From Bacteroidales bacterium UBA4363 (GTDB lineage: Bacteria; Bacteroidota; Bacteroidia; Bacteroidales; Paludibacteraceae): a stretch of DNA of 64,000 nt. A model generated the notes under the pieces. The model searched no databases, was not told the DNA's origin, and saw nothing but the letters and a program-made list of their open reading frames with translations. The DNA lies in contig DGSL01000010.1 of the NCBI GenBank assembly GCA_002393965.1, forward strand, positions 31,211 to 95,210. Reading direction: 5' to 3'. Positions 1-64,000 of the stretch are shown here, in pieces. Every line of letters starts with the position of its first letter. The first letter of the stretch is position 1. A program made the position numbers and the translations under genes.

Positions 1-195
1 TTTGACATCTACTCCGGCATTGATATTAATTATTGCTAAGTCATACGGGTCACTTGAGGCTGTCGTGCCAAATCCTGCACTAATCGTATACTCAAACTGT
101 TTTAAGAAAGATTTGACCTTCCCAACTTTTGATTCTTGGGAAAAAGCATTTACACTGAATGCAATGAACAATGCAAAAAGAAAGAATTTTTTCAT
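1..195 (-). CDS. Putative outer-membrane/exported protein, N-terminal part only
   Basis: A minus-strand reading frame opens with ATG at 195 and runs off the left edge of the window, giving 65 residues. It begins MKKFFLFALFIAFSVNAFSQ, a textbook Sec signal peptide with Lys-Lys, a hydrophobic core and a cleavage site after AFS or SQ. The mature part (YTISAGFGTTASSD) reads like the first strand of a beta-barrel. The family cannot be named from this piece. The apparent plus-strand frame over the same bases is its antisense shadow. Confidence 0.7.
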   Translation of the reverse strand, partial: MKKFFLFALFIAFSVNAFSQESKVGKVKSFLKQFEYTISAGFGTTASSDPYDLAIININAGVDVK

Positions 196-935
196 AAATA
201 TTAAATTCTAAGGCATCTGTGACCCTGCGATGCTGATTATTGTTTAGGTTCGAGATAGGCATAAAAGAAAAGCGGAGTCACCATTTTCCTATTCTGCCAT
301 GTTGGGCTTGGACTCCCTTGCTACACAGAATAGGAAAGATTACTCCGCTTGGCAGTATATCGCATAAGATACGATTACACACCAAGAGAGCGTTTCCCAC
401 TTTCTGATGTAGCAATATAGGCTAATGCCTACTTTGTGAAGTGTCCAAGTTCACATGTTCAGAAAAGCGAAAATGCGCTATCTAATATGTCTGTCAAGTG
501 CCTACTAAGGCAACATGACGACGCAATAATAATAAAAACATTTGAAAGAATGCTCAACTACCTGGAACAAACTTAACTTTTGACGTTATTTTTTCTTGTT
601 TTACGACAACTTTGCGTAGACTCATGATAACTTTTTATATTAAACAGTCAAGTAACCTTTCCGACTGCTGCAATGACAGCAAAAAAGATGAATTAGTTTG
701 TTGTTTCAGTTCCTTACCCTTATGTAAATGCAGACACGCTTCTTATATCGATCTGTTGTTACCTTATTTCTTATGCAAATGCCGTTGGAGTATTTCTCTA
801 CCTTCCACTTATCGTAATTGGATCGGTTCTGTTTCGTCTGTGAAATAATATCTCTTATCTGTGTGGAGGGAACCATTTCTATCTCTATAAACACAAAAAA
901 AATGTGCAAAAGATGCATAAGTGTATTATTATGTA
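196..935. other. Long non-coding stretch with several hairpins
   Basis: About 740 bases without a convincing gene. The left third (270-520) is rich in inverted repeats: a large stem at 270-350, TAGGC/GCCTA at 418-431, and GTGAA/TTCAC just after it. The rest (about 540-930) is AT-rich and shows only weak short frames with no homology I recognise. It separates the outer-membrane protein gene from the his leader, so it must hold the promoter and 5' untranslated region of the former. I tried tmRNA, RNase P RNA, SRP RNA and TPP riboswitch signatures and found none. Confidence 0.5.
270..350. other. Large two-part hairpin
   Basis: AAGCGGAGT (270-278) pairs perfectly with ACTCCGCTT (342-350), and TTTCCTATTCTG (285-296) pairs perfectly with CAGAATAGGAAA (326-337). 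A small internal loop separates the two helices, and a 29-base apical loop contains a GGG/CCC pairing option. No T-run follows on either strand, so it is not a simple terminator. It could be part of a structured 5' leader of the minus-strand gene starting at 195, or an independent RNA. Confidence 0.6.
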
Positions 936-943
936 TACCTTTG
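936..943 (+). promoter_or_regulatory. Bacteroidetes -7 box of the his operon (TACCTTTG)
   Basis: TACCTTTG matches the Bacteroidetes -7 consensus TAnnTTTG. It lies 21 bases before the ATG of the his leader peptide, so transcription would start near 950 and give a very short 5' end before the leader ORF. No clean TTTG -33 box is visible upstream. Confidence 0.6.
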
Positions 944-964
944 TAACATAAAATTGAAATAAGA

Positions 965-1015
965 ATGATTCTGAACACCCATCATCATGCGCATCATCAT
1001 GTAACCTTAGTATAA
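965..1015 (+). CDS. hisL: his operon leader peptide (16 aa, six His codons)
   Basis: ATG at 965 opens a 16-codon frame ending at TAA 1013-1015. The peptide is MILNTHHHAHHHVTLV, with six CAT codons within seven positions (980-1000). It lies directly upstream of the histidine biosynthesis operon, between a -7 box and a strong hairpin terminator, which is the arrangement of known his attenuator peptides in enteric bacteria. His runs are far too rare for chance here. The peptide itself probably has no function: the ribosome's position on the CAT codons, set by charged tRNA-His supply, is the signal. No Shine-Dalgarno site is visible, which is usual for this phylum. Confidence 0.88.
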   Translation: MILNTHHHAHHHVTLV

Positions 1016-1021
1016 AAACGA

Positions 1022-1084
1022 GGTAAGTGGGCTGTCATTGATATGAAAAATAAAAATTAATCAGACATAAAGACAGGGCTTGCC
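1022..1084 (+). promoter_or_regulatory. his attenuator antiterminator pairing
   Basis: GGTAAG (1022-1027) and CTGT (1032-1035), beginning six bases after the leader stop codon, can pair with CTTGCC (1079-1084) and ACAG (1073-1076). That helix uses the same left arm as the terminator stem, so the two structures exclude each other. A ribosome stalled on the His codons would leave 1022-1035 free to form the antiterminator. A ribosome that reaches the stop codon would cover it and let the terminator form. Confidence 0.75.
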
Positions 1085-1110
1085 GAGAACATGGCAAGCC
1101 CTGTGTCTTT
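1073..1110 (+). terminator. his attenuator intrinsic terminator
   Basis: A perfect 12-bp stem, ACAGGGCTTGCC (1073-1084) with GGCAAGCCCTGT (1093-1104), has an 8-base loop and is followed by the T-rich GTCTTTGTTT. No full-length gene ends just upstream; the only frame is the His-rich leader. It therefore acts as a conditional terminator before the his structural genes, the first of which starts at 1220. Confidence 0.82.
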
Positions 1111-1219
1111 GTTTAGTAAACAAGTCTTTTTTTAAAAATTACCACCAAGCATACAAGCAAATGTGAGTCAGCTTTAGGTCCGTCATTCAACAATTCACTT
1201 TGCAAGTTTTAAATTAAAT

Positions 1220-1708
1220 ATGAGAGAGAAAGATTATTGGAAAAAAATCAAGAACCCCTGGACCGATATCGAAGGATACCATTGTTTTGCCTGTTCTCCT
1301 AATAATTCATCGGGGCTACACCTTGAATTCTTCGAGGACGGCGAAGACATCGTTTGTGAATGGTTGCCTGATATCCGTTATCAAGGATGGCTAAACACCC
1401 TTCACGGAGGTATCCAAGCCACACTAATGGATGAAGTAGCAGGATGGGTGGTCACAACAAAACTAGGCACCTGCGGAGTGACGTCACAGATGAAAATCCG
1501 ATTTCTGAAACGGATTGACACCACCGAAGGACCTATCATCATTCGAGCAAGGTTAGAAGAAATGAAACGCAACCTGGCCATGATATCCGCAGAAATTCGC
1601 AACAGCAAGAATGAAATCTGCGCCACGTCCAACTTAGTCTATTTCACCTATTCCAAAGAGGTGGCGGCCAAAACGTTCTTTCTGCGCACCCCAAAAGAGA
1701 ACGACTGA
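1220..1708 (+). CDS. PaaI-family hotdog thioesterase
   Basis: A 162-residue single hotdog-fold protein. The active-site segment LHGGIQATLMDEVAGW (about residues 61-76) is the HGG...D/E motif of PaaI/YigI-type acyl-CoA thioesterases, and the N-terminal CFACSPNNSSGLHL is the conserved N/G-x-GL element seen in that group. It is the first structural gene after the his attenuator and lies 57 bases before hisG, so it is probably co-regulated with histidine biosynthesis. No step of that pathway needs a thioesterase, so its presence is unexplained. The acyl substrate cannot be inferred. Confidence 0.8.
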   Translation: MREKDYWKKIKNPWTDIEGYHCFACSPNNSSGLHLEFFEDGEDIVCEWLPDIRYQGWLNTLHGGIQATLMDEVAGWVVTTKLGTCGVTSQMKIRFLKRIDTTEGPIIIRARLEEMKRNLAMISAEIRNSKNEICATSNLVYFTYSKEVAAKTFFLRTPKEND

Positions 1709-1765
1709 CATTCTGTAATCGAATTGACTTCAAATACAAAATATATACAAATACATATACCAATC

Positions 1766-2617
1766 ATGCTTAGAATAGCCATACAAGCCAAAGGGCGTCT
1801 CTTTGAAGAGACCATGAACATGTTCGCAGAATCCTCCATCAAGATTGAGCCCTCCAAGCGCACACTCCTTGTTCCGGCGAAAAACTTTCCTATCGAGGTT
1901 CTCTTCCTGCGTGACGACGATATTCCACAAGTTGTCGCCAGCGGCATTGCCGATGTCGGCGTTGTCGGAGAAAACGAATATGTTGAACGACGTCAGAAAG
2001 CCAACATTGTCAAACGTCTCGACTTTTCCAAGTGCCGTCTCTCTCTAGCGATTCCCAAAGCTGAAAATTACGAAGGAGTAAGATGGTTTGAAGGGAAACG
2101 CATAGCGACTTCCTATCCTTCTATTCTGCGCGACTTTCTTAAAAAAAACAACGTTCACGCTGATATTTACGAGATTACAGGGTCTGTTGAGATTTCTCCT
2201 GCCATCGGTGTAGCCGATTGTATCTTCGACATTGTCTCCTCCGGCTCCACCCTTGTCTCCAATAATCTCAAAGAAGTAGAGGTTGTCATGAACTCCGAGG
2301 CTCTTCTCATCGGACATAAGGGACTCTCGAAAGAGAAACAAAACATTCTTGATGAACTTCTATTCCGTTTTGAGTCTTACAAAAATGCAGAGGGGAAGAA
2401 ATACATCATCCTCAACATACCAAACGACAAAATTGCTGAAGCCTGCCAACTTCTTCCCGGCATGAAATCGCCGACTATCACACCACTCTTCGACAAGGGA
2501 TGGTCCTCCATGCAAAGCGTCATTGAAGAAGAGTCCTTTTGGGACAAGATTTCGCAACTCAAAGCCATCGGAGCTGAAGGCATCCTCGTACTCCCAATCG
2601 AGAAAATGATTCTCTAA
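1766..2617 (+). CDS. hisG: ATP phosphoribosyltransferase HisG
   Basis: Catalyses the first step of histidine synthesis, joining ATP and PRPP to phosphoribosyl-ATP. The 283-residue chain starting MLRIAIQAKGRL matches the long, ACT-like-domain form of HisG (HisG-L) that is feedback-inhibited by histidine. The PRPP-binding segment is IFDIVSSGSTLVSN (about residue 155-168) and the C-terminal regulatory domain ends ILVLPIEKMIL. I chose ATG 1766 rather than the in-frame TTG at 1724 because the family begins exactly here. It is followed after 14 bases by hisD. It is the control enzyme of the operon headed by the leader peptide at 965. Confidence 0.96.
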   Translation: MLRIAIQAKGRLFEETMNMFAESSIKIEPSKRTLLVPAKNFPIEVLFLRDDDIPQVVASGIADVGVVGENEYVERRQKANIVKRLDFSKCRLSLAIPKAENYEGVRWFEGKRIATSYPSILRDFLKKNNVHADIYEITGSVEISPAIGVADCIFDIVSSGSTLVSNNLKEVEVVMNSEALLIGHKGLSKEKQNILDELLFRFESYKNAEGKKYIILNIPNDKIAEACQLLPGMKSPTITPLFDKGWSSMQSVIEEESFWDKISQLKAIGAEGILVLPIEKMIL

Positions 2618-2631
2618 ATTCCACAAAACCT

Positions 2632-3927
2632 ATGCAATATATCCGATATCCTAAAGACGAAGACTTCCCTAAACTGATCTCACGTCCGCACTTCGACCAC
2701 TCGACACTCTATAGTACCGTCCGCACCATCCTTGATGACGTACGTAACAATGGAGATTCTGCAATCTTTTCCTACGAAGAAAAGTTCGATCATGTCCATC
2801 TCTCCGACCTTAGGGTCTGCGAAGAGGAAATCCGTGCTGCGGAAAACCTTGTCAGCCAAGAGCTCAAAGAAGCCATTCTGCAGGCTAAGGAAAATATTTC
2901 CAAATTTCATGCAGCACAGGACACCCCCCTACCATCGGTCGAGACCATGTCAGGAGTACGATGCTGGCAAAAAGCACTTCCGATTGAAAAAGTCGGGCTC
3001 TACATACCCGGAGGTACTGCTCCCCTCTTTTCTACTGTACTCATGCTTGCAATACCAGCACAACTTGCAGGATGTCGTGAAATTGTTCTCTGTACCCCAC
3101 CCAATCGCGAGGCAAAAATTCATCCCGCCGTACTCTATGCTGCCTCAGTAGCTGGAGTAAACCGTATTTTCAAGATTGGCGGTATTCAAGCCATTGCGGC
3201 CATGGCATATGGTACCGAATCAGTCCCCAAAGTCTATAAAATCTTCGGTCCCGGTAATCAGTACGTCACAGCAGCCAAACAGATGGTATCGATCTCCGAT
3301 GTCGCCATCGACATGCCTGCCGGGCCTTCTGAAGTGGAAGTCATTGCCGACGAGACCTCTAATCCCGTTTTCGTTGCTGCCGATCTCCTCTCTCAAGCTG
3401 AGCACGGAACCGATTCTCAAGCTATTCTTGTCACTACAAGCGAACAACTTGCCGAACAGACTCTCATGGAAGTCCAACGACAGTTGGAGTTGCTACCTCG
3501 ACGTGAAATAGCCGAAAAATCGCTTGCACACTCACGTATCATCCTTGTATCAGATCGCAGTGCCGTCATCCGACTCACCAATGCCTATGCTCCAGAACAT
3601 CTCATTATCTCCACACAGGATCCACATGAGATTGCCAATGCTGTCGTAAATGCAGGCTCCGTTTTCATTGGTCCGTACACCTGTGAGAGCGCAGGCGACT
3701 ATGCTTCCGGGACGAACCATACTCTTCCTACTTCCGGCTATGCCCACGCCTATAGCGGAGTCCATCTAGATTCCTTCCGCAAGAAAACAACCTTTCAAGA
3801 AATCAGCGCACCAGGTCTAAGAAACATCGGACATATCGTTGAAACAATGGCAGAGGCGGAACAACTCACAGCGCACCGTAATGCTATGACACTACGACTT
3901 CAATCACTTGAAAAAAAACAGTCATGA
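2632..3927 (+). CDS. hisD: Histidinol dehydrogenase HisD
   Basis: Oxidises L-histidinol to L-histidine in two NAD-dependent steps, the last reactions of the pathway. The length of 431 residues is normal. The zinc site is intact (Q255 and H258 in [11 protein letters not shown]356 in [13 protein letters not shown], and H415), and so is the catalytic pair E322-H323 in YAPEHL. The IPGGTAPL and [11 protein letters not shown] segments belong to the nucleotide-binding part. The stop overlaps the hisC start by four bases (ATGA), indicating translational coupling. Nothing is unusual. Confidence 0.97.
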
Positions 3928-4955
3928 GAACCATCGAACAACTCCTTCGTCCCAACATACGAAGTCTAAAACCTTATTCTTGTGCTCGAGACGAGTTCAA
4001 GGGTGAAGCTCGCGTTTATCTTGATGCCAACGAGAATCCAAGAAACCAGCCCTACAATCGCTACCCAGACCCTCTACAAGTTCAACTCAAAGAGAAAATT
4101 GCCCAACTTAAGGGTGTTCGACCCTTGCAGATTATGCTTGGAGTCGGCTCCGATGAACCCATTGACCTTGTATTCCGCATTTTCTGTGAGCCAAAGGAAG
4201 ACAATGTGGTTGCCATTGAACCGACCTATGGCATGTATAGTGTTTGTGCAGAAATCAACGATGTGGAGTACCGTCGGGTACGTCTGAACGAAGACTTCTC
4301 TCTTGATGCTGAAAAATTACTTAATGCAACCGATGAACACACCAAAGTTGTATTCCTCTGTTCGCCGAACAATCCTACTGGCAACCTCCTCGACAAAGGT
4401 GAAATAGAAAAAATACTACGTTCCTTTGATGGGATTATTGTTATAGACGAAGCATATATTGATTTTGCTGACACTCCCTCTTGGCTCTCTCAACTTGACC
4501 AATATCCCAACCTCATCATCCTTCACACTTTCTCCAAAGCGTGGGCAATGGCTTCTGTACGTTGCGGAATGGCCTTTGCATCGGAACAGATTATTACCTA
4601 TTTCAACAAAGTCAAATATCCCTATAACATCAGCCTGCTTACCCAACAATACGTTTCCGAACGTATTGATCATCGCGAAGAGAAAGAACTCTGGCAAAAG
4701 CAAATACTGAATGAGAGGACACGATTGCAAAAGGAACTGGCAAAACTACCATGTGTCATTAAGACCTATCACTCTGATGCCAACTTTATCCTCACACGAA
4801 CCACTGATGCCAATGGTATCTACAAAAGTCTCGTCCAAGAAGGCATCATCGTACGTTTGCGCGACACCGTAACATTGTGTGATGGCTGTCTTCGCATCAC
4901 CGTCGGCACACGCAAAGAAAACGACATTCTTCTCGAAGCACTCTCTCGAATGTAA
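3924..4955 (+). CDS. hisC: Histidinol-phosphate aminotransferase HisC
   Basis: PLP enzyme of aminotransferase class II that transfers the amino group from glutamate to imidazole-acetol phosphate. The 343-residue chain shows the family landmarks in order: substrate arm YLDANENP (about 32-39), YRYPDP-like segment NRYPDP (45-50), SPNNPTG (147-153), VIDEAYIDF (173-181) and the PLP lysine K205 in [15 protein letters not shown]. The ATG overlaps the end of hisD by four bases and hisB follows after 12 bases. It completes the hisGDCB block. Confidence 0.96.
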
Positions 4956-4967
4956 CAAATCACAGAA

Positions 4968-6101
4968 ATGGATTCTATGGAAACAAAAAAAAGAGCCTTG
5001 TTTATTGACCGAGATGGCACACTCATCGTTGAACCTCCCGTAACGGAGCAGGTTGACGACCTTGAGCAGTTGGAATTCCTGCCCGGAGTGTTACGAAACC
5101 TCTATTTTCTCCGTCAGAACACGACCTTCGAACTCGTCATAGTCAGCAATCAAGATGGTTTGGGGACTCCGGACTATCCACAAGAAAATTTCGACCGCGT
5201 TCAGAACAAAATGTTGCAGATATTCGAATCTGAAGGCGTAACATTTGATAACATCATCATTGATGTCACACGAGAGGAAGAACATAGTCCGACACGAAAA
5301 CCCGGAACGGCTCTACTCACACAATACCTCAACGGGGACTATGACCTCAAGAACAGTTACGTCATCGGAGACCGACTCACCGACATGCAACTAGCAAACA
5401 ACCTAGGTTGCCATGGGCTCTTGCTTACTCCGAACGGAACGTCTACATTCGATCTGTCTTCCTATGAACACTGCCGCAACATCCCCTCATGGGACAAAAT
5501 TACAGAACTTCTCTTTGCTGGAGAACGTATCGGGGAAGTACGTCGAACGACTAAGGAAACCGATATCTACGTGCGCATCGATCTTGATGGAAACGGAGTA
5601 TGCGACATCACAACCGGACTTGGATTTTTCGATCACATGCTTGAGCAGATTGGGCGCCACTCCGGCTCTGACCTTACCATACACGTTAAAGGAGACCTCC
5701 AAGTTGATGAGCATCACACCATTGAGGACACTGCCCTCGCTTTGGGACAAGCATTACATCAGGCCTTGGGTGACAAACGAGGTATCGAACGCTACGGATT
5801 CTCTCTCCCGATGGATGACTGTCTCTGTAGTGTATCCATAGATTTTGGAGGACGGCCATGGCTGGTATTCGACGCGACATTCCAACGTGAAAAAATTGGA
5901 GACATGCCAACAGAGATGTTTCTTCACTTCTTTAAATCTCTCTCAGATGCCGCGCAAATGAACCTCAATATTAAAGCGGAGGGGAACAACGAACACCACA
6001 AAATTGAAGGAATCTTCAAAGCACTTGCCAAAGCCATTCATATGGCCGTTCGACGCGACATTCACCACTACCAGTTACCAAGCACAAAAGGAATACTCTA
6101 A
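4968..6101 (+). CDS. hisB: Bifunctional histidinol-phosphatase / imidazoleglycerol-phosphate dehydratase HisB
   Basis: A 377-residue fusion. The N-terminal HAD phosphatase half has the nucleophile motif DRDGTL (D14, D16) and VIGDRLTDM; it lacks the Cys-rich zinc loop of the E. coli enzyme, having [13 protein letters not shown] instead. The C-terminal dehydratase half starts near residue 187 and carries both metal-binding repeats, HHTIED (249-254) and HHKIEG (343-348), plus GFFDHML. It performs steps 7 and 9 of the pathway. hisA, hisF, hisH and hisIE do not follow; kdsB starts six bases later, so the remaining his genes must lie elsewhere. Confidence 0.96.
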
Positions 6102-6107
6102 CACGCC

Positions 6108-6854
6108 ATGAAATTCATAGTTATTATTCCAGCCCGCTATGCATCGACTCGTTTTCCGGGGAAACCACTAGCGGATCTCGGTGGCAAAACAGTCATACAG
6201 CGTGTTTACGAACAAGCCAGCAAAGCTGTTGCCGATGTCTGTATTGCTACAGACGATCAACGTATCTACGATACAGTTGAACAATTTGGAGGGCATGTTG
6301 TCATGACCTCTCCCAATCATCGTTCTGGCACTGACCGATTGTACGAGGCCTATACTAAAATTGGCCAGGGATTTGATGTTGTTATCAATGTACAAGGAGA
6401 TGAGCCTTTCATCCAACCAGATCAGATTGAGGCCATCAAGGGCTGCTTTACTTCCTCAGACACAGAGATAGCCACCCTTGTGCAGCCCATTAATGATCTT
6501 GCCACGCTACAAAACCCAAACTCACCGAAAGTAGTTCTTAATAAAAAAAACGAAGCCATCTACTTCTCCAGATCAACCATTCCATACGTCCGAGGATGTG
6601 ATTCATCTGAATGGATTACTGCACACCGTTTCTACAAACACATTGGCATGTATGCCTATCGCGGTGATGTCCTACGAGCCATTACGGCTCTTTCCCCTTC
6701 CTCATTGGAAAAAGCAGAAAATCTAGAGCAGTTGCGATGGATTGAGAATGGCTTCCATATCAAGGTAGCCATAACAAATCACGCCACTATTGGCATTGAC
6801 ACACCAGAAGATCTTGCTAAAGCACTTCAGTTGATAGACAAACAAACACCCTGA
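6108..6854 (+). CDS. kdsB: 3-deoxy-manno-octulosonate cytidylyltransferase KdsB
   Basis: Activates Kdo as CMP-Kdo for lipid A core assembly in the cytoplasm. The 248-residue chain begins with the nucleotide-binding motif IPARYASTRFPGKPL (8-22). It has VNVQGDEPF (94-101, metal-binding Asp 98), the Kdo-contact segment YFSRSTIPY, and the C-terminal LEQLRWIENG typical of the family. It starts six bases after hisB, so it is probably read from the same transcript although functionally unrelated to histidine. Confidence 0.96.
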   Translation: MKFIVIIPARYASTRFPGKPLADLGGKTVIQRVYEQASKAVADVCIATDDQRIYDTVEQFGGHVVMTSPNHRSGTDRLYEAYTKIGQGFDVVINVQGDEPFIQPDQIEAIKGCFTSSDTEIATLVQPINDLATLQNPNSPKVVLNKKNEAIYFSRSTIPYVRGCDSSEWITAHRFYKHIGMYAYRGDVLRAITALSPSSLEKAENLEQLRWIENGFHIKVAITNHATIGIDTPEDLAKALQLIDKQTP

Positions 6855-6864
6855 CCATCGCCAT

Positions 6865-8163
6865 ATGATACCCGACCGCTGTCATCGTCCAAAGATACAT
6901 CCTCCTGTACCTGCTACGCTCCGAGAAACGGAGTGTAAGACTCTACACAACGGTATTGAGACCTATATACTCAACGATGCGACATATGATGTATTGCGGG
7001 TTGATTTCATCTTCAACGGAGGTACTATTCTCTCTGGATCACCTCTGTTTTCAGATCTGTTATGTCAGATGCTCAAACGTGGCACAGAGACTCAGTCTGC
7101 AGAGCAGATTGCCCGACGCATGGATTTCTACGGAGCATCGCTCGAACATAGCGTTACCCACAATCACACCATGTTGACTTTGAATACGACAAGCCGCTTT
7201 GCAGAACCCGTATTTTCAGTCCTCGAAGACATACTTAAACATAGTACGTTTCCCCATAAAGAGTATCTTATACTCCGAAAAAAAGCATACAATAATTTCC
7301 GCGACAAACTCAGTATTGCAAAAAAGCGAGTCATCAGACGTATGAAACAAGTTATATACGGTCCGAAACACCCTTACGGGCGTTCAATCAGATGTTCGGA
7401 TTTTCGCTCTGTCAACCTCGCCCAATTGCAGACACTATATCGTCAGATTATAAATTCTGACGGATGTCGGATACTACTAACAGGACATGTCACACCAGCA
7501 GTCCTACAGGCAATAGAAGAACATTTCGGAAGAAATGATTGGCATGCGACACTCGGTATCGCATCTCCGGATCCTTTTCTTCCTCCTATTTCAAGAATTC
7601 AACGACGACATTTCTTTCTTCCCAAGGACGATGCAGAGCAGTCTACAATTGCTTTTGCTGGTCCTGTCATTGAGCGGACAGATCCCGACTGGTATCCACT
7701 AGACATCCTAACATCCATTCTTGGAGGATACTTCGGCAGTCGACTGATGAAATCTGTACGAGAACAATACGGCTACACCTATAACATCCATGCCGATATT
7801 CATCCTTTTTACCATAATGGCTACGTCTATATCTTAACAGAAACGGCATCCGAGACTACCGAACCACTAATTCAAGAAGTATTTCACCAAATGGACATTC
7901 TACGTCAGCAACCGATATCTATTGACGAACTTTCTACTGTTAAGGCCTACCTATCTGGCGAACACTCCATTTCTATGGATGGACTATTCAGCCATACCTT
8001 CTATTGGCTAAGCATACTTCAACTCGGATGGAGTAAGGAGCATTTCTACCTTTACGAAAAGGAACTGCAGTCTATCACGGCAGAACGCCTACAAGAAACA
8101 GCCAAACGATGGTTGCGTCCTCAACTCTTTCAGATCATTATATGTGGCAAAAAAACGCAATAA
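6865..8163 (+). CDS. M16-family peptidase homologue lacking the zinc motif
   Basis: A 432-residue cytoplasmic-looking protein with no signal peptide. The N-terminal region VDFIFNGGTILSG...LLCQMLKRGT aligns with the start of M16 (insulinase-type) domains, and YYGSRLMKSVREQYGYTYNI-like text near residues 288-310 (GGYFGSRLMKSVREQYGY) is the typical second-domain R..Y motif. The catalytic HxxEH that should sit just before KRGT is absent: the sequence there reads SDLLCQMLKRGT. It therefore resembles the non-catalytic partner subunit of M16 pairs. No active partner is adjacent. It lies between kdsB and truA with tight spacing. Confidence 0.8.
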   Translation: MIPDRCHRPKIHPPVPATLRETECKTLHNGIETYILNDATYDVLRVDFIFNGGTILSGSPLFSDLLCQMLKRGTETQSAEQIARRMDFYGASLEHSVTHNHTMLTLNTTSRFAEPVFSVLEDILKHSTFPHKEYLILRKKAYNNFRDKLSIAKKRVIRRMKQVIYGPKHPYGRSIRCSDFRSVNLAQLQTLYRQIINSDGCRILLTGHVTPAVLQAIEEHFGRNDWHATLGIASPDPFLPPISRIQRRHFFLPKDDAEQSTIAFAGPVIERTDPDWYPLDILTSILGGYFGSRLMKSVREQYGYTYNIHADIHPFYHNGYVYILTETASETTEPLIQEVFHQMDILRQQPISIDELSTVKAYLSGEHSISMDGLFSHTFYWLSILQLGWSKEHFYLYEKELQSITAERLQETAKRWLRPQLFQIIICGKKTQ

Positions 8164-8172
8164 GAACAACAC

Positions 8173-8949
8173 ATGGCACGGTACTTCATTTACATCTCTT
8201 TCAAAGGTACTGCCTACCACGGATGGCAGCGTCAGCCTAATGGTATCTCAGTACAAGAGAAATTGGAGGGCGCTCTTTCAATATTACTCAACTCGACCAT
8301 CAGCGTCACCGGAGCAGGACGCACCGATGCTGGAGTTCATGCATCCATGATGGTTGCTCATTTCGATACAACGCATAAACTTTCCGACCCATTACACATT
8401 ATACACCGTCTTAATCGTCTCCTCCCTGCCGACATTGCCATCAAAGGCATTCGTCTCGTAAAAGACGACGCTCATGCCCGTTTCTCCGCAGAACGTCGAA
8501 CCTACCAATACTTTCTCAGTACACAAAAAGATCCTTTCGCAGGAGAAACGACCACAATTCTTACAACCGACCTTGACTTTGAACTTATGAATCAAGCTGC
8601 TCAAGCTTTGCTTCGACACACCGACTTCACATCTTTCTCAAAACTTCATACAGACACCAAGACCAACAATTGTAACGTAACCCAGGCTCTTTGGACTCGT
8701 TCGATTCAAAACCCTGCACTGTGGGTATTCACCATCACAGCCAACCGCTTTCTACGCAATATGGTACGTGCCATTGTCGGGACTCTCATACGAGTTGGAC
8801 GTCATCAGATGACACCATCTGAATTTGAAGGTATCATTCTTGCCTGCAACCGTTCCAAAGCTGGGACATCCGCTCCTCCACAAGGCCTCTTTTTGTCTGA
8901 CATCATCTATCCTAATGATGTATTTATTATCAACGATCATGAACTCTAA
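8173..8949 (+). CDS. truA: tRNA pseudouridine synthase A
   Basis: Makes pseudouridine at positions 38-40 of tRNA anticodon stems. The 258-residue chain has the catalytic motif GAGRTDAGVHA with the nucleophilic Asp 52, the upstream YHGWQRQPNGISVQ, and the RNA-binding segment NRFLRNMVRAIVGTLI in the C-terminal half. The start at 8173 follows the preceding gene by nine bases. The reverse-strand and shifted frames over this gene are shadows. Confidence 0.96.
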   Translation: MARYFIYISFKGTAYHGWQRQPNGISVQEKLEGALSILLNSTISVTGAGRTDAGVHASMMVAHFDTTHKLSDPLHIIHRLNRLLPADIAIKGIRLVKDDAHARFSAERRTYQYFLSTQKDPFAGETTTILTTDLDFELMNQAAQALLRHTDFTSFSKLHTDTKTNNCNVTQALWTRSIQNPALWVFTITANRFLRNMVRAIVGTLIRVGRHQMTPSEFEGIILACNRSKAGTSAPPQGLFLSDIIYPNDVFIINDHEL

Positions 8950-8955
8950 CCACTT

Positions 8956-9852
8956 ATGTGGCTCACACTTACTATTTTCTCTGCCCTTGCTTTAGGCATT
9001 TACAACGTTTTGCAAAAGAAATCGCTGGAAGGGAATGCACTTCTTCCTGTATTATTTCTCTCTATTCTATCCTCCTCCATTCTACTTTTCCCACTGCTAT
9101 TGCTCTCCCGATTAGATCCGAACACATTGAAAGGCACCTCCCTCTTCGTACCAGAGACAGACCTTACGACCCATATATTCATCTTTTTGAAAGCAGCCAT
9201 TGTGCTCGCATCGTGGATATTCGGTTACGCAGGGATGAAACATCTTCCTCTGACCCTTGTTTCACCTGTGAAAGCGACACAACCTATCTGGACCATTATA
9301 GGAGCCATTGTTCTATTTGGCGAGATTCTCTCACCAGCACAATACGGGATACTGGGTTTCACTCTACTTTGTTTTTATCTCGTTTCACTTGTAGGACAAC
9401 GAGAGAATCTTTCCTTTACACACAACCGATGGATGCTCTGCATTATCCTTTCCACCCTCATTGGAGCTGTTTCGGGACTATATGACAAATTCCTAATGCA
9501 TCGCTTCGATCGCATGACTGTCCTCGTCTGGTTTACATGGTATCAAGCTGTATTAATGTTGTTTGTATGTTTACTACTGTGGTATCCTCAGCGTCATGAG
9601 CAACGTTTCCGATTTCACATTTCCATTGTACTTATCGGGGTTTTCCTCTCTTTATCCGACTTCCTCTACTTTCAAGCACTCACCTTCCCAGACTCACTCA
9701 TTGCTGTTGTTTCTCCCATCCGTCAATCCGCTATGCTTATTCCCTTTACTGTCGGCGCATTATTTTACCATGAAAAAGGACTAAAACTAAAGATTCCTTG
9801 TATGTTCGGCATCTTATTAGGAGTCTGTCTGCTTTTCTTATTCTCCCACTAA
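8956..9852 (+). CDS. EamA/DMT-family membrane transporter
   Basis: A 298-residue, almost wholly hydrophobic protein with about ten predicted membrane helices in two repeats of five, the arrangement of drug/metabolite transporters. The first repeat includes KHLPLTLVSPVKATQPIWTII and the second YFQALTFPDSLIAVVSPIRQSAMLIPF, which are the equivalent proline-containing helices of EamA domains. It begins six bases after truA. The substrate cannot be predicted; such proteins export metabolites or amino acids. Confidence 0.88.
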   Translation: MWLTLTIFSALALGIYNVLQKKSLEGNALLPVLFLSILSSSILLFPLLLLSRLDPNTLKGTSLFVPETDLTTHIFIFLKAAIVLASWIFGYAGMKHLPLTLVSPVKATQPIWTIIGAIVLFGEILSPAQYGILGFTLLCFYLVSLVGQRENLSFTHNRWMLCIILSTLIGAVSGLYDKFLMHRFDRMTVLVWFTWYQAVLMLFVCLLLWYPQRHEQRFRFHISIVLIGVFLSLSDFLYFQALTFPDSLIAVVSPIRQSAMLIPFTVGALFYHEKGLKLKIPCMFGILLGVCLLFLFSH

Positions 9853-9900
9853 TTTCAACATCTACAAACAATTGGATTCTAAAAAAAGAATTTTGAATAA

Positions 9901-10971
9901 CTATTTCCGGACTTGATTGTTTCGGTTGTAGCGAACTGTACGGGCTTTTCCAGACGCATAAGAAGTTACTTCTTTACCTTGGTAATCTCCTTGACCATTG
10001 TAAATAGAAGTCGTAACGTCGCCGTTTCGTGACCTACATGTATGAAGAATCATCTCCAGTTTTCCTTCTGGTGTGTAAAGATAGTTGACATCGTCTTCGT
10101 CACGTACATCATCCTTCCTGAACGACGATGTTTTCCCAGATGGTACAAATTTTCCTTTTGCTGATACAGACGTCTGTGCACGAGGTTTCTGCTCAAAATT
10201 ATTCTGAGCCTGTTTTACAGCCTTCTCCACTTGTTCGATAAAGACATAATGGGAAGTAACTTTATTCTGCAACATGGTACGCAATTTAGGCTCAATATCG
10301 TTCCATAATCGGTCATAAGAAACATGTTCTCCCCAGCCACCATCGGAATGCACAAATACCACATCCTGTTTCCCAAGAAAAATACTCTTTACATCAGGTC
10401 TGCGAAGAGAAGAACGTATTCGAGTCCAAGAGTCACCTTTAAAGACATCAACTGGACGAAGCAGATGCCCTGTACACGAATGCAAATCAATGAACATATT
10501 TCGACGTTCTCCGCCAATAATAATCCCATAGAGTAAATGGCCGGATTCAGCAGCTATTACGCGAACGACCTGTTCGTTCGTAACCTTGGTTAGAGCATCA
10601 TCAAGCGATGCGACTCCTTCCTTTCGTAGAGAGAGAGCACTCTCTGACATCTGGTCGGGTGAATCCATAGGAGTAACGGTGTCGGCAACTGCCTGAACTG
10701 TCAACCAATTATTAATCCAGGAGACAATCGATTCTGGACCCTGAACTGGGTATTCATAGTTAAGATCAAAAGTAGAACCGTCAGAACGATGTTTTTTCAT
10801 CGAGATATGACGAAATACGATCGTATCATCCATTTCACCCGAAACAGAAGTGGAGTCTATGGAACCACGAATCTTACTATCGGATTCGTCAGAGATTCCA
10901 ACGTCACCGTCCTTTCTATCACAGGACACAATAAAGAGACAACAGCACGCAAAAAGAAAAAATCGTTTCAT
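9901..10971 (-). CDS. Hypothetical lipoprotein
   Basis: A 356-residue protein with a lipoprotein signal: MKRFFLFACCCLFIVSC, lipobox IVSC with Cys 17, then a charged Asp/Lys-rich stretch compatible with outer-membrane sorting. The middle part (residues about 60-230) contains NWLTVQAV and YGIIIGGERRNMFIDLHSCTG, loosely like RsiV/DUF3298-type anti-sigma or peptidoglycan-associated domains. The C-terminal 70 residues have short repeats of the kind Y-x-P-x-G-K / Y-x-G-x-G-x-Y found in MORN/YD-like surface proteins. I cannot name the family. It is convergent with the transporter gene upstream. An A/T-rich box, CAAAAATA at 10982-10989, reads TATTTTTG on this strand and would give a nearly leaderless mRNA. 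Confidence 0.65.
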   Translation of the reverse strand: MKRFFLFACCCLFIVSCDRKDGDVGISDESDSKIRGSIDSTSVSGEMDDTIVFRHISMKKHRSDGSTFDLNYEYPVQGPESIVSWINNWLTVQAVADTVTPMDSPDQMSESALSLRKEGVASLDDALTKVTNEQVVRVIAAESGHLLYGIIIGGERRNMFIDLHSCTGHLLRPVDVFKGDSWTRIRSSLRRPDVKSIFLGKQDVVFVHSDGGWGEHVSYDRLWNDIEPKLRTMLQNKVTSHYVFIEQVEKAVKQAQNNFEQKPRAQTSVSAKGKFVPSGKTSSFRKDDVRDEDDVNYLYTPEGKLEMILHTCRSRNGDVTTSIYNGQGDYQGKEVTSYASGKARTVRYNRNNQVRK

Positions 10972-11072
10972 TGATTTGAGTCAAAAATACAGCCCTTTCA
11001 ACAAATCCCATGTCCAAAAGAATGTTTACGTAAATCTATCCCAACGAAAAAAATCTGTTGAAAATAAACGAA

Positions 11073-11705
11073 TCAACGGAAGAGAGCGTCAACCTTAGCT
11101 CGCTTCGCCCTTTCAGCCTCAATTGCCGGACCTGCCTCGTCAATAATCTTGATGAGAGCATCCAGTTCCTCCACCGTTCGAAATGTCATCTTTAGACGTC
11201 CGGCATTTCGGATCCCGTCCTCGACGTATCGTGCAGTAATAATCTTCACCTTAGGAACATTGTTCTGATCAACGGAAAACCACTCATCCAAAGGATTATT
11301 ATACTTAAAGTAATAGAGACCACCTGTCTGAAAAAAAACGTAAGCATTATAATTAACAGCAAAGTCTTTCTGATAATTACGGATGGCATTTTCCTTAGCC
11401 ACCTGACTCCACTCGGCATACTTATTGCGTATCGTTCCGAGATACTCCCGGAAACATTTAAGGTCCTTATACTCAACCAATATACCTATTTCTGTAGCCC
11501 GATCTCGAGATTCAGACTCTCCCGTGATATAAAGATTGTAGGAAGAACCTTTATCCTCCAAACCGACGGTATAAGGAGTACCTCCGAATTCAGACATCTT
11601 ATACTGCCATCTGAGAGATATCTTGAGCGAATAGAGTCCTTGTGCCTGTATAGTTGAAAAAGAAAGAACAAATAAAAAAAGCCCGAAAAAATTGAGATAT
11701 TTCAT
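11073..11705 (-). CDS. Hypothetical exported protein
   Basis: A 210-residue protein with a signal peptide (MKYLNFFGLFLFVLSFSTIQAQ). The mature part has aromatic-rich beta-like segments (GLYYFKYNN, YNAYVFFQTGG) and a Lys/Arg/Ala helix at the C-terminus. No family is recognised. A possible promoter box, CAAATATA at 11823-11830, reads TATATTTG on this strand and predicts a leader of about 110 bases. Confidence 0.6.
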   Translation of the reverse strand: MKYLNFFGLFLFVLSFSTIQAQGLYSLKISLRWQYKMSEFGGTPYTVGLEDKGSSYNLYITGESESRDRATEIGILVEYKDLKCFREYLGTIRNKYAEWSQVAKENAIRNYQKDFAVNYNAYVFFQTGGLYYFKYNNPLDEWFSVDQNNVPKVKIITARYVEDGIRNAGRLKMTFRTVEELDALIKIIDEAGPAIEAERAKRAKVDALFR

Positions 11706-12016
11706 AGTTATTAAATAGGTTTATTTTCGATATCCCTTTTTTGCCACAATAAAAATCAAGTAAAATTAAAACTACATTTTGGCATATTATATGAGGATAA
11801 AATGAGAAAATATATTTATATGCAAATATACTTTTTTTTAGATAATTATGGTGGATTATCTTGATATCAAGAGTACCAAGAACCGTGCCATAAGAATTAC
11901 CCCGAATACCCACTCAAAAAAGCTTCTATATAATGAGCACTGGGATTGAAAAAAATAAAAAAGGATTTAAATAACAGTTTTTTTTATCTAACTATTGTAT
12001 ATTTAAAAAATAGATG
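11706..12016. other. AT-rich intergenic region
   Basis: About 310 bases without a gene, between the divergent exported-protein gene and tRNA-Asp. It holds a likely minus-strand -7 box (CAAATATA, 11823-11830) and the upstream half of the tRNA promoter, with ATTG at 11994-11997 as a plausible -33 element. Nothing else is visible beyond poly-A and poly-T tracts. Confidence 0.5.
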
Positions 12017-12024
12017 TACCTTTG
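12017..12024 (+). promoter_or_regulatory. -7 box of the tRNA-Asp gene (TACCTTTG)
   Basis: TACCTTTG matches TAnnTTTG. ATTG at 11994-11997 lies 19 bases upstream as a -33-like element. The tRNA starts 66 bases downstream, leaving room for a short processed leader. The same octamer occurs before the his leader and before mpl. Confidence 0.65.
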
Positions 12025-12089
12025 CACCGCTCTTTGAGAAGCGCCTATACTTTTCATAAATAAAGGGAAGAATAGGAAGGAGAAATCTT

Positions 12090-12163
12090 GGTGCGGTAGT
12101 TCAGCTGGTTAGAATATCGGCCTGTCACGCCGGGGGTCGCGGGTTCGAGTCCCGTCCGCACCG
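12090..12163 (+). tRNA. tRNA-Asp (anticodon GTC)
   Basis: 74 bases fold as a cloverleaf. The acceptor stem is GGTGCGG (12090-12096) with CCGCACC (12156-12162), the discriminator is G, the D arm contains AGCTGGTTAGA, the anticodon loop is CTGTCAC with GTC, and the T arm is GCGGGTTCGAGTCCCGT. CCA is not encoded. The gene stands alone, with its own promoter and a terminator 13 bases downstream. Confidence 0.97.
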
Positions 12164-12175
12164 CAAAACACAAAG

Positions 12176-12211
12176 AAAACCGAATTGTATAAACAACAAT
12201 TCGGTTTTTTT
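12176..12211 (+). terminator. Terminator after tRNA-Asp
   Basis: CCGAATTGT (12180-12188) pairs with ACAATTCGG (12196-12204), preceded by AAAA and followed by seven T residues. It ends the tRNA transcript before the next promoter at 12248. Confidence 0.9.
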
Positions 12212-12247
12212 ATTGAAGACCATAGTTGGTTGAGAAACTTATTTTTC

Positions 12248-12255
12248 TACTTTTG
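12248..12255 (+). promoter_or_regulatory. -7 box of the PepSY-like gene (TACTTTTG)
   Basis: TACTTTTG matches TAnnTTTG, and TTGG at 12226-12229 lies about 19 bases upstream. Transcription would begin near 12262, about 22 bases before the ATG at 12285. Confidence 0.6.
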
Positions 12256-12284
12256 TAGAAAGTAACCTCAAAAAAACAGAAAAC

Positions 12285-12713
12285 ATGAAGAAACTATTCT
12301 TTCTTGCTATGAGTATCCTGCTGGCACAAGGTGTCTTTGCAGACGACGACAAAATCATTGATGCTACAACTTTGCCTGTTGCAGCTAAAGAATTTATTTC
12401 ACAGAATTTCGGGCCAGACGTCATCCAATTGGCAAAAGAAGAACGCGGGTTACAGAAAGACATCAACGTATATCTACGTAATGGCGACCGTATCGAATTT
12501 GACAAAAAGGGCACATGGAAGGAAGTAAAAAGTAAGAACGGCGTTCCTAAGAACATCATCCCTCTTGACATTCAGAATTCTGTAAAAGAACAGTTCAAAA
12601 CAGCTAAGATTATCGGTATCGAAAAAGTAGACAAAAACCGTATTGAAGTAGATTTGGACAATGGGATAGAATTGACGTTTAACAAGAACGGGGATTTGGT
12701 TGAAATAGACTGA
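12285..12713 (+). CDS. PepSY-like (DUF2874) exported protein
   Basis: A 142-residue protein with a signal peptide (MKKLFFLAMSILLAQGVFA) and two tandem PepSY-like/BLIP-fold repeats. Each has the pattern 'P..a..fi...f......i..v......y.v.l..G..i.fd..G.w'; the first ends NGDRIEFDKKGTWKEV and the second NGIELTFNKNGDLVEID. This family is common and multicopy in Bacteroidales; its role is unknown, but a periplasmic inhibitor or binding function is likely from the fold. It has its own promoter and a palindromic terminator. Confidence 0.82.
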   Translation: MKKLFFLAMSILLAQGVFADDDKIIDATTLPVAAKEFISQNFGPDVIQLAKEERGLQKDINVYLRNGDRIEFDKKGTWKEVKSKNGVPKNIIPLDIQNSVKEQFKTAKIIGIEKVDKNRIEVDLDNGIELTFNKNGDLVEID

Positions 12714-12737
12714 TTCTATCCTTTCTTAACAGCATAC

Positions 12738-12777
12738 ACAAACGAAGGACAGTCGATATCGACTGTCCTTCGTTTGT
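12738..12777. terminator. 40-bp perfect palindrome, bidirectional terminator
   Basis: ACAAACGAAGGACAGTCGAT (12738-12757) is followed immediately by its exact reverse complement (12758-12777). It lies between the convergent PepSY-like gene and the TPR gene, with AT-rich flanks on both sides. This fits a bidirectional terminator, though the arms are longer and more perfect than usual. Confidence 0.75.
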
Positions 12778-12814
12778 ATTATTAAATTAAAAAGGGAACC
12801 TAGAGAGAATGGTT

Positions 12815-15028
12815 TCACATTTCGATTCCATGTAAAGAGTCAAGAACAATGGGGAGATCGGAAATATCGATACCGACCTCACTAAGCACAGGAGCATCAA
12901 AGCGCAAAGCATCCTCAACTATGGTATAATTACCATCAGCAAGACGTACTGCACTTGAATAGGCTTCAAGAGCTTTGGTAAGTCGATTTTGGGCCCATAG
13001 TATATGTCCGAGCGTAAGGAAGTCCTGCCAAAGAACCCCTTCCATTTCGAGGACTCGTCCCGCAAACTTCTCAGCGCGAGGGAAGTCGGAAGAACGGAAT
13101 GCTGTCCAAGCTACCGCTCGACATATTTTTACATCATCAGGAAGAGAATACACAACACGAGCCATGTAATCCAATGCCTCATTCCAACGTTGCAACTCTA
13201 TCAAGCAATATCCAATCTGAGTCAGTATAGAGATATTATCAGATTGAAGGGTGTTGAGTTTACGATATGTATTCAAAGCCTTTTCCCATTGTCTAAGGAT
13301 ACGGTAGCAACAAGCCTGTTTTTTCAGGGTCCAGCGATTATTTGGATCGAATATCTCTGCTTGCTGATAGAACTCTACTGCACCTTCATAATCCTTGAGA
13401 CGTTGACAACAATAACCTATCTTCTGACATAGATTGGCTCCTGAATTGATAGTTCGATCCATATTACGAAACAGGGACGAAGCCACACTCCAAAGTTTTT
13501 TTGAAAAGGCATACTCTGCTATCTCAAGACAATCCTCTTGACTCCAACCCACAAGTTGGATAAGTCGAGTTTTGTGGAAAATCAGAGACGTAGATAAAGG
13601 ATTAAAGAATGCCGATCGCGCATGAAAAAGGTTATAGAATCGGTAAATATCCTGAATATACGAATTAGAAAGGCGGTCCATTCGCCGGGAACGACCAAGC
13701 ACATCATCCTCTGCCAACAGATCCTGTTGTTGTCGTTTTTCAATGGAAAAAGCCTTACGCATCTTCTCACGCTGAGAAGGATCTACCTGCAAAAAGAAGA
13801 GACAGAAAGAATAGCAATCAGAAGAACACATAACACCACTATCAAGCAAGAGCGAAAGGAAATCATCTGAGGTGGGCGTATCATCTTCTGTAAAAACTTC
13901 GCTGATTTCAGAACGACGGGATGAAAAAGGAAGAAACCAGTTGCAAACATCAGAGAAAAAAGGGAACTGTTTGAGCGTTGAAAACGTAGTAAGATAAACA
14001 TCGCTACCTTTCATCTGCAATTCAGAAAACCTCTGCAGTTTATCTCCCAATCCACTCTTCTCCAACATCTCTGTCCACTCTGGGTTCATTTCATTCGGAT
14101 CGTCGGAGAAAAATTGTTGCGTATCATCCTGTCGAAAATCCTTAGCGAGGCTGGTCATCTGTGGAATTATCTCATCTTTCATTTCGCGAACAAGTTCTTC
14201 CGTCTCGTTCGTGCGTATCATTTGCATAAGAACACGCCGTGCTGCCTTACGGAGCTCCGGAACATCAAATAGGGCCCGAATACGTAATTCGAGATTTAAG
14301 AACCACCCAAGACGGTCGTCATAATGGATAAGAAGAGGTATCAAAGCGACAAGGGCTCGTTGCGCGAGTTCATCGTCTGGAATTTCGCAGAAGTCACACA
14401 GAAGCACCATCAACCTCTCGTCAAATCGACGAAGAAGATAAAGAGTCAAGGCTGAAATAGCAAGGCATCGATCATCAATACGCAATCGTGAATTAAAAAC
14501 CAAATGTCGCAATTCCTCTGGTTGAAACGAATCTGCCTTCAGCCAGACAAGATTAAAGAGTCTTTTCTGCAACTGTTCATGCTCTACAGCGGTGTGTCTA
14601 GCCATAGATATATCGAGAAGAGCAGTAAGCGATTCTGCAGAAGCTGTCTGTTCAAGTGATTCTTCAAGAATAGCAAGTCTATCAATCCCACCAGCAGCAG
14701 AAGTAAGAATTGCTTTCTGTGTATAGACATAATCGTGACTTTCGGTAGATGCTCGTGATTCAGCGAGAATATCGGTCATTGTATAGGCTTCAGCCATGAT
14801 ATCCGCATAAATTTTCATACGATCGGGATCTGTTGCTCCCTGTACAAAATAGCGAAGCATCCAATGATAAGTTTCTGTCATATGAGCAACACGTTCTGCA
14901 GATGTAGTATCATTTTGACGAGAAGCCTCATCAGTCAACAAATTGAGCACTATAAGCAATTCGCGACGATGAAGATGAGAAAAGACTGCATTGGACCACG
15001 CCTTATAATCTAAGGAATTGTCAGGCAT
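12815..15028 (-). CDS. Large tetratricopeptide-repeat protein
   Basis: A 737-residue soluble protein without a signal peptide. The N-terminal 450 residues are helical and hold no family I recognise; the C-terminal part (about 490-700) contains at least four TPR units, for example GAVEFYQQAEIFDPNN, KALNTYRKLNTLQSDN and NEALDYMARVVYSLPDD. It is the last gene of a minus-strand operon after tamB and the DUF3256 gene, with 11 bases separating it from the latter. It is probably a scaffold protein; its role is unknown. Confidence 0.75.
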   Translation of the reverse strand: MPDNSLDYKAWSNAVFSHLHRRELLIVLNLLTDEASRQNDTTSAERVAHMTETYHWMLRYFVQGATDPDRMKIYADIMAEAYTMTDILAESRASTESHDYVYTQKAILTSAAGGIDRLAILEESLEQTASAESLTALLDISMARHTAVEHEQLQKRLFNLVWLKADSFQPEELRHLVFNSRLRIDDRCLAISALTLYLLRRFDERLMVLLCDFCEIPDDELAQRALVALIPLLIHYDDRLGWFLNLELRIRALFDVPELRKAARRVLMQMIRTNETEELVREMKDEIIPQMTSLAKDFRQDDTQQFFSDDPNEMNPEWTEMLEKSGLGDKLQRFSELQMKGSDVYLTTFSTLKQFPFFSDVCNWFLPFSSRRSEISEVFTEDDTPTSDDFLSLLLDSGVMCSSDCYSFCLFFLQVDPSQREKMRKAFSIEKRQQQDLLAEDDVLGRSRRMDRLSNSYIQDIYRFYNLFHARSAFFNPLSTSLIFHKTRLIQLVGWSQEDCLEIAEYAFSKKLWSVASSLFRNMDRTINSGANLCQKIGYCCQRLKDYEGAVEFYQQAEIFDPNNRWTLKKQACCYRILRQWEKALNTYRKLNTLQSDNISILTQIGYCLIELQRWNEALDYMARVVYSLPDDVKICRAVAWTAFRSSDFPRAEKFAGRVLEMEGVLWQDFLTLGHILWAQNRLTKALEAYSSAVRLADGNYTIVEDALRFDAPVLSEVGIDISDLPIVLDSLHGIEM

Positions 15029-15039
15029 TGTTAAAGACG

Positions 15040-15705
15040 TTATTGTTTTACAAAATGTCCACTACTTTGATCCCAAACAAAGGTCATTCGTCGAGTAGCG
15101 AGGAAGCCAGCAAGTGTCTTTTTCGATTCTTCGTCTGCCAATTCTTCAGAGAGAAGTTCGACAGATAGAGTCTGCCCATCCTCCGCAAAGGAATAGGTTA
15201 TCATAGGGAAGCCAAATCGGGCGAGCAACGTCTGAAGAGACTTTCCTGAACGTGCCACAGCTTCCTGATCCAGGAACTGTTCAATAGTAAGTTCAGGAAT
15301 AATGCGAACTTGCAGAAGATTCCAATTAGGATCAAACAACCCAACATGGGAAGAACAAACAGGTCCACAGGCTGTAAAAATAAGTACATTAAAGCGCACC
15401 TGACCGTTGATACGTAGTAGCTTTATTTCCAGTGAAGCACTTTCAGAGTTTTGCACACGCATCCAATCTGTTTCAGGACGAAGATCAAGAATCCGTGTCC
15501 GTCCACGGAGTTGATTTGCTATACCATCACGATCGCCTGCAGTGTAATTATTGATCAGCAGCTGTCGCTGCTCCTGATTGACAGTCTGGTAATACTCATC
15601 TGGAATATTGACAAAGGCAGCAGTTACGTCGCAATTCTGTGCCATGAGATTTCCAAAGAAACCCAACGAAACAAGGAATAATTTCAGTATTATCTTCATA
15701 CTCAT
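15040..15705 (-). CDS. DUF3256 family exported protein
   Basis: A 221-residue protein with a signal peptide (MSMKIILKLFLVSLGFFGNLMAQ). The order 'aF..iPd.yy..l....r..Li..y' followed by a beta-rich middle with FTACGPVCSSHVGLFDPNW is the pattern of DUF3256, a Bacteroidales-specific family of unknown function. It lies nine bases after tamB and eleven before the TPR gene, so it belongs to the same transcript and may serve envelope assembly. Confidence 0.75.
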   Translation of the reverse strand: MSMKIILKLFLVSLGFFGNLMAQNCDVTAAFVNIPDEYYQTVNQEQRQLLINNYTAGDRDGIANQLRGRTRILDLRPETDWMRVQNSESASLEIKLLRINGQVRFNVLIFTACGPVCSSHVGLFDPNWNLLQVRIIPELTIEQFLDQEAVARSGKSLQTLLARFGFPMITYSFAEDGQTLSVELLSEELADEESKKTLAGFLATRRMTFVWDQSSGHFVKQ

Positions 15706-15714
15706 AGTAAATTA

Positions 15715-18700
15715 TCATGGATGTAGTCGCACTCGAAACGGGTGATAAGAATGTGTAGTTTTCTCCTCTTGTGGAATAAGAGCGACAAGATTGTGGGTTT
15801 CATCTTTCATCACGGGAGCGAATCGGGTAAGCACGATTGTGTCGCTATCGCGAGTCTCCATGAGAGGGCGAACACTATCCAGACCCAGTCGGTTACGGTC
15901 TCGAGTCACCGCTATAGAATCTCTATTGATCCTCTTGCCAAAATACCGACGCATAAGTCCACGAAACGTGTTGAACTCTTCCTTATATAGCAATCCGACC
16001 CCTTGAGTCATGAAAGAAGAACCAGAGATATTATAATAATAATTATCTGCCGTATGATTATATGCCTTGGCTCGTAAGCGTCCGTTCTTAGTCAGCTTAT
16101 ACTCGACATCAATGTCTCCAATAAAGTTGGAACCAGCTCCAGCCATTTGTGAGGTATAATAATCGTCAGCCCTATAACCAAGATTGGAATTAATAATGAG
16201 ACGATTGTTTGGCTGATACATCAGAGCGACTTCATACTCACCTCCAGATCCCATTCCGTTTGAGCTACCTATTTTTGCATTGATACCTACATTGAGCTTA
16301 TTGGAATTGCTGATTTGCGAGAGCCAAGAGTTGAGTTGTCCACTCACCGTCGTGCTGAGGACAGAAGTCATCTGTGAACTTGTAGATGAATTACTATTCT
16401 GCAGATACTCAGGACGATAGAAAGATCCTATTACGAGAAGAGAGAGAATCTCTCGATTCATCATTTCGTCCGTAGAAACAATGGCCTTAATCTTGCGTTG
16501 TAACTCATCATCGCTCGGCAAAGAAAGATCAAAGCGAATATTAGGTTGCATCATCTCTCCAGTCAAGAAAAGCAGGCAATTGACAGGTACTGTAGAACGC
16601 GTGATAGTCTCCATCTCTGCTTCATCAAGAATATCAGAAAGAGAGGCAGACGGAACGGTATAGCTGGCAGAAAGATTGACTATTGCGTCTTCTGGTTTCC
16701 CCATCCATCGCACCAACCCTCCTGGAAGGAGAGAGAACTCCTTGCGTATAATATTTTGAAGTGTGAAAATATACTTGCCACCTTCTATTTCATAGGTGCC
16801 ATCCAGTTTCATGTTATCATGTGTAGAATACTGCAGTTTAAGATCACCAGAACCTCTTGCAACAAGTTGATCTCCCACATTTGAAGTTAGAATAGTAACA
16901 TCAGCATCTGGTGTCATGTGAGCAGTAATAGATACATGAATATCACTCTCTTTTGAAGCCTTCGGTTTCGGAGGAGTGTAACGTCCTGCAAGTATCTCGC
17001 GACGAATAGAATCCATTCGTCGCTGATGGATGCCGAGAGTATCACGATCGATGTAGCGAACAAAGGAATTATCGGAAGCCTCAAGCGAAGAGAACAAAGG
17101 AAGGAAAATTTTAGTTCTTGGTTGGGTCGTAACATTTGCATCTATATTGACCTTACCAGGATATCCACTGATATTGACATGCCCTGAACCATATGCCCGC
17201 CCATAAAAATACTGCCCTGAATCAGCCACAAGATCAAGAGCCTTCATATTATTCAGTTGTGCCACGAGGTCGTATCTCACATTCTTGTAATAATCGTGCG
17301 TAACTTCTCCATTCAAGATTCCCCGATGATTTTCACCGTCAAAAATCTCCACATTGTCGAATATGTATCGATCATGACGCATGCGCAACGTATCCGTGAA
17401 ATGGTAAGTCGTGTTGAGCATACCTATGCGGAAGGATCCATCTTGTACGAAAACATCACTTTCCATAAGGATGCGTTTGAGTGAGCCGAAGATATGTACT
17501 TGTCCCGTTCCTTCGCCTGAAACATCTTCCGCTATCCCCGTAAGATAGCGTCGCAGGAAATCAAGAGGCAGGCGATTCGCTACTGCGATGAATTCAATGG
17601 AATCCTGTGTCGGGTAATAATCTCCGGAAAGTCGGATAACCGTATCCATCCGCATTTGCTGATCTGCGTCTTCTTCTGATGTTCCGCCACTTGAAGCCAA
17701 TTTCTTCAAATCACGGACTCCCCGAATCTCAAGCAGATCTTCCATGCCCTCCTCGCCACCAAATGACTTGACAACCTCGTCACCCAAATCTCGAACAAAG
17801 TTGACACCTGCCATTGTCATTTTAGAAATAGAACTCAAGAACGAGGATGCAGCATTTTTCTTTTCCAGAGCTTCTTGTTTTTGTTTTGGAGTCTGATTTT
17901 TAACAACACGTTGATCATAAGCATACCCATCAGCATGGAGGCGTCGCTGTTGACTATCCCACTTAGATATCAGTCGAACATCGCCCCAACGGCTACCATT
18001 AAACATAAAATCTTCAGCGTCCGCATTGATATCCAACACCATTGGTCCGAGTGCCCCATAAACTGTCGCCGTTCCGTCGATAATTGCCTCCAACTGAACT
18101 GCGTGGATATTAATAAGTTCCATGATATAGGCCAGTTGAACCCCTTCGAGTTCAACATTGAGTTTATCGTCAAGGCTTTTTGACGCACGTCCTGAAATAT
18201 GCACATACTGTTCGTCATGATCAACGGAGAAATCCGTAACATCAAACGAGTGCAGGTCGGTTACAATACGACTCTCATGCATTTTCCACACATCGCCATT
18301 AATAGACATGGAACTTGGTAGTATAGCCATGTCGGCCGTCAGACGATCTTCACTGTTTCGGAATAGGCGTACATCCGTCAAAAGAGAGCCATAAAAGAAA
18401 TCGGGACTATTCCAATTCGTATTAACGAATACAGAGTCATGAGCCGCATTCGCCCGTAGAGCAAGGTCCGTTGTCCCATTCATCCGAGCCGAAACAGTTA
18501 GCGTTGCTATGTCATAAGGGTTGGAAAGTTCAACTTGGAGGGAATCAAAATAACGTTTCTTGACAGTTAGTCGTGGCAGAACCATGTGCATATCAACCAA
18601 TTGACGATTCTCATCATACATTCCTTTTAAGAAAGCCCCTTCCGCCAAACGAAGATCAGACCCGATGGTTTCTAACAATTCGTTGACATGAATATCATAT

Positions 18701-20667
18701 GCTTCAATCGAAAAACGATTCCTTGGAACTGCGTTCTTCTTTTCTGTTTTAGCGATTCGAAGAGACGGCAAATAGTGATTGATCATGCGACGAAAACCAT
18801 GTACGATTGAGGCGAGGTCGTAATCGCCTTGCATTTCGACATGTCCCAAATCGGACTGCAGAATTGTGTAATCATTCTGGCCATTGGACGCATGTTCAAC
18901 ACGAAGATCACGGAAACGATACTGACGTTTAGGCGATGTCACGGTCAAACGGTCTGCCTGAACGTCAAGATGGGTGTTGTCCTTTTCTCTACCTGCTTTA
19001 TAACGAACATCGACATCTCCAGAGAGGACGACTCCATTTTTCGGATTCATAAAGTGAAGTGCCGCTAAATCAACATTCTCAATCTTCATTTTTAAATTGA
19101 GATCTCGAGACGGTCCCAATAATTCCGAAGAACGATAGACAAAGCGTCCTTCCGTATTGAGTCGCAGATTGGGGTCCGCCACATCCAAAACACCCTCAAA
19201 ATAAGACGGTGTGATGCGACCATCTGCCTTTATATTCCGATAGGTATATCCTCTATAGACTATTTCGGAAAGAAGTCCAATTGCATTACCTTCAATGCCG
19301 ACACCCTTATGCCAGGCTCCAGAGGATGTCAGTTGGAACGAAGCAGTTCCCAATTGGCTATTCTCGCCAAGAAGACGGTTGAGCTGAAGATCCCTTGCTA
19401 CCACCTTTCCATTATATGCTAAGCGGGAAAATGTTTCGTCAAATGACAGTTGCAAATCCGTATCAATAGAACCGATTGATGTAGAGAAGAGTCCATCCGC
19501 CACAAGATCGTCAAGATATCCAGACAACGTTCCATTGAAACGGACGTTGCCGAGTTCCCGTATCTTTTCAGGCAGGATGACAGGCCGACCGATGAATCGA
19601 GCAACAAGATCTGCCGATTTTACCACTGAAGTTCCAAGTTCATTAACCTTGACGAAATAGTATGCGTTTTTCCAATCTGGCAAACCAACGACATCCACGT
19701 TAGGTAATGAAATATGAGCCTCATCATTCCAGCGCAGCCCAAGGTTCTTGAGGTGAAGATTGGAGAACGTGCCACGCACCTGCGTCGTAAAACGCACCTC
19801 GTCATCAAACAGTCTGAGCCGAGGAATAAAAGGTGATAAATCTGAGAGAGTCACCCGAGACCGTTCCAAACCACCACGTATCACCATTTCCTTCCAATCG
19901 AAATGAGATGATTTTCGTACCATTGAATAGTCAATCGTCAAATCTGAAACGTTCACTTCCGAATGTGGAAGTTGCAGAACGAGACCACTAATTTGCGCTT
20001 TAGATGTATCTGCGACAAGCGAGCACTTTAATTCCGATAGTTCCAATCCTGATTGTTCCTTCATGGAAAAGCGGTGTACAACTCCTCGTATATACCCCTT
20101 ATGGTATTCATCGATTCGAAGGTGTGCATTCATATGAGAAAGTCCTAAATGGAATGCATCAAAACGCTCCTTATATCTAGGGCGAGATTCGTCATCGTAT
20201 GTTAAGCGGCAATTTTCCAACTTCACATCCTGAACCTCATACTTCATGTTGCTCTCTTTTTTTTCTTCCTTTCGAAATTCTTCGATAAGGAACTGTAGAT
20301 TCAGTACGCCAGAAGTATCTTTGCGAAGATGAATCTCAGCCTCTTCAAGTCGCAGAGAAGTTACAGTCAGAGTATTCTGAGAAAACAAATCCCACAACTG
20401 TAATCCAGAAATCAAGTGCTTAGCACTTATCATCGGTCGGCCATTACGGTCATCCAATTGCACACCTTGCAAAGAAACTTTATTGAAAAACTCAATATCT
20501 ACCGATTCTATTTGTAAATTTGCGCCTAGTTTTTCGCTGTAATATCCTTCAATACGGTCAACGAGATAGTTTTGAATTGTTCGATTCTGGATCAAGAGCC
20601 ACAACGCTCCGAAAAACAACAGAACGACAGCTCCAACGACAAACATTATTTTCAGAAACCGATGCAT
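15715..20667 (-). CDS. tamB: TamB/DUF490 translocation and assembly module protein
   Basis: A 1650-residue inner-membrane-anchored periplasmic protein. One TM helix (about residues 7-29, VGAVVLLFFGALWLLI) is followed by AsmA-like beta-strand repeats and a C-terminal DUF490 domain. That domain holds YEIEGGKYIFTLQNIIRKEF, the FDLSLPSDDELQRKI segment and VSGQLNSWLSQIS near residue 1450. TamB-like proteins form long beta-taco conduits linking the inner and outer membranes for lipid or barrel-protein traffic. It leads a three-gene minus-strand operon and is divergent to tsaD. No TamA is adjacent. Confidence 0.9.
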   Translation of the reverse strand: MHRFLKIMFVVGAVVLLFFGALWLLIQNRTIQNYLVDRIEGYYSEKLGANLQIESVDIEFFNKVSLQGVQLDDRNGRPMISAKHLISGLQLWDLFSQNTLTVTSLRLEEAEIHLRKDTSGVLNLQFLIEEFRKEEKKESNMKYEVQDVKLENCRLTYDDESRPRYKERFDAFHLGLSHMNAHLRIDEYHKGYIRGVVHRFSMKEQSGLELSELKCSLVADTSKAQISGLVLQLPHSEVNVSDLTIDYSMVRKSSHFDWKEMVIRGGLERSRVTLSDLSPFIPRLRLFDDEVRFTTQVRGTFSNLHLKNLGLRWNDEAHISLPNVDVVGLPDWKNAYYFVKVNELGTSVVKSADLVARFIGRPVILPEKIRELGNVRFNGTLSGYLDDLVADGLFSTSIGSIDTDLQLSFDETFSRLAYNGKVVARDLQLNRLLGENSQLGTASFQLTSSGAWHKGVGIEGNAIGLLSEIVYRGYTYRNIKADGRITPSYFEGVLDVADPNLRLNTEGRFVYRSSELLGPSRDLNLKMKIENVDLAALHFMNPKNGVVLSGDVDVRYKAGREKDNTHLDVQADRLTVTSPKRQYRFRDLRVEHASNGQNDYTILQSDLGHVEMQGDYDLASIVHGFRRMINHYLPSLRIAKTEKKNAVPRNRFSIEAYDIHVNELLETIGSDLRLAEGAFLKGMYDENRQLVDMHMVLPRLTVKKRYFDSLQVELSNPYDIATLTVSARMNGTTDLALRANAAHDSVFVNTNWNSPDFFYGSLLTDVRLFRNSEDRLTADMAILPSSMSINGDVWKMHESRIVTDLHSFDVTDFSVDHDEQYVHISGRASKSLDDKLNVELEGVQLAYIMELINIHAVQLEAIIDGTATVYGALGPMVLDINADAEDFMFNGSRWGDVRLISKWDSQQRRLHADGYAYDQRVVKNQTPKQKQEALEKKNAASSFLSSISKMTMAGVNFVRDLGDEVVKSFGGEEGMEDLLEIRGVRDLKKLASSGGTSEEDADQQMRMDTVIRLSGDYYPTQDSIEFIAVANRLPLDFLRRYLTGIAEDVSGEGTGQVHIFGSLKRILMESDVFVQDGSFRIGMLNTTYHFTDTLRMRHDRYIFDNVEIFDGENHRGILNGEVTHDYYKNVRYDLVAQLNNMKALDLVADSGQYFYGRAYGSGHVNISGYPGKVNIDANVTTQPRTKIFLPLFSSLEASDNSFVRYIDRDTLGIHQRRMDSIRREILAGRYTPPKPKASKESDIHVSITAHMTPDADVTILTSNVGDQLVARGSGDLKLQYSTHDNMKLDGTYEIEGGKYIFTLQNIIRKEFSLLPGGLVRWMGKPEDAIVNLSASYTVPSASLSDILDEAEMETITRSTVPVNCLLFLTGEMMQPNIRFDLSLPSDDELQRKIKAIVSTDEMMNREILSLLVIGSFYRPEYLQNSNSSTSSQMTSVLSTTVSGQLNSWLSQISNSNKLNVGINAKIGSSNGMGSGGEYEVALMYQPNNRLIINSNLGYRADDYYTSQMAGAGSNFIGDIDVEYKLTKNGRLRAKAYNHTADNYYYNISGSSFMTQGVGLLYKEEFNTFRGLMRRYFGKRINRDSIAVTRDRNRLGLDSVRPLMETRDSDTIVLTRFAPVMKDETHNLVALIPQEEKTTHSYHPFRVRLHP

Positions 20668-20721
20668 TCCTTAAAGACTCCAAATCGAGAAAAAGCCCTC
20701 GAGTTCAGCCGTTATAAAAGA

Positions 20722-20729
20722 CAAAAATA
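20722..20729 (-). promoter_or_regulatory. -7 box for the tamB operon (TATTTTTG)
   Basis: CAAAAATA on the plus strand reads TATTTTTG on the minus strand, matching TAnnTTTG. It lies 55 bases upstream of the tamB start codon, inside the 124-base divergent spacer shared with tsaD. Confidence 0.55.
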
Positions 20730-20791
20730 CGGAAAATCTGCGGATTTAGAAAACACAGCCTTTATTCTTTATTCAGAAACACCGTACCATC

Positions 20792-21814
20792 GTGAAACCT
20801 TACATCCTTGCCATCGAATCTTCGTGTGACGACACATCGGCGGCCGTTCTTCATGGGCGCCTATTATTGTCGAACATCATAGCTTCTCAGAAAGTACATG
20901 AGCAGTATGGCGGTGTCGTACCAGAACTAGCATCCCGAGCTCATCAGCAGAATATTATTCCTGTAGTTCATCAAGCTCTGAAAGCCTCTGGAATCAAAAA
21001 AGAGCAATTGAATGCCGTTGCCTTTACACGAGGGCCAGGTCTGATGGGGTCGTTACTAGTCGGAACCTCCTTTGCAAAAGCCTTTTCGCAAGCTCTTTCA
21101 ATCCCACTGATTGATGTCAATCATCTTCAGGCTCACATCATGGCAAACTTCATTGACGAGCCAGAATCTGAGAACCTTCATCCATCCTTTCCATTCCTCT
21201 GTCTGCTTGTTTCGGGTGGCAACTCACAAATAGTTTTGGTCCATAGTCCACGTGACATGGAAATAATCGGCCAAACCATTGATGACGCAGCGGGTGAAGC
21301 TTTCGACAAATGCGCCAAAGTAATGGGATTGTCCTATCCTGGTGGTCCTCTTATTGACCGTATGGCACAGCAGGGGAATCCTCTGTCCTACCCATTAGCC
21401 AAGCCTCACATTCCAGATTTAAACTATTCATTTTCAGGACTAAAAACATCGTTTCTTTATTTACTTCGAGATTGTCTAAAAGAAGATCCAGACTTTATTT
21501 CAAAAAATCAAATTGACTTATGTGCCTCTCTTCAGCACACGGTAGTGGATATTCTGATGGACAAATTCAAGAAAGCAGTACAACGATATCCTAACGTCCA
21601 TGACATCGCTATTGCCGGTGGTGTATCTGCAAACTCAGGTTTACGTAATGCATTTCAGTCCTTTGCAGAAGAGAAAGGCTTGAGAAGCTTCATTCCTCGG
21701 CTTTCCTTCACCATGGACAATGCCGCCATGATTGGAGTCGCTGCCTCCTATAAATGGGAAGAGAAAGATTTCTGTGATCTTTCGCTACCTCCATTTGCCC
21801 GAGTAGAAATATAA
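20792..21814 (+). CDS. tsaD: tRNA N6-adenosine threonylcarbamoyltransferase TsaD
   Basis: Transfers threonylcarbamoyl to A37 of ANN-decoding tRNAs with TsaB and TsaE. The 340-residue ASKHA-fold chain starts at GTG and has ESSCDDTSAAV (phosphate 1), the metal-site segments SRAHQQNIIPVV and VNHLQAHIMANF, then LLVSGGNSQ and IAGGVSANSGLR. Its length is normal. It is divergent from tamB and leads a short operon with an exosortase-like gene 12 bases downstream. Confidence 0.96.
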   Translation: MKPYILAIESSCDDTSAAVLHGRLLLSNIIASQKVHEQYGGVVPELASRAHQQNIIPVVHQALKASGIKKEQLNAVAFTRGPGLMGSLLVGTSFAKAFSQALSIPLIDVNHLQAHIMANFIDEPESENLHPSFPFLCLLVSGGNSQIVLVHSPRDMEIIGQTIDDAAGEAFDKCAKVMGLSYPGGPLIDRMAQQGNPLSYPLAKPHIPDLNYSFSGLKTSFLYLLRDCLKEDPDFISKNQIDLCASLQHTVVDILMDKFKKAVQRYPNVHDIAIAGGVSANSGLRNAFQSFAEEKGLRSFIPRLSFTMDNAAMIGVAASYKWEEKDFCDLSLPPFARVEI

Positions 21815-21826
21815 ATACAGAATCAC

Positions 21827-22402
21827 ATGAACATTCCGCCTCAGAGCAAGAAGATATTGAACTTTCTGCGCAAACCTTCCATAGAGCGGGATTGCGTTCT
21901 TTTTATCACCGTCCTGCTATTGGGTAACGTTGTATGGAAACTGCTGATTAAAGGAAGCGACGAGACTCATCCCCTGCTGATGGGTCAACATGACATATAT
22001 GGTCTCTTTGTTCCCGTCATTGAATTGCTGACGCACCATTGTCATACCCTACTACAATGGACGGGCTGTCCTGTAGTTATGGACGGGTTCCATCTATTGT
22101 ATCCAAACGGCAACGGCATTGAGATTGTCTGGGGTTGTACCGCGCTGAAACAAATATTTCTTTTCAGCATCCTGCTATTGGCAGCCTCAGGTCCTATTCA
22201 TCACAAATTATGGTTCATACCTGTCGGCTGGATAATGCTGTATCTTTTCAATCTATTACGTATTTCATTCATTGTAGCCATTGTGGGACATCATCCCGAA
22301 TATTTTGAAATCTTACATGGGTTCATACTGAAATATGCCTTCTATATTTTCATTTGGAGTCTTTGGCTACTATGGGAAGAACTTTTCGTAAAATACAAGT
22401 AA
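21827..22402 (+). CDS. Exosortase/archaeosortase family protein
   Basis: A 191-residue integral membrane protein with about five helices. The catalytic triad of the exosortase/archaeosortase superfamily is in place: Cys 104 in EIVWGCTALKQI, Arg 145 in LFNLLRISFIV, and His 164 in EILHGFILKYAFY. The order C-R-H and the spacing match the small XrtF-like group of Bacteroidota. These enzymes cleave or process C-terminal sorting signals on exported proteins. No PEP-CTERM-like substrate is visible in this window, so it is an orphan here. It lies between tsaD and a transporter gene. Confidence 0.85.
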   Translation: MNIPPQSKKILNFLRKPSIERDCVLFITVLLLGNVVWKLLIKGSDETHPLLMGQHDIYGLFVPVIELLTHHCHTLLQWTGCPVVMDGFHLLYPNGNGIEIVWGCTALKQIFLFSILLLAASGPIHHKLWFIPVGWIMLYLFNLLRISFIVAIVGHHPEYFEILHGFILKYAFYIFIWSLWLLWEELFVKYK

Positions 22403-22407
22403 AAAAT

Positions 22408-23367
22408 ATGTTTTCATTCATTCGCAATTGGACTCTACCCATTGCCATGACCATCGGAGGATTGCTCTATCTACTTTTCTCTCAGGTTGAATTCTTTGCA
22501 CCCTATCGTCATTCCATTCACATTTTTTCGGCCTTCCTCGCCCCCGTTCTTGTTTTTTTACAATTGCTTGTTACTTTTTGCAAGATATCCTTCCATGAAC
22601 TTCTCCCACAGCGTTTTCATTTCACCTTGATTCTTGTCCAGTTTTTTTCAACCCTTCTTTTTTCTCTCCCCGTGATTCTATACCCTGATCTTTCAGACAC
22701 AGCACGATATATTCTTGAAGGAGCAGTCATTCTATTTATCTGTCCAACTGCTACGGCAGCCGCTGTCATTACAGGAAAACTGGGCGGTTCCGCAGCGGCT
22801 CTAACCACCTATACGCTTTTCTCCAATCTACTTGCAGCCTTGGTTGTTCCCATCCTATTCCCACTTCTCAACCCCAGTGTTGACACGACCTTTCTTCAGG
22901 CATGCCGTCCTATTCTATACAAGACCATACTCTTGTTGATACTTCCATTCTTTGTTGCTGTATTCCTTCGTAGATATCTTCCCCGCATTTCCACTTTTTT
23001 AGCTACGATCCCCGACCTGGCTTTCTACCTATGGGCTATCTGTCTGACCTGCGTCATCGGCATGGCCTGTCATGCCTCATACACATCGACAGCCTCCCTG
23101 AGTTCTCAGATTGCCATAGCCGTCACCGCCCTTGTCGTCTGTGCCATATTATTTCCATTAGGCAAGTTCATCGGTTCGCACTACCATCAACGGATTTCAT
23201 GCGGCCAAGCCTTGGGACAGAAGAACACAACTTTGGCATTATGGTTAGCCTACACCTACCTTTCCCCTATTGCTGCCTTAGGTCCGGGAGCCTACATAAT
23301 CTGGCAAAACATTGTCAACTCTTTCCAACTCTATCTGAAAAGAAAAAATAGACTTAAAACCGACTAA
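22408..23367 (+). CDS. Bile acid:sodium symporter-like transporter
   Basis: A 319-residue protein with about nine or ten membrane helices. LFICPTATAAAVITGKLGGSAAALTTYTL (given here in parts: FICPTATAAAVITGK, then LGGSAAALTTYTL) is the broken-helix motif of the BASS/SBF fold, and GQALGQKNTTLALWLAYTYL is the second one (ENxxLA-like). I chose ATG 22408 over 22354 because the earlier start would overlap the exosortase gene by 49 bases and add a basic tail before the first helix. The substrate is unknown: a bile acid, pantoate-like or other organic anion. Confidence 0.8.
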   Translation: MFSFIRNWTLPIAMTIGGLLYLLFSQVEFFAPYRHSIHIFSAFLAPVLVFLQLLVTFCKISFHELLPQRFHFTLILVQFFSTLLFSLPVILYPDLSDTARYILEGAVILFICPTATAAAVITGKLGGSAAALTTYTLFSNLLAALVVPILFPLLNPSVDTTFLQACRPILYKTILLLILPFFVAVFLRRYLPRISTFLATIPDLAFYLWAICLTCVIGMACHASYTSTASLSSQIAIAVTALVVCAILFPLGKFIGSHYHQRISCGQALGQKNTTLALWLAYTYLSPIAALGPGAYIIWQNIVNSFQLYLKRKNRLKTD

Positions 23368-23439
23368 TTGATATTCATCTGACGAATAGACTATTAAGAA
23401 ATCATGCAGTAAAATTCGCCCTTAAAAATAACATGAAAC

Positions 23440-24171
23440 ATGCAACATCTCGTCATAGACCAAGGGAATAATCATTTACATGCAGCCTTATTTCAAGACG
23501 GAGAAATGACCCTAACTCTTTCCTCGTTCTTGCCTACAGTGTGGGATTCTATCTTTGAGAAACCCACCCGTGTCATCTATTCTTCCGTTGCCCATACAGA
23601 TGAGCATCTGCTTTCCTTTGTCAAAGAGAAAGCTGTTTCCCTACACATCCTCTCTATTGACACTCCTACGCCTCTAACCATTGCCTACTCCTCCACTCTT
23701 GGCACCGATCGCATTGCAGCTGCAGTCGGAGCGTGGTCACTAGCACCCCATCAACCTTCACTGATTGTAGATCTAGGTACGGCAGCCACATTCGATCTGA
23801 TTGATGCCAACGGTTCCTTTCTTGGAGGCTCTATCTCACCGGGTTTAGAACTGAGACTTCTTTCCCTACAAGAACACACGGCACGTCTTCCTCTTGTCAA
23901 TTGCACTGGACCAGTTGTGTGGCCAGCCACTGAAACAGACATCTCCTTACGTTCCGGAGCCCTATACGGATTGCTTGCAGAAATCCACTATTATGCACAT
24001 TTAGCTGATGAAATATGCAGACAGAGTGAGGTTCAAGTCATTTTAACCGGAGGCAATGCGGCTCTCTTGCAAAAGCAAAACGAATCCGCTATCTTTGCAC
24101 TCCCCCACTGTATCGTTGAACCTAACTTGACCATGATTGGTCTGAACCATATCCTTGAATACAATTCATAA
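23440..24171 (+). CDS. coaX: Type III pantothenate kinase
   Basis: Phosphorylates pantothenate, the first step of coenzyme A synthesis. The 243-residue ASKHA-fold chain has the short-form nucleotide motif DQGNNHLHAALF (phosphate 1), GTDRIAAAVGAW (pantothenate/dimer site), DLGTAATFDLI (phosphate 2) and GGSISPGLELR. The N-terminal DQGN is a variant of the usual DxGNT. It leads the Bacteroidales envelope cluster, and its end overlaps the next gene's TTG start by 17 bases. Confidence 0.93.
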   Translation: MQHLVIDQGNNHLHAALFQDGEMTLTLSSFLPTVWDSIFEKPTRVIYSSVAHTDEHLLSFVKEKAVSLHILSIDTPTPLTIAYSSTLGTDRIAAAVGAWSLAPHQPSLIVDLGTAATFDLIDANGSFLGGSISPGLELRLLSLQEHTARLPLVNCTGPVVWPATETDISLRSGALYGLLAEIHYYAHLADEICRQSEVQVILTGGNAALLQKQNESAIFALPHCIVEPNLTMIGLNHILEYNS

Positions 24172-25417
24172 CATCCTGCGTTATCTTACGATTGTGTTTA
24201 TTCTAACGCTTTCCGCGATACCGGCATGGGCGCAGAACAACACAAATTCCCCATACACACGCTTTGGACTGGGCGAAATGGCAGACTACACATCTGGTCG
24301 GTCCCACGCCATGGGAGGCACGTCTATCGGGGTACGCCACACGAAAGGAGTGAACGCCGTCAACCCTGCCTCGTACACAGCTATTGACTCGTTAAGTTTC
24401 GTCTTTGAGGCGGGTGCGTCTGGCAAACTATCTATCTTCTCTGATGCTGCCTCACACCATCGCACCGACTTCAACGGCAACGTAGAATTTCTCACATTGC
24501 GTTTTCCTATAGGCAATTATGTTGCTTTCTCGTGTGGTATCACTCCATATTCCTACGTGGGTTATGATTTTCCATCAAACGGAACGATTGACATACCTGG
24601 CGGAGGAACCATACCATTTCAACGCAACTACAAAGGAAGTGGAGGTCTTCACCAACTTTATGGAGGTCTTGCGTTAAAAATCGGTACCCATTTCTCTTTG
24701 GGAGCAAACATGTATTACCTTTTCGGAACCATCAACCACTCCCGGCAAATCACTTATGATGCCACTTACGGCACTTTCTACTCTACTCTTCAAGAATCAA
24801 AAATCAAAGTTAAGGATTTGAATTTCCGATATGGAATTCAGTATTATACTCCTTTCCTTCGCCATCATTACCTCTCCGTTGGAGCAATTTTGGAACTGAA
24901 GAACGAATTGGGTGGAGACTATACGGTTCAAACATCAACCATTGATACAGTATCCTCCAAAAACAAAAATCAGTTTGAGACCCCACTAACATGTGGTCTT
25001 GGTGTTTCTTACTCATACAAAGACCGCCTGAATTTAGCTGCGGACCTCCTTTGGCAGGGTTGGAACGATGCAAACTTCTTTGGCAGGAGCGATACGTTGA
25101 GTAACCGTATCCGGGCTGGAATTGGGGCCGAATACACCCCGAACCGCTATGCAAAAAGTTACCTCAAGCGAATTTCCTATCGTCTTGGTGCCAATGTTTC
25201 GGACGGATATCTGAATATCAAAGGGAATGGTTTGAAAAACTACTCTCTTACGATGGGTTTTGGATTGCCAGCCAGAGGACGTTCGATGCTGAACCTCGGT
25301 GTTGAGTACGGACATTTAGGAAATACCTCCTACGGGCAAATCAGCGAGAACTATGTGCGATTCAATTTATCTCTATCATTCGCAGAGACGTGGTTTTTCA
25401 AACGAAGGTTTGACTAA
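24155..25417 (+). CDS. Outer-membrane beta-barrel protein
   Basis: A 420-residue protein with a signal peptide (IVFILTLSAIPAWAQ). The mature chain opens SPYTRFGLGEMADYTSGRSHAMGG and NAVNPASYTAIDSLSF, the amphipathic hatch-like beginning of FadL/PorV-type Bacteroidota barrels, followed by alternating beta strands to a C-terminal aromatic (FAETWFFKRRFD). The start codon is TTG at 24155, inside the end of coaX; no ATG lies near the signal peptide, so the two genes are probably translationally coupled. The neighbours are coaX and a TPR protein, a conserved order in this class. Confidence 0.8.
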   Translation: MNTIHNILRYLTIVFILTLSAIPAWAQNNTNSPYTRFGLGEMADYTSGRSHAMGGTSIGVRHTKGVNAVNPASYTAIDSLSFVFEAGASGKLSIFSDAASHHRTDFNGNVEFLTLRFPIGNYVAFSCGITPYSYVGYDFPSNGTIDIPGGGTIPFQRNYKGSGGLHQLYGGLALKIGTHFSLGANMYYLFGTINHSRQITYDATYGTFYSTLQESKIKVKDLNFRYGIQYYTPFLRHHYLSVGAILELKNELGGDYTVQTSTIDTVSSKNKNQFETPLTCGLGVSYSYKDRLNLAADLLWQGWNDANFFGRSDTLSNRIRAGIGAEYTPNRYAKSYLKRISYRLGANVSDGYLNIKGNGLKNYSLTMGFGLPARGRSMLNLGVEYGHLGNTSYGQISENYVRFNLSLSFAETWFFKRRFD

Positions 25418-25505
25418 ACATACAGACAAGATTCCACTGAGTCAGGGAATCGTGGCACAAAATTTGAGATTACCTCCCCAGAAAACGACATAAAACCAAC
25501 ATACC

Positions 25506-26855
25506 ATGAAAAAACTTATTTTCACATTTGCAGTTACAGCTGTATCTCTGACCTCATTCGGACAGGATGCCACCGTACTAGCCACCCATCCAGACTCCAT
25601 CAACCAGCGATGCAAGGAGAACAACTCTATCTATTATCAATTGTACAAGCAGAAGAACTACAAAGAAGCGTATCAGCCATGGTTAGATCTTTACACTGCT
25701 TGTCCGTCCATGACAAAGAACATCTATATACACGGACCGAAGATTCTTGATTGGAAGATCAAGAATGCGACTGATGCCTCGGAAAAGCAGGGATACTTCA
25801 ACATGCTGATGAAGTTGTACGATGATCGTATTGAGTTGTACGGAACGGATAAGACCATGCCGAAATCTCAGATTCTCTTAGCGAAATCAGCGGACTACAT
25901 CAACAACGACACGCCGGATGATCCTTTGAAGAAAAAAGCATATGACTGGATTGCAGAATCCATGAACGAAGTGGGAGATGCGACTGATCCTTATTATCTC
26001 CAGTACTACATGTGGATTTCATCCAATCTCTATCGTCAGAACCAATCCGAGGAGCAGTTCAACCGCCTTCTTGCAGATTTCAACAAGACAACCGCCATTT
26101 TGGAAAAGCAAATTGCTGACTCTGCCAAGAATGCAGCACTATCTAAAAATGCCGCACAAGTAAAGGCAGCCAATGACCAAGCGGTAGCGACAACCGGAGC
26201 ACTTACGGGAGAATCTTTAGATAAGATTTACGGTCCATTGGTAGAAAAGAACAAGGCTGATATCAACTACCTGACCAACACGCTGAATCTGTATGAGAAG
26301 GTAGGAGCAACAGAAACTCCGGTCTATTATAAAGCATCGGAATATGCCTATACCATTAAGCCTACAGAGGCATCGGCAGTCGGATTGGGCAACATGTACC
26401 TTCAGAAGAAGAGTTACTCGACCGCTTTAAAATATTTTGAAGATGCGGTACAGTATTCGTCGAACAACACTCAGAAAGCCAAATACGAATACATGATTGC
26501 AACAATCTATTCATCTTACATGAATAATTCCTCTGCAGCACGCGAACACGCCCGTAAATCATTGCAATACAATCCAAACCAAGGCAAGCCGTACATCCTG
26601 ATTGGCAAATTATATGCCGGTTCACGAGTTTCTTCGGATCCAGTGCTTGCCAAAGCCGTGTATTGGGTTGCTGTTGACAAATTCGTAAAGGCGAAGTCTG
26701 TCGATCCATCTTGTGCTGGAGAAGCTAACGGACTGATTGCTCGTTACTCCAAGTACTTCCCTGAAGACAAAGAAATCTTCATGCACCCGGACATCAACAA
26801 AGGTTCGTCCTACACAGTAGGAGGTTGGATTGGAGAATCCACGATAGTCCGATAA
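25506..26855 (+). CDS. Exported TPR protein
   Basis: A 449-residue protein with a signal peptide (MKKLIFTFAVTAVSLTSFGQ). The N-terminal part has NNSIYYQLYKQKNYKEAYQPW, which resembles a TPR unit, and residues about 270-400 carry further repeats (GLGNMYLQKKSYSTALKYFEDA, YIRS-like ARKSLQYNPNQGKPYILIGKLY). It follows the beta-barrel gene and precedes lptC, whose start lies nine bases after its stop. It is probably a periplasmic scaffold for the envelope machinery encoded around it. Confidence 0.82.
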   Translation: MKKLIFTFAVTAVSLTSFGQDATVLATHPDSINQRCKENNSIYYQLYKQKNYKEAYQPWLDLYTACPSMTKNIYIHGPKILDWKIKNATDASEKQGYFNMLMKLYDDRIELYGTDKTMPKSQILLAKSADYINNDTPDDPLKKKAYDWIAESMNEVGDATDPYYLQYYMWISSNLYRQNQSEEQFNRLLADFNKTTAILEKQIADSAKNAALSKNAAQVKAANDQAVATTGALTGESLDKIYGPLVEKNKADINYLTNTLNLYEKVGATETPVYYKASEYAYTIKPTEASAVGLGNMYLQKKSYSTALKYFEDAVQYSSNNTQKAKYEYMIATIYSSYMNNSSAAREHARKSLQYNPNQGKPYILIGKLYAGSRVSSDPVLAKAVYWVAVDKFVKAKSVDPSCAGEANGLIARYSKYFPEDKEIFMHPDINKGSSYTVGGWIGESTIVR

Positions 26856-26863
26856 GAACCCTG

Positions 26864-27487
26864 ATGTACAGAACATATCCGAAATCACAAAAAAGAAGTC
26901 CAATCATCGCCAGTTTGGCGATGATTGGTTTTCTTCTTTGTATTCTATGTACATCGTGCAACGAAAAGGAAAGTGAATTTCAGGAAGTCACCACTCCCCG
27001 TTTTGCACAACCACTAATGGCGGCAGACTCAGTCGTGACCATTATCTCGGACTCTGGTGTCACACGTTACCGTATCAGCACCTCCCAATGGAATGTTTAC
27101 GACCATGTAGCGGATCCCTATTGGGATTTTCCTCAGGGTATCAAATTAGAGCGTTTCGATACCTTACTTCACATTGATGCTCGAATGTGGGCGGACACAG
27201 CCCATTTTCTTGAAAAAAAAGCCTTATGGGAGTTTCGCGGACATGTATCGGCTCGGAATCTCAGGGGCGAAGTATTTGAAACCTCTCAACTTTTTTTCAA
27301 TCAAGACCTTGAACGCTTTTATTCGGACCGTCTCATTCGGATTCACCAGTCCGACAAGATTCTTGTTGGAGAAGGTTTTGAGTCCAATGCGTCATTCTCC
27401 CATTACACGATCCGACATCCGAAAGGTATTTTTCCTGTACAGGACAAAGCAGACTCCGTTTCTGATTCCACAGTCATACATCCCTAA
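26864..27487 (+). CDS. lptC: LPS export protein LptC
   Basis: A 207-residue lipoprotein-like protein with a lipobox LCTSC (Cys 32) after a single N-terminal hydrophobic segment. The body is one OstA/LptC beta-jellyroll, with VTIISDSGVTRYRIS, WDFPQGIKLERFD and LWEFRGHVSARNLRGEVFETSQLFFNQ (the last in two parts: LWEFRGHVSARN, then LRGEVFETSQLFF), the typical strands. It bridges the LptBFG transporter to LptA for LPS transport. I chose ATG 26864 over 26825 because the signal peptide begins there. lptB sits at the far right of the window (63059). Confidence 0.88.
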   Translation: MYRTYPKSQKRSPIIASLAMIGFLLCILCTSCNEKESEFQEVTTPRFAQPLMAADSVVTIISDSGVTRYRISTSQWNVYDHVADPYWDFPQGIKLERFDTLLHIDARMWADTAHFLEKKALWEFRGHVSARNLRGEVFETSQLFFNQDLERFYSDRLIRIHQSDKILVGEGFESNASFSHYTIRHPKGIFPVQDKADSVSDSTVIHP

Positions 27488-27546
27488 TCTTTTAAAACAG
27501 AAAGAATTCCTCAAGGACTAAAGCACTCACCACATATCCATCCTAG

Positions 27547-28821
27547 ATGTCACCTACCCTGTTTGCTGTCTGTATCATTCTTCTTTCATTGGCATTTTCA
27601 GCCTTCTTTTCAGGCATAGAAATTGCTTTTGTATCAGCCGACCGATTAAAATTTGAGTTGGATCGTCAGAAGAACTCTATACCAAACACCCTGTTATCCT
27701 TTCTCTTTGCACGTCCACAAGACGTTCTCTCAACCATTCTTGTCGGCAACAACATAGCATTGGTCATCTATGGTCTTCAGATGGCCTATTTGCTTGAGAG
27801 CCCCCTTCAATTCATCTCACAGAATGTTGCCTTCCTCACTATTTCACAGACCATTCTCTCCACCCTACTTGTTCTTCTGGTTGGAGAATATCTACCCAAA
27901 ACTTTTTTTCGCGTTAATCCCTATTTTTGGCTTCGCCATTTTTCATTTCTTCTGCTGTCCTGCTACATTGTTCTTTGGCCAATAGCCAAATTAACAACCC
28001 TTCTCTCCGCCCTATTTCTTTACCCATTCGGATGTAAGACACCAGGAGAGGCGCATCACGTATTCTCCCGGGCAGACCTCTATGCTTGGTTTTTACAAAA
28101 CATTGAACACAGCAGACCGGAAAACATGGAATCAGAAGTACAATATTTTCGAAATGCTCTTGATTTCTCGTCCATTCGGCTCAAGGACTGCCTGATTCCC
28201 CGCAATGAAGTCGTTGCGCTTGATGAATCCACCGATTTGTCCACCCTTCGAAACACTTTTATTGAATCTGGCTTATCAAAGATCGTCATCTACCGACAGA
28301 CCATCGACAACGTTCTGGGATACATTCACAACTCCGAAATGTTCCGAAATCCACAGACATGGCGTAATCATATTATCAACATACCCATCGTACCAGAGAC
28401 AATGCCCGCCAATCGTCTCATGTCCCTTTTCATAAAAGAAAAACGTTCCATGGCTGTTGTCGTGGACGAGTTCGGTGGGACGGCAGGCATTGTTACCCGA
28501 GAAGATATTGTAGAAGAAATCGTAGGGGAAATAGAAGACGAGCACGATTCCAACCAACTCATATGCAAGCAGTTGAATTCTGGAGACTACCTTCTTTCTG
28601 GGCGCATGGAGATCGATGCCATCAATCAACGGTTCGGGTTACACATTCCTGAATCAGACGACTACGTAACCATTGCCGGCTTCATTCTTCAGTCACTCAG
28701 AGACTTTCCAAAGTTAAATGAAGAATTCGATATCGGTTCATTCCACTTCAAGATTCTTCAACTCCAATCAAACAAAATACAATTGCTGACCCTTCGGATT
28801 CTGCCCAATGACAGTCATTAA
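27547..28821 (+). CDS. CNNM/CBS-domain membrane protein, GldE/hemolysin-C-like
   Basis: A 424-residue protein in three parts: a CNNM (DUF21) transmembrane domain at about 1-190, starting with [15 protein letters not shown]; a CBS pair at about 205-330, including [16 protein letters not shown] and [21 protein letters not shown]; and a C-terminal CorC/HlyC domain. Homologues act in Mg2+ or Co2+ efflux, and a relative, GldE, is linked to gliding/T9SS in flavobacteria. The position after lptC is conserved in Bacteroidales. The exact role is unproven. Confidence 0.88.
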
Positions 28822-29056
28822 AGACTTTCAAAGAGCGAAAAACCTTTCATAAAGAGACTCACGATACATATAAATCCTTTTGCTATCCTAATCACATTGC
28901 TACTGTTTACGTCATTCGCCTTTCCTCACCCTGTCTGTCAACGAGAAAAGGGGGAAGAAAAAACTATGATGTCAGAAAAAAAACGTATCTTCGCACGATT
29001 TTCCTATAACACCCGTTATAAAACGTCAAAAAAACAAAAAACATAACACTATAAAC

Positions 29057-31198
29057 ATGGCAACTCTTCAAAAGATTCGCAACAGAGGCGTACTGCTTCT
29101 CATCATCATCGGTGCTGCTCTTCTTGCATTCATCATCGGAGACTTTCTCAACAACTCATCCACCATTCTGAATCAGGATCGTGACAACATTGCTGAAATA
29201 GACGGCAATGCGATCAAGTTGATGGACTATCAGAATCGTGTAGATGAATTTACGGAAGTAGTCAAGATTGAGCAGCAGACCAATTCGCTTAACGCACAAG
29301 TCAGTGAACAAATCCGTCGTCAAGTATGGAATGATATCATCACTGAGTCACTTCTCAATGAAGAGGCGGACGAACTTGGCCTCAGCGTTTCGGAGCAGGA
29401 GTTGCAGGAGCAGACCGTTGGGACTCATCCAAATCGAGTACTAGCGGGAGGGCGTCTTTTCTACAATCAGCAAGGAGGTTTTGATGTTCAGTCTCTCATA
29501 AACTATCTAAATCAGCCTGCTGCCGATGCTGCACAAGCAGAGCAGAAAGCCACGTTACAAAAATATTGGAATTTCTATCGCAATCAGGTTAAGAACAACA
29601 TTCTTCAAACGAAATACAACCTCTTGCTTGCTGGTTCCATCAACGTTAACAGACTGGAAGCAAAGCAAGAATTCGCATCGCGTCAAAACAGTTCAGATGT
29701 CACCTATATTGTTAAAAACTATGGAGCCGTTGATGACAAGAAAGTGAGTGTCAGCGAAGAGGAAATTAGCAAGAAATACGAACAACTCAAGGCTCTCTTC
29801 TATCAGCCGGTACACTCAAGGGATGCAAAAATCGTATTGTTCCAGAACTCGCCTTCTCAGGATGACCAGAAGAAGGCAGAAGAATGGATCAACAAACTGC
29901 AGCCGGAATTTGCAGCAGCAGAAGACATTGCAGATTTTGCGGTTGCTAATGCCGGATCCTGCAACAATGCTCCTGTATCAGCGAATATGATAGACCCTGA
30001 CCTCAAAGAATTTGCTTTCTCTGGTTCCAAAGGTCAAACTTTTGGACCTCAGTTATTCGGCAATGTCTATAAAATGGCCCGTATAGTGGAGACCGGTATT
30101 ACAGCCCCAGATTCACTCCATCTTCGTCAGATTGCCATACAAGGCAAAGACTCCGCTGAAGCAAAACAATTAGCAGATTCGATTCTCCTTGCGCTGAAAG
30201 GAGGTGCTGATTTTGCTGTTCTTGCTCAAAAATACAACGGAGGGAACGGAGATCTCGGTTGGCAGAGTGTCTATGGTATTGAATCGAACCCATCCAACGA
30301 TAAATTATGCAAACAACTGCTTGCAGCGCCTGTACAACAGCCGTTCGTTTTCAACAGAGATGATAACAAAAACGTAGCAAGCATCTTTATTGTACAAGAG
30401 CGCACCTCCAATGTCCGCAAGGTTCGTTTGGCTGTTATTCCATCGGAAATTGTGCCTAGCAAACAAACTACAGCAGCGAACTTCAACAAAGCAAAAGAAT
30501 TTGCGGCGTCATGCAACAACAATGCAGACAACTTTGAGGCACAAGCCAAGAAGAAGGGTTACACGGTAGAAAACGTATCGGATCTGACATCCGATCAGAC
30601 GCGCCTCGGCATGTTGGAAAACAGCGGAGATGTCATCAACTGGGTTCTTGGTCCAAAAACAGAGCAAGGGGACGTTTCTGACGTATTCGACTGTGGAGAG
30701 ACCTTTATTGTTGCAGCCGTATCGGGTATTCATGAAAAGGGTTACCGCACGCTTGAGGACGAGCAAGTAAAGAACTACGTCAAGCAAGAAGCCTTGAAAG
30801 ATAAGAAAGCCGAGTTCATCACCAAGGAGATGGCGGGAACCACAGACATCAATGCTTTGGCATCGAAGTTGGGTATACAGACATCACAGGCACAAAATGT
30901 CAAATTCACCGACCACGTATTCGGCACATCTGGATATGAGCCAGCTGTTATTGGAGCTACAGCCTTCACGGAGGCAGGAAAGACTTCGGCTCCTATCAAA
31001 GGAGAGAACGGCATTTATGTAGTGAAGGTAGACAAGAAATACGGAACGGGAGAAACCTTCGATGAGAAGACCGAGGGGAACCAATTGCTTATCCGTTATC
31101 GAAGTGCCATCAGCAGTAACGACATCTTCAACGGAGCCCTTGGAGCGCTTTATCGTGCTGCCGAAGTAAAAGACAACCGCTCCGCTCTGTTGCGTTAA
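29057..31198 (+). CDS. Membrane-anchored SurA/PpiD-like peptidyl-prolyl isomerase
   Basis: A 713-residue periplasmic folding factor. A single N-terminal anchor (VLLLIIIGAALLAFIIGDFL, about 11-30) precedes a SurA_N-like chaperone domain, and a parvulin (rotamase) domain lies at about 345-450, including DSLHLRQIAI and ADFAVLAQKYNGGNGDLGW. A second, degenerate parvulin-like segment may follow. The architecture is PpiD-like. It is probably needed for outer-membrane protein assembly, in keeping with the envelope cluster upstream. A weak -7 box, TATCTTCG at 28986-28993, lies in the 235-base gap before it. Confidence 0.9.
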   Translation: MATLQKIRNRGVLLLIIIGAALLAFIIGDFLNNSSTILNQDRDNIAEIDGNAIKLMDYQNRVDEFTEVVKIEQQTNSLNAQVSEQIRRQVWNDIITESLLNEEADELGLSVSEQELQEQTVGTHPNRVLAGGRLFYNQQGGFDVQSLINYLNQPAADAAQAEQKATLQKYWNFYRNQVKNNILQTKYNLLLAGSINVNRLEAKQEFASRQNSSDVTYIVKNYGAVDDKKVSVSEEEISKKYEQLKALFYQPVHSRDAKIVLFQNSPSQDDQKKAEEWINKLQPEFAAAEDIADFAVANAGSCNNAPVSANMIDPDLKEFAFSGSKGQTFGPQLFGNVYKMARIVETGITAPDSLHLRQIAIQGKDSAEAKQLADSILLALKGGADFAVLAQKYNGGNGDLGWQSVYGIESNPSNDKLCKQLLAAPVQQPFVFNRDDNKNVASIFIVQERTSNVRKVRLAVIPSEIVPSKQTTAANFNKAKEFAASCNNNADNFEAQAKKKGYTVENVSDLTSDQTRLGMLENSGDVINWVLGPKTEQGDVSDVFDCGETFIVAAVSGIHEKGYRTLEDEQVKNYVKQEALKDKKAEFITKEMAGTTDINALASKLGIQTSQAQNVKFTDHVFGTSGYEPAVIGATAFTEAGKTSAPIKGENGIYVVKVDKKYGTGETFDEKTEGNQLLIRYRSAISSNDIFNGALGALYRAAEVKDNRSALLR

Positions 31199-31214
31199 TC
31201 CTACAACGAACCCA

Positions 31215-32240
31215 ATGGATTCCTTCATAGGGAAAACATTAGAAGAACTGAAGTCCATAGTCTCCGGCTATGGACTTCCCTCTTTTTCTGCGAAGCAGAT
31301 TGCGCAATGGATCTACGTCAAGCGTTGTGACACGATAGATGGTTTCAGTAATCTATCACAGAAGAACAGAGCCTTGTTATCGGAGCATTACCAAGTAGGT
31401 CTGACAAAGCCAGTTGGATCTGCCCGATCCAAAGATGGTACGATCAAATACCTTTTCCAGACCCAGCATGGGTTGATAGAGACCGTATACATACCGGAAG
31501 AAGACCGCGCGACACTCTGCGTTTCGTGTCAGGTCGGATGCAAGATGAACTGTTCTTTCTGCATGACAGGCAGGATGGGGTTTCATGGTTCTTTGTCATC
31601 GGCTGAGATTCTAAATCAAATACTCTCGATACCAGAATCGAAGAAACTGACCAATATTGTATTCATGGGAATGGGCGAGCCGATGGACAATATTGACCAA
31701 GTTCTTCGAGCGACCGAGATCCTGACTTCGGACTACGGATTAGCTTGGTCCCCTAAACGCATCACGGTCTCGACCGTAGGTCTATTGCCTGGTCTGCGAC
31801 GTTTATTAACCGAATCACAGTGTCATATTGCCGTATCGTTGCACAATCCCATCGGAGAAGAGCGACAGGAACTGATGCCAGTACAAAAGGCCTACCCTAT
31901 TGCCGATGTTGTAACGTTGTTGCGTCAGTACGACTTCAGTCATCAACGTCGTATCTCTTTCGAATATACTCTATTTGAAGGCGTCAATGACACCTCACGT
32001 CATGCAGCGGCGTTACTGCGTCTGTTGCGTGGTTTAGAATGCCGTGTCAACCTAATCCATTTCCATCCGATTCCAGAATCGTCACTAAGGCCGACAGACA
32101 GCAGAAACATGGAACGATTCCGTGACTACCTGAACGAAAATGGTTTGACCACCACCATACGTCGATCACGAGGACAAGACATTGAAGCGGCGTGCGGTCT
32201 GTTATCTACCCAAGAGCAGGAACGCCACAAAAAGGATTGA
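31215..32240 (+). CDS. rlmN: 23S rRNA/tRNA adenine-C2 methyltransferase RlmN
   Basis: A radical-SAM enzyme that methylates A2503 of 23S rRNA and A37 of some tRNAs. The 341-residue chain has the cluster motif CKMNCSFC (Cys 109, 113, 116), the SAM-binding MGMGEPMDN, and the C-terminal catalytic Cys 327 in DIEAACGLL. The length is normal. It starts 16 bases after the isomerase gene and is followed by a 226-base gap without a gene. Confidence 0.96.
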   Translation: MDSFIGKTLEELKSIVSGYGLPSFSAKQIAQWIYVKRCDTIDGFSNLSQKNRALLSEHYQVGLTKPVGSARSKDGTIKYLFQTQHGLIETVYIPEEDRATLCVSCQVGCKMNCSFCMTGRMGFHGSLSSAEILNQILSIPESKKLTNIVFMGMGEPMDNIDQVLRATEILTSDYGLAWSPKRITVSTVGLLPGLRRLLTESQCHIAVSLHNPIGEERQELMPVQKAYPIADVVTLLRQYDFSHQRRISFEYTLFEGVNDTSRHAAALLRLLRGLECRVNLIHFHPIPESSLRPTDSRNMERFRDYLNENGLTTTIRRSRGQDIEAACGLLSTQEQERHKKD

Positions 32241-32466
32241 GCATTCTCCGCATCTTGTTTTTCCCATGCTTTATCCTTATCTTTGAAGTCTTTCATACAT
32301 ACAGGTATCGAGCCTCCCTTTCTGAATTATTCAATATAGTGCGAGAACAATTCTGTAAAGTCAGACCGTGACGATATGCATGACAAAGCATCCCTCATTT
32401 TGATGCCTTGTCACTTTCAAGAGAAACCACCATTAAAACAACCCCATAGAACCACTACATCCAGTC

Positions 32467-33513
32467 ATGTTCCTACCATCATACCGTATTAAACATCACA
32501 GCAATAAGGCACACACGTTTCCTTTCTTGCTTATTCTTCTCTCACTTGCATCTTTCATGATGCTTTTAGTTTCCTGTGAGAAAGGGCGCATACTGACCTC
32601 CATCACGGGTTCTGCCCATGAGATTCTAGTCGTGGTTGATCCTCAGCAGCGCAAGACATCTGCCTTCCGTTCATTGCTTGACAGTCTGCAAACAGACATT
32701 CCCGGTCTTCCACAGGCAGAGCCCACGTTATCCGTATCCATCTGTTCCCCCTCCGAATTCACCTCCATGTTGAAGCCTACGCGCAACATTCTTATTGTAG
32801 AAGTCAATCCCAACAAATACACGCACACCGAACTCTACAAATCTAAAGACAGATGGGCAGAGCCTCAGAGTGTGCTGCGAATCGTTTCTCCATCGCCAGA
32901 TTCATTACAATTATTCGTTCAATTGAACGGACGACGTATTACCGACTATTTTGTACAGGCGGAAGCCGATCGAGAGATTGCTTTTCTTCGCAAACACAAC
33001 CATAAGGGGATGGGGCAGATTGTGAAAGAACAATTCGGGTTCACGATGCTTATACCTACAGAAATCACGTTATCTAAGAAGAGTGAGCATGACAATGCGC
33101 TATGGTTATCAAGTGGCGACAAGCCCGTCCGTCAAGACCTCCTTATCTACACCTATCCATACACATCTTCATCTCAATTGTCTCCAGACTCGTTGGATGC
33201 GCGTCGTGATACCGTATGCAGATACCTTATACCTGGTCCAGTTAAAGACTCGTATATGGGGACAGAAAAACAATATGATCATCCGATCCATCGTCCAATC
33301 ACCATGAACAATGCTTATTGTGACGAAGCGAGGGGATTATGGAAAGTCATCGGCAACACGACGATGGGAGGTCCGTATGTATCGCGCACCATCATTGATC
33401 AAGAAAACCAACGTGTCATCACTGTTGAAGGATTTGTATTTGCTCCCCAGCAGAAAAAGCGGGCTCATATCAGGCAGTTGGAAGCGTCACTTCAGACTGT
33501 TCAGTTGAAATAG
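32467..33513 (+). CDS. DUF4837 family lipoprotein
   Basis: A 348-residue protein with an N-terminal hydrophobic segment ending in the lipobox LLVSC (Cys 37), preceded by a His/Lys-rich stretch. The order SITGSAHEILVVVD, LKPTRNILIVEVNPN, FVQLNGRRITDYFVQAEADRE (in two parts: FVQLNGRRITDYF, then VQAEADRE) and GLWKVIGNTTMGGPYVSR is that of DUF4837, a Bacteroidota family found between rlmN and pdxA in several genomes. Its function is unknown; it is probably attached to the outer membrane facing the periplasm. Confidence 0.83.
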   Translation: MFLPSYRIKHHSNKAHTFPFLLILLSLASFMMLLVSCEKGRILTSITGSAHEILVVVDPQQRKTSAFRSLLDSLQTDIPGLPQAEPTLSVSICSPSEFTSMLKPTRNILIVEVNPNKYTHTELYKSKDRWAEPQSVLRIVSPSPDSLQLFVQLNGRRITDYFVQAEADREIAFLRKHNHKGMGQIVKEQFGFTMLIPTEITLSKKSEHDNALWLSSGDKPVRQDLLIYTYPYTSSSQLSPDSLDARRDTVCRYLIPGPVKDSYMGTEKQYDHPIHRPITMNNAYCDEARGLWKVIGNTTMGGPYVSRTIIDQENQRVITVEGFVFAPQQKKRAHIRQLEASLQTVQLK

Positions 33514-33602
33514 TAGACGTTCCGTCTGTTGTTACCAGGAAAGAGTCCGTTCAATCAAGAACAAATAAACCATATTAAAGAACATACACAACGTCAAACA
33601 AA

Positions 33603-34661
33603 ATGGACAAACCAATCATAGGCATCACGCAAGGGGACATCAATGGTATTGGCTTTGAGATAATACTAAAAGCTTTGACCGACCCCATGATATTGGACAT
33701 CTGCACTCCAGTCATCTATGGTTCACCGAAGGTGGCTGCCTACTACCGCAAACAGTTAGAGATGCAGAACTTCAACCTGAATCTTATTACAGAAGCCTCC
33801 TCGGCTGCACACCACAAGGTAAACATCATCAACACCTCGACAGACGATTTGAAAGTGGACACGTCGCGCAACTCGCTTGAAGCGGGCAAGGCGGCCCTCA
33901 GTGCGTTGGAAGCTGCCGTAAAAGATGCGAAAGAAGGGAAGATAGCCGCCATTGTCACTGCCCCGATCAACCGTCAGGCATATGGAGAGCAGGAGGAATT
34001 CAAATTCATTGGGCATACGGAGTATCTTGAACAGCAGTTTGAAGCCCAAGGCAAATCACTGCAACTGATGGTTGGAGAAGTGATGCGCATTGCATCCCTT
34101 ACGGGTCACGTTCCCGTATCACAAGTACCATCTCTGATTACGATAGATGCCATTGTTGAGAAAGTACATATCCTTCAGCACGTACTTCGACGTGACTTTG
34201 GCATCAACAAGCCCAGAATTGCGGTATTAGGGTTGAATCCTCATGCTGACAGCGAGGAACCGCAACGAGAGGAATTGGAAATTATCCGTCCAGCCGTAAA
34301 GCGACTGAATGACGAAAAAATACTATGTTTCGGTCCGTTAATGGCCGACATGTTATTCGGAACAGGTCAGTTCACCCGTTACGATGCTATTTTGGCCATG
34401 TATCATGATCAGTGTATGATTCCGTTCAAGACCTTGTCCATGGATGCCGGAGTACGCATGAGTGCCAACCTCCCGATTATCCGTACAGCCCCCACGCATG
34501 GTACGCGTTACGACATTGCGGGAAAAAACGAGGCGAGTGAGGAGTCCCTGCGCAATGCCTTGTATTTGGCCGTGGACACTGTCCATAACCGCAGGACATA
34601 TGACGAATCAACAGCCAATCCCTTGAAGGTTTCTCCAGCGTCCCCACGTCGTGAACGTTGA
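33603..34661 (+). CDS. pdxA: 4-hydroxythreonine-4-phosphate dehydrogenase PdxA
   Basis: Oxidises 4-phospho-hydroxy-threonine for vitamin B6 synthesis. The 352-residue chain opens IIGITQGDINGIGFE. It contains the metal-binding histidines in IGHTEYLEQQF, GLNPHADSEEP and AMYHDQCMIPFKTL, and the dimer segment FIGHTEYL. Its length is near normal, with a short basic C-terminal tail (SPASPRRER). It is followed by two terminators separating it from the convergent htpG. Confidence 0.95.
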   Translation: MDKPIIGITQGDINGIGFEIILKALTDPMILDICTPVIYGSPKVAAYYRKQLEMQNFNLNLITEASSAAHHKVNIINTSTDDLKVDTSRNSLEAGKAALSALEAAVKDAKEGKIAAIVTAPINRQAYGEQEEFKFIGHTEYLEQQFEAQGKSLQLMVGEVMRIASLTGHVPVSQVPSLITIDAIVEKVHILQHVLRRDFGINKPRIAVLGLNPHADSEEPQREELEIIRPAVKRLNDEKILCFGPLMADMLFGTGQFTRYDAILAMYHDQCMIPFKTLSMDAGVRMSANLPIIRTAPTHGTRYDIAGKNEASEESLRNALYLAVDTVHNRRTYDESTANPLKVSPASPRRER

Positions 34662-34686
34662 GAATACACCTAATTCATACACCAGA

Positions 34687-34718
34687 AGAGCCCGATACGA
34701 TCCGTTGTCGGGCTCTTT
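34687..34718 (+). terminator. Terminator after pdxA
   Basis: AGAGCCCGA pairs with the TCGGGCTCT further on, followed by TTG and T residues. It lies 25 bases after the pdxA stop and ends the rlmN-pdxA transcript. Confidence 0.8.
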
Positions 34719-34738
34719 GTTATAGTACTCCAAAACGA

Positions 34739-34773
34739 AAAAGGACGAGCCTTTGGGCTCGTCCTTTTTTTTA
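34739..34773. terminator. Terminator of htpG (bidirectional)
   Basis: AAAGGACGAGCC and GGCTCGTCCTTT form a 12-bp stem with a TTTG-like loop; A residues flank it on the left and eight T residues on the right. It stands 20 bases beyond the htpG stop on the minus strand and can stop transcription from either side. Confidence 0.85.
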
Positions 34774-34794
34774 TAGAATCAAACTAATTCAGGA

Positions 34795-36855
34795 TTACTT
34801 CTTCAGCAGATCATAGCTACGCTGAACGAAAGCACTGAGCGCCTCACCCTTGAGCATGCTATTGCTAAGGAGGGCGAGATCAATGAGTTGACGAACACGA
34901 GGATTACCTGCGGCATAAGCAGAGACAGCCTCTTCAATTCCCTTACGAGCGTCCGCCATCTCCTTTTCAAGCGTTTTCTTATCCTCCTTATCCACTTGTG
35001 GGATATCCTCATCCTTGGCATCCTTATGGGCCGTATTCCATGCCGTGATATCCTCGTCTGCCTTTTTCTTCTTTTCCCGAAGGGGCGAAATCTGGTCAGC
35101 GCAAGCCTGTTCCTCGTCCTTGAGCAGTTGCTGGACAAGAGGGTTTGCCGTATTGACTACAAGATTGAAAGAGTCCGGCATTTCGCCATAGAAAGACATC
35201 ATAGGATTGGCACCAGATGCGGCCATATCCTTCATACGGCGCATAAATTCGCCTTGTGTAATAATGAGAGGTTGCGTTTCCGCACCAAGATTCTGGAAAT
35301 CCACCATAAAATCTGTTTTCTCCATTTTTGGTAGTTGACTGCGGAACACTGTTGTCAGAGCCTCCTGTTCGTCCTTTGAGAAATCAGACTGCCGCAGTTC
35401 GTCCTTCACAATGAGACGGTCCACCACATCGGCATCGACACGCAAGAAACGGAGTTTTTCGTTTTTCTGTTCCAGCGCGTTGAAAAGCATCGTATCGAAT
35501 CGACCGTCCATGAGTAGCACGTCATATCCTTTTGTCTTCGCTGCCTGGATATATGCGTGCTGTTCAACGGCATCGGTAGCATAAAGAGCGATGACATTGC
35601 CATCCTTATCTGTCTGAGCATTCTTAATCGTATTCTGATACTCCTCCAAAGAGAAGTACTTCTTTTCCGTATTGCGGAACAGGAAGAATTTCGATGCCCG
35701 GTCGTAGAACTTCTCGTCGCTCAGGATTCCTATTTCAATAAAGATGCGCATAGAATCCCACTTCTCCTCGTACTGGGAGCGTTCTTTCTTAAATAGTTCC
35801 TCGAGAGCGTCAGCCACCTTCTTAGTGATATGATTGGAAATTTTCTTCACATTCTGGTCGCTCTGCAAGTAGCTTCGACTCACATTAAGCGGGATATCCG
35901 GTGAGTCGATCACGCCATGCAGCAAAGTCAGCCATCTTGGCACAATACCTTCGACGTTATCGGTCACGAACACCTGATTGCAATACAACTGTATTTTATT
36001 CTCCTGGAGTTCCATATTCTCTCTTACTCGAGGGAAATAGAGGATTCCGGTAAGATGGAAAGGGAAATCGACATTCAGGTGAATGTGGAAGAGAGGGTCT
36101 TCCTGTCCAGGATAGAGTTCACGGTAGAACTTATTGTAATCCTCGTCCTTGAGATCCGCTGGCTTCCTGATCCATGCAGGGTTGACATCGTTGATAACAT
36201 CATCCTCGTCGGTCTCCACTTCTTTTCCATCCTTCCATTCCTTCTTCTTGCCAAAGGCAATAGCAACCGGCAAGAACTTGCAGTATTTACGAAGCAGGAA
36301 ACGCACTCGATTCTCATCAAGGAAATCCTTATTCTCGTCATCGATATGGAGGATGATATCCGTTCCTCGGTCTGCCTTTTCAACCTCATCGATGGAATAA
36401 TTCGGGGTTCCGTCGCAGCTCCAGCGTACAGCCTTTGCATCCTCTTTCCAGCTATGAGTTACGATCTCCACCTGCTTAGAAACCATGAAAGAAGAATAGA
36501 ATCCCAGCCCAAAATGTCCGATGATAGCCTGGGCGTTATCCTTATATTTATCCAAGAACTCCGTTGCCCCCGAGAAAGCAATCTGGTTGATGTATTTATC
36601 GATATCCTCTGCCGTCATGCCAATGCCTCGATCGGAAATAGTGAGAGTACCTTTGTCCTTATCAACTGACACCTTGACTGTCAGATCGCCAAGTTCACCT
36701 TTGAATTCTCCGACACTTGCGAGAGTCTTCAGTTTCTGTGTCGCATCGACTGCGTTGGAAACGATCTCACGCAGAAAGATCTCATGGTCACTGTAAAGAA
36801 ACTTCTTGATGACAGGAAAGATATTGTCTGTCGTTACTCCAATTGTACCGTTCAT
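34795..36855 (-). CDS. htpG: Molecular chaperone HtpG (Hsp90)
   Basis: A 686-residue Hsp90. The N-terminal GHKL ATPase has REIVSNAVDA (catalytic Glu and Asn 34), DRGIGMT (Asp in motif II), and GHFGLGFYSSF as the glycine-rich lid. The middle and C-terminal dimerisation domains follow, including RGTDIILHI and NVSRSYLQSD. As in other Bacteroidota, an extra acidic/Lys-rich insertion (EKKKKADEDITAWNTAHKDA) precedes the C-terminal domain. An inverted repeat ACACTGCCAAAGTGT lies about 70 bases upstream and may be a heat-shock control site. The plus-strand long frame inside is a shadow. Confidence 0.97.
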   Translation of the reverse strand: MNGTIGVTTDNIFPVIKKFLYSDHEIFLREIVSNAVDATQKLKTLASVGEFKGELGDLTVKVSVDKDKGTLTISDRGIGMTAEDIDKYINQIAFSGATEFLDKYKDNAQAIIGHFGLGFYSSFMVSKQVEIVTHSWKEDAKAVRWSCDGTPNYSIDEVEKADRGTDIILHIDDENKDFLDENRVRFLLRKYCKFLPVAIAFGKKKEWKDGKEVETDEDDVINDVNPAWIRKPADLKDEDYNKFYRELYPGQEDPLFHIHLNVDFPFHLTGILYFPRVRENMELQENKIQLYCNQVFVTDNVEGIVPRWLTLLHGVIDSPDIPLNVSRSYLQSDQNVKKISNHITKKVADALEELFKKERSQYEEKWDSMRIFIEIGILSDEKFYDRASKFFLFRNTEKKYFSLEEYQNTIKNAQTDKDGNVIALYATDAVEQHAYIQAAKTKGYDVLLMDGRFDTMLFNALEQKNEKLRFLRVDADVVDRLIVKDELRQSDFSKDEQEALTTVFRSQLPKMEKTDFMVDFQNLGAETQPLIITQGEFMRRMKDMAASGANPMMSFYGEMPDSFNLVVNTANPLVQQLLKDEEQACADQISPLREKKKKADEDITAWNTAHKDAKDEDIPQVDKEDKKTLEKEMADARKGIEEAVSAYAAGNPRVRQLIDLALLSNSMLKGEALSAFVQRSYDLLKK

Positions 36856-36925
36856 GATAAGATATTTATTTTAATTTTTTTCATTTCTGTCCCCTTTCTG
36901 TTCAAAAAAAATGCCATGAGGCAAA

Positions 36926-36940
36926 ACACTGCCAAAGTGT
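36926..36940. promoter_or_regulatory. Inverted repeat upstream of htpG
   Basis: ACACTGCCAAAGTGT reads as a perfect 5-bp inverted repeat (ACACT/AGTGT) around a 5-base core. The nearby ATGCCATGAGGCA and TGTCAGCAAGGCA repeat the same TGNCA-like half-site. It is located 70-85 bases before the start codon of a chaperone gene, so an operator role is plausible, but the factor is unknown. Confidence 0.35.
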
Positions 36941-37031
36941 CAGCAAGGCAAGATAAAAACAAAAAATATGTATGAAAGATTGGGGGGGGCGAAGAGTAGA
37001 CTTGAGAGAATAATCAAGGGAAAGAATGAAA

Positions 37032-37062
37032 GAAAAAAGACAGGGCTTTTGAAAGTCCTGTC
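37032..37062 (-). terminator. Terminator after the rluB-like gene
   Basis: GACAGGGCTTT and AAAGTCCTGTC (37039-37062) pair with one G/T mismatch. The run of A residues at 37032-37038 gives T residues on the minus strand. It lies 27 bases past the stop of the pseudouridine synthase gene. Confidence 0.75.
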
Positions 37063-37088
37063 CTGTCTTGGTATCCTGCTACGTAGGA

Positions 37089-38126
37089 TTATCGTTCTGA
37101 AGCGTGTCCTTGCATCTTAAGGAATGCCACCTCACGATCCGTCAGCATGCGCCATCTTCCGCGTGGGAGTTTATTCTTAGTGAGTCCGCAGAAATAAACT
37201 CGGTCGAGTCGTATGACCTTTGCACCGATTGCCTCGAACATACGTCGCACGATTCGATTCCATCCGATGTGTATTTCGATTCCGACGGAGCGTCGTTTCT
37301 CATCGAGGAAATGAACCTCATCGGCTTTCGCCGTTCCTTCTTCCAGTTCGATTCCTTCTTCCAGTCGGCGGAGTTCTGAAGGGTCGATAGGTTTATCGAG
37401 AGTGACCTGATAAATCTTCTTGTGTTCGTAACGAGGATGCAGAAGTCTCTGCGCCAGATCACCATCATTAGTCAGGAGAAGGACTCCTGTGGTATTCCGG
37501 TCAAGTCGTCCAACCGGATAGATTCGTTCCTTGCATGCGCCTCGCACAAGATCCATCACAGTCATGCGGGCATGAGGATCATCGGTTGTCGTAACCACAT
37601 CCTTTGGTTTATTCAGAAGGACGTAAACGAGTTTCTCCCCTCGTATTGGTTGGTCATGGAAAAGTACCTTATCGACAGCCGGTACGACGCGAAAGCCCAT
37701 TTCGGTCACGACCTGTCCGTTAACCGAAACGATGCCAGCCTTGATATATTCATCAGCTTCGCGTCGGCTGCAAAGTCCAGCATTAGCGATAAAGCGGTTG
37801 AGACGTACAGGAGTATTCGGGTCGGACTGTTGTTTCTTATAAATCAGTTGTTTCTTTTTCGAGTACTTTGCGTGCGGGTTATAGTCTTCGTCATGGAGTC
37901 GTGTGGATTGTTTGGAGAACATGGACCTCACGCTACGTCTCGGTGTTTCGGCACGTCTGTCAGGGGCTGGATCATCTGGGGTTGCAGAGCGCCGGGAGCG
38001 GTTTCCTTTGAGGAAATTTTCAGCATAACGCTGGAAATCGTTTTTATGTTCGGAATGGCTACCGGAGCGAGAAGAATCGGAGCGGTAGGATTTGCGAGGG
38101 CGTCGATTGTTTCTATTATTGTTCAT
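37089..38126 (-). CDS. Pseudouridine synthase, RluB/RsuA family
   Basis: A 345-residue rRNA pseudouridine synthase. An Arg/Ser/Asn-rich disordered leader of about 100 residues precedes an S4 RNA-binding domain (VRLNRFIANAGLCSRREADEYI, in two parts: VRLNRFIANAG, LCSRREADEYI). The catalytic domain follows, with VGRLDRNTTGVLLLTNDGD and its nucleophilic Asp. The GRLDxxTxGL pattern fits the RluB/RsuA group, which modifies 23S helix 90 or 16S; which one cannot be decided. The charged N-terminal tail is typical for Bacteroidetes. It is divergent from the glycogen operon across 279 bases. Confidence 0.9.
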   Translation of the reverse strand: MNNNRNNRRPRKSYRSDSSRSGSHSEHKNDFQRYAENFLKGNRSRRSATPDDPAPDRRAETPRRSVRSMFSKQSTRLHDEDYNPHAKYSKKKQLIYKKQQSDPNTPVRLNRFIANAGLCSRREADEYIKAGIVSVNGQVVTEMGFRVVPAVDKVLFHDQPIRGEKLVYVLLNKPKDVVTTTDDPHARMTVMDLVRGACKERIYPVGRLDRNTTGVLLLTNDGDLAQRLLHPRYEHKKIYQVTLDKPIDPSELRRLEEGIELEEGTAKADEVHFLDEKRRSVGIEIHIGWNRIVRRMFEAIGAKVIRLDRVYFCGLTKNKLPRGRWRMLTDREVAFLKMQGHASER

Positions 38127-38200
38127 CAGTCATTAAAAGGAGGGACTTCATCAGAAAGAATCATCCCGATTAAATCTCTTGTTGATTATTTTGATTTCTG

Positions 38201-38208
38201 CAATGATA
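38201..38208 (-). promoter_or_regulatory. Possible -7 box for the rluB-like gene
   Basis: CAATGATA reads TATCATTG on the minus strand, one base off TAnnTTTG. It is located 75 bases before the start codon at 38126 in the divergent spacer. Confidence 0.35.
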
Positions 38209-38249
38209 CGAAAAAAAAGCAAGCGAGCCACGATTTTAAGACGTTTTCC

Positions 38250-38281
38250 TTTGGAATGGAGCGAAAAAGAATTTATATTTG
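38250..38281 (+). promoter_or_regulatory. Consensus Bacteroidetes promoter of the glycogen operon
   Basis: TTTG at 38250-38253 and TATATTTG at 38274-38281 are separated by 20 bases, an exact match to TTTG-N(19-21)-TAnnTTTG. Transcription would start near 38288, leaving a 5' leader of about 118 bases before the debranching enzyme gene. This is the clearest promoter in the window. Confidence 0.8.
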
Positions 38282-38405
38282 TCATTGAGCAAGCGAGAAA
38301 GAACGCCTGCGCGAACCATCCCTCCCCCCTTATTTTTTTTAGAAAAATCCATACGGGTCATTTGACAGGAAATCCCGTAAGGATTACAACACACAATTTG
38401 ATGAT

Positions 38406-40370
38406 ATGTCCTATCTGAAATTCGACAAATCGCAGCTTATCAATCTAGAGCGTTCACTCACAACGGACATGTTGCGAACCAACAAGATGGGTGCGTACAG
38501 CGTCACCTCGTTGGTTGACTGTAATACTTCGAAATACGATGGTCTGCTGGTCGTACCGGTAGCAGAACAGAACTACGACAACTACGTATTATTGTCATCA
38601 TTGGACGAGACGGTGATACAGCATGGAGCTGAGTTCAATATGGGTCTGCATCGGTTCAACGGAAACAACTACTCCCCAAAGGGTCACAAATACATCCGTG
38701 AATTCACGATGGAGACGGTTGCCCGTACGACCTATCGTGTAGGAGGCGTTGTATTCTCGAAAGAGCGGGTATTCATCTCGGATGAGAACCGTATCCTGAT
38801 CAAGTACACGATCATGGAAGCTCACTCCCCTGTCACGATGCGTTTCAAGCCTCTTTTAGCCTTCCGTTCGGTCAACTCGTTGACGCATGAAAACGATCAG
38901 ATTCATCGAGACTATGAGAGCATAGCCAACGGGATTAACATCCAGTTGTATGATAACATGCCACATTTGGCTATGCAGTTCAGTGATGAGAAAGCCGTCT
39001 TTATCAGTCAGCCGGACTGGTACCGTGGGATTGAGTATTGGCGGGAACAGGAGCGCGGTTATGACTACAACGAGGATTTGTATGTACCTGGGTATTTTGA
39101 GATTCAGATGAAGAAGGGCATGTCGGTCATATTCTCCGCCGGCATATCACCTGCAGACCCGAGCAAACTAAAAAAGCAGTACACGGACGAGTTGCGTGGT
39201 CGCACTTCACGCCTTGACTTCTTCAACACATTGAAGAACGCAGGCATGCAATTCTACAATCGACGCAACAACGGTCATTACATCATGGCGGGTTACCCGT
39301 GGTTCAAGTGCAGAGCGAGAGACGAATTCATCTCGTTGCCAGGCATTGCGCTGTCCACTGACAACGTCCAACTGTTTCATGACGTTCTGACAACCGCCTT
39401 TGAAGCCATAGACGCATTTATTGAGGGTCGTCCAAATCCGACCCAGATAACAGAGCTTGAAGCGCCGGATGCGTTGTTGTGGCTTTTGTGGGCTTTGGAG
39501 CAATATTCACTGAAGACCTCATTGAAACAGGCCAACAAGGACTATGGAGACCGTATTGTCATTCTGATGAACTTCATACGCGACAACAAGCATCCGAATT
39601 TAGCGTTGAATGAAAACGGGTTATTGTTCACTGACGGTCATAATGTACCTGCCTCATGGATGAATGCCACGTTGTGGGGTCGTCCGGTATTGCAGCGTAC
39701 GGGTTATTTAGTCGAGTTGAACGCGCTATGGTATGATTTATTGCGATTCTATGGAGAGATTCTGAGTGAGCGCGGGGAGAAGGACTTGTTTGAGATTGTG
39801 GACTATCAGGCCGAATATGCGAAACGTTCATTCATTGAGACCTTCTGGAACGGGAATTATCTGGATGACTATGTATCCAATCCAGACCACAATTACGAAG
39901 TCCGTCCCAACATGTTGTTTGCGGTATCGTTGCCACATTCGCCGTTGGACCGCAATCAGCAGCGCAAGGTATTATCGATAGTAACACGAGAGTTGCTCAC
40001 GCCGCGCGGTCTACGTTCATTGAGTCCGAAATCGGGTCAGTACAAGCCTATCTGTGCGGGCAGTGAGGGAGACCGCTCTGTATCGTATCATGACGGTACG
40101 GCATGGCCATGGTTGATTGGTGCATTCACAGAAGCCTATCTAAAGTTGCATAAGCATGGAGGTGTTTTCTTTTTGGAGCGCATCACGGGTGGTTTTGAGA
40201 GTGAGATGAGCAATGACTGTATTGGCACATTGAATGAATTCTACGATGGTAATCCGCCGTTCACGGCAAGGGGGGCCATGTCCTTTGCCATGTCGGTAGC
40301 AGAGACGTTGCGTGCCATCACGATTCTGCGTGACTATACGAAGCAGAATGACGAAGGAGCGTCGTTATAG
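38406..40370 (+). CDS. Glycogen debranching enzyme
   Basis: A 654-residue amylo-alpha-1,6-glucosidase of the bacterial GDE type. The N-terminal beta domain (about 1-250) has NKMGAYSVTSL and YDGLLVVPV. The C-terminal (alpha/alpha)6 catalytic domain includes HYIMAGYPWFKCRARDEFISL (in two parts: HYIMAGYPWFKCRARD, EFISL) with its acidic residue, and GTAWPWLIGAFTEAYL. It removes alpha-1,6 branches from glycogen. It is the first gene of a three-gene unit with a glycosyltransferase and a GH57 enzyme, the usual order in Bacteroidales. Confidence 0.93.
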   Translation: MSYLKFDKSQLINLERSLTTDMLRTNKMGAYSVTSLVDCNTSKYDGLLVVPVAEQNYDNYVLLSSLDETVIQHGAEFNMGLHRFNGNNYSPKGHKYIREFTMETVARTTYRVGGVVFSKERVFISDENRILIKYTIMEAHSPVTMRFKPLLAFRSVNSLTHENDQIHRDYESIANGINIQLYDNMPHLAMQFSDEKAVFISQPDWYRGIEYWREQERGYDYNEDLYVPGYFEIQMKKGMSVIFSAGISPADPSKLKKQYTDELRGRTSRLDFFNTLKNAGMQFYNRRNNGHYIMAGYPWFKCRARDEFISLPGIALSTDNVQLFHDVLTTAFEAIDAFIEGRPNPTQITELEAPDALLWLLWALEQYSLKTSLKQANKDYGDRIVILMNFIRDNKHPNLALNENGLLFTDGHNVPASWMNATLWGRPVLQRTGYLVELNALWYDLLRFYGEILSERGEKDLFEIVDYQAEYAKRSFIETFWNGNYLDDYVSNPDHNYEVRPNMLFAVSLPHSPLDRNQQRKVLSIVTRELLTPRGLRSLSPKSGQYKPICAGSEGDRSVSYHDGTAWPWLIGAFTEAYLKLHKHGGVFFLERITGGFESEMSNDCIGTLNEFYDGNPPFTARGAMSFAMSVAETLRAITILRDYTKQNDEGASL

Positions 40371-40410
40371 AAAGAAAAAAGGAATACAAACAAAAACGAT
40401 AGAATAAGAT

Positions 40411-41670
40411 ATGAATGCACTGATGTTCGGTTGGGAATTTCCCCCTCACATACTTGGAGGACTCGGGACCGCCAGTTACGGTCTGACAAGGGGGATGTCA
40501 CTACAGGGCGACATGCATATCACCTTCGTGATACCCCATCCCCAGGGAGACGAGGATCAGAGTTTCCTTCACATCATAGGAGCGAACAATGTGCCGATTG
40601 TGTGGAAGGAGACGAGTTGGGACCGTGTGAATCAGCTGATTGGCCATACGATGCACCCTGATGAGTTTTTCCATTTAAGGGAGAATATCCGATATGACTT
40701 TCGTCGCATCGGCACAAACGAGATAGGATGTGTAGATTTTTCGGGTCGTTATCCGAACAACCTCATGGAAGAGATTTCGAACTATGAGGCGGTAGCCTCT
40801 GTAGTGGCCCATGCGGGAGGTTTTGACATCATCCACTCTCACGACTGGCTGACGTATCCGGCAGGTATCTTTGCCAAGAACATCTCCGGTAAGCCTTTGG
40901 TGATTCATGTTCACGCGACGGATTTCGACCGTTCACGCGGCAATGTCAATCCACAGGTGTATGATATTGAGCGCAGGGGGATGGATGCAGCAGACCACAT
41001 CATCTGTGTTTCCAATCTAACCCGTCGAACGGTGATTGAGAAATACGGTCAGAACCCTGCGAAGGTATCGACGGTACACAATGCCGTCGAGCCGTTGGCA
41101 GAGGCGGACAAAGTGATGAAGACGCCTCGCAAGGACAAGGTTGTCACCTTTCTAGGTCGTATCACCATGCAGAAAGGTCCGGAATACTTTGTAGAGGCGG
41201 CGCACCGGGTTCTTCAGCGTACGAAGAACGTCCGTTTTGTCATGGCCGGTTCTGGAGACATGATGAACCAGATGATCCATCTGGCAGCCTCGAAGAACAT
41301 TGCCGACAAATTTCACTTCACGGGCTTCTTACGTGGTAAGCAGGTAACAGAAATGTTGGCAGAGAGTGACGTGTATATTATGCCGTCGGTATCCGAGCCT
41401 TTTGGTATTTCGCCGTTGGAAGCAATGCAGGTTGGGACACCGACCATCGTGTCGAAGCAGTCCGGATGTGCGGAGATATTGAACAATGCCATCAAGGTTG
41501 ACTATTGGGACATTGATGCGATGGCTGATGCGATCCATGCCATCGTTTCATATCCTGCGATGTATAAATCCCTCCATGAGTTGGGAGAGGAAGAAGTAAA
41601 CCGGATTACCTGGGAGTCGGCAGGACGTAAAGTAAGGGCCATCTACGACAAAGTACTTGGATGGTCCTGA
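40411..41670 (+). CDS. Glycosyltransferase, glycogen synthase-like (GT4/GT5 fold)
   Basis: A 419-residue GT-B enzyme. The start MFGWEFPPHILGGLGTASYGL has the GG-rich loop of glycogen synthases. HSHDWLTYPAGIF and the C-terminal sugar-nucleotide site PSVSEPFGISPLEAMQVGTPT (in two parts: PSVSEPFGISPLEAM, QVGTPT) with its E-x7-E motif follow. It probably elongates glycogen from UDP- or ADP-glucose. It is located 40 bases after the debranching gene and before GH57, so the three form a glycogen-metabolism operon. Confidence 0.88.
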   Translation: MNALMFGWEFPPHILGGLGTASYGLTRGMSLQGDMHITFVIPHPQGDEDQSFLHIIGANNVPIVWKETSWDRVNQLIGHTMHPDEFFHLRENIRYDFRRIGTNEIGCVDFSGRYPNNLMEEISNYEAVASVVAHAGGFDIIHSHDWLTYPAGIFAKNISGKPLVIHVHATDFDRSRGNVNPQVYDIERRGMDAADHIICVSNLTRRTVIEKYGQNPAKVSTVHNAVEPLAEADKVMKTPRKDKVVTFLGRITMQKGPEYFVEAAHRVLQRTKNVRFVMAGSGDMMNQMIHLAASKNIADKFHFTGFLRGKQVTEMLAESDVYIMPSVSEPFGISPLEAMQVGTPTIVSKQSGCAEILNNAIKVDYWDIDAMADAIHAIVSYPAMYKSLHELGEEEVNRITWESAGRKVRAIYDKVLGWS

Positions 41671-41715
41671 AAAAAGAGAAGAAACCACACATAAAAACAT
41701 CCATAAGAAAAAGAT

Positions 41716-43131
41716 ATGAAGTCTATTTGCTTATATTTCCAACTGCATGAGCCGATGCAACTGAAGCGATACCGTTTTTTCGGCATCGGAACCGACCACT
41801 ATTACTACAATGACTTCGCCAGTGAGGACACGATACGTTATTGGACGGAGAACTGTTGTCTTCCTGCCAACAACACGTTGCTGGAAATGATACGCAGCAC
41901 GAACGGGAAGTTCAAGGTTGCCTTCTCCATTTCGGGTCTGATGCTTGAATTGTTGGAGCAGTATGCCCCTGAGGTCATTGACTCCTTCCGTGAGTTGGCA
42001 GATACGGGTTCTGTAGAGTTCTTAGGTGAGACGTATGCCCATTCGTTGAGTTCGCTGTACGACACGAACGAATTCAAGCAGCAGGTAAAATTACACTCAG
42101 CCAAGATACATTCGTTGTTTGACTTAGACACAAAGGTATTCTGCAATACAGAATTGATTTACAGCGACGAGATTGGAGAGCAGGTAGCGAAATTAGGATT
42201 TAAGGGTGTCATGGTAGAGGGTGCGCGTCACATCATGGGCTGGAAGAGTTCGAACTACCTGTACAAGCATCCGTATGCAGACCTGACGCTGATGCCACGC
42301 AACTATGAGATGAGTGACAATATTGCGGTACGGTTCTCGAATTGGGGATGGGATCAGTATCCGTTGACGGCAGAGAAGTTCATCGGATGGATTGTCTCAA
42401 CGCCAGCGGAGGAGAAATTCATGATGCTTGGCATGAACTATGGGGCTATCGGTGTGTACAACCATGCGGAGTCCGGCATTTACGATTTTCTGAAGGCACT
42501 CCCCTACCATGCCATGATGAATAAAATCACGTTTGCCACACCGTCGGAGATTCTTGCGAACAACAAAGCGGGCGATGTGCTGTCGAGTACAGAACCTATT
42601 TCGTGGGCAGACGAGGAGAAAGACCTGAGTCCATGGACAGGAAATGACCTACAGGGAGAGGCGTTGCAGAAGTTATACAGTGTAGGAGAGCGCGTACGAC
42701 TCTGTACGGACAAGCGCATCAAATACGACTGGCTAAACCTCCAGACGAGTCAGCACTTCTACTTCATGTCCACCAAGCACTTCACGGGTAATTCGCAGGC
42801 CCATACCGGTCAGTATGAATCGCCATACGAAGCGTTTATGAACTACATGAACGTGTTGTCGGACTTCCTGCAGCGTGTAGATGAGCAATACCCAACATCG
42901 ATTGAGAACGAGGAGTTAAACTCGCTGTTAAAGACCATCAACAACCAGGAGCAGCAGATTGCAGAACTAGAAGAAGAAATAGAGAAACTGAAGGCAGAAA
43001 AGCAAGAGCCGGAGAAGGAAATCAAGAAAGCCGCTCCGAAGAAAGCCGCTCCGAAGAAAGCCGCCACTGCTAAGAAGACGACCGAGAAAAAAGCCGGAGA
43101 GAAAAAAGCCGCTCCGAAGGCAAAGAAATAA
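41716..43131 (+). CDS. GH57 alpha-amylase-like enzyme with Lys/Ala/Pro tail
   Basis: A 471-residue glycoside hydrolase family 57 protein. The N-terminal domain begins ICLYFQLHEPMQLKRY, and the nucleophile is Glu 146 in VFCNTELIYSDEIG. GWKSSNYLYKHPYADLTLMPRNYEMSD (in parts: GWKSSNYLYKHP, LTLMPRNYEMSD) follows, as in Bacteroidota homologues. After a coiled coil (about 385-430) the chain ends in about 38 residues of KKAAPKKAA-type repeats, like a histone-H1 tail. The tail is odd for a cytoplasmic amylase and could bind polyanions such as nucleic acid or phosphorylated glycan. It is the last gene of the glycogen unit. Confidence 0.9.
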   Translation: MKSICLYFQLHEPMQLKRYRFFGIGTDHYYYNDFASEDTIRYWTENCCLPANNTLLEMIRSTNGKFKVAFSISGLMLELLEQYAPEVIDSFRELADTGSVEFLGETYAHSLSSLYDTNEFKQQVKLHSAKIHSLFDLDTKVFCNTELIYSDEIGEQVAKLGFKGVMVEGARHIMGWKSSNYLYKHPYADLTLMPRNYEMSDNIAVRFSNWGWDQYPLTAEKFIGWIVSTPAEEKFMMLGMNYGAIGVYNHAESGIYDFLKALPYHAMMNKITFATPSEILANNKAGDVLSSTEPISWADEEKDLSPWTGNDLQGEALQKLYSVGERVRLCTDKRIKYDWLNLQTSQHFYFMSTKHFTGNSQAHTGQYESPYEAFMNYMNVLSDFLQRVDEQYPTSIENEELNSLLKTINNQEQQIAELEEEIEKLKAEKQEPEKEIKKAAPKKAAPKKAATAKKTTEKKAGEKKAAPKAKK

Positions 43132-43148
43132 AGCGCCACATACAGACA

Positions 43149-43198
43149 AAAGGGAAACGCTCCGGGTCTAACAGATCCATGGTGCGTTTCCCTTTTTT
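43149..43198 (+). terminator. Terminator of the glycogen operon
   Basis: AAAGGGAAACGC (43149-43160) and GCGTTTCCCTT (43184-43194) pair, with a 23-base loop and a run of six T residues. It lies 17 bases after the GH57 stop. Confidence 0.8.
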
Positions 43199-43246
43199 AT
43201 ATCTTCCCTTCGCCTCATCGAAGAGGAAGAGTGTAGAATGTTGGAC

Positions 43247-45370
43247 CTATGCGCCGTAGCGCTGAGGATAGATCACGACCTTGTTATTCAGTCGGAAATG
43301 AGTAGAAAGGGTCATAGGGACCTGGTCCATGGCACGGACATAAGACACAGAGCCGTGTCGTGCAGCGACGACGAGCAGGAGGTCGTCCTTAGCGATGGAG
43401 CGACGGAGCAGGAGGAAGGAATCCCAATTGGAGAAAGGAAGGAAATCATAGCGCAGTCGGCGTCGAATATGTCGCAGTCCATCCTCGAAAGCGAGCCGCG
43501 TCTGTTCGGTTGTGCAGAGGAGCACCTGCGCTGAGAGTTCGCGATTAAGGATAACCACCTTACGCAGCCATTGCAGAAAACCCTTCTCCAGTTCGGCAAG
43601 TGCAGGAACGACGAGTACGATGCGATGGTGTACGACGAGCGGTTTCTCGATCTGGCACATAAAAACCAGTTTATCCGTCTTGGCGACGACTCCGCCGGCA
43701 TTCTCACCGATGAGGCGGTCAATCAGTCCGAGTTCTCGCGGCCATCCGGTGACGATTACATCTGCCATTGCCTCACGGGTAAGTCGGACAATACCACCAG
43801 AGATATTATAGTCGAGAGTTGTCTGCACGGTGACCGCGGTCTCGTTGGCGGATGCTTTCCGGACATACTGTTCCAGTCGGTTACGAACGGCACGGATCTT
43901 CTTCTCGGCATTGTTCTCATCGGGCAATACAGAGCCGACGACGAGCGGTTGTGCCGATCGTTTATCCTTGAGTACGACTGCAAAATCGAGCAGACGTTCG
44001 TAGTCGTTCTGCATGGCGACAGGAACGAGAATTGTCTCGGCGCGTGATGTCTGTATGCCGTTTTTCTGTTGCTTGACGACATCAACGACCTTTGAAGTGG
44101 ACTTCTCACTCCCCACAGTTGTCGCAGGTGTGGCTACGGATTCCCACTGCAGGCGTTCGAGCTGTGCGAGTTTACGTCCTGATTGTTCGGTTATGATGGC
44201 GGAAACGGTGCAAGTGAGCAGGATCATGATGACAGCTGCATTGAGCAGGACATCGTCCATCAGTCCGGAGCGGATGCCGACGAGGACGATTGCCAGCGTC
44301 ACGGCAGCCCGGCTGCCACTGAGTCCGAACATCAGTTTTCGTTGAGTCCCCGTAAAATGACTGAATATCTGCGTAAAGAAGGCAGCGAGCCACTTACCGA
44401 AGACAGAAGCGATTGTCAGGACGATGGCGGACGTAATGATCAGCGAGTCGGAGAACACGTTGGAAAAATCCATCATCAGTCCCACGCTGATGAGGAAGAA
44501 CGGGATAAAGAGGGTATTACCGATAAAATCGATACGATTCATGAGTGCAGACGAAGCCGGGACCAGCCTATTGACAGCCAGTCCGGCGAGGAAGGCGCCG
44601 ATCACTCCCTCGAAGCCGAGCAAGTCGGCAAAATAAGCCGAGAGCAACATCACGGCCAGGACGAGGATAAAATGGCTTCCTTTTTCACTTTCCAGATGTC
44701 GGAAGAAATACTTCAGTATAACGGGGAAAAGAATAAAGATCAAGAGATAGAGCACGAGTGCGCTACAGGTCATACGCAGGAAGAAGGTCCATCCGACCTG
44801 TCCTGAGTGGAGTCCCATGAGAAAAGCGAGGAGGATGAGAGCGGCGGTATTAGTCATAATCGTACCTCCGACGGTCACGGCGACCGCCTCATTCTTGACG
44901 ACTCCCAGTCGGCTTGCCACCGGGTACGATATAAGCGTATGCGTGGCAAACATACAGGCGATGAGGAATCCCGCCTCCTGAGGAAGGTGGAGTACATAGA
45001 CCGATGCGACATAGCCCGTAATCATAGGTACGAAAAACGTGAGGATGCCGAACATGATACTCTTGCGTCGGTGGACACGGAAATCGTTGAGATCGAGGTC
45101 GATGCCGGCAATGAACATGATGTAGAGCAGTCCGATGGTAGAAAAGAGATTGATGGAAGAGCTCTGTTGTACGAGTCCGAATCCGTGAGGTCCGACCAGC
45201 AGCCCTGACAGGATGAGGACGATAATACTGGGAATACGGAGGGAGCGCATGATGACGGGAGCCATCAGCACGATGACCAGAAGAAGTGAGAACACGAGCA
45301 GGGGGTGTTGCAGAGGCAAAGAGAACTGTGCAACAAGACTATTCAGCAAATCGGAAAACTGCACTTCCAT
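43247..45370 (-). CDS. CPA2-family cation:proton antiporter with Usp-like C-terminus
   Basis: A 707-residue protein. Residues about 20-400 hold twelve or thirteen membrane helices with the Kef/NhaA-like hallmark LLYIMFIAGIDLDLNDFR and LLGFEGVIGAFLAGLAVNRL. The C-terminal third contains a universal-stress-like region (ILVPVAMQNDYERLLDFAVV, VTGWPRELGLIDRLIG). It exchanges Na+ or K+ for protons across the inner membrane. It is convergent with the glycogen operon and divergent from mpl. Confidence 0.9.
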   Translation of the reverse strand: MEVQFSDLLNSLVAQFSLPLQHPLLVFSLLLVIVLMAPVIMRSLRIPSIIVLILSGLLVGPHGFGLVQQSSSINLFSTIGLLYIMFIAGIDLDLNDFRVHRRKSIMFGILTFFVPMITGYVASVYVLHLPQEAGFLIACMFATHTLISYPVASRLGVVKNEAVAVTVGGTIMTNTAALILLAFLMGLHSGQVGWTFFLRMTCSALVLYLLIFILFPVILKYFFRHLESEKGSHFILVLAVMLLSAYFADLLGFEGVIGAFLAGLAVNRLVPASSALMNRIDFIGNTLFIPFFLISVGLMMDFSNVFSDSLIITSAIVLTIASVFGKWLAAFFTQIFSHFTGTQRKLMFGLSGSRAAVTLAIVLVGIRSGLMDDVLLNAAVIMILLTCTVSAIITEQSGRKLAQLERLQWESVATPATTVGSEKSTSKVVDVVKQQKNGIQTSRAETILVPVAMQNDYERLLDFAVVLKDKRSAQPLVVGSVLPDENNAEKKIRAVRNRLEQYVRKASANETAVTVQTTLDYNISGGIVRLTREAMADVIVTGWPRELGLIDRLIGENAGGVVAKTDKLVFMCQIEKPLVVHHRIVLVVPALAELEKGFLQWLRKVVILNRELSAQVLLCTTEQTRLAFEDGLRHIRRRLRYDFLPFSNWDSFLLLRRSIAKDDLLLVVAARHGSVSYVRAMDQVPMTLSTHFRLNNKVVIYPQRYGA

Positions 45371-45481
45371 AGGTTATAAGAGCCACACGATCGTAACACA
45401 AAAATAACAAATTATCTTCGGCATCGCAAAAAGAAGAAAAAATAGAATGCGTGTAATATCCTTATTTTATTTAGAATACCG

Positions 45482-45489
45482 TACCTTTG
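45482..45489 (+). promoter_or_regulatory. -7 box for mpl (TACCTTTG)
   Basis: TACCTTTG matches TAnnTTTG and is identical to the boxes of the his leader and the tRNA-Asp gene. It is located 50 bases before the mpl start; no clear TTTG is seen at -33, where the sequence is AT-rich. Confidence 0.6.
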
Positions 45490-45539
45490 CCTAACCATAA
45501 ATCATTTATGAAAGAAGGGATTCTTTCTGGAAGAGAAGA

Positions 45540-46910
45540 ATGAAAAAGGTACATTTCATAGCCATGGGAGGTGCTGCGATGCACAACCTGGCATTAGCGC
45601 TGAACGAAAAAGAAGGATATAGGATAACGGGTTCGGACGATGAATTCTTTGACCCGTCGAAAAGCCGTCTTGCCGCCGCTCATTTGCTACCCGAAGAAGA
45701 GGGTTGGCATGCGGAGCGCATCACGGAAGACCTGGATGCTGTCATTGTCGGCATGCATGCGAGGGAAGACAATCCCGAACTGGTACGCGCCAAAGAGTTA
45801 GGTATCAAGATATACTCCTTTCCGGAGTACCTCTATGAGCAGACGAAAGACAAGACGCGAGTCGTCATCGGAGGCAGTCATGGCAAGACGACGACGACAG
45901 CGATGATCTTGTTTGTCCTGAAAGAGTTGGGCATCAAAGCCGACTATATGGTCGGTGCTCAGATTGAGGGTTTTCAGAACATGGTAGGTCTGAGTCATGA
46001 AGCCAAGATTGCGGTATTTGAAGGAGACGAATACCTCACCTCGCCATTAGACCTACGCAGCAAGTTCCTTCTTTACCATCCGCATATTGCATTACTGACG
46101 GGCATTGCGTGGGATCACATCAACGTCTTTCCGACGTTTGACAGTTATGTTGAGACATTCCGAAAATTCGTACAGAGCATTGAGCCAAACGGTCGGTTCA
46201 TCTGGTATGCCCAGGACGAGAACCTACGCCTGCTTGCCGACGGGGTGCGGAGCGATGTTCAGTCGATGCCCTATGACACGCCGAAATTTGAGATCGCGAA
46301 CGGCAAGACGACCATTGAGGTCAACGGCCTGCGCACCACGTTAGGAGTCTTCGGCGAGCACAACCTACAGAACATCATGGGAGCGTATAACGTATGTCGA
46401 TCGTTGGGTATCACAGACGAAGACTTCTTCCGTTCGATTGCAAGATTCACGGGAGCGGCGAACCGTCTGCAGAAAATTACGGAGACAAGCTCCTCGGTAT
46501 CCTTCAAAGACTTTGCCCATTCGCCGTCGAAACTGAAAGCCACCGTCAAAGCGGTCCGTCAGCAGTATCCGGACAAGCGTCTGGTTGCGTGCATGGAACT
46601 GCATACCTTCTCCTCACTGACGAAAGCGTTCCTGCCTCAATACAAAGGAGCGATGGATGGTGCGGACAAGGCGTACGTCTATTACAATCCAGAGGTAGTG
46701 AAGCACAAGCGTCTGGAGGACATCTGTCCGGAAGACGTGAAAGCGGGATTTGGCGGACGTGTAGAAGTATTCTGCGACTCGAAGCTGTTGCAGCAAGAGC
46801 TGCGAGGTTTGCATATAGAAGAGAACACGGCATTATTGCTAATGACGTCGGGCAACTTTGACGGAATCGACCTCATCTCCTTTGCCAAGGAGTTGCTTGA
46901 GACGCACTAA
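45540..46910 (+). CDS. mpl: UDP-MurNAc:L-Ala-D-Glu-mDAP ligase Mpl
   Basis: Recycles the murein tripeptide by joining it to UDP-MurNAc. The 456-residue Mur-ligase chain begins VHFIAMGGAAMHNLALAL, has the ATP P-loop GGSHGKTTTTA (111-121), EGDEYLTSPLD and the central-domain IAWDHINVFPT, and the C-terminal domain ends MTSGNFDGIDL. The DDEFFDPSKSRL segment and length place it with Mpl rather than MurC. It has its own promoter and leads mpl, dCMP deaminase and a protease. Confidence 0.92.
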   Translation: MKKVHFIAMGGAAMHNLALALNEKEGYRITGSDDEFFDPSKSRLAAAHLLPEEEGWHAERITEDLDAVIVGMHAREDNPELVRAKELGIKIYSFPEYLYEQTKDKTRVVIGGSHGKTTTTAMILFVLKELGIKADYMVGAQIEGFQNMVGLSHEAKIAVFEGDEYLTSPLDLRSKFLLYHPHIALLTGIAWDHINVFPTFDSYVETFRKFVQSIEPNGRFIWYAQDENLRLLADGVRSDVQSMPYDTPKFEIANGKTTIEVNGLRTTLGVFGEHNLQNIMGAYNVCRSLGITDEDFFRSIARFTGAANRLQKITETSSSVSFKDFAHSPSKLKATVKAVRQQYPDKRLVACMELHTFSSLTKAFLPQYKGAMDGADKAYVYYNPEVVKHKRLEDICPEDVKAGFGGRVEVFCDSKLLQQELRGLHIEENTALLLMTSGNFDGIDLISFAKELLETH

Positions 46911-46922
46911 AAAAGACAGACT

Positions 46923-47348
46923 ATGGACGAGAAACAGCACCTCTTGGACCTGCGATATATGAAGATGGCCTTGATATGGGCCGGCAACTCCTATTGCAAG
47001 CGCCGTCAGGTCGGTGCGTTATTGGTGAAAGACAAGATGATCATCAGTGACGGCTACAACGGGACTCCCAGTGGATTCGAGAACAACTGTGAAGACGAGG
47101 ACAACAAATCATTTGCCTACGTACTGCATGCTGAAGCCAATGCAATCACGAAAGTAGCGCGAAGTACGAACAACAGCGAAGGGGCTACGCTCTATGTCAC
47201 GGCGTCGCCGTGTATTGAGTGTGCGAAACTCATCATCCAGGCGGGCATCCGAAGAGTTGTCTATGGAGAGCAATACCGTCTGCTGGACGGAATTGACTTG
47301 CTTCGCAAAGCCGGAATTGAAGTCACCCAGGTCGAAACGACCCTCTAA
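46923..47348 (+). CDS. dCMP deaminase family protein
   Basis: A 141-residue zinc deaminase. The zinc and catalytic residues are His 69 and Glu 71 in LHAEANAI, and Cys 97 and Cys 100 in SPCIECAK. The N-terminal RRQVGALLVKD and SDGYNGTPSGFENNCED are characteristic of ComEB/dCMP deaminases, which supply dUMP for thymidylate synthesis. It lies 12 bases after mpl and 17 before the protease gene. Confidence 0.92.
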   Translation: MDEKQHLLDLRYMKMALIWAGNSYCKRRQVGALLVKDKMIISDGYNGTPSGFENNCEDEDNKSFAYVLHAEANAITKVARSTNNSEGATLYVTASPCIECAKLIIQAGIRRVVYGEQYRLLDGIDLLRKAGIEVTQVETTL

Positions 47349-47365
47349 AAAGAAGAATATCCATC

Positions 47366-48958
47366 ATGAACACGAAATGGAAGATTATCCTTCCCCTGCT
47401 TGCCAGCCTGTGTGTTATCACCGGATTATTTATCGGTCGCTGGATGTATAAGACGCCGTCTGCATTCATGAGCAACGGCAGTTCTCCGGTAGATGAGGTT
47501 CTGAACTTAGCGGACCATGAATACACCGACTCGGTCAACATGGACACCTTATCTGAAGCTGCCATTGAGGCCATGTTATCGTTGTTGGATCCTCATTCGG
47601 TCTATATCCCGAAGAAGGACCTTCAGATGGTCAATGACGACATGTCAGGTTCATTCTCCGGCATCGGAGTTCAGTTCAACATCCAGCGAGACACGGTGAC
47701 CATCATCTCCGTCATACACGGAGGTCCGTCGGAGAAGTTGGGCATCCTGCCGGGCGACCGCATCATCAGTGTCGATGGCAAGCCATTTGTAGGCAAGAGT
47801 CTCTCGAACGAGATGGTTGTCTCGACGCTGCGGGGCAAGAAAGGCACGAAAGTAAAGATCGGCATCCGTCGGTCGAGTTCACCGAAGCCGTTGCTATTCA
47901 CCATAGTACGTGGGGATGTCCCTGTCAAGACGGTTGAGACATTCTACCTGGCAGCTCCGAGGACGGGTTATGTAAAGGTCTCGTCGTTTGGAGAGCAGAC
48001 CTTCTCGGAGTTTCAGACGGCGCTCGCGCAGTTGAAGCGTCAGGAGGCGGATCGGTTCATCATCGACCTGCGTGGCAATCCAGGAGGCTATCTGGATGCG
48101 GTCATCAGGATGGTCAATGAATTCCTGGAGAAGGGCGACATGATCGTATATACGGAAGGTCGCAGTTACCCTCGTCAGGACTCGAGGGCGGACGGCAGCG
48201 GTTCGTTCAAGGGCACGCCGATTGTGGTCCTGATAGACGAATGGAGTGCCTCAGCCAGTGAGATTTTTGCGGGAGCGATACAGGACAACGACCGAGGTCT
48301 GATCATCGGTCGCCGTTCGTTCGGCAAGGGATTGGTTCAGCAGCAATACCCATTGAGCAATGGTGCGGCGGTCCGTCTGACGATAGCGCGCTACTACACC
48401 CCATCGGGTCGTTGCATCCAGAAGCCCTATGCCAAGGGAGACCGCTCGTCATACGACCTGGAGGTAGTGGAGCGTTTCACGCATGGGGAACTCACGAACG
48501 CGGACAGCGTCAAGACCAACAAGACGCAATCGTACAAGACCAAGTTGGGTCGTACGGTGTATGGTGGCGGAGGTATCTCGCCAGACCGTTTTGTAGGGCG
48601 AGACACGACGGGTTTCACCCCGTACTTCAACCGCATCACGGAAGAAGGGTTGCTGAATGACTTCGCATTCCGTTATGCGGACACGCACCGAAGCGAGTTC
48701 CGTTCATACAGGACATGGCAAGAGGTACTGACACACCTGCAACGTGCATCACTATTGAAAGACTTCACTCTCTATGCCGAGAAAAAAGGAGTCAAGGGCG
48801 AGATGAACCAGATCATGAAATCGAGCAAGCTGATTGAGAAGCAGTTGTTCAGCCTCATCGCCCGTGATGCGATGCCGGACGAGACCTTCTTCTACCGCAT
48901 CTACAACAACGACGACGCAGCCATCCGCCTTGCCATTCAGGAGTTGAGCAAGAAATGA
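47366..48958 (+). CDS. S41 C-terminal processing peptidase
   Basis: A 530-residue tail-specific protease. An N-terminal anchor (LPLLASLCVITGLFIGRWM, about 9-27) precedes a PDZ domain (about 95-180, SGIGVQF and GDRIISVDG). The catalytic domain has Ser 296 in DEWSASASEIFAGA and Lys 321 in RRSFGKGLV, the Ser-Lys dyad at its standard 25-residue spacing. It acts in the periplasm on C-terminal tails of envelope proteins. It is the end of the host block before the prophage remnant. Confidence 0.94.
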   Translation: MNTKWKIILPLLASLCVITGLFIGRWMYKTPSAFMSNGSSPVDEVLNLADHEYTDSVNMDTLSEAAIEAMLSLLDPHSVYIPKKDLQMVNDDMSGSFSGIGVQFNIQRDTVTIISVIHGGPSEKLGILPGDRIISVDGKPFVGKSLSNEMVVSTLRGKKGTKVKIGIRRSSSPKPLLFTIVRGDVPVKTVETFYLAAPRTGYVKVSSFGEQTFSEFQTALAQLKRQEADRFIIDLRGNPGGYLDAVIRMVNEFLEKGDMIVYTEGRSYPRQDSRADGSGSFKGTPIVVLIDEWSASASEIFAGAIQDNDRGLIIGRRSFGKGLVQQQYPLSNGAAVRLTIARYYTPSGRCIQKPYAKGDRSSYDLEVVERFTHGELTNADSVKTNKTQSYKTKLGRTVYGGGGISPDRFVGRDTTGFTPYFNRITEEGLLNDFAFRYADTHRSEFRSYRTWQEVLTHLQRASLLKDFTLYAEKKGVKGEMNQIMKSSKLIEKQLFSLIARDAMPDETFFYRIYNNDDAAIRLAIQELSKK

Positions 48959-49061
48959 TGGATGGAGGGTTGGAGGGGTAGCGTGGACTGTCCTCGCTAC
49001 GAGAGCGTGTATGAGAGAAAGATGAAAAGGGTGATGATATAACAGTCCGAAAGCCTCTCTC

Positions 49062-49460
49062 CTACTTGCCACTCTTGCGGCGGTTGCACTCGCGGCAGAG
49101 CATCTGGCAATTATCCGCCACGGTTCGTCCGCCGTCGTGCCACGGCGTGATGTGGTCAGCCTCCATCTGTGACAATTCGAAATGCTCGCCACAATCGGCA
49201 CAGATGCCCTGCTGGCGTTCGTAGGCAGCGAGTTTCTGCGCATCGGTAAAGGCACGGATAGAGAGATACTTCTCCTTACGCGTCAGGATATACGGATAAA
49301 TGCCAGTCTTCCTAGTCACATCGTCATCGAGTACGAGTTTCGCCACCTCGGCATCTATTGCCTGTGCGTCAAAGACCTTATCCTTGTAATTCTTATACAA
49401 TTCGCCCCAATTCACGCCTTTCATTATCTTCTTACGCTCTTTCGTAGGACGGAAAGTCAT
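49062..49460 (-). pseudogene. HNH endonuclease domain, remnant of a DUF262-HNH-like gene
   Basis: An open frame of 132 residues encodes a complete C-terminal HNH domain: zinc pair C-A-D-C in GICADCGEHFEL, then MEADHITPWHDGG and NCQMLCRECNRRKSGK. Text upstream of the first ATG (ITWIEMTFRPTKER) still reads like the interior of a longer protein, but a stop appears six codons before it. Bacteroidales homologues usually carry a DUF262 domain in front of this tail; here it is gone. I therefore read it as a truncated gene, at the left limit of the prophage remnant. A stand-alone small HNH gene is the alternative. Confidence 0.65.
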
Positions 49461-49615
49461 TTCAATCCATGTGATAACCTACCGGAAGTCCGAGACCAAG
49501 GCGGCGCGCGACGCTTTCCGTGACATCAAGGCAGTCCCCGCTGACGACGAATAAAGGATGACACGCCTTGCGGCTACACGCTGTACCGCAAGCCGAAGAA
49601 GAAATAAGTCCACGA
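49461..49615 (+). pseudogene. C-terminal gene fragments
   Basis: Two short plus-strand frames look like protein ends without beginnings: one reads HVITYRKSETKAARDAF... ending DIKAVPADDE before TAA near 49552, and the other DTPCGYTLYRKPKKK before TAA near 49610. Codon use is like a real gene and both lie directly against the HNH remnant. No start precedes either. I treat them as leftovers of deleted phage or mobile-element genes; the parent families are unknown. Confidence 0.4.
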
Positions 49616-49639
49616 GGAGCCTGCATGAACCCGTGAAGG

Positions 49640-49680
49640 AACGGCGGTTAAACGATGTTTAACCGCCGTTTTGTTTTTTA
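49640..49680 (+). terminator. Strong terminator before the Panacea gene
   Basis: AACGGCGGTTAAAC (49640-49653) and GTTTAACCGCCGTT (49657-49670) form a 14-bp perfect stem with a GAT loop, followed by TTGTTTTTTA. It insulates the Panacea module from the remnant to its left. Confidence 0.88.
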
Positions 49681-49715
49681 TATTCACCTTTGACTGCTTT
49701 TAACATATTTATTTG

Positions 49716-49723
49716 TAATTTTG
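49716..49723 (+). promoter_or_regulatory. -7 box of the Panacea module (TAATTTTG)
   Basis: TAATTTTG matches TAnnTTTG. TTTG at 49689-49692 is 23 bases upstream, slightly longer than the usual spacer. The gene starts 24 bases downstream at 49747. Confidence 0.55.
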
Positions 49724-49746
49724 AAGCGATTTTTAATCATGAAACT

Positions 49747-50256
49747 ATGAAAGACAATGCCTTATCCATAGCGAATTACTTTGTCGGTCTTGCAAGGAAG
49801 GATAAAGAAGAAGTCAAGCCACTTCGTCTCATGAAGTTGGTTTATATTGCCCATGGTTATATGCTCGCCATACTTGACAAGTCTGTACTGGATCCACGCT
49901 TTGACCGTGTGGAAGCATGGAAATATGGTCCCGTCATTCCGTCTGTCTATCATTCTTTCAAGTACTTCAAAAATCAGCCTATTACCGAAAATGCTGTGGT
50001 TTATGATGCTGATAGAAAAAACTTTGAAGAGCCAGAACTTCAGGACGAGGGGGCTAAGAAGGTTTGCAAATTTGTATGGGACAAGTACAAACAAATGAAT
50101 GACATGGAACTTGTTGACCTGCTCCATAAAAAGGGAACGCCATGGGAAACAGTCTATGTTGAGGGTAAGAATAAGGTGATCCCTGACGATTACACGAAGA
50201 TGTATTATAAGATGTTGGTTAACACCCTTCTTAGGGCAGCAAAGGCAAAAGAGTAA
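49747..50256 (+). CDS. Panacea (SocA/GepA-like, DUF4065) domain protein
   Basis: A 169-residue protein with the Panacea signature: ALSIANYFVGLA, LRLMKLVYIAHGYMLAI, and FDRVEAWKYGPVIPSVYHSFKYF (in two parts: FDRVEAWKYGPVIPSV, YHSFKYF). Panacea domains are known as versatile antitoxins (PanA) that neutralise unrelated toxins, and they also occur in phages and mobile elements. I chose ATG 49747 because an upstream in-frame TTG precedes the promoter. Its last base is shared with the next start codon, so it is translationally coupled to a two-TM protein, the candidate toxin partner. Confidence 0.82.
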   Translation: MKDNALSIANYFVGLARKDKEEVKPLRLMKLVYIAHGYMLAILDKSVLDPRFDRVEAWKYGPVIPSVYHSFKYFKNQPITENAVVYDADRKNFEEPELQDEGAKKVCKFVWDKYKQMNDMELVDLLHKKGTPWETVYVEGKNKVIPDDYTKMYYKMLVNTLLRAAKAKE

Positions 50257-50630
50257 TGAAAGAAGCCGACTATATAGACGAAGAGCAGCTTCGAAGCATA
50301 GAAGAAGAACTGTCTGTCCTTAATAAGAATGACATAGAGGAAGTGCGCCAGTCCGAAAGAGGATTGCCTTCTCTTCAAGAATTAGAAGCGCAGGACAAGC
50401 AAGAAGATATAACAACAAAGAAAGACAACAGAAAGAAAAGAGGCATCTTCTCTTATTGTATATTCGGTTTTGTCTGTACTTACATGGTGGCTGTACTTGT
50501 CATTGTGTTTTTCTGTGGCTTTAACGTGATGACTATTGACTCCAAGGTTTTAATTGCCCTTCTTTCCACAACGACCGCCAATGTCATTGGATTGTTTGCA
50601 GTGGTAGCCAAATATCTGTTCCATAAATAA
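50256..50630 (+). CDS. Small two-TM protein, candidate Panacea partner
   Basis: A 124-residue protein. An acidic, helical N-terminal half (about 1-60) precedes a basic patch (KKDNRKKRG), then two membrane helices, about 66-88 (CIFGFVCTYMVAVLVIVFF) and about 97-121 (IALLSTTTANVIGLFAVVAKY). The start overlaps the stop of the Panacea gene by one base. Small membrane-acting toxins are one of the partner classes reported for Panacea antitoxins, so a toxin role is a reasonable inference. It could equally be a membrane effector or an accessory protein; no family name can be given. Confidence 0.65.
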   Translation: MKEADYIDEEQLRSIEEELSVLNKNDIEEVRQSERGLPSLQELEAQDKQEDITTKKDNRKKRGIFSYCIFGFVCTYMVAVLVIVFFCGFNVMTIDSKVLIALLSTTTANVIGLFAVVAKYLFHK

Positions 50631-50648
50631 TACTCACACTCACACCAC

Positions 50649-50689
50649 ACAACAAAAAAAAGCCAGCCGAAGCTGGCTTTTTTTGTTGT
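50649..50689. terminator. Bidirectional terminator
   Basis: CAACAAAAAAAAGCCAGC and GCTGGCTTTTTTTGTTG pair around a CGAA loop, so T-runs are present on both strands. It separates the Panacea pair from the convergent ASCH gene. Confidence 0.88.
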
Positions 50690-50991
50690 CACTCCACTCG
50701 CTCGCCCAGGACGATGGTGATTGCCATCTTGTCCGTGGGAGCGCCCCATGCGGGGTTTCCGAACTTCATGAGCATCTTTTTTATCTGCCACTTCATGCGC
50801 CGGCGTGTGTAGCCGTAGGTGAACACGACGTGCGTGAAGTCCTTGAACTCGCCTGTTCTCCAGTCGCCGCCCTTGTACAGCCGCCTGCGCCAGTAGGGCT
50901 TGTCCTCGCGGTACTCCTCGGGCTTCTCGCCGCTCTCTATCATCTCGTACCACTTCTTCTTGAGCGGCAGGTAAAGGATTTTTTCTTCCAT
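50689..50991 (-). CDS. ASCH-domain-like small protein
   Basis: A 100-residue protein. KKKWYEMIESGEKPEEYRE is the ASCH-type motif (W..mi.sG.K..E.R), followed by FKDFTHVVFTYGYTRRRM and ending ITIVLGERVE. ASCH-like (PUA-related) proteins bind RNA or modified nucleotides and are common in phages. I chose ATG 50991 because the longer frame (51081) runs through the divergent promoter. It shares its first codons (ATGGAAGAAAAAAT) and leader text with two other small genes downstream. Confidence 0.75.
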   Translation of the reverse strand: MEEKILYLPLKKKWYEMIESGEKPEEYREDKPYWRRRLYKGGDWRTGEFKDFTHVVFTYGYTRRRMKWQIKKMLMKFGNPAWGAPTDKMAITIVLGERVE

Positions 50992-50997
50992 AATGTG

Positions 50998-51005
50998 TAG
51001 TTTTG
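50998..51005 (+). promoter_or_regulatory. -7 box (TAGTTTTG)
   Basis: TAGTTTTG matches TAnnTTTG, 32 bases before the ATG at 51037. It sits in the 45-base divergent gap between the ASCH gene and the next gene. Confidence 0.45.
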
Positions 51006-51036
51006 TAGCGTTTAATTGTTTTATGACATCTATATT

Positions 51037-51450
51037 ATGATTACTCCTGAAACGAAAGACAAGTTGTTGCAGCTGCTGCACGACAATTTAGGCGACGGCT
51101 GTCTGTATGAAATAGGCATGGACGACATAATGAAAGAACTCGGTCTTTCATCATGTGAGTTACAGAGTCTGCTTGAGGAGTTCCAGTCCATACATCTTAT
51201 CGAAGAGCTCAACATGAGAAGAGAAACCTTCTTCTTGTGCGTCAGCCACAACGCACGCGTGTTTCTTGAAAAGGGCGGTTTTCAACGCCAAGCATCAATA
51301 GAAAGTCTTGCGTATGCCAATCTTAAGCTTCAGTACCAGGCACTGCAGGCGGAGCTTGAGAGTCTGAAGCGGACGAACCCCACGCTTGCGGAGCGCATCG
51401 CCTCGTTTCTTGCGGATGTCGCAACGATAGCCGGCATCCGCCTCACATGA
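51037..51450 (+). CDS. Hypothetical phage-type protein with winged-helix and coiled coil
   Basis: A 137-residue protein. The N-terminal part (ETKDKLLQLLHDN, MDDIMKELGLSSCELQSLLEEF) resembles a winged-helix DNA-binding fold. The C-terminal part (YANLKLQYQALQAELESLKRTNPTLAERIASFL, in two parts: YANLKLQYQALQAELES, LKRTNPTLAERIASFL) is a coiled coil with a short hydrophobic end. I know no named family. ATG 51037 is chosen over 51016 for its position relative to the promoter. Its 3' end overlaps the antisense frame 51295-51612. Confidence 0.6.
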   Translation: MITPETKDKLLQLLHDNLGDGCLYEIGMDDIMKELGLSSCELQSLLEEFQSIHLIEELNMRRETFFLCVSHNARVFLEKGGFQRQASIESLAYANLKLQYQALQAELESLKRTNPTLAERIASFLADVATIAGIRLT

Positions 51451-51612
51451 CGCGATGAACTGCGACAATATGTCTTTCCCCCGACAATATCTGGCAGGCG
51501 ATATGCGGTCTGCGTAAATCTCTTTGCCGTCGAGCAGCACGCGTCTGTTGAATGCGATAACCCTGCGTTTGCTTGTCTCCGCCTTTACGCTGATTTCTAT
51601 TTTTTCTTCCAT
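51448..51612 (-). CDS. Small MEEK-start protein, probably truncated
   Basis: A minus-strand frame starts at 51612 (MEEKIEISVKAETSKRRVIA...) and reads through to 51295, but its last 50 residues only mirror the plus-strand gene ending at 51450. The first about 55 residues (to ILSQFIASCEAD) look like a real protein. I therefore place a breakpoint near 51450 and treat the gene as cut. It begins with the same leader and first codons as the genes at 50991 and 51822. Confidence 0.45.
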
Positions 51613-51632
51613 GGTAACTTGGTTTTAAGTAG
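51600..51632. repeat. 33-bp direct repeat, copy 1
   Basis: The 33 bases at 51600-51632 are repeated exactly at 51810-51842. The repeat covers the first codons and the whole leader of two minus-strand small genes, reading CTACTTAAAACCAAGTTACC then ATGGAAGAAAAAA on that strand. It appears to be a duplicated expression leader. Confidence 0.85.
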
Positions 51633-51822
51633 TTTTGTTTCCGGATGATCCTGCGATATTGGCGAATGCACTGTCTATCTGTTGCCTCAGTGAATGTTCC
51701 AGAGAACGTGTCATTGAATCTGTTTGGCGTAGCAGTTCCTCATCGGAAAGAGTATTGGAACGAGTTGAAAACTCTATTCGCTCAACTGGAAAGCGAAGGT
51801 CTATTCTGATTTTTTCTTCCAT
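51625..51822 (-). CDS. Small MEEK-start helical protein
   Basis: A 65-residue protein beginning MEEKIRIDLRFPVERIEF and continuing with a polar helix (DEELLRQTDSMTRSLEHSLR). Its stop lies inside the leader of the next gene (51612). Leader and first codons are shared with that gene through the 33-bp repeat. It reads like a small early phage protein; the function is unknown. Confidence 0.55.
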   Translation of the reverse strand: MEEKIRIDLRFPVERIEFSTRSNTLSDEELLRQTDSMTRSLEHSLRQQIDSAFANIAGSSGNKTT

Positions 51823-51842
51823 GGTAACTTGGTTTTAAGTAG
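51810..51842. repeat. 33-bp direct repeat, copy 2
   Basis: An exact copy of 51600-51632, 210 bases away, again holding the leader and start of a minus-strand small gene (start 51822). Confidence 0.85.
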
Positions 51843-51844
51843 AT

Positions 51845-52033
51845 TCACAGCTGAAAGGCGTTCTCGTCTATCCACTGCTTGCTTACAGTCTTGGGGTCGC
51901 GGTCGATGCACCACAGCCCAACGGTCGTGTCTTTGTGGTATTGCAGTTCCCTGACCTTCCGCAGAAGCTCGCGGATGGTAAAAACAGTGCGCCATTTCCC
52001 CGGGCGCCGATGTTTTTTCCTGTTTTTGTTCAT
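51845..52033 (-). CDS. Small basic protein
   Basis: A 62-residue protein with a basic start (MNKNRKKHRRPGKWRT) and an ordered end (TVGLWCIDRDPKTVSKQWIDENAFQL, in parts: TVGLWCIDRDPKTV, SKQWIDENAFQL). It starts three bases after the stop of the 28-codon gene upstream, so the two are co-transcribed. No family is recognised; it fits a phage early region. Confidence 0.55.
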   Translation of the reverse strand: MNKNRKKHRRPGKWRTVFTIRELLRKVRELQYHKDTTVGLWCIDRDPKTVSKQWIDENAFQL

Positions 52034-52036
52034 CGT

Positions 52037-52123
52037 TTAATCATTATTCAGGATGAAATACACTGCCAGTGGGTAACCCACCAGCACCATGCTGATCACT
52101 GTCGTTATTAGAAAATCTCTCAT
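52037..52123 (-). CDS. 28-residue single-TM microprotein
   Basis: ATG at 52121-52123 opens a frame of 28 codons ending TAA 52037-52039. The product is MRDFLITTVISMVLVGYPL followed by AVYFILNND: one membrane helix with charged ends. It sits first in the minus-strand micro-operon, three bases ahead of the next start. Small hydrophobic ORFs arise by chance, but tight coupling and a divergent promoter region favour a real gene. Confidence 0.5.
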   Translation of the reverse strand: MRDFLITTVISMVLVGYPLAVYFILNND

Positions 52124-52167
52124 AAAGCTGTTGTATTTAAAAATTAGTGTTATTGATGTGTCTTTCG

Positions 52168-52175
52168 TATTTTTG
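52168..52175 (+). promoter_or_regulatory. -7 box (TATTTTTG)
   Basis: TATTTTTG matches TAnnTTTG and lies 24 bases before the ATG at 52199, so the mRNA leader would be only about 17 bases long. No clear -33 box is seen. Confidence 0.5.
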
Positions 52176-52198
52176 CCTTGTTTAAAATAGAAATATCC

Positions 52199-52402
52199 AT
52201 GAATCTACATTCCATTAAATTGAAGCTGGAACAATCATCTTGTCCAGAACACGGGAAGCATCCGTCAGTAACCATAACAGGAAAGACATTGAACATGTCT
52301 TGCTGCTGTGAGAAATTCAAGGAGGCACTCAAGAAAAAGAGCGAAAAGCTAATAACGGAAAGCATTCAGAACGACATATCATCGATGTTCAAGAAGCTAT
52401 AG
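52199..52402 (+). CDS. Small Cys-rich mobile-element protein
   Basis: A 67-residue protein starting MNLHSIKLKLEQSSCPEHGKHP, then VTITGKTLNMSCCCEKFKEAL, and ending in a Lys-rich helix. C-x2-H and a CCC cluster suggest a small metal-binding fold. I recognise the pattern as one frequent in Bacteroides mobile elements, without a name. ATG 52199 fits the promoter better than 52178. Confidence 0.6.
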   Translation: MNLHSIKLKLEQSSCPEHGKHPSVTITGKTLNMSCCCEKFKEALKKKSEKLITESIQNDISSMFKKL

Positions 52403-52407
52403 CCATA

Positions 52408-52584
52408 TCACTTTCCCTCATTAACGATCACAGGCACTATTGTCAGCACCTTAATGAATCTGATGTTTTCGCCCTTGTGCCTGTCTTTTATCTTCTTTTC
52501 CGCTTTTGACACATCGTTGTTTGGATTTGTCATATCGATTGTTGTAGTCTCATCGGAGAGAATTTTCATAGAAAGTTTTTCCAT
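52408..52584 (-). CDS. 58-residue protein downstream of the MuF-toxin fragment
   Basis: A frame of 58 codons: MEKLSMKILSDETTTIDM, NPNNDVSKAEKKIKDRHKGE, NIRFIKVLTIVPVIVNEGK, then TGA at 52408-52410. It has the same type of start and leader as the other MEEK genes (ACATTATGGAA). It is the first gene downstream of the toxin-like MuF fragment on the same strand, the place where an immunity gene would be, but nothing in the sequence shows immunity. The frame is too short for most gene finders. Confidence 0.5.
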   Translation of the reverse strand: MEKLSMKILSDETTTIDMTNPNNDVSKAEKKIKDRHKGENIRFIKVLTIVPVIVNEGK

Positions 52585-52679
52585 AATGTATTGCTTTTAT
52601 AAAAAAGTTTGTATGTTTGTAGCGATTCCAGTGCTCAATTGGAAGACGGATGTTACGCTTCGGGCGGCTTCTGTGAACT

Positions 52680-52717
52680 CACCTCGATCGTTTCGGCGGT
52701 CGAGGTGCGATTTTTTT
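52680..52717 (+). terminator. Intrinsic terminator
   Basis: CACCTCGA (52680-52687) pairs with TCGAGGTG (52700-52707), followed after CGA by seven T residues. The roughly 80 bases before it carry no gene, so it may end a small RNA or the transcript of the plus-strand gene at 52199. Confidence 0.6.
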
Positions 52718-53603
52718 AGAAGTCTATGATATTCTTTTCGTCTCCAGTAACGAAATACTTACCATGAATCTTCTTGGTCGCAAGTTCTTTTATAGCCCCC
52801 TTTGCTCTATTCGTTAATTTATCAAATTGAAACAACACCAATTTGGCATGTTGATGCCTTACTGCGTAAAGAGCATCCTCAACAATATGCTTGTCGCTTT
52901 CAATTTTTTTCAGATCAGCCAGGATTCCGTTGCAAAGAGTGTCCGCAGAAGATACTCCAGGGGTTTCTGATAAATGCACCATCTTATTTCCGCCTTTTGC
53001 AAAGATCAGGCACATATTTTTCTCCTTTTTATATTTTGCGAGTTCTTGTTTGTTCCTGTTTGCAAACGTTTTTCTCTCCTTATCTGTAACAAGGTATCCA
53101 CCTCGTTCACTGTCAAAGAATGTCCTTTCATATTTTTGTTCAGAGTAACCATTAAATTCTGCTTTTGCCTTTTCTATAATTCTTTTATCAATCACCTTCT
53201 CCACTTTCCTGCAGCTGTTGCAGTGCTTCCTGCCCCCTGCGAGGTCGTGCAGCAGCGCCATGAGCTTGTTGCCCGAGTACGGACACGCAGCGCAGCTGTC
53301 CGGATAGTACGGATGCTTGTCGGAGAATAGTTGACCGTCCTTGCCGGGATTGTTCTCTAATCCGGACTGCGGATTGTCCTTCGCTGTTCCGGAAGGTCTG
53401 GCGGTGCAGTCCTTGTCGGTTGCCCGCAGCTCGCACTTGCAGTTCCAGCGGTCGCCTGGGCGGTGCTCCTTCCAGAACGGGTCATCGACGGGCAGCACCG
53501 TCCCCCAGAAGACACGGTGGTCGGCTCCGGGCGTCGGCGAGGTTGACGGTATCCATTCCAGGTTCGGCAGCACGTCCTTCTCCGCCTCGAACTGCTGCCA
53601 CGC
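52716..53603 (-). pseudogene. MuF-type phage head protein fragment with PD-(D/E)xK toxin-like C-terminus
   Basis: The open frame from the ATG at 53573 encodes 285 residues, and homologous text continues upstream to about 53603 (AWQQFEAEKDVLPNLEW), where it stops abruptly. The first 60 residues are the end of a MuF (phage Mu gpF/SPP1 gp7) head-morphogenesis domain: DHRVFWGTVLP, EHRPGDRWNCKC. A short Cys-rich linker follows (C94/C97 and C118/C121), then a domain with D211, D220 and K222 (DTLCNGILADLKK), a PD-(D/E)xK nuclease pattern as in CdiA C-terminal toxins. Toxins fused to MuF are known in temperate phages. The N-terminal head domain is lost, but the toxin part is intact. Confidence 0.7.
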
Positions 53604-53710
53604 TGCTGGAGTATTACATGCACATAGACCCGAGGAAGCTGACCGACGAGGAATGGGCGTGGAAGTTCAACGACTTGGCGGAAATAAGGAAACGGGAGGC
53701 TGGCGGATAG
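53604..53710 (+). pseudogene. C-terminal fragment of a phage tail/virion protein
   Basis: TLLEYYMHIDPRKLTDEEWAWKFNDLAEIRKREAGG (read in two parts: TLLEYYMHIDPRKLTDEE, WAWKFNDLAEIRKREAGG) is a clean protein end before TAG at 53708. I recognise this text as a tail-protein C-terminus of the kind found in Bacteroidales Mu-like phages. It begins exactly where the minus-strand MuF fragment ends, so 53603/53604 marks a rearrangement joint between two gene pieces in opposite orientation. Confidence 0.55.
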
Positions 53711-53712
53711 GC

Positions 53713-53743
53713 AATAAAAAAGCCGCCCCGGAAAGGACGGCTT
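53713..53743 (-). terminator. Terminator of the TM moron gene
   Basis: AAGCCG (53720-53725) and CGGCTT (53738-53743) pair around a CCCCGGAAAGGA loop, and the A-run at 53713-53720 gives T residues on the minus strand. It follows the small TM protein gene. Confidence 0.65.
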
Positions 53744-53770
53744 GTGTATGGGGGAAAGGATGAAGTGTTA

Positions 53771-53974
53771 CTACCACCTCCGTACCATTTTTAAAGGATT
53801 GGCACTGTAGTCAATGTTAATCTCAAGTTTCTTCGCCTTTGGATAAAAAAGACTGACAATGATGATGATGATGTTCCAGATGGACGCAAACAAATAGAAT
53901 ACAATCCCCAGAAAAAACACTAATGCGCCAATGCACAGCATCCATGCGATAATATGAATGAAGAATGACATCAT
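53771..53974 (-). CDS. Small two-TM protein (phage moron candidate)
   Basis: A protein of 67 residues, starting MMSFFIHIIAWMLCIGALVF, with two closely spaced membrane helices and a polar end (KLEINIDYSANPLKMVRRW). It has its own terminator and lies opposite to the phage tail genes around it, which is the position of a moron (an accessory gene carried by a prophage). I took ATG 53974; longer versions would run into the next gene's leader. The family is unknown. Confidence 0.5.
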   Translation of the reverse strand: MMSFFIHIIAWMLCIGALVFFLGIVFYLFASIWNIIIIIVSLFYPKAKKLEINIDYSANPLKMVRRW

Positions 53975-54024
53975 GGCTTCTAAGATTGAAAGGTTCACTA
54001 CAATGATATAAAAAATATTTGACA

Positions 54025-54174
54025 ATGGCAAGTAATTCGATAGAATTCAGCATCAATATTGGTGGAACCGCCTATCAAGGCATCGCCAAGATAAGCGAAG
54101 CCAAGGACGAACGGCACATACCGTTCTCCATGACGCTGATAAGCGACTACGTAGAGACGCTGGAGTTTATCTGA
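54025..54174 (+). pseudogene. Fragment of a phage tape-measure-like gene
   Basis: A 49-residue frame: MASNSIEFSINIGGTAYQGI is the start of a tail tape-measure protein of Bacteroidales phages (the ISIGGTAY-type opening). After KISEA the text switches to RHIPFSMTLISDYVETLEFI, which looks like the end of a different tail protein. A large internal deletion that fused the two ends in frame is the simplest reading. It precedes the gpD-like gene, as expected for tail-gene order. Confidence 0.5.
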
Positions 54175-54175
54175 T

Positions 54176-54619
54176 GATGCGGACCTTGTAGTCGTAGTTG
54201 GAAACGTCTTTGGATATATAGACCTTGTGGTCAGCATAGCCTCGATCCGTGGTTATCTGCCACTCGTCACAGTTCATAGATGAACGGTTGACAATACGCA
54301 TGGTGCAGTCGTAGTCGTTGCGTGTCGTCTCCCGGATGACATAGTCGGCATCGTATTTTGAATCGGTCAGGAAAATGACACCGCCAAGACACGGAGCTTC
54401 TGAAGTACCGGAAACGACAGTGCCGCCTATGATAGGTTCTTCAAAAACGTACATACCTTTGTCAAACTCTTCTTTTTTAATGGTTTTTGTAGAACCGTTT
54501 TTTAGCCATACAGTCACTTCATCTCCTCGTATTCCATAGCCGTCAATGAAAATTTTCTTCGGCTTAGCGCCCAAGGATATAGAAACAAATAGCAACAGAA
54601 CAACGACAATATTTTTCAT
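54176..54619 (-). CDS. Exported protein, DUF6150-like
   Basis: A protein of about 150 residues with a signal peptide (MKNIVVVLLLFVSISLGA) and a C-terminal region of short repeats of the type 'I-x-x-T-D-S-K-Y-D-A-D-Y-V-I-R', then DYDCTMRIVN and ADHKVYISKDVSNYDYKVRI. This recalls DUF6150, a Bacteroidota repeat family. It lies opposite to the phage tail genes as a second moron candidate. Its 3' end touches the tape-measure fragment. ATG 54619 is preferred over 54643 because the latter would overlap the divergent gpD-like gene. Confidence 0.55.
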
Positions 54620-54627
54620 AGCATAAT

Positions 54628-55626
54628 ATGTTTTATCTGACAAGCGATATTATTATTAATCTGCAGGACGGTCGCCGTCTGCGCGTCAGACCCTACTCCG
54701 TCAAGTGGAAAAGGTCGGTCAAGGATCTATGCGACACCTGCGAAATCACCCTGCCACTACATCCCTACCTATACACGACCGAATCAAACGCCAGCAGCAG
54801 GGAGTGCCTTATCAAAAACGGCGATAAGGTAAGTGTCTCGCTCGGTTATAACGGGAACAACTCCACACGCTTTGAGGGATATGTTGCGACCATCAACTAC
54901 AACGACCGTCTCGTCCTTCAATGCGAGGGTTACTATTACCTGATCAAACGCATTCCCACAACAGGCAGTTGGAAGAAAGTAACCCTTCGCGATTTCGTAC
55001 AATACATAGTCAAGAACACCGACATAACACTATCAAAAAACATACCAAACGAGACGCTTACCAACCTGACAATTCAGAACGCGTCGATGGACAAAGTGTT
55101 CAAAATGCTTCAAGAAGATTATCTATGTGCAGCTTATTTCAAAGGCAGGGAATTGTATGTCGGTGCTTCATTGTTTCCCGAAGGGGGAGGAACTGGTGCG
55201 AGAAAGAAGCTGCGCATTGGCTGGAATGTGAAGGAAGGCAAAGTCGTGAATCAGCCAATCGGAGAAATTGTGAAGATTGTGGTCAAATCAACCGACGACA
55301 AGGGCAAAACCACCAAGACGAAAAGCAAAAAAAGCAATGACAAAGTTGTGACTGGCATTGAGGAGAAAAAGATAAACCCGAACATGAGTGAAGCTTTTAA
55401 GGAAAGTGTACGGAAACGCTTGCAGGACGAGGCGAACGCCAAGAGCCTGAAGCAGGCTGACGTCACCTGCTTCCTCGAGCCGCAGCTGGAGCTGGGCGAG
55501 GTGGTCGAGGTGATAGACCAGCGCTATCCGGAGCGCAACGGACGTTTCTTCGTGGCCGCCATCGACGGCGAGTTCGGCGAGAGCGGAGGCAGTCAGAAAC
55601 TAACACTGAGATACTATGGCGATTAA
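54628..55626 (+). CDS. Phage baseplate hub protein, gpD/Mu gp44-like
   Basis: A 332-residue protein: the N-terminal MFYLTSDIIINLQDGRRLRV and SVKDLCDTCEITLPL form the first barrel of a hub protein. GYNGNNSTRFEGYVATINYN and GRELYVGASLFPEGGG follow, and the C-terminal QPQLELGEVVEV-like text (LEPQLELGEVVEV) with RYPERNGRFFVAAIDGEF is the typical last domain of late-control gene D products. It looks complete. Its stop overlaps the next gene's start by 11 bases. Confidence 0.78.
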   Translation: MFYLTSDIIINLQDGRRLRVRPYSVKWKRSVKDLCDTCEITLPLHPYLYTTESNASSRECLIKNGDKVSVSLGYNGNNSTRFEGYVATINYNDRLVLQCEGYYYLIKRIPTTGSWKKVTLRDFVQYIVKNTDITLSKNIPNETLTNLTIQNASMDKVFKMLQEDYLCAAYFKGRELYVGASLFPEGGGTGARKKLRIGWNVKEGKVVNQPIGEIVKIVVKSTDDKGKTTKTKSKKSNDKVVTGIEEKKINPNMSEAFKESVRKRLQDEANAKSLKQADVTCFLEPQLELGEVVEVIDQRYPERNGRFFVAAIDGEFGESGGSQKLTLRYYGD

Positions 55627-55939
55627 GACTGAAGACATAAGACAGGCGCTCAGGGACTTCACCGCCCAGGGCGTGGCAACGATGATAGGCACAGTGAGCG
55701 AGGTGGACGCCACGGAGCGCACCTGCACGCTGACACACGAGGATGTGGCGTACTACGGCGTGCGCCTGCAGCCAGTCACCGGCGGTTCAGCCGGATTGCT
55801 CGTGACACCGAAGGAAGGGGCTATGGCTCTGGCTGTGCGCATCGAGGAAAACGACGGCTGGATGATAGTCCACACCGACGAGGTGGAGACCATTGAGGTC
55901 AAGGCTGGCGACACGACAGTGACGATAAACGCCGATTAA
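55616..55939 (+). CDS. Phage baseplate assembly protein, gpV/Mu gp45-like
   Basis: A 107-residue protein. The N-terminal OB-fold-like part has ATMIGTVSEVDATERTCTLT and GVRLQPVTGGSAGLLVTPKEG. The end, VETIEVKAGDTTVTINAD, reads like the last beta-helix turn of a spike protein that normally continues further, so the gene may be shortened or its spike part lost. It starts within the end of the hub gene, with phage-like coupling. It is the last gene before the right-end repeats. Confidence 0.7.
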   Translation: MAIKTEDIRQALRDFTAQGVATMIGTVSEVDATERTCTLTHEDVAYYGVRLQPVTGGSAGLLVTPKEGAMALAVRIEENDGWMIVHTDEVETIEVKAGDTTVTINAD

Positions 55940-55945
55940 ACGAAA

Positions 55946-55981
55946 GAAGCGGGCGACACTATGCTGTCGTCCGCTTCTCTT
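55946..55981 (+). terminator. Terminator of the phage tail genes
   Basis: GAAGCGGGCGACA (55946-55958) and TGTCGTCCGCTTC (55965-55977) form a 13-bp stem with one mismatch and a CTATGC loop, followed by TCTTATAAAA. The T-run is poor but the stem is strong. Confidence 0.65.
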
Positions 55982-55989
55982 ATAAAAGA

Positions 55990-56027
55990 TGTACTTTTCG
56001 TTTTGAAAATGTGTACTTTTCGTTTTG
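55990..56027. repeat. Two 22-bp-period repeats, likely Mu-like right end
   Basis: TGTACTTTTCGTTTTG occurs at 55990-56005 and again at 56012-56027, 22 bases apart. Tandem 22-bp transposase-binding sites just inside the end are the arrangement of phage Mu right ends. The element sits between the last phage gene and the host backbone, and no other copy was seen in the window. The outer limit is probably near CA at 56036-56041. Confidence 0.6.
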
Positions 56028-56094
56028 GCGATTATACATCAATTCGTCCTATTGAGAAGAGGAACAGAGACATGAGGTAATGAAGGGGAAGAGC

Positions 56095-56131
56095 AAAAAA
56101 GAAGGCGGGAAGATAGACCCTTCCCGCCTTC
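56095..56131 (-). terminator. Terminator of the small exported protein gene
   Basis: GAAGGCGGGAAG (56101-56112) pairs with CTTCCCGCCTTC (56120-56131) in a 12-bp perfect stem; the A-run at 56095-56100 gives T residues on the minus strand. Confidence 0.9.
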
Positions 56132-56161
56132 TCGTGATTACAGGCTATTACCTTGTGCGTA

Positions 56162-56527
56162 TTACTTCGCGAGCAGCAATTGAGCTGCTTTCTTGGCAAG
56201 AGCCAGATAGCGATTAGACTGTTTCTGAGTAAAGTCGCCTGAAGACTTCTGGAGGGAAGCTTGCAGATTCTTGATCTTGTTTTTCCAGGAGGCGAGAGAA
56301 GACTGAGCCGCCTTGTCGCCCTTCTTTGCCTTGTCCGCCACGGCGGAAGCGCTGTTGATCGCTGACTCGTAGGAATCGAGCAGGGCATCGATCTTAGAGG
56401 AAGCCGAAGTCGCAGTGGCGGCAGTAGTAGCCTGAACAGCGGACTTCGAAACAGATCCAGCAGCAAGAGCGTTGGTCGCGGAGAGCAGCATGGCTGCGAA
56501 GGCGATGGAATAAAGGATGATTTTCAT
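56162..56527 (-). CDS. Small exported helical protein
   Basis: A 121-residue protein with a signal peptide (IILYSIAFAAMLLSATNALA). The mature part is Ala/Ser/Lys-rich and all-helical (KIDALLDSYESAINSASAVAD, in parts: KIDALLDSYESAINS, ASAVAD, and QKQSNRYLALAKKAAQLLLAK). No family is recognised. It lies 33 bases after rny on the same strand, with its own terminator. Confidence 0.65.
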   Translation of the reverse strand: MKIILYSIAFAAMLLSATNALAAGSVSKSAVQATTAATATSASSKIDALLDSYESAINSASAVADKAKKGDKAAQSSLASWKNKIKNLQASLQKSSGDFTQKQSNRYLALAKKAAQLLLAK

Positions 56528-56560
56528 AAGTAATAAACGAGTTAAGAATATTAGGAAGCA

Positions 56561-58099
56561 CTATTTAGCGTAGCTTACGGCACGCGTCTCGCGGATCACG
56601 GTAATCTTGACTTGTCCAGGGTAGGTCATCTCGTCCTGAATCTTCTTAGCGATGTCGTAGGAGAGTTTCTCGGTATCCTTATCGTCAATCTTGTCTGCAC
56701 CGACGATGACACGCAGTTCGCGACCAGCCTGGATAGCATAGGTCTTGATGACGCCCGGGTACTGGAGTGCGAGGTTCTCGAGGTCGTTGAGACGCTTGAT
56801 GTAAGCCTCGACTATCTCGCGGCGTGCACCTGGTCGAGCGCCTGAGATGGCGTCGCAAGCCTGAACGATAGGTGCGAGCATGGTGGTCATCTCCATTTCG
56901 TCGTGGTGAGCTCCGACGGCGTTGCAGATCTCGGGTTTCTCCTTGTATTTCTCGCAGAGTTTCATACCGAGAATTGCGTGTGGCAGTTCCGGTTCGTCGT
57001 CCGGCACCTTGCCGATATCGTGGAGGAGTCCTGCGCGTCGTGCGAGTTTCGGGTTGAGTCCGAGTTCGGAAGCCATGACGGCGCAGAGGTTGGCTGTCTC
57101 GCGTGCATGCTGGAGGAGGTTCTGTCCGTAGCTGGAGCGATACTTCATCTTACCGATCATGCGGACGAGATCAGGGTGGAGACCGTGTACGCCGAGGTCG
57201 ATTGTTGTGCGCTTACCTGTCTCGACGATTTCCTCCTCGACCTGTTTCCGTACCTTCGCCACGACCTCCTCGATACGAGCCGGGTGGATACGTCCATCCT
57301 GAACGAGTCGGTGGAGTGCGAGTCGTGCGATCTCACGGCGAACGGGGTCGAAGGAAGAGAGGACGATGGCCTCAGGGGTATCGTCCACGATGATCTCGAT
57401 ACCGGTAGCTGCCTCGAGTGCGCGGATGTTACGTCCCTCGCGTCCGATGATACGTCCCTTCATCTCGTCGCTCTCGATGTGGAACACGGAAACGGAGTTC
57501 TCGATAGCCGCCTCTGTTGCGACACGCTGGATGGTCTGAACGACCACCTTCTTGGCTTCCTTATTGGCGTTCATGCGAGCCTCGTCCATGATCTCGTTGA
57601 CGTAGGACATGGCATTGGTTTTCGCCTCGTCCTTGAGCGCCTCGACGAGTCGGTTCTTAGCCTCCTCGGCGGAGAGTCCGGAAATCTGTTCGAGTTGAGT
57701 CTGTTCCTGTTGCTGCATCCGTTCGAGCTCCTTCTGACGTCGTTCGACGACTTCCATCTGACTGGCGAGGTTCGCCTTGACGGCATCGTTCTCCTGCATC
57801 TTACGGTTGAGGTCTGCCTGTTCCTGTTTCTGCTGCATCTCGCGTTTCTGGATCTGGCTCTCGCGTTGCTGGAGTTTCTGGTTGCGTTGCTGCACCTGCT
57901 TCTCATACTCCTCCTTGAGTGAAAGGTATTTTTCCTTTACTTCAACGAGTTTATCTTTCTTGAGCGCCTCGGCTTCGGTCCGTGCATCCTCAATCATCTT
58001 GTTGTAGGCGGACTTGCGGAGCTGCATGATGATGAGCCATGAGATGGCCGCACCGGCGAACAGCGCTACAATTGCCACAATGATTGTCGTTATTTCCAT
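56561..58099 (-). CDS. rny: Ribonuclease Y
   Basis: A 512-residue endoribonuclease that starts mRNA decay at the membrane. An N-terminal helix ([20 protein letters not shown]) anchors it, a long Gln/Lys/Glu coiled coil spans about 30-200, a KH domain follows ([20 protein letters not shown]), and the HD domain holds [10 protein letters not shown]. The long antisense frames across it are shadows, caused by the regular coiled-coil codon pattern. It lies downstream of zapA and the ncRNA candidate. Confidence 0.96.
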
Positions 58100-58130
58100 T
58101 TTTACAAACAGTTAGATATATATAATTAAT

Positions 58131-58306
58131 AAAAAAGCATCAACTCCTGCCCATAGTACTCATCGCTCGCCAGAACCGTTCACTGGTCCTAAGCGCATCG
58201 TACCACACGCACGGAATGATGCGGAAAATTTCCATTCGAGCCGAGAGGACGCTATCGTGACACGGAGACGTGTCGATGGGGAGGAACAAGAGTGGCGTCG
58301 TCAGCC
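58131..58306 (-). ncRNA. ssrS: Candidate 6S RNA beside zapA
   Basis: A 176-base stretch without a gene folds, read on the minus strand, as a long rod. Outer pairs are ACTCTTG with CAGGAGT, then CCCAT with ATGGG and CATCG with CGATG. A side hairpin GACACG/CGTGTC lies in the middle. Inner pairs are GTCCT with AGGAC, and the end loop is closed by CGCATC/GATGCG. It ends in six T residues. 6S RNA is about 180 bases and next to zapA in E. coli. The fold, length and place fit, but I saw no sequence-level proof. Confidence 0.5.
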
Positions 58307-58346
58307 GATTGTTTTATGTCAGAGTCGCTACGACAGTGTTACTTAT

Positions 58347-58682
58347 TCAGTCACTATCGTGGCGGTCGTTCAGATAATTCGAAAGGTCGTTCTGGAGTTC
58401 CTTCAGGTAGTTTCGGATGGACTGGGCATCGGTCCGCTGTGAAGAGAACACGTTCTGTATGGCAAAATTCAAGCAGACGCGAATCAGCACGTCAATGGTA
58501 TCGTTGCCAGTCGTCTTGGAGTAGATACCGTTATAGCTTGATATAGCCTCGTTGACATCCTTGTTGGCACGTCGGTAGAATTCCTCGAGTCCGGGATCGA
58601 TCATCATCGAAACAGGTCGTCCCATCACAGTCAGCGTAATTCGTACCTTCTGAGCGGCGGATTGCTTCTGTTTCTGGCTCAT
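58347..58682 (-). CDS. zapA: Cell division protein ZapA
   Basis: A 111-residue protein that promotes FtsZ bundling at mid-cell. RITLTVMGRPVSMMIDPGLEEFYRRANKDVNEAI (in parts: RITLTVMGRPVSMMIDP, GLEEFYRRANKDVNEAI) is the N-terminal ZapA domain, and the second half is the dimerising coiled coil. It follows the coiled-coil gene at 58786 and precedes the ncRNA candidate and rny. Confidence 0.88.
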   Translation of the reverse strand: MSQKQKQSAAQKVRITLTVMGRPVSMMIDPGLEEFYRRANKDVNEAISSYNGIYSKTTGNDTIDVLIRVCLNFAIQNVFSSQRTDAQSIRNYLKELQNDLSNYLNDRHDSD

Positions 58683-58785
58683 TTCAGAATTCGTTAGTTA
58701 TGCCGGTCAAGGCATCCGTTTTATTTGTTATGACCCTTAGAATTCCGCTAATCCCATTGAGAGGGAAAGGGGGAATGTTGTCCCC

Positions 58786-59076
58786 TTATCTCAACAGGGT
58801 CAGACATCTTTCTATTTCCCGCATCATCTGATTCAATCGTTTTTTCGATTCCTGCCGTTGTTCCTCGGTCACGGAGAGCATGGCAGCATCGGTCAGATGA
58901 TTGCATTTGACTTTCCATTCCAACAGTTCCTTTTCCAACCTTTCGACCTTGCGAGTCTGGTTGCTCACGGTATCGATCAGCGCACCGTTTTTTGACACCT
59001 CGGCTTCGTATAGTTCCTTCAGCCTATTGATCTGAGCTGTCAGTTCATTGAGCAGTTGAAGATCAGAATCGGTCAT
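58786..59076 (-). CDS. Small coiled-coil protein next to zapA
   Basis: A 96-residue protein, nearly all coiled coil (LLNELTAQINRLKELYEAEV, VSNQTRKVERLEKELLEWKV), with a polar C-terminus. The position just upstream of zapA on the same strand is conserved in Bacteroidales, and a ZapB-like partner role is plausible. The sequence alone does not prove this. Confidence 0.65.
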   Translation of the reverse strand: MTDSDLQLLNELTAQINRLKELYEAEVSKNGALIDTVSNQTRKVERLEKELLEWKVKCNHLTDAAMLSVTEEQRQESKKRLNQMMREIERCLTLLR

Positions 59077-59262
59077 ATTTTAATGGATTATCACGGACAA
59101 AGGTAACTATTTCGCACGAAATCCCCAAATAGCGATAACAAATCGAAAGGGGTCGTCCTAACGAACTTACGAAACAGGCAGCGACGAAGGGAGCACCTCG
59201 CCGGTCGGGAAAGGAACAGAAAGAGTCGGGAAAAAGACGGAAAGACGGAGAGACAGAGAGAT

Positions 59263-59286
59263 GGAGGGGTGGAGGGGATGGAGGGA
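59263..59286 (+). other. G-rich tract with quadruplex potential
   Basis: Within a purine-rich, gene-free stretch (59077-59327) the sequence GGAGGGGTGGAGGGG followed by ATGGAGGG contains GGGG-N4-GGGG-N4-GGG. It could fold as a G-quadruplex on the plus strand. A similar but shorter tract lies at 48959-48980. The rest of the stretch shows nothing else. Confidence 0.4.
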
Positions 59287-59327
59287 TAAAACGAATAGAC
59301 GGATGTCAGGATAAGAAGGAGGCGGGA

Positions 59328-60491
59328 TCAGTGTATGGTCACCAGCACTGCCCCACGTCCGTATTCACGTACGTCGGTCTTCTCGATAGCGCAAGAGGAG
59401 TACTCCATCTTGAGTATGCGGGTGAGTTCACGGTGGATATCGCCATCGGAAGAGCCGAGAAGGAAGAGGACATGCAGGTTCTTCCGTTTCTTGTTCTTCT
59501 CCATGGTCTGTCGAAGCCGGTCGATCTGAGTCGTGAGAAGCGTTGCGCCGTCCACATCGGCAGGGTTGTCGAAGAGGGCCTCTGCCTGCAGGTTCACCTC
59601 AAGCACCTCGCCCTGTTGGCGTTTTGGTTGTGATACGATCTTGATCCCTGAGAGCCGAGGCAGCGGTATGAAATTATCGTCTGGATCCGCCGGTTGCTGG
59701 GACTTAGGCTGGGGAAGCGGTTCCGAAGAGGAGAAGGTCTGCGGAAGGTCCTGAGCGGCAGGGGCGGGATGGGCTGGCACATCATCGGAGATGAGCGGAA
59801 CGGCGAGTACCTTCTCCTCGAAGAACTCGTTGTCGGAGAAAGAGCCAGGGCGGAACAAGCGTGATGAGGAGAGGCGGATCGGGATGGAGAATGCCGGTTT
59901 GGCCGAGAACGGAGCAGAGGGCTTGAACGGAAGGATCTGGAGCAAGAGATGCTCCCAATCGGAGAGCGATGCGGCGTCGGTCTGAGAGAGGAGGACGCGC
60001 GTATGTGCCTCCGCAGTACCTGCATCGCGGCACATCAGATGGGAGTCCGCCTGCGTTGAGACCACGTAGAGCAGAGCATAGTTGCTATCGTTGAGCAGAT
60101 AGAAATCGAAGTGTCCCTCCCCATGCGGAGAGACGACGAGCGAGACATTGAGGTTCTCACCCTGCGGAGTATCGAGATCGGCGGTAAAGAGCGAAGGGGA
60201 CGGAACGTCGGTTGACTCGTCGGGTTGGGTCGGATCCTCGTCCGGTACATCCTGATTGAGCAACTGCCTCATGCTGACCGAGGTATTGCCGGAAGAGGGA
60301 CGGTCGTCGTCCCGGGAGCGTCGCATCCGCTGATCCTGTTCCTCCGCGACAACCACCAACTCAGAGACCGGGACCGGGACATCGAAACCATCCTCGTCCT
60401 CGACCAGCACAATATTCCTGTCCTTGATACCCTTGACCACTCCCCCACCGACTGCATTGAGGAAGCGCACTCTGTCACCGACCTTCAGCAT
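59328..60491 (-). CDS. DUF2027 protein with degenerate Smr-like C-terminus
   Basis: A 387-residue protein. The N-terminal LKVGDRVRFLNAVGGGVVKGI and LVEDEDGFDVPVPVSELVVV are the SH3-like beginning of DUF2027, followed by an acidic Pro/Ser linker and a beta-sandwich domain (about 120-230). The C-terminal 90 residues align with an Smr (MutS2-like) domain, but its DxH and HGxG motifs read EVNLQA and LGSSDGD, so nuclease activity is unlikely. It is divergent from queA across 240 bases. Confidence 0.85.
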   Translation of the reverse strand: MLKVGDRVRFLNAVGGGVVKGIKDRNIVLVEDEDGFDVPVPVSELVVVAEEQDQRMRRSRDDDRPSSGNTSVSMRQLLNQDVPDEDPTQPDESTDVPSPSLFTADLDTPQGENLNVSLVVSPHGEGHFDFYLLNDSNYALLYVVSTQADSHLMCRDAGTAEAHTRVLLSQTDAASLSDWEHLLLQILPFKPSAPFSAKPAFSIPIRLSSSRLFRPGSFSDNEFFEEKVLAVPLISDDVPAHPAPAAQDLPQTFSSSEPLPQPKSQQPADPDDNFIPLPRLSGIKIVSQPKRQQGEVLEVNLQAEALFDNPADVDGATLLTTQIDRLRQTMEKNKKRKNLHVLFLLGSSDGDIHRELTRILKMEYSSCAIEKTDVREYGRGAVLVTIH

Positions 60492-60670
60492 AGTTATTCC
60501 GATATGAAACGATTAAAAAAAAACTTTATTTTTCCTCTGTAAACCTTTTTTTTGCCGTTATGACACAGTACGAGCGTGAAAGCATGGCTCTGTACCCGGA
60601 CGAACAGGAAATGGCGTCCTTTTACAATGAGAAATACGCTCATTGTCCCGTTTTTCCGGAGCAAATTTAG

Positions 60671-60678
60671 TACTTTTG
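60671..60678 (+). promoter_or_regulatory. -7 box for queA (TACTTTTG)
   Basis: TACTTTTG matches TAnnTTTG and lies 54 bases before the queA ATG at 60732. It also shows why the longer frame from 60576 is not the real start, since that would begin upstream of the promoter. Confidence 0.6.
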
Positions 60679-60731
60679 CCAAAATATTGAAAAGCCGAAA
60701 GGCATCAGAAAAAACGAGAGTCACAACCGTC

Positions 60732-61934
60732 ATGCAGAAAGGACCTCAAAGCATCCGCATCGAAGACTACGACTATCCGCTTCCGGAGAGCCGTATTGCC
60801 CGTTTTCCGCTTTCGAGGCGTGATGAGTCGAAACTGCTGATCTACCGCAACGGGACGATCACGGAGCGTCACTTCTACGACCTGCCCGACCTGTTGGACG
60901 GTCAGTCGCTGATGGTGCGCAACAACACGCGCGTCATCCAAGCGCGTCTGCTCTTCGAGAAAGAGACCGGTGCCCGGATCGAGATTTTCTGTCTGGAGCC
61001 GCATGAACCGTCAGACTATGCGCAAGCCTTCCAGCAGGGAGAGAGTTGCGTATGGAAATGTCTGGTAGGGAACTCGAAGAAATGGAAAGGCGGCATGATC
61101 CGCTCGCAGCAGAATGAACACCTGACGGCAGAGCGGATTGAAGACTGCGGAGAGACCTCTCTCATCCGCTTCCGATGGTCGGAAGCGGGAGTGAGTTTCG
61201 GCGAACTGTTAGAGAGCGTTGGCGAGCTCCCTATCCCGCCCTACCTTCACCGTCGGACCGAGGAGAGCGACAAGACAACCTACCAGACCGTCTATTCAAA
61301 GATCAAGGGTTCGGTGGCAGCACCGACGGCGGGTCTGCACTTCACGCCAGAGATCCTGCAGCGCATAGCGGACAAAGGCATTGAGACGGAAGAGGTGACC
61401 CTCCATGTGGGAGCTGGCACGTTCAAGCCCGTCAAAAGCGAGGAAATCGGCGGGCATACGATGCACAGCGAAGTGATGTCGGTAAAAGCCGATACCATCC
61501 GTCGCCTCCAATCGAAGTCAGGTCATATCGTAGCGGTGGGGACGACCTCGGTGAGGACGCTGGAATCGCTGTACTTCATCGGAGTCCTGCTGGAGCAGGA
61601 CAAGGACCTGCAAGACCTGCATGTAGGGCAGTGGATGCCCTATGAAGACTACCCGAAAATCTCGTCGGAGAAGGCCCTGGAGAACATCCTCAACTATCTA
61701 CAGGAGCATGATACGGACGTTCTGCAGACCAGCACGCAGATCATCATCGCCCCGGGTTATGACTTCCACATCGTCTCGCAACTAATCACCAACTTCCATC
61801 AGCCACAGAGCACCTTACTGCTTCTGATATCCGCCTATCTGAAAGGAGACTGGAAACGGGTGTATGACTATGCGTTGGGTCATGACTTCCGTTTCCTCAG
61901 TTACGGAGACAGTTCGCTGCTGATCCGCGAGTAA
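60732..61934 (+). CDS. queA: SAM:tRNA ribosyltransferase-isomerase QueA
   Basis: Adds the epoxyqueuosine ring from S-adenosylmethionine to preQ1 in tRNA. The 400-residue chain begins MQKGPQSIRIEDYDYPLPES, has RNNTRVIQARL, the loop SKIKGSVAAPTAGLHFTPE and the C-terminal NFHQPQSTLLLLISAYL. It has the longer N-terminus usual for Bacteroidetes. I chose ATG 60732 over the in-frame 60576 because of the promoter at 60671. It leads queA-mnmA-lptB. Confidence 0.93.
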   Translation: MQKGPQSIRIEDYDYPLPESRIARFPLSRRDESKLLIYRNGTITERHFYDLPDLLDGQSLMVRNNTRVIQARLLFEKETGARIEIFCLEPHEPSDYAQAFQQGESCVWKCLVGNSKKWKGGMIRSQQNEHLTAERIEDCGETSLIRFRWSEAGVSFGELLESVGELPIPPYLHRRTEESDKTTYQTVYSKIKGSVAAPTAGLHFTPEILQRIADKGIETEEVTLHVGAGTFKPVKSEEIGGHTMHSEVMSVKADTIRRLQSKSGHIVAVGTTSVRTLESLYFIGVLLEQDKDLQDLHVGQWMPYEDYPKISSEKALENILNYLQEHDTDVLQTSTQIIIAPGYDFHIVSQLITNFHQPQSTLLLLISAYLKGDWKRVYDYALGHDFRFLSYGDSSLLIRE

Positions 61935-61956
61935 AGAACAAGAAACAGATAAAGAA

Positions 61957-63042
61957 ATGAACATAGCCGTATTAGCATCGGGAGGCGTTGACAGTTCGGT
62001 TGCCGTACACCTGCTGAAGGAGCAGGGGGAGACTCCCGTCCTATTCTACATCAAGATCGGAATGGAAGACGAACACGGCTACATCGACTGTCCGGCAGAG
62101 GATGACATGACCATTGTCAACTGGTTGGGTCATCACTATGGTCTGCGTGTCGAGATGGTCTCGCTGCATCAGGAATACTGGGATAACGTAGTTGCGTACA
62201 CCATTGAAAAAGTCAAAGAGGGCCGTACGCCGAATCCCGACATGATGTGCAACAAGATGATCAAGTTCGGTTACTTCGACCAGCGTTGGGGGAGGGACTT
62301 CGACCTGATTGCGACGGGTCATTACGCGACGACGACGATGATCGGCGGCAAGAAATACCTCTCGACCTCGCCTGACGTAGTGAAAGACCAGACGGACTTT
62401 CTGTCGCAGATGAGCGGTCGTCAGATTGAGCGAGCGATATTCCCGATCGGTCACCTGATGAAGAACGACATACGCAGGATCGCATCCGAAGCGCGTCTTC
62501 CCTCGGCAACGCGGAAAGACAGTCAGGGCATCTGTTTTTTAGGCAAGATTCACTACAACGACTTCCTGAAGCGCTATTTAGGAGAGAAGAAAGGGAAGAT
62601 CGTCTGTTACGAAGACGGGAAGATATTAGGCGAGCACAACGGATATTGGTTTCACACGATCGGTCAGAGGAAAGGCATCGGTCTGGGAGGAGGTCCGTGG
62701 TTCGTGGTAAAGAAAGACATCGAAGAAAACGTCCTCTACGTCTCGCGTGGCTATGACCCGGAAACGCAATATGGTGACGTGATCAACCTATGTGGGTTCA
62801 ACTACATCACAGACCCGTACACGCTGGAAGAGGTGGAACACGGCGGTTCGGTGGCGTGCAAATTCAAGATACGCCATACGCCGGAATTCACGGACGGGAC
62901 GTTGCGCAAGATCGGTGATATCTACCGCATCAAAGCGACGCACAAGCAGCAAGGCATTGCAGCCGGTCAGTTTGCAACGGTTTACGACAGTGACGCACGC
63001 ATCTGTATCGGTGGAGGGGAAATCATCACGGGAGACAAGTAA
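61957..63042 (+). CDS. mnmA: tRNA 2-thiouridylase MnmA
   Basis: Thiolates U34 of Lys, Glu and Gln tRNAs. The 361-residue chain starts with the PP-loop [12 protein letters not shown] (7-18), and the two redox cysteines are Cys 98 in [14 protein letters not shown] and Cys 193 in [10 protein letters not shown]. The C-terminal domain ([18 protein letters not shown]) is present. It starts 22 bases after queA. The nearby frame 62792-63829 joins its antisense-like text to lptB and is not a separate gene. Confidence 0.95.
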
Positions 63043-63058
63043 CACAAAAAAACAAAAA

Positions 63059-63829
63059 ATGGAAAATGAAGGCATGGTGCTACGCACCGAGAATCTCGTC
63101 AAACGCTACGGCAAACGTACGGTAGCGAACCACGTCTCCATCAACGTCCGTCAAGGAGAGATCGTGGGTCTGTTGGGTCCGAACGGAGCCGGGAAGACCA
63201 CCACATTCTACATGACGGTAGGTCTGGTCATTCCGAATGAAGGCAAGATATACCTGAATGATAAGGACATCACGGGAGAGCCTGTCTATCGTCGTGCTCA
63301 GATGGGCATCGGCTATCTAGCGCAGGAGGCCTCGGTATTCCGTAAGATGACCGTAGAGGACAATATCCGTTCGGTCCTTGAAATGACGAAATTCAGCAAA
63401 GCATACCAGAAAGAGAAGTTGGAGGACCTGATTCAGGAGTTTCATCTGCAGAAGGTCCGTAAAAGTTTGGGAGACCAGTTGTCGGGAGGAGAGCGTCGCC
63501 GTACGGAGATTGCCCGTTGTCTTGCCATTGAGCCGAAATTCATCATGCTGGATGAGCCGTTTGCAGGGGTCGATCCGATTGCGGTACAGGACATTCAGGA
63601 CATTGTGTGGACGCTGAAAGACCAGAACATCGGCATCCTGATTACCGACCACAACGTGGATGAGACGTTGTCCATCACGGACCGCGCATACATGCTCTTT
63701 GACGGTAAGATTCTCTTTCAAGGTACGGCGGAGGAATTAGCCGAGAATGCCGTTGTGAAAGAGAAGTATCTGGGGCGGGATTTTGAGTTGAAGAAGAAGA
63801 CGCACGTCAAACTGTCTGATATTTCATAA
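63059..63829 (+). CDS. lptB: LPS export ABC transporter ATPase LptB
   Basis: The ATPase of the LptB2FG complex that lifts LPS from the inner membrane. The 256-residue chain has Walker [10 protein letters not shown] (40-48), the Q-loop segment [18 protein letters not shown], the ABC signature LSGGERRR and Walker [14 protein letters not shown], the text typical of LptB rather than other ABC ATPases. ATG 63059 lies 16 bases after the mnmA stop. lptC is 35 kb to the left (26864). Confidence 0.94.
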
Positions 63830-63855
63830 ATACATTTTTTGACAGGACATTTTTT

Positions 63856-63892
63856 GAGTCATGGCATCGTTCGTCGATGTCATGACTTTTTG
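63856..63892 (+). terminator. Terminator after lptB
   Basis: AGTCATGGCATCG and CGATGTCATGACT pair with one mismatch around a TTCGT loop, followed by TTTTTGTTT. It lies 27 bases past the lptB stop and ends the queA-mnmA-lptB unit. Confidence 0.85.
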
Positions 63893-64000
63893 TTTGGTAT
63901 GGTCCGATGTCCCTGTCAGTATTCTGTCGTCCCGAAGGGACTTTGCGTTTGTCTTGTTTTACAAGACATTTTGGGCGGGTTGGAGGGTGACGCTCCTACG
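63893..64000. other. Gene-free right edge
   Basis: No gene is visible. GTCCCGAAGGGAC and GTCTTG/CAAGAC form short inverted repeats, and the last 30 bases are a GC-rich purine tract resembling those at 48959 and 59263. It looks like an intergenic repeat cut by the window edge. Confidence 0.35.

Follow-up and report, generated by a model that had tools for sequence, protein, structure and literature searches.

Attenuation of histidine operons through a translated leader is established in the gamma-proteobacteria, where the leader RNA is represented by the Rfam family RF00514. Escherichia coli hisL has a 16-codon leader with a run of His codons (MTRVQFKHHHHHHHPD) and competing RNA pairings, and it serves the same pathway as the locus described here. 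A 2004 comparative paper on proteobacterial attenuation reportedly also names Bacteroidetes/Chlorobi candidates in its abstract. In Firmicutes, His leader attenuators were predicted for the Bacillus cereus group, Peptostreptococcaceae and Erysipelotrichales; as described in the available excerpts (PMC9413887), they resemble our locus in having a His-rich leader, a terminator and an antiterminator before his genes. Within the same phylum, the available portions of a study on Flavobacterium psychrophilum describe strong clues to attenuation by leader peptides ahead of amino-acid operons, as well as structured 5' elements without an Rfam family before pheA and hisG that also occur in other Flavobacteriaceae (PMC9723704). 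The hisG element of F. psychrophilum shares phylum, gene and absence from Rfam with our locus, but it belongs to another lineage and the available part of the main text shows neither a leader sequence nor His codons for it; the likeness is one of description. A map of Bacteroides thetaiotaomicron contains sORFs reminiscent of attenuation leaders, in a main text whose available part has neither 'histidine' nor 'his operon' (PMC7366714).

We analyzed a 64,000-nt stretch (hereafter the window, to which all positions refer) of the genome of Bacteroidales bacterium UBA4363. Near its start lies what is very probably a ribosome-mediated transcription attenuator for a thioesterase-hisGDCB operon, with the switching predicted from sequence and fold models. 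The earlier note on this DNA was aware of no such attenuator in this lineage. For Bacteroidales this agrees with the open-licence papers searched, to the extent of their available text, but a hisG element and clues to attenuation are in print for F. psychrophilum. The type of mechanism is textbook; what is new is a his attenuator in Bacteroidales, and the wide occurrence of related leaders in a phylum where the mechanism has hardly been described.

The E. coli control scored 131.6 bits with RF00514 (His_leader); this family had no match in the window, even with E values as high as 10 allowed, and none in 18 relatives' loci, and the window leader and the same 18 loci matched no other Rfam family either. 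The terminator before hisG begins 61 nt after the leader stop in E. coli and 57 nt after it in the window. Unlike E. coli, the window has its antiterminator right behind the stop codon, a putative Bacteroidota-type -7 box, no evident Shine-Dalgarno sequence, and a thioesterase gene before hisG.

Leader region and operon in the window

The source genome comprises 1.78 Mb in 31 contigs and is 88.75% complete. Among named genomes, the HisG proteins nearest to its own (best seven, 75-78% identity) come from ruminant and horse gut metagenome assemblies, mostly labelled Paludibacteraceae or Bacteroidales, and we therefore regard the source as an uncultured member of the Bacteroidales of this sort. 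Pfam matches identify an operon for histidine synthesis downstream of the leader, with hisG, hisD, hisC and hisB followed by a kdsB-like cytidylyltransferase gene (CTP_transf_3). The earlier note had placed the leader elements just upstream of the his genes; the his operon does follow, but its first gene encodes a 4HBT thioesterase. The -7 box, the 16-codon leader with six His in seven codons, and the 12-bp terminator sharing an arm with the antiterminator were all located correctly by that note to within a base or two (Table 1).

Table 1. Elements of the leader region and genes downstream of it.
Feature	Position	Strand	Details
-7 box TACCTTTG, consensus TANNTTTG	936-943	+	putative Bacteroidota-type promoter, 29 nt 5' of leader ATG
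Leader ORF MILNTHHHAHHHVTLV	965-1015	+	ATG 965 to TAA 1015, 16 codons
Protector strand CCCAU	978-982	+	includes first His codon; predicted to pair with 1027-1031 without a ribosome
Second protector strand	1004-1008	+	predicted to pair with 1020-1024
Antiterminator strand GGTAAGTGGGCTGTC	1022-1036	+	pairs with 1072-1084 in the fold
Intrinsic terminator hairpin ACAGGGCTTGCC-GAGAACAT-GGCAAGCCCTGT	1073-1104	+	12 bp, loop 8, -23.7 kcal/mol
T tract GTCTTTGTTT	1105-1114	+	imperfect; directly 3' of terminator hairpin
4HBT-superfamily thioesterase	1220-1708	+	Pfam PF03061, E 2.9e-11; first gene 3' of the attenuator
hisG, long form with C-terminal domain	1766-2617	+	PF01634 and PF08029; ATG at 1766
hisD	2632-3927	+	PF00815, E 2.4e-172
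hisC	3924-4955	+	PF00155, plus its place among the his genes
hisB, bifunctional (HAD-type phosphatase and IGPD)	4968-6101	+	PF00475 and PF13242

The His codons of the leader (codons 6-8 and 10-12) are all CAT, and no Shine-Dalgarno sequence is evident before it. A chance His run was ruled out by 3000 dinucleotide shuffles of 601-1219, in which ATG-led ORFs of 8-40 aa reached at least 3, 4, 5 and 6 His in seven codons in 100, 6, 0 and 0 cases, respectively, against the six observed. Across the whole window, two further ORFs had at least four His in seven codons, one with four (+ strand, 52010) and one with five (- strand, 10056); the latter, MDAVHWRISVFSGDCILFVCVHLEHHHHHCQSFLSKGEET, is a short ORF at that position of the window's reverse complement. 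The box upstream of the leader matches TANNTTTG, which we take to be the -7 consensus of the Bacteroidota-type promoter, and from it we infer a transcription start about 15 nt 5' of the leader ATG. A sigma-70 promoter scan of 600-1800 returned 3 sites versus 3.6 expected, none of them at the position of this putative promoter.

For 960-1115 the folding energy is -42.4 kcal/mol (z -3.2), a value matched by 1 of 200 shuffles. In the fold of the antiterminator, 1022-1028 pairs with 1078-1084 and 1032-1036 with 1072-1076, at -16.1 kcal/mol when free (p 0.005 versus shuffles). The arm 1073-1084 is common to this helix and to the terminator, and the two pairings are mutually exclusive in the predicted folds. 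Three terminator-like sites were detected in 600-1800 versus 0.7 expected, two of them being this terminator hairpin, read on either strand.

Recurrence and geometry in Bacteroidales

We inspected 110 regions upstream of hisG, up to 1500 nt each, from 30 relatives' loci (own genome included, orientation set by tblastn) and 80 others; six regions were shorter than 450 nt, and a few of the 80 duplicate sequences in the 30. In 61 regions we found an ORF that starts with ATG and has three or more His within seven codons, and in 57 (52 distinct) it was followed, within 130 nt of its stop, by a T-tailed hairpin below -8 kcal/mol. The leaders without a terminator, in L004, L044, L080 and L098, look spurious, that of L004 lying inside a thioesterase gene. 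The design is found in loci of genomes named Bacteroides, Phocaeicola, Parabacteroides, Dysgonomonas and Paraprevotella. A same-residue control on 106 distinct upstream sequences gave at least five His in seven codons in 31 on the forward strand and 0 on the reverse strand, where even four in seven occurred in 0/106; for the other residues the forward maximum was 5 (Leu, Ser) and the reverse maximum 10 (Met).

Except for the His run the relatives' leaders vary (e.g. MTRIVRLHHIHHHHHILH, MKTSLLHTAHHHFFLD, MKYTATHHHHHFPNE and MKNIVAHHHHHHYLTNNR), the pattern expected from selection on the codons and not on the peptide. Of the 57 loci that have both a leader and a terminator, 53 carry a TANNTTTG box within 70 nt 5' of the ATG (background rate, 0.085 in 70 nt), and in 39 of the 57 such a box starts at -31 to -25. 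The stretch from -16 to -2 is A-rich, in keeping with the start sites of the Bacteroidota, which begin translation without use of a Shine-Dalgarno sequence. The absence of Shine-Dalgarno sequences is also remarked for flavobacteria in the available text of PMC9723704.

The thioesterase gene sits between leader and hisG, heading the operon, in the window and in L003, L005, L007, L009, L016, L032, L037, L040 and L042 (some duplicates), and 5' of the leader in the Bacteroides-type loci L069, L070, L076, L092, L093, L105, L106 and L108. The leader stays ahead of hisG under both placements.

The scan found no leader in 49 of the 110 regions, including those of fairly close relatives (among them L013, L017, L034, L036 and L038), and a model search of 53 leader-less loci gave a clear match in L064 only. 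In that locus, labelled Mediterranea, the full RNA element (L064:2366-2481, 58.5 bits) accompanies a leader, MEYIKVCYHHSLGE, with only two His codons. A credible His leader was found before hisG in 0/15 Prevotella-type rows (one with just 44 nt; the loci include L074, L078, L079, L084, L087-L089, L097, L099, L104 and L107), which suggests leader loss or another control in these lineages. Because the leader is absent there and in some close relatives, it seems at times to have been lost or replaced.

The pairing was analyzed in an alignment (A2) of 43 of the 51 distinct sequences extracted, which describes the typical form, eight sequences divergent by eye having been removed before counting (L012, L014, L015, L029, L030, L039, L057 and L076). 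The terminator stem is 94.3% paired (slid controls 30-60%). Both sides have changed in 8 of its 13 pairs, and there are 38 double-change cells; column shuffles give 10.6, and 0 of 500 reach the observed count. The eight antiterminator pairs, of CGGTRRGC with the 5' arm GGCTTGCCG, are 95.6% paired (slid controls 23-45%) and covary slightly, with 2 pairs changed on both sides in 5 cells; column shuffles matched the percentage paired in 17/500 and the covariation score in 29/500. Such slight covariation would fit an arm that pairs with two partners, which would mostly allow wobble changes in those partners.

Among the 52 distinct loci, the duplex of this arm with a segment behind the His run was better than in shuffles (p<0.05) in 41. 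When the best partner of the arm was sought over the whole leader with unrestricted position, the antiterminator started in 47/52 loci 14-25 nt beyond the last His codon, counted from that codon's first base (sd 2.8), and at -33 to +7 relative to the end of the stop codon in the same 47 (sd 7.1). These sds omit L014, L029, L030, L039 and L057, excluded on account of their His spacing; over the full set of 52 loci they become 7.4 (His) and 9.9 (stop). Because the distance to His varies less than that to the stop, the sequences seem to have their antiterminator spacing set by the His stall site and not by the stop. When a His codon occupies the A site, the ribosome's footprint extends about 12 nt past the first base of that codon, so with a stall on the last His the antiterminator would start just beyond the ribosome's edge. 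The conservation that the earlier note had wished to see checked is thus present, with leader, -7 box, terminator and antiterminator recurring in diverged Bacteroidales with conserved geometry, and absent in some close relatives.

Other operons and other Bacteroidota

A trp leader (MTNNRQIAFGFWWWHLQIPRL) with its terminator (GAAAGGCTTGCGTAACTCACGCAAGCCTTTC) precedes trpB in the same genome (L114/L227, contig C23 ~12.3-12.6 kb, - strand, outside the window). This leader was picked up by the covariance model of the his element (R1), which at E<=0.01 matches 109/198 genomes of the order and is too unspecific for counting. Six of the weaker R1 matches in the own genome were inspected: L113, L121, L122 and L126 are terminator-like, L117 is seemingly coding, and L114 is the trp leader. 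Inspection of 28 trpB loci (own included), 26 of them with at least 150 nt upstream, revealed at least two Trp in four codons in 17/26 (L249 not credible) and none on the reverse strand; a Trp-run leader with a terminator, often with the loop AACTCAC, is present in 16/26, own included.

Upstream of pheA (L258, contig C18 ~3.4-3.65 kb, + strand, outside the window) lies TATATTTG, then a Phe/Tyr-type leader, MNLISLFYYGFYYFYFWTK. The 10-nt GAGAGCGGGA directly behind its stop is perfectly complementary to TCCCGCTCTC, a segment of the 5' arm of a T-tailed hairpin; the simple hairpin scanner did not list this hairpin, probably owing to a bulge. Both leaders are like that of the window in having a run of the cognate residue and then a terminator, and differ in amino acid and operon. 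An Ile/Leu/Val leader (6 of 8 residues) was not found within 700 nt of the own-genome ilvD match.

In the own genome and several relatives, hisA/hisF lie apart from hisGDCB. Of 30 loci fetched for this second his group (hisH/hisF; hisA in the own genome), 12 were inspected (L260, L262, L264, L266-L268, L271-L275 and L280) and 11 have no His leader; MFLLYHFHHK in L260 is not credited, being 929 nt away. Because no credible His leader precedes hisA/hisF in these 12 loci, control by the attenuator seems to extend to just a part of the histidine pathway.

A phylum-wide HisG search matched 171/198 genomes. We sampled 70 regions from outside the order, comprising 30 loci returned for the best matches and 40 picked by hand, blind to the leader, from genera outside the 30 (one per genus, 20 of the same class and 20 of the same phylum only, not every remaining genus), and scanned each within 600 nt. 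A His leader was found in 53/70 regions, versus 2/70 on the reverse strand. By relatedness, it occurs in 29/30 'same class' and 24/40 'same phylum' regions (L219 of the latter looks spurious), and in the hand-picked loci alone in 19/20 and 9/20, respectively. A hairpin below -8 kcal/mol follows the leader in 22/30 same-class and 15/40 same-phylum regions, and 7 of the 29 class-level leaders are without a T-tailed hairpin of this strength (L159, L175, L178, L190, L191, L195 and L202). Many terminators outside the order differ in sequence, so shared ancestry of these RNAs is only one possible reading of their recurrence.

Predicted switching and competing explanations

Besides the transcription start, the inferred steps of the mechanism are leader translation, ribosome stalling, termination and read-through; it would run as follows. 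RNA polymerase would start about 15 nt 5' of the leader ATG and, at low levels of charged tRNA-His, the first ribosome would stall on the CAT run. The stalled ribosome would occupy the protector strands, leaving 1022-1036 free to pair with 1072-1084, and this pairing would block the terminator so that transcription continues into the his genes. With plentiful His the ribosome would reach the stop and mask the start of 1022-1036, or leave and let the protector strands re-form; the arm 1073-1084 would then be free, hairpin 1073-1104 would form, and transcription would end. One tRNA-His is expected to read both CAT and CAC, so the swap of CAT for CAC proposed in the earlier note would be a poor test.

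To model these states, the leader was hidden up to the ribosome edge, the transcript was cut before the 3' arm of the terminator, and upstream pairing of the arm core was scored. Over 52 loci the median pairing was 0.88 with the ribosome at the His stall, 0.38 at the stop and 0.52 with no ribosome. The His stall exceeded the stop in 51/52 loci (by >0.2 in 45) and the ribosome-free state in 51/52 (by >0.2 in 34). The mean His-minus-stop difference was 0.53, versus 0.05 after shuffling the segment; 49/52 loci lay above the mean of their own shuffles, 30/52 individually at p<0.05. The E. coli hisL control gave ~0.80 at His (0.68 at the last His codon), 0.79 at the stop and 0.13 with no ribosome. 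The model thus sees the E. coli protector helix and no stop-codon effect, and its values should be taken to describe geometry rather than measured switching. By this same model E. coli relies on the protector helix, and most Bacteroidales loci also on the stop-codon ribosome.

For the window copy the values were 0.87 at the His stall, 0.67 at the stop and 0.79 with no ribosome, so the prediction for it is a less sharp switch than in most relatives. Moving the ribosome edge from 1021 to 1025 raises the folding energy from -15.7 to -8.8 kcal/mol, and with the edge at 1033 no pairing remains. The usual footprint puts the edge of a ribosome at the window's stop codon at ~1025-1026, so only 1022-1025 of the antiterminator would be covered. 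The stall geometry of the earlier note therefore stands for the stalled ribosome, which leaves the antiterminator free, and only in part for a ribosome at the stop codon, which was said to cover it. Sequence and folds together provide an antiterminator that excludes the terminator and is free under a stalled ribosome, more weakly countered at the stop in the window copy.

The best of the other explanations, though a very unlikely one, is that the leader acts mainly on translation or Rho-dependent termination, or that its RNA or peptide acts in trans, with the hairpin switch secondary. Trans-acting leader peptides do exist elsewhere (PMC7298713, available excerpts), and the seven class-level leaders lacking a strong T-tailed hairpin would suit such a role. 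However, 57 of the 61 Bacteroidales leaders precede a strong terminator, the other four looking spurious, and the terminator covaries; in the window, the first gene starts 115 nt past the hairpin, too far for direct occlusion of the gene start.

Less probable again is an ordinary (or bidirectional) terminator of upstream transcription beside which the His ORF would stand by coincidence. In favour of this, the hairpin shows near symmetry and is terminator-like by score on the - strand too, and other terminators of the genome that look ordinary also score with the R1 model, at low values. Against coincidence, the same succession of leader and terminator recurs ahead of hisG or the thioesterase in the 57 of 110 regions, 53 with the -7 box, the antiterminator lies between them in the 41 of 52 distinct loci, and the reverse strands of these regions never gave four His in seven codons (0/106). 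A T-box, or another RNA binding tRNA-His or histidine directly, has a negligible chance, even with his genes under T-boxes in other phyla (PMC9413887, available excerpts), since no T-box or other cis-regulatory Rfam family matched at the window leader or in 18 of the 110 loci, and what is conserved is an ORF with His codons among variable flanking codons, which a tRNA-binding RNA would not need.

Ribosome-mediated attenuation accordingly stays the preferred reading of the window. Beyond it we incline, on balance, to a wider view, in which most Bacteroidota have of old controlled their hisG operons by such attenuation as the default, and at least Bacteroidales their trp/phe operons too, using leaders that lack a Shine-Dalgarno sequence and have very short 5' UTRs, the Bacteroidales form being its own compact RNA class (CGGTRRGC ... 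GGCTTGCC ... GGYRAGCC) with one arm frozen by two partners. To our knowledge, the control of amino-acid synthesis in gut Bacteroidales is poorly known; a covariance model of the leader could help to annotate missing leader peptides. The leader design, testable in cultured laboratory strains, offers a genetic handle on transcription-translation coupling in a phylum without Shine-Dalgarno starts. If the wider view is true, the first ribosome would load fast and keep pace with RNA polymerase in these bacteria.
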